Below are positions 1 through 6,882 of a DNA stretch of 6,882 bases, one piece after another (position 1 is the stretch's first letter; the number at the start of each line of letters is the position of its first letter). The DNA comes from Candidatus Pacearchaeota archaeon. Lineage in GTDB: Archaea > Nanoarchaeota > Nanoarchaeia > Pacearchaeales > GW2011-AR1. The stretch lies in contig NZER01000458.1 in the NCBI GenBank assembly GCA_002690445.1, forward strand, positions 1-6,882. Direction: 5' to 3'. Both the position numbers and the translations under genes were made by a program. The notes under the pieces are model-generated. The model was not told the DNA's origin. It did no database searches and was given only the letters and a program-made list of their open reading frames with translations.

Positions 1-958
1 TATATTCTTCATCAATGAACTCCTTGCGCTTGAGCAATTTGGATGAGCGTTTATTCTCGTATGGGCCATCAAGCCGAATCATTTGACCTTCATAACCAAC
101 CTCAACGTAATCAGCATACAATTCATCAAGATGCTCTCTGCTATTTACTTCGGTAGTCTCAACAATGACAAGGGGATTGGGTTCTCCATGAAGCGAACGA
201 CCATCTATTCCTAGATTAGCGAACGAGGCATCTAATTTGGAGGTTCTGTCTGAATACAAGTCCTTTTCAGACATAGCCCACTTACCGTTACCTATTACTG
301 GCGCATCATAAATATGATATTGAATCATTTTCTTACCCTCTGCCAAATGTTCTTCGGTAAGGTTCTGTTTACGAACAAGGTGAATGATTTTGTTGAAATC
401 ATCTTTGTACGCATGGTTATACAACTCACCGTCAAGAGTAGCGTTAGGATATACCTCAAAGAAGGGTTCTAATGCCTCATGGATATGTGGTACAGCCGTG
501 ATTGGCTTACCACTTCTCGTAAACAACCCCTCACGCATCGCAATACAACGTATGCCGTCTAGCTTGGGTTGAGAGAATACAGCAGCACCGAATCCAGTTG
601 TATTATCTGCTTCTGAACCAATTTCAGTCATTACTTCTTTCTGGCGATTCTTGTTCTTGAAATCTTGTGCCAGCATAGGCTCATAGAAACGCTTCCTGCT
701 AATATTCTTGAGGTTCAAGTGGTATCCCGCTTCAAGTTTTTTCTTATGCTTTGCTTCCGCTTCTTTGAGTGCCTGTTGCGCTGGCGTTGTTTCGTTTTTC
801 TTGCCCAAGTTTTTTCCTTCACATATCGTCCACTTGTTCGTGATTTTCTTTCCGTCTGATTGTCCCGATATTGTGCGGAATTTGTTGCTGTCAACTTCGA
901 TTGTCCAAGTCTGCGTCTTACCAACTGTGGTTTTCTTGTAGAGTTTGGGTAATTTCAT
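1..958 (-). CDS. ATP-dependent DNA ligase, 3'-truncated by the window edge
   Basis: This enzyme seals nicks in duplex DNA using ATP through a lysyl-AMP intermediate, a role in phage replication and repair. The frame is open from the ATG at 958 to the left edge (319 codons) with no stop, so the C-terminal end is missing. Residues 1-80 resemble a WGR domain (TWTIEV near 17-22, KKLEAGY at 73-79). The adenylation domain follows: motif I QPKLDGIR with nucleotidyl lysine K132; FTRSGK at 146-151; motif III LDGEL at 175-179; motif IIIa YHIYD at 214-218; motif IV EGQMIR at 290-295; motif V KLLKRK at 307-312. The OB-fold domain and motif VI should lie beyond position 1. The gene follows rIIB after a tandem-hairpin intergenic region. 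The start has no Shine-Dalgarno, only an A-rich leader. The ligase call is firm; the WGR call is by sequence resemblance only. Confidence 0.93.
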   Translation of the reverse strand, partial: MKLPKLYKKTTVGKTQTWTIEVDSNKFRTISGQSDGKKITNKWTICEGKNLGKKNETTPAQQALKEAEAKHKKKLEAGYHLNLKNISRKRFYEPMLAQDFKNKNRQKEVMTEIGSEADNTTGFGAAVFSQPKLDGIRCIAMREGLFTRSGKPITAVPHIHEALEPFFEVYPNATLDGELYNHAYKDDFNKIIHLVRKQNLTEEHLAEGKKMIQYHIYDAPVIGNGKWAMSEKDLYSDRTSKLDASFANLGIDGRSLHGEPNPLVIVETTEVNSREHLDELYADYVEVGYEGQMIRLDGPYENKRSSKLLKRKEFIDEEY

Positions 959-967
959 TTTCTTTTG

Positions 968-987
968 TTTTTTTATATGAGGTAAAT
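968..987 (-). promoter_or_regulatory. ATTTA-N4-ATATAAAAAAA element upstream of ligase
   Basis: On the minus strand, ATTTA is followed after CCTC by ATATAAAAAAA, ending 9 nt before the ligase ATG. The same arrangement occurs downstream of the rIIA stem-loop. It could be a -10-like or late-type promoter element, or simply an A-rich initiation leader; no -35 box is visible. Confidence 0.3.
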
Positions 988-993
988 TTTAAA

Positions 994-1032
994 GGAGGAG
1001 TGAGGATGAAACCAACCAAACCTCACTCCCCC
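994..1032 (-). terminator. G/C-rich stem-loop between rIIB and ligase, possible terminator
   Basis: Arms 994-1005 and 1021-1032 pair at 11 of 12 positions (single A/C mismatch at 996/1030), with a 15-nt loop. Read on the minus strand, the stem is followed by TTTAAAATTT, which is only a weak U-tract, so partial termination or a role in mRNA stability is as likely as full termination. It is the second of two stem-loops after rIIB. Confidence 0.5.
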
Positions 1033-1035
1033 CGT

Positions 1036-1060
1036 CTTGGAACAGTAAGGACATTCCAAG
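1036..1060 (-). other. Small stem-loop abutting the rIIB stop codon
   Basis: CTTGGAA at 1036-1042 and TTCCAAG at 1054-1060 form a perfect 7-bp inverted repeat around an 11-nt loop. It begins on the base right after the rIIB TAA (1063-1061). With no T-run behind it, it is not a classical terminator. It may protect the rIIB 3' end or fold together with the larger stem-loop that follows. Confidence 0.45.
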
Positions 1061-1924
1061 TTAGTTGTTTGTATTCCCTTCCTCTGCGTCCTTCGCAGCC
1101 TTGTATCCAGCGTACCAACCTTCATTCCAATCGTCCCGCTCGACATCCTCGTCGCTGCCATCATCCGAAACCCACTGATTGATGTAGTCATCGTTCAACC
1201 CATCGTCAAGAGGGGGAGCATCAATAGTTTCATACACTCCAACAACCTTATATTTGGCAGTACGCAACTTCTGGCAATCACAATCAAATGGCACACTCAC
1301 AACGTCAGAAGGGTCTATTTCAACAATCATCAAATGCCCTCCACCAGAGGCATAACCTTTGGCGTAATCATAACTACCAGCATGAAAACCATTGGAACAA
1401 CCAATGTTGGCATCATCACAAACAGTGTTGCGAATCATACTTAATGTCTGCCCAACGGAGTTATTAAAATTCCCACTGTAAAAATCAGTGAAATTATTAT
1501 TTACCCCTTTGTAGGCAAGGAAATTACCATCTGGTGTAATGGGCATATTCTTATGCTCAAGAAACGAATAAAGTTCCTCTGTTGCTCTGCGAGAAGGATT
1601 ATCCATGAGCTTACCAAGAAACTTAACAAGCGGTTGGTAGGGTAAACCATTCCGCATGAAGTCCAGAATCTTATCCACAACCATATTATGGACTACCTCA
1701 CCCTTAAAGGATACAGCACCATCCTTAACCTCAACCTCTGCATCATGGTCAAGGTAATCGGAGACTGCTTGCTCAACGTCAAATAGACCTTCTAGACGCT
1801 CCCATTCTTCATTCTTCAAGGCATCTACTGCTTGCTGCCAAGCAGGATGGTCGGCGTTCATTGTGTGGGCTTTGCCCTCAAAGATTACTGTGAGGCTTTT
1901 TTGTGTCAGTATGTATGGGTTCAT
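1061..1924 (-). CDS. rIIB: rIIB-like protein
   Basis: This 287-aa protein matches the rIIB family of large phages. In T4, rIIB acts with rIIA at the host membrane and affects lysis timing and exclusion by lambda lysogens; the biochemical function is unknown. The conserved core spans about residues 97-230: QPLVKFLGKLMDNPSRRA, then ITPDGNFLAYKG at 129-140, NNSVGQ at 154-159, CSNGFHAGSYDYAKGY at 176-191, and LMIVEIDPSDVVSVP at 198-212. The core is followed by a very acidic stretch (239-266, rich in D and E) and a last segment, GWYAGYKAAKDAEEG, at 269-283. A promoter lies about 40 bases upstream, so the gene can be transcribed separately from rIIA. No Shine-Dalgarno is visible; AAAAAAAC precedes the ATG. 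The family call is firm from the core motifs. Confidence 0.9.
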   Translation of the reverse strand: MNPYILTQKSLTVIFEGKAHTMNADHPAWQQAVDALKNEEWERLEGLFDVEQAVSDYLDHDAEVEVKDGAVSFKGEVVHNMVVDKILDFMRNGLPYQPLVKFLGKLMDNPSRRATEELYSFLEHKNMPITPDGNFLAYKGVNNNFTDFYSGNFNNSVGQTLSMIRNTVCDDANIGCSNGFHAGSYDYAKGYASGGGHLMIVEIDPSDVVSVPFDCDCQKLRTAKYKVVGVYETIDAPPLDDGLNDDYINQWVSDDGSDEDVERDDWNEGWYAGYKAAKDAEEGNTNN

Positions 1925-1962
1925 GTTTTTTTAGTCAGTGTTTTTATTGTTATCGTTCTATA

Positions 1963-1991
1963 AGATTACTACATCCTTGCACCCTTGTCAA
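1963..1991 (-). promoter_or_regulatory. Sigma-70-type promoter for rIIB
   Basis: On the minus strand, TTGACA (1991-1986) is followed after 17 bases by TAATCT (1968-1963). Transcription should start near 1955, giving a leader of about 30 nt before the rIIB ATG. The block CTTGACAAGGGTGCAAGG (1992-1975) repeats at 17 of 18 positions in the rIIA promoter, including spacer bases that sigma factors normally do not read. Confidence 0.75.
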
Positions 1992-1998
1992 GTCTTTT

Positions 1999-2157
1999 TT
2001 AGTTCTCTTTCTCGCTGAACTTGGTTCCGTCTATCTCTTTTAAATCGTCAATCACCTGACGCAGTTGCGCTGCTTGACCCCCATCATAATCATCCATGAC
2101 GGTCATGTTCCTCAACTGCTCCTCGTAACTTTTGATTTGTTCTTTTAGTTTTTTCAT
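1999..2157 (-). CDS. Small hypothetical protein (52 aa) between rIIA and rIIB
   Basis: ATG at 2157 opens 52 codons ending in TAA at 1999. The product starts MKKLKEQIKSYEEQLRNM, continues through MDDYDGGQAAQLRQVIDDLKE and ends FSEKEN. It is highly charged and probably helical, with heptad-like spacing that would suit a short coiled coil; there is no signal peptide or membrane segment. It starts 117 nt after the rIIA stop and ends 7 nt before the rIIB promoter, filling the gap in the same orientation with a charge balance typical of a real protein. The upstream sequence is A-rich (TTTACTAAA) with no Shine-Dalgarno. I do not recognise a family; a small partner of rIIA or rIIB is only a guess from position. 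Confidence 0.7.
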   Translation of the reverse strand: MKKLKEQIKSYEEQLRNMTVMDDYDGGQAAQLRQVIDDLKEIDGTKFSEKEN

Positions 2158-2169
2158 TTTAGTAAATTT

Positions 2170-2185
2170 CTTTTCGCCAGAAAAG
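2170..2185. repeat. Short perfect dyad upstream of the 52-aa gene
   Basis: CTTTTC and GAAAAG are separated by GCCA, a 6-bp inverted repeat with a 4-nt loop, 12 nt before the ATG at 2157. As RNA it would be a small hairpin near the initiation region; as DNA it could be an operator half-site pair. Chance occurrence in A/T-rich DNA cannot be excluded. Confidence 0.3.
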
Positions 2186-2199
2186 GAAAGTTTAAATTC

Positions 2200-2219
2200 T
2201 TTTTTTTATATTCCTAAAT
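2200..2219 (-). promoter_or_regulatory. ATTTA-N3-ATATAAAAAAAA element upstream of the 52-aa gene
   Basis: On the minus strand, ATTTA, GGA and ATATAAAAAAAA follow the post-rIIA stem-loop by 13 nt. It matches the element upstream of ligase apart from one base of spacing and one extra A. No TTGACA-like box lies at the usual distance, so promoter activity is unproven. Confidence 0.3.
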
Positions 2220-2232
2220 CTTTAATGGGAGA

Positions 2233-2266
2233 GGGAGGCAGTCCAAACCTACAAGGACTACCTCCC
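2233..2266 (-). terminator. Stem-loop after rIIA, possible terminator
   Basis: Arms 2233-2244 and 2255-2266 pair at 11 of 12 positions (mismatch 2239/2260) around a 10-nt loop. It sits 8 nt after the rIIA stop codon. On the minus strand the downstream sequence is TCTCCCATT, not a clean U-run, so it may be a weak terminator or a processing or stability element. Confidence 0.55.
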
Positions 2267-2274
2267 TTGTGTTC

Positions 2275-4554
2275 CTATTCCTCACTTCCTCCTTGTGAAG
2301 CATTGCATACGTCTATCACATTAATGTAGTTTGAGAGTACCTTCCCTTGGCTCGTAGTCCACTCGTAGCCCCATACTCCACGCTCCACCAGAGGAATCAT
2401 GTCGTATTTTTTTAAGACTTCCATGTATAGTTTTTTAATCTCATGTGTGGGCTTTACTCCCTTGGGGCAAGTAAAGTCTACATGGTATTCTCTCGCTATT
2501 GCCTGTATAGCCTTAATTTGCTCATGGATTTTTTTATCCTTTTTCATCTCGTTGTGTTTTGCAAGGAAACTCGCCATCACTCCGTCTGGAGCAACAAGTT
2601 CTAATTTTTTAAAGCAGGAGATTTGTGACTCAACTCTGGAACCGTAATATCTATCACCATCGTTCCAGTTATTTAAGTCATCAACCTTTTGAATATCAAT
2701 CCACGCTTGGTGGAGATTTCCTTCGGCAATAACTGTTTCTAGTTGACCCTTCGCCCATTCGTGCAACTCAACCCATCCATCCTTATTCTCAATCTTACCT
2801 CTCTGACCTACCTTAAAAGCGTAAAGATTCTTGGGGAATTTCACTCCCATTTGTTCTATCACCTCTTTCAAAGAACGAATAGTAGAGGGGTCATCCAAGA
2901 GAGTGTAGTCGTTCTTGTCTTTACGCTCAATATGGAATTTATCAATAATGACGTAAACGCCATCTTCGTTTTCAACATCTAATTCTGCTATCTTCCAATG
3001 GTCTGATTTCTTGGAGTGATACCTACGGATGTCAGCTTTAAAATCAAACTCGAAACACTTGGCAGAATGTTTGGCATCTTTGGTGTAGCTACTCCCTCCA
3101 CCAGAAGTTTGACCATAACCAAACTCACTCAATTTGTGCTGTGGCAGTTCAGAAAGTTTAATTGTTTCTCCATCAAACTTTTCAGCCTTGAGCCAAGCCT
3201 TTTTAACTTGAGAAGCACTTCTATTAACATTTTTACCTCCTTCTGTTCCTGAGTAGGGGTTGAACTGGAGGAGAAAAGGTTTCTTACCCTTTGTGAGAAT
3301 AAGGGGAAGCATCCTCCCCATTAAACCTCTCCGATGTCCTATGTCATTCTCAATTATGACCGTATCCTTTTCGCAGGAGATTGTTTGCGTTTCTTCTGGA
3401 CGCCACTTCTCACTTCTATAAGTTTTCTTAAAATGTCGCAAATCAACTCCCCCCGTGTTGTAGGTCTGGAAAGAGGAACCATCAACTTTCTCTCCTTTAA
3501 AAGTCAAGTGGTTATGGAGAACATTCCTCAGTGCGTACAGGGGAGAATCTGTTCTGAAGGTAGAACCGTACAGACATCTTGCGTCGTATAAGGTCTTGCA
3601 CTCCCCAAACTGTTTACCGATAGTTTCTGACAGTTCTTTTTGAACACCTTTTAAATATTTTTTTAATTGAGCGCGAGTATAATCAGTGTACTGGAGTTTT
3701 TCGCGAGAAGCAGAAATCTCCACATCACCAATCTCCACCTCAAGAATAAGATTATCAGTCAAAAGACTCCTAAAATCATCGTCTTGAGTAAGATTCAATG
3801 AATATTCATCAATGGGATACCCGATGTTACCCATAACAACGATTGCTTCATTATTACGGTCGTAGTTGGTTTTGTTGCAATCTGTCCACCTCCAATACTC
3901 CCCATTAAATAGAGTTTTCTCGTCGTTATACTCAAATTGAGCCGCGCCCTTTATTGTTGGCCGAACAGAAAACCATTCAAATAAATCTTTAGCTTTCTTT
4001 ACAAATTCGTCTGAGTCTTCGTCTTTTATAGGAACTACGATTTCAATACCATTTTCCTCCTTGGTATCCATCTCTGACAATTTAGAAATTTGTCCAACTT
4101 GAGTAGGATCAATGAAAGCATTGTAGGAACTCTTTTTACCGTCAAGGTAAGAGTTAATTACAAAATTGTCTCCGTATGCAAATGCCGCTTTTGAACCAAT
4201 CCCAAGCATACCAATTTGGTCGTTTGTATTCCGCTTGGTTGATTCTCCATAGAAGGCATAAATTTCGTGAATGTCTTGGTCAGACAAGGCAAGGCCAAAG
4301 TCTCTCACCTTAAAATAGGGATTCATTCGGTTAGGAAGGGTTACTACTATCGGACGAGTAGGGCAATGAGCTTCAACGTGAGCATCTACAGCATTACAGG
4401 TGTATTCTCTAATCACCGCAAGAACCTTATCGGAATAAAGTTGGTTACGGAGGATTCCAAGGATGTGGTGTAAGCCAGAGGCTTTGATTCCAAATTTAAC
4501 TGAACTGGTGATTCCGCTAGATTGGACTGTTTGGGTATTTACTTTGGGTTTCAT
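2275..4554 (-). CDS. rIIA: rIIA-like GHKL ATPase-domain protein
   Basis: This 759-aa protein carries a GHKL (gyrase/Hsp90/histidine kinase/MutL) ATP-binding fold at its N-terminus, as in the phage rIIA family, which in T4 pairs with rIIB in lysis control and lambda exclusion. N box: REYTCNAVDAHVEA with E50, N54 and D57. G1 box: RDFGLALS with D85. G2 box: GMLGIGSKAAFAYGD, glycines 115/118/120 and K122. The family motif ISASREKLQYT lies at 280-290. The remaining C-terminal half has no motif I can name. The frame stays open up to an ATG at 4662 (795 aa), but I chose 4554 because a strong promoter at 4580-4608 would start transcription near 4573, downstream of 4662, and the extra 36 residues overlap a terminator-like structure. 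The G1 box lacks the second glycine of DxGxG (A89). The gene ends in TAG, followed by a stem-loop. Confidence 0.9.
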   Translation of the reverse strand: MKPKVNTQTVQSSGITSSVKFGIKASGLHHILGILRNQLYSDKVLAVIREYTCNAVDAHVEAHCPTRPIVVTLPNRMNPYFKVRDFGLALSDQDIHEIYAFYGESTKRNTNDQIGMLGIGSKAAFAYGDNFVINSYLDGKKSSYNAFIDPTQVGQISKLSEMDTKEENGIEIVVPIKDEDSDEFVKKAKDLFEWFSVRPTIKGAAQFEYNDEKTLFNGEYWRWTDCNKTNYDRNNEAIVVMGNIGYPIDEYSLNLTQDDDFRSLLTDNLILEVEIGDVEISASREKLQYTDYTRAQLKKYLKGVQKELSETIGKQFGECKTLYDARCLYGSTFRTDSPLYALRNVLHNHLTFKGEKVDGSSFQTYNTGGVDLRHFKKTYRSEKWRPEETQTISCEKDTVIIENDIGHRRGLMGRMLPLILTKGKKPFLLQFNPYSGTEGGKNVNRSASQVKKAWLKAEKFDGETIKLSELPQHKLSEFGYGQTSGGGSSYTKDAKHSAKCFEFDFKADIRRYHSKKSDHWKIAELDVENEDGVYVIIDKFHIERKDKNDYTLLDDPSTIRSLKEVIEQMGVKFPKNLYAFKVGQRGKIENKDGWVELHEWAKGQLETVIAEGNLHQAWIDIQKVDDLNNWNDGDRYYGSRVESQISCFKKLELVAPDGVMASFLAKHNEMKKDKKIHEQIKAIQAIAREYHVDFTCPKGVKPTHEIKKLYMEVLKKYDMIPLVERGVWGYEWTTSQGKVLSNYINVIDVCNASQGGSEE

Positions 4555-4579
4555 TGTAGGTTTCTTAACGTCTGGTATC

Positions 4580-4608
4580 AATTTAGCATACCCTTGCACC
4601 GTTGTCAA
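4580..4608 (-). promoter_or_regulatory. Sigma-70-type promoter for rIIA
   Basis: On the minus strand, TTGACA (4608-4603) is followed after 17 bases by TAAATT (4585-4580), with TGC just before the -10 as in extended -10 promoters. The predicted start near 4573 gives a leader of about 18 nt before the ATG at 4554. The 18-bp block at 4609-4592 (CTTGACAACGGTGCAAGG) repeats in the rIIB promoter with one mismatch. Confidence 0.8.
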
Positions 4609-4614
4609 GAAAAA

Positions 4615-4708
4615 TTTGTACCCTTTTCGGCTGTCATTTAGTACCCAGTGATTCCAACCCATTCAAAACCACTGGTATGACTTTCTTTGTGCGACCCAAG
4701 GGTACAAA
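4615..4708 (-). terminator. Nested stem structure with T-run ending the sigma-factor operon
   Basis: The outer arms TTTGTACCCTT (4615-4625) and AAGGGTACAAA (4698-4708) pair perfectly over 11 bp. Inside are GTCAT/ATGAC (4633-4637 with 4677-4681) and CCAGTG/CACTGG (4645-4650 with 4670-4675). In minus-strand RNA the outer stem ends directly in UUUUUC (4614-4609), fitting an intrinsic terminator with an unusually large, structured loop. It starts 4 nt past the stop codon at 4713 and abuts the rIIA -35 box. Confidence 0.6.
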
Positions 4709-4712
4709 AAGT

Positions 4713-5408
4713 TTACCTAAAATCTGGATAAACATCTGCAAGCCATTCAGCATCACGCTTATTCACCCTTTTGGTCAGGGCTTCGCTTTCTTTATAGGCT
4801 TGATTCATCGCATTCCATATTTTCCTTTCCTGTATCTTCGCCGCCTTTTCTCCCTCCATATCAAGCGTAACGGGAACAATTATACTTTTAAACATTTGTC
4901 CAGACCTGTTGTGGAAATAATAAATATTCTTTAAAGTGTGTATTGTGCCTTTAATCACATCCCGCAAGTAATCATCGTATCTCCTCCTTTTGTGCATGGG
5001 CATACCCGCTGGAAATTTGAATGTTGGGAGTAGCAAGGTAACGGTGCTTTCGAGAGTAAAATTTGCTTTGCACCTGTCTTCATCAATATCAATATAATTT
5101 ATCCTCCAAGTCAGCTTCCAATCTGACCGTCTTGAAAGTCCTCCGTATTTTTTAACGTGCCTCCCCCAACTATTAACAAATGAACTTTCATTCCAGCCAG
5201 TAATTACCGGACGTATGACCTTCACGTTTACTTCTTGCGGGGGCAGCGGGTTAAATAATTTATTTATTTGAGGATTATTAAAGTCAGGCCAAGGCTTTAC
5301 GGCAATAGCGTCAAAGCTATAAAAAAGAGCTAGAATCAATAAGACCGGATGCAAGATTCCCATCTTGCTAACATAACCTGTCGAGTTTGTCTTTGTTACT
5401 GAACTCAT
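4713..5408 (-). CDS. Exported DUF922-like protein, probably inactive metalloprotease relative
   Basis: The product has 231 residues. A hydrophobic stretch at 17-36 (from MGILHPVLLILALF to DAIA) looks like a signal peptide with cleavage near AIA/V at 36-37, so the protein is probably exported; a start at M16 is also possible. Residues about 75-165 resemble DUF922, a family of predicted secreted zinc proteases: WKLTWRINY at 97-105, a single Cys113 where the family has one, TVTLLLPTFKFPAG at 122-135, then RYDDYLRDVIKGTIH at 143-157. Family members usually carry HExxH at the end of this helix; here it reads KGTIH, so only the second histidine (H157) remains and the catalytic Glu is absent. The C-terminal region (185-220) is charged and helical. 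It is the last gene of operon A, 18 nt after the 98-aa gene. The fold assignment is from memory of the family pattern and is moderate; the function is unknown. Confidence 0.7.
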   Translation of the reverse strand: MSSVTKTNSTGYVSKMGILHPVLLILALFYSFDAIAVKPWPDFNNPQINKLFNPLPPQEVNVKVIRPVITGWNESSFVNSWGRHVKKYGGLSRRSDWKLTWRINYIDIDEDRCKANFTLESTVTLLLPTFKFPAGMPMHKRRRYDDYLRDVIKGTIHTLKNIYYFHNRSGQMFKSIIVPVTLDMEGEKAAKIQERKIWNAMNQAYKESEALTKRVNKRDAEWLADVYPDFR

Positions 5409-5426
5409 ATTATTTTACACTTTCTT

Positions 5427-5723
5427 TTAGTTGTTTCGGGGATTAGTAAAGAATATATTTCTTTCGTTTATTTCGTTCTCAGGAAGGTCTTGCGCTTCAA
5501 TAAATTTTCTTTTTAAATCTACCAGAGCATCATGTTTACCTACCAGCGTAGAGTACGCTGGCGGCATATTGTCAAGCCATTCCTTCGCATATTCTTTTTT
5601 TCCATTTATATTAAAAGAGTAGTCTTTTTCAGTAGGCATATAACCTGTTTGTTCCATCATGTAGTGGGTATCCGCAATCAAATGCTCAATCCATTTTACT
5701 ACATTTGTAGACGATACATTCAT
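5427..5723 (-). CDS. Hypothetical protein, 98 aa, coupled to the sigma gene
   Basis: This short soluble protein is not one I recognise. Its ATG overlaps the sigma-factor TGA as ATGA, which indicates translational coupling. The N-terminal half (VVKWIEHLIADTHYMMEQTGYMP, about 8-30) and residues 62-80 (ALVDLKRKFIEAQDLPENE, with flanks) look helical. There is no membrane segment, cysteine pair or nucleotide-binding motif. AAGGAG occurs upstream, but about 14 nt from the ATG, too far for a normal Shine-Dalgarno. Its position next to the sigma factor would suit a small regulator or co-factor such as an anti-sigma protein, but nothing in the sequence shows that. Confidence 0.75.
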   Translation of the reverse strand: MNVSSTNVVKWIEHLIADTHYMMEQTGYMPTEKDYSFNINGKKEYAKEWLDNMPPAYSTLVGKHDALVDLKRKFIEAQDLPENEINERNIFFTNPRNN

Positions 5724-6568
5724 TTATTTGTTCTCATCTCCTTCTTCATCCAAGTCCTTAATTTGCCCATAGCGATTGTTTCTATTTGCCTAATTCGTTC
5801 CCTTGTTAGTTTATATTTCTTTCCAATCTTTTCAAGGGTTTCTGCATCCAGTAGTCCTAGCCCAAACCTATGTTGAATGATGTATTTCTCGCGTTCCGTA
5901 AGTTTATTTAAAAGTTTATTTAAAGACTCAATATTATTAATGCTTTCTGTTCTTTGAGAGGGGTTTTTCATCAAGACATCTTCAATTATTTCTCCAAAGG
6001 TTGCTGAGTCCTCCCCCTCTCCCCCAACTTGCTTATCTATGGAGGTATAAGAATACACATAGTCAAGTATTTGCTCAACCTTTTCGGGTTTTATATTTAG
6101 CTCTTTAGCTATGCGCCTCGGAGATGGGTCACGGTCATGTTTTGTATTGTATTGGTCTATGAATTTTAAAATGGTTGAGCGTTTTTGATAGAGATGACAG
6201 GGGATACGAATCGTTTTCGACTTATTTGATAATGCTCGTTTAATGGACTGTTTAATCCATAAAGATGCGTATGTAGAAAATCTTACTCCCCTATCTCCTC
6301 TAAACTTTCCAACTGCTTTCATTAAACCAATGTTACCCTCGTTGATTAAATCAAGGATGTCCAAACCATAATTAGAATAACCGTTTGCTATTTTGATAAC
6401 TAGACGCAAATTAGCTCTAATCAAATGTTCTCTTGCTGCCTCTTGTTTTTTCTTTGAACCTTTTTCTATTTGGTTAGCTAGAAGTATTTCCTCCTTTGCC
6501 GTTAGGAGGTCTACCTTTCCTGCTTCTTGATAGTAAATATCAATCGCCGTTCTCTGTTCGTATGACAT
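5720..6568 (-). CDS. RNA polymerase sigma-70 family factor (phage-encoded)
   Basis: This 282-aa sigma factor would bind host core RNA polymerase and direct it to promoters. Region 1.1 is absent. Region 1.2 is at 9-37 (IYYQEAGKVDLLTAKEE), region 2 at 46-132 (LIRANLRLVIKIA, then DLINEGNIGLMKAV and RFSTYASLWIKQSI), region 3 near 133-180 (DPSPRRIAKEL), and region 4 at 215-272. The region 4.2 helix-turn-helix reads TLEKIGKKYKLTRERIRQIE, keeping the RERIRQ residues that contact TTGACA -35 boxes in E. coli sigma-70. In region 2 several bases-contacting positions differ: L103 replaces the first tryptophan of the WW pair, V95 replaces Tyr425 and K110 replaces Thr440 (E. coli numbers). Length and the GKVDLLTA segment resemble Bacteroidota primary sigma factors. 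It starts 10 nt after the 64-aa gene and overlaps the next gene by ATGA. Full-length factors of this kind are uncommon in phages, where sigma proteins are often reduced. Confidence 0.93.
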   Translation of the reverse strand: MSYEQRTAIDIYYQEAGKVDLLTAKEEILLANQIEKGSKKKQEAAREHLIRANLRLVIKIANGYSNYGLDILDLINEGNIGLMKAVGKFRGDRGVRFSTYASLWIKQSIKRALSNKSKTIRIPCHLYQKRSTILKFIDQYNTKHDRDPSPRRIAKELNIKPEKVEQILDYVYSYTSIDKQVGGEGEDSATFGEIIEDVLMKNPSQRTESINNIESLNKLLNKLTEREKYIIQHRFGLGLLDAETLEKIGKKYKLTRERIRQIETIAMGKLRTWMKKEMRTNK

Positions 6569-6578
6569 AATTATTTAT

Positions 6579-6773
6579 TTAAACAAGGGTTTGGAGACAT
6601 TTTTCGTGAATTTCTTGAAGGGTTTCTTTTACTTCTACGTTATGATCTCCGAAACTGACCTCAACATATTCATCGGAGTAAGGAGATGTCATTGACTTGG
6701 CGTAATGTACGTTATTCCAATTCACCATGACTTCCTTTCCAGACCCAGTGGTTGTCAGTGTTATATTTTTCAT
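6579..6773 (-). CDS. Small hypothetical protein, 64 aa, faintly FlbD-like
   Basis: The product reads as a short beta-strand-rich protein ending in an amphipathic helix: ITLTTTGSGKEVMVNW, VHYAKSM, DEYVEVSFGDHNVEVKE, then TLQEIHEKCLQTLV. The order of a Gly-Lys strand turn, a V/I strand and a terminal VKES/VKET-like segment recalls the small FlbD family (flagellar-associated, about 60-70 aa), but similarity is faint and a flagellar role in a phage is not implied. Its ATG overlaps the stop of the preceding gene as ATGA, and the sigma gene starts 10 nt after its TAA, so it is part of the same operon. No membrane segment. Confidence 0.7.
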   Translation of the reverse strand: MKNITLTTTGSGKEVMVNWNNVHYAKSMTSPYSDEYVEVSFGDHNVEVKETLQEIHEKCLQTLV

Positions 6774-6882
6774 TTTAATTTTTTAACTGTTCCATCCTCG
6801 TCGATGTCTAATCCACGATGGCGTTCACCTACGTCCATGCGATTCTTAAATTTCTCATCCTTACTGTACCAAGAGTCACTAA
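6770..6882 (-). CDS. C-terminal end of an unidentified protein, truncated by the window edge
   Basis: An open frame enters from the right edge (first full codon at 6880) and ends in TGA at 6770, overlapping the next ATG as ATGA. The 36 visible residues begin SDSWYSKDEKFKNRMDVG and end DEDGTVKKLK; they are charged and hydrophilic. The other two minus frames are closed by stops here, and the coupled overlap supports a genuine gene. Too little is visible to name a family. Confidence 0.6.
   Translation of the reverse strand, partial: SDSWYSKDEKFKNRMDVGERHRGLDIDEDGTVKKLK

Follow-up and report, generated by a model that had tools for sequence, protein, structure and literature searches.

The rIIA and rIIB promoters of the window

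The window, as the whole 6,882-nt stretch of DNA analysed here is called, carries the genes rIIA and rIIB and, upstream of rIIA, a gene for an RpoD-like sigma factor. No MotA or AsiA is named among the PHROGs matches of its eight proteins. The genes and promoter parts, the latter read from the sequence, are as follows.

5720..6568, minus strand: RpoD-like sigma factor with regions 1.2, 2, 3 and 4 (Pfam Sigma70_r1_2, r2, r3 and r4, plus alignment)
4603..4608, minus strand: rIIA promoter, -35 box TTGACA
4592..4599, minus strand: rIIA promoter, spacer element GTGCAAGG, at a position comparable to that in relatives
4580..4585, minus strand: rIIA promoter, -10 box TAAATT, with TG (4588-4587) one base upstream
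2275..4554, minus strand: rIIA (phrog_612, E 3.6e-112)
1986..1991, minus strand: rIIB promoter, -35 box TTGACA
1975..1982, minus strand: rIIB promoter, spacer element GTGCAAGG
1963..1968, minus strand: rIIB promoter, -10 box TAATCT (weak)
1061..1924, minus strand: rIIB (phrog_609, E 7e-68)

The block CTTGACAASGGTGCAAGG stands upstream of both rIIA and rIIB, with a -10-like hexamer 17 bp further on. An earlier note on this DNA had described an 18-bp block common to the two promoters, and both copies are indeed present: the rIIB copy (1992-1975, minus strand) reads CTTGACAAGGGTGCAAGG and the rIIA copy (4609-4592, minus strand) reads CTTGACAACGGTGCAAGG, with one base different. Its further observation, that both copies sit 17 bp from a -10 hexamer and just upstream of their genes, is confirmed as well; rIIA is read from 4554 and rIIB from 1924, so both sites lie immediately upstream. 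TTGACA is perfect at the -35 position of both, and the element falls at about -25 to -18.

The rIIA site, with TAAATT at 4585-4580 preceded by TG, matches the sigma-70-type consensus at 10 of 12 positions with a 17-bp spacer and appears in the list from a simple promoter scan. The rIIB site, with TAATCT at 1968-1963 and the same spacing, matches at six of six -35 positions and only three of six -10 positions, and is missing from the scan; its -10 is weak. The scan found 11 sites in the window compared with 15.9 in shuffles, which is no excess of promoter-like sites. The S-degenerate 18-mer, allowing up to three mismatches, has exactly two matches in the window, against a mean of 0.01 over 200 shuffles, and these are the only copies of the promoter block in its 6,882 nt. 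A third TGCAAGG occurs at 2560-2566 (plus strand), within rIIA, without a promoter setting.

A promoter class in related phages

The question of a regulon was examined in related viral contigs from a family of large uncultivated phages. In 17 of these contigs, 238 sigma-70-like promoters precede genes. Only promoters with TTGAC were taken, which leaves out class-2 promoters whose -35 box differs, and class 1 was separated by our own rule. Class 2, which includes the promoters of rIIA, rIIB and a clamp-loader-like gene, has a lineage-private element at about -25 to -18. Lineage elements include CGTAA, TAGAA, CGGA, CTAAAG and TTAAAAAA; that of the window is GTGCAAGG, and relatives have their own element at the equivalent place instead of the window's word. 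Of 14 relatives examined, 13 have a strict promoter ahead of rIIA; for rIIB the count is 11 of 16. By eye, the element is also present in the rIIB promoters of G004 and G005, where the -35 boxes are TTGCAT and TTGCAC.

Class 1 has a form common across lineages, TGTGn TATATT, which is partly a product of the class definition. Of the six genomes checked, five have no class-2 word in their class-1 spacers (0 of 8, 6, 2, 1 and 10). Within the class-2 element, an A-rich core near -22 to -20 is common to many lineages, and the most lineage-specific positions are -23 and -21.

With tblastn, rIIA is present in most of the rIIB loci, and a locus search with rIIA as query returned no loci. The literal 16-mer is found in eight IMG/VR contigs, and by eye none of these shows, within the displayed flank, a TAnnnT spaced 16-18 bp from the TTGACA. 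Two MAG contigs disagree on the host, Flavobacteriales in one case and Woesebacteria in the other, and are perhaps misbinned.

The earlier note had also pointed out a weak CTTG-N9-CAAG dyad in each copy. A role for it as an operator finds no support: the left arm of this dyad belongs to the -35 box, and no such dyad is visible by eye in the consensus elements of other lineages; it looks incidental. Dyad symmetry of any sort is absent, again by eye, from most lineages' consensus, and some G005 elements (GG-AAA-CC) look symmetric.

The element follows the genome

Spacers resemble each other more within a genome than between genomes. With no class filter, agreement is 4.57 of 12 positions within and 3.82 between, and label shuffles reach at most 4.06 (225 promoters); for class 2 alone the values are 5.09 and 4.17, with shuffles at most 4.43 (175 promoters). 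A general effect of A-tracts or of base composition in the spacers of AT-rich phages might produce the A-rich core seen around -22 to -20 in many lineages. Such an effect is a very improbable source of the pattern, given the lineage-specific G and C letters (CGTAA, CGGA, CTAAAG, GTGCAAGG) and the drop in class-2 identity within genomes, from 5.09 to 3.97 of 12, when letters are shuffled inside each spacer.

The two sites of the window might also be recent duplicates of one promoter, its spacer having no function. The two window copies share 17 of 18 bases, among them most of those at the start of the spacer, and their 17-bp spacers agree at 12 of 17; among 17-bp spacers of relatives, agreement of at least 12 occurs in 39 of 993 within-genome pairs versus 51 of 11887 between-genome pairs (four of five L168 promoters used). 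The flanks of the two window sites differ, however. Among 179 promoters of relatives, identity over -25 to -18 is 0.480 for the same genome, 0.411 for the same gene in another lineage and 0.373 for background, whereas the 8 bp upstream of the -35 box show the reverse (0.365, 0.437 and 0.356), with within-genome similarity near background. Because the element tracks the genome more than the gene, and the upstream flank tracks the gene, recent promoter duplication is no explanation in the relatives, and that the window's two sites are such duplicates is extremely improbable.

Several further tests give the same pattern. With one genome per lineage and rule-only sorting, element identity is 0.465 versus a null of 0.370, reached by 0 of 2000 shuffles. 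In 12 of 16 genomes, 0 of 500 sets of upstream 8-mers reach the observed element identity. When each promoter is left out in turn, its own genome ranks top for 79 of 248 promoters, compared with a mean of 12.2 and a maximum of 21 for shuffled labels (30 shuffles). In held-out contigs (38 promoters, 7 contigs), the element gives 0.444 versus a null of 0.341, with 0 of 1000 reaching it, and the flank 0.320 versus 0.321.

Redundant and otherwise excluded genomes define the scope of these numbers. G002 (the same phage as G003) is omitted from the spacer, element-identity, leave-one-out and rule-only tests; G018, G023 (the same phage as G022) and G024 are omitted from the leave-one-out and rule-only tests; and L175 (the same as L174) is omitted from the held-out test. 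From the element-profile step on, including the identity and leave-one-out tests, four G012 promoters with TAAAG were moved by hand to class 2. Runs without this move, and without G012, agree, and the element pattern is also seen in runs without the class filter or hand sorting.

Some genomes show a weak signal: it was equalled or exceeded by control sets in 8 of 500 trials for G007, 5 of 500 for G013, 61 of 500 for G015 and 14 of 500 for G017, and the leave-one-out test placed no promoter of G007 (0 of 6), G008 (0 of 8) or G010 (0 of 13). Class 1 has a within-genome excess too (0.450 versus 0.385, 5 of 2000 shuffles), perhaps partly from the rule, which assigns the four G012 TAAAG promoters to class 1. 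The 8 bp after the -10 box have a smaller same-genome excess, 0.366 versus 0.328. Anchoring of the element to the -10 box was convincing by eye, but when tested it gave 24 for -10 versus 23 for -35 of 47.

At the level of sequence, these comparisons establish that the class occurs in relatives, before orthologous genes, and that its element changes in concert within a genome. The earlier note's suggestion of a second factor or operator at the spacer core thus survives in part: the element behaves in relatives as if selected, and the dyad operator is unlikely.

What may read the element

The window sites would belong to a class of middle-type promoters in a large phage, each made up of TTGAC, a TAnnnT -10 box and, in the spacer at about -25 to -18, an element of about 8 bp that is private to the lineage. 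Class 2 is probably switched on after the early genes, which would use the second promoter class (TTGACA...TGTGn TATATT). The private spacer words suggest that a phage protein reading them controls the promoter set together. It is probable that a lineage-specific, phage-encoded reader of some kind is at work, acting in trans as a specificity factor on host RNA polymerase; such a factor would control rIIA, rIIB and the other class members jointly. The proposal of one phage regulator for both genes gains support to this extent, as rIIA, rIIB and other genes have the element in common, and it changes in concert within a genome and varies from lineage to lineage, the pattern expected of a reader acting in trans.

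A host protein (an alternative sigma, the RNA polymerase core or a regulator) might instead read the element, which would then differ as the phages infect different hosts, and the hosts of the lineages may indeed differ. This is unlikely, because class 1 has a common form across lineages in the same genomes, in part by definition, and lacks the class-2 word in five of the six checked, so that host preference alone cannot account for class 2.

Among phage-encoded readers, the RpoD-like sigma is tentatively the leading candidate, on sequence grounds. It was found in G003, G004, G006, G011, G012, G014, G015, G017 (remote), G019, G020, G021, G022 and G023, and not in G001, G002, G005, G007, G008, G009, G010, G013 or G016, whose contigs are possibly incomplete. 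The G010 contig covers about 24 kb upstream of rIIA. Across 12 sequences, mean pairwise identity is 65% in region 4.2 and 68% in region 2.3-2.4, but 28% in the 3.0 helix; the -35 helix and region 2.4 are thus conserved and region 3.0 is variable. Region 3.1 (25%) and the linker (24%) vary as much as 3.0 does. Three bacterial primary sigmas (7ckq, 7l7b, L181) have IRIPVHMVETINKL at the 3.0 helix. Against this candidate, the contacts described for RpoD region 3.0 and the beta' zipper are at -17/-18 (PMC5101437), whereas the most lineage-specific positions of the element are -23 and -21.

A sigma acting as the reader would contact TTGAC through region 4.2 and the -10 box through region 2.4, with a diverged region 3.0 near the element. 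Such sigmas may keep -35/-10 specificity while adding a fast-evolving spacer specificity through region 3.0, giving each lineage a private promoter lock and a regulon that re-evolves in concert. Covariation of sigma region 3.0 with the element is not significant by Mantel test, either in 11 genomes (r 0.26, p 0.059) or in 13 (r 0.17, p 0.105; partial r 0.20, p 0.067). The 13-genome test uses eight of eight L174 promoters and hand-picked sets of nine of ten from L176 and five of nine from L180, some of them class 1 by rule; the phage of L180 was then dropped, as its sigma was not recovered, and a sigma recovered from L188 (the contig of L169) was left unused. Both Mantel tests leave out G015, on account of its weak element, and the remote G017 sigma, which the identity comparison omits as well.

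Alternatively, a separate phage DNA-binding protein, either a MotA-like co-activator or a repressor, may read the element while host sigma-70 holoenzyme uses the promoters. Private operators are typical of fast-evolving phage regulators, and with -35 and -10 boxes of host type the promoters could be used by host RNA polymerase. A small protein of 69-102 aa with a basic start is encoded in all 10 long contigs compared, and adjoins the clamp-loader-like gene in the contigs looked at (G003, G004, G012, G019). On the other hand, the element is short and by eye mostly non-palindromic. No PHROG matched the small protein in the two members tested, and its structural model is of low confidence (pLDDT 64). 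The model of this cluster-3 protein was too uncertain to serve as a structure-search query. A separate protein is a possibility of some weight, if less than an even one.

Comparison with known systems

The T4 middle promoters, which depend on a MotA box and MotA/AsiA, likewise combine a phage-specific element with a host-type -10 and form a class that spans many prereplicative genes. The T4 middle promoter table begins with one named PrIIB2, and the MotA box TGCTTtA, centred at -30, takes the place of the -35 element (PMC2988021). The promoters described here differ from the MotA type in retaining TTGAC and carrying the extra element at about -25 to -18.

The related phages phiEco32 and 7-11 have their own sigmas, which use different promoter consensus sequences at similar genome positions. 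There the whole promoter differs (tAATGTAtA versus GTAAtg-16-aCTA; PMC8948821), whereas here -35 and -10 are fixed and the spacer element varies; the sigma of the window phage, unlike those in that comparison, is RpoD-like. Promoters of sigma-E, a bacterial ECF sigma, have a conserved spacer element with a proposed contact to the sigma segment just after domain 2, and the accessible text of PMC5333181 does not describe lineage-private concerted change for it. The Z-element, contacted at -17/-18 by the beta' zipper and sigma region 3.0, is likewise a case of spacer DNA recognition by RNA polymerase. Its contacts are mostly to the backbone (PMC5101437), and the element of the present promoters has a more upstream position and differs between lineages.

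Implications

Sequence alone suggests that all members of a promoter regulon can come to carry a new third recognition element, with -35 and -10 unchanged, and that this has happened in many lineages of a single phage family. If the element is read by the phage sigma, these phages would provide a naturally occurring set of sigma factors whose third specificity can be tuned, and the recognition abilities of sigma region 3 would become directly testable. The element also offers a route to the middle genes of uncultivated phages.

The rIIA and rIIB promoters

The earlier note pointed out that the rIIA and rIIB promoters share an 18-bp block set at the same place relative to a -10 hexamer, and this observation holds. 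The window's 6882 bases contain two copies of the 18-mer CTTGACAASGGTGCAAGG and no others at three or fewer mismatches (expectation in shuffled window sequences, 0.01 on average). Both copies lie on the minus strand with a 17-bp spacer and then a -10-like hexamer. PHROGs profiles give the identities of the genes downstream.

Genes in the window
4554-2275, minus strand, rIIA (PHROGs profile, E 3.6e-112)
1924-1061, minus strand, rIIB (PHROGs profile, E 7e-68)
5720-6568, sigma factor (Pfam regions 1.2, 2, 3 and 4)
ATP-dependent DNA ligase, incomplete at the window's end

No close phage was found in the annotated collection; the 22 records matching the window are all Streptomyces phages, covering 2-3% of it at 66-71% identity among the matches listed. 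In 9 of 15 leaders compared, including the window's (4555-4573), CCTAC stands shortly upstream of the start codon of rIIA; it does not resemble a Shine-Dalgarno sequence.

Promoter classes in related phages

With rIIB as query, 35 IMG/VR loci were found, and the 17 contigs whose rIIB was closest (G001-G017, of which G002 and G003 are one phage) were used whole, with ORFs from a simple custom script. A site counted as a promoter if TTGAC was followed, after 16-18 bp, by a hexamer carrying A at position 2, T at position 6 and at least three of six matches to TATAAT, and if it lay before a gene and not deep within one. The 238 found fall into class 1, of the form TTGACA-N17(..TGTGn)-TATATT, and class 2, with TTGAC, any sixth base and frequently a weaker -10. 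Class 2 promoters precede rIIA in 13 of the 14 relatives examined and rIIB in 11 of 16. They also stand before a gene of roughly 70-100 codons (12 genomes), a clamp-loader-like gene (nine genomes; PHROGs match, E 9e-13) and others.

Because the -10 box ends 6 or 7 bases upstream of ATG in 97 of the 238 promoters, their predicted start falls on or beside the start codon, and many mRNAs of these phages look leaderless. The rIIA promoters mostly lie farther upstream than this spacing. In G005 (14070 and 21319) and G020 (122139), an inverted repeat rich in GC surrounds CGGCGGGACCGGTCCC; its left edge carries TTGACA, and it is possibly a terminator-like hairpin. The small protein of cluster 3 (e.g. 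L049 14640-14882) begins with a basic, GRTKG-like stretch, and most members end in an aromatic tip at the C terminus; the two members tested had no PHROG match.

A spacer element private to each lineage

Spacers agree more within a genome than between genomes. Over all classes (225 promoters), agreement was 4.57 of 12 positions within and 3.82 between, with label shuffles at 3.87 (standard deviation 0.05, largest 4.06). The values were 5.09 and 4.17 for class 2 alone (175 promoters; shuffles at most 4.43) and 5.45 and 4.73 for class 1 alone (50 promoters; z 3.4). The class 2 excess centres on about -25 to -18, differing most at -23 and -21, and the consensus letters of this element vary with lineage.

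Element by genome
G001: TTAAAAAA, 16-bp spacers; similar in G008, G009 and G021
G003: cGTAAa
G004: TAGAAt
G005, G019, G020: CGGA-type
G012: cTAAAG
G014: TATAA
G022: TAAC-type
Window: GTGCAAGG

Spacers in G007 and G010 are mostly 18-bp. Among 20 genomes, the own genome ranked top for 79 of 248 elements (shuffled labels: 12.2 on average, at most 21 in 30 shuffles); the zero scores of G007 (0/6), G008 (0/8) and G010 (0/13) are perhaps due to close relatives within the set. The strength of the signal is uneven among genomes: control sets reached the observed element identity in 8, 5, 61 and 14 of 500 for G007, G013, G015 and G017, respectively, and in 0 of 500 for the remaining 12.

Within-genome element identity exceeded that of label shuffles under each sorting tried. 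It was 0.405 with no class filter (shuffles 0.336), 0.477 for rule-only class 2 with no hand move (0.388), 0.477 without G012 (0.391) and 0.465 with one genome per lineage (0.370), and none of 2000 shuffles came up to any of these values; rule-only class 1 gave 0.450 against 0.385 (5 of 2000). Class 2 words occur in class 2 promoters of G001 (6/6), G003 (9/14), G004 (5/9), G005 (8/22), G010 (6/13) and G012 (3/5). In class 1 spacers they were absent from G001 (0/8), G003 (0/6), G004 (0/2), G005 (0/1) and G010 (0/10) and present in all four of G012, which are the promoters assigned to class 2 by hand elsewhere.

Under identical rules, held-out contigs L168, L169, L174, L176, L177, L178 and L180 yielded 38 class 2 promoters, the class 1 rule excluding several class-2-looking ones of L176 and L180. 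Element identity was 0.444 within genomes and 0.341 under label shuffling (0 of 1000 reached it), and the upstream flank gave 0.320 and 0.321. The contig scoring best for the window's two elements was L168 (4 of 5 promoters used), then G013; CAAGG words are common to both. The rIIB-family contigs L168 and L169 come from MAGs of different phyla (Flavobacteriales and Woesebacteria), and at least one is probably misbinned.

In a literature search weighted to non-subscription papers, we found no family of phages in which consensus -35 and -10 boxes enclose a spacer element private to the lineage. The closest known systems are T4 middle promoters (PMC2988021), the sigma promoters of phages 7-11 and phiEco32 (PMC8948821, PMC4331800), the spacer element of sigma-E promoters (PMC5333181) and the Z-element at -17/-18 (PMC5101437).

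Inheritance of the promoters

Recent promoter duplication could also make elements alike within a genome. Among 179 promoters, element identity was 0.480 for same-genome pairs, 0.411 for same-gene pairs from other lineages (above chance, p 0.016) and 0.373 for the remaining pairs. Recent duplication was judged unlikely, as the two 8-bp stretches upstream of -35 are near background in same-genome pairs (0.365 and 0.314 against 0.356 and 0.310); they are higher in same-gene pairs (0.437 and 0.391). The 8 bp following -10 are also more alike within a genome (0.366 against 0.328), though by a smaller margin. These values suggest that promoters are inherited with their genes and that the element changes in step genome-wide.

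Candidate readers of the element

One candidate reader is the phage RpoD-like sigma. Region 4 matches occur in nine of G001-G017, eight of the RpoD-like kind; the sole match in G010 is shorter and labelled ECF-like by us. Region 2 matches occur in six of the seven contigs G018-G024, with three each in five and one in G020 below the cut-off. Three sigma-like matches per phage, including an RpoD-like one and one of ~200 aa, were seen in G019, G020, G021, G022 and G023, which suggests a sigma cascade; the third, in G019, G020 and G022, has 241-260 aa and lies near the presumed terminase gene.

In the RpoD-like sigma, region 4.2 retains its TRERIRQIE-type helix and region 2.4 is likewise conserved, apparently matching the invariant TTGAC and TAnnnT. 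Mean pairwise identity (12 sequences) is 68% in regions 2.3-2.4, 65% in 4.2 and 28% in the region 3.0 helix, where IRIPVHMVETINKL is common to SigA chains 7ckq and 7l7b (PDB) and the primary sigma of a Woesebacteria MAG. This variability is no proof of reading, because region 3.1 (25%) and the linker (24%) are equally variable. In Mantel tests against the element, region 3.0 gave r 0.26 (p 0.059) with 11 genomes; with 13, r was 0.17 (p 0.105) and the partial r was 0.20 (p 0.067). Its helix had the top r of eight segments in both runs, without significance, and tied with a longer 3.0 segment in the 11-genome run. That a separate DNA binder reads the element, instead of the phage sigma, is nearly as likely. 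Concerted change of the element across a genome is the pattern that a trans-acting reader would cause.
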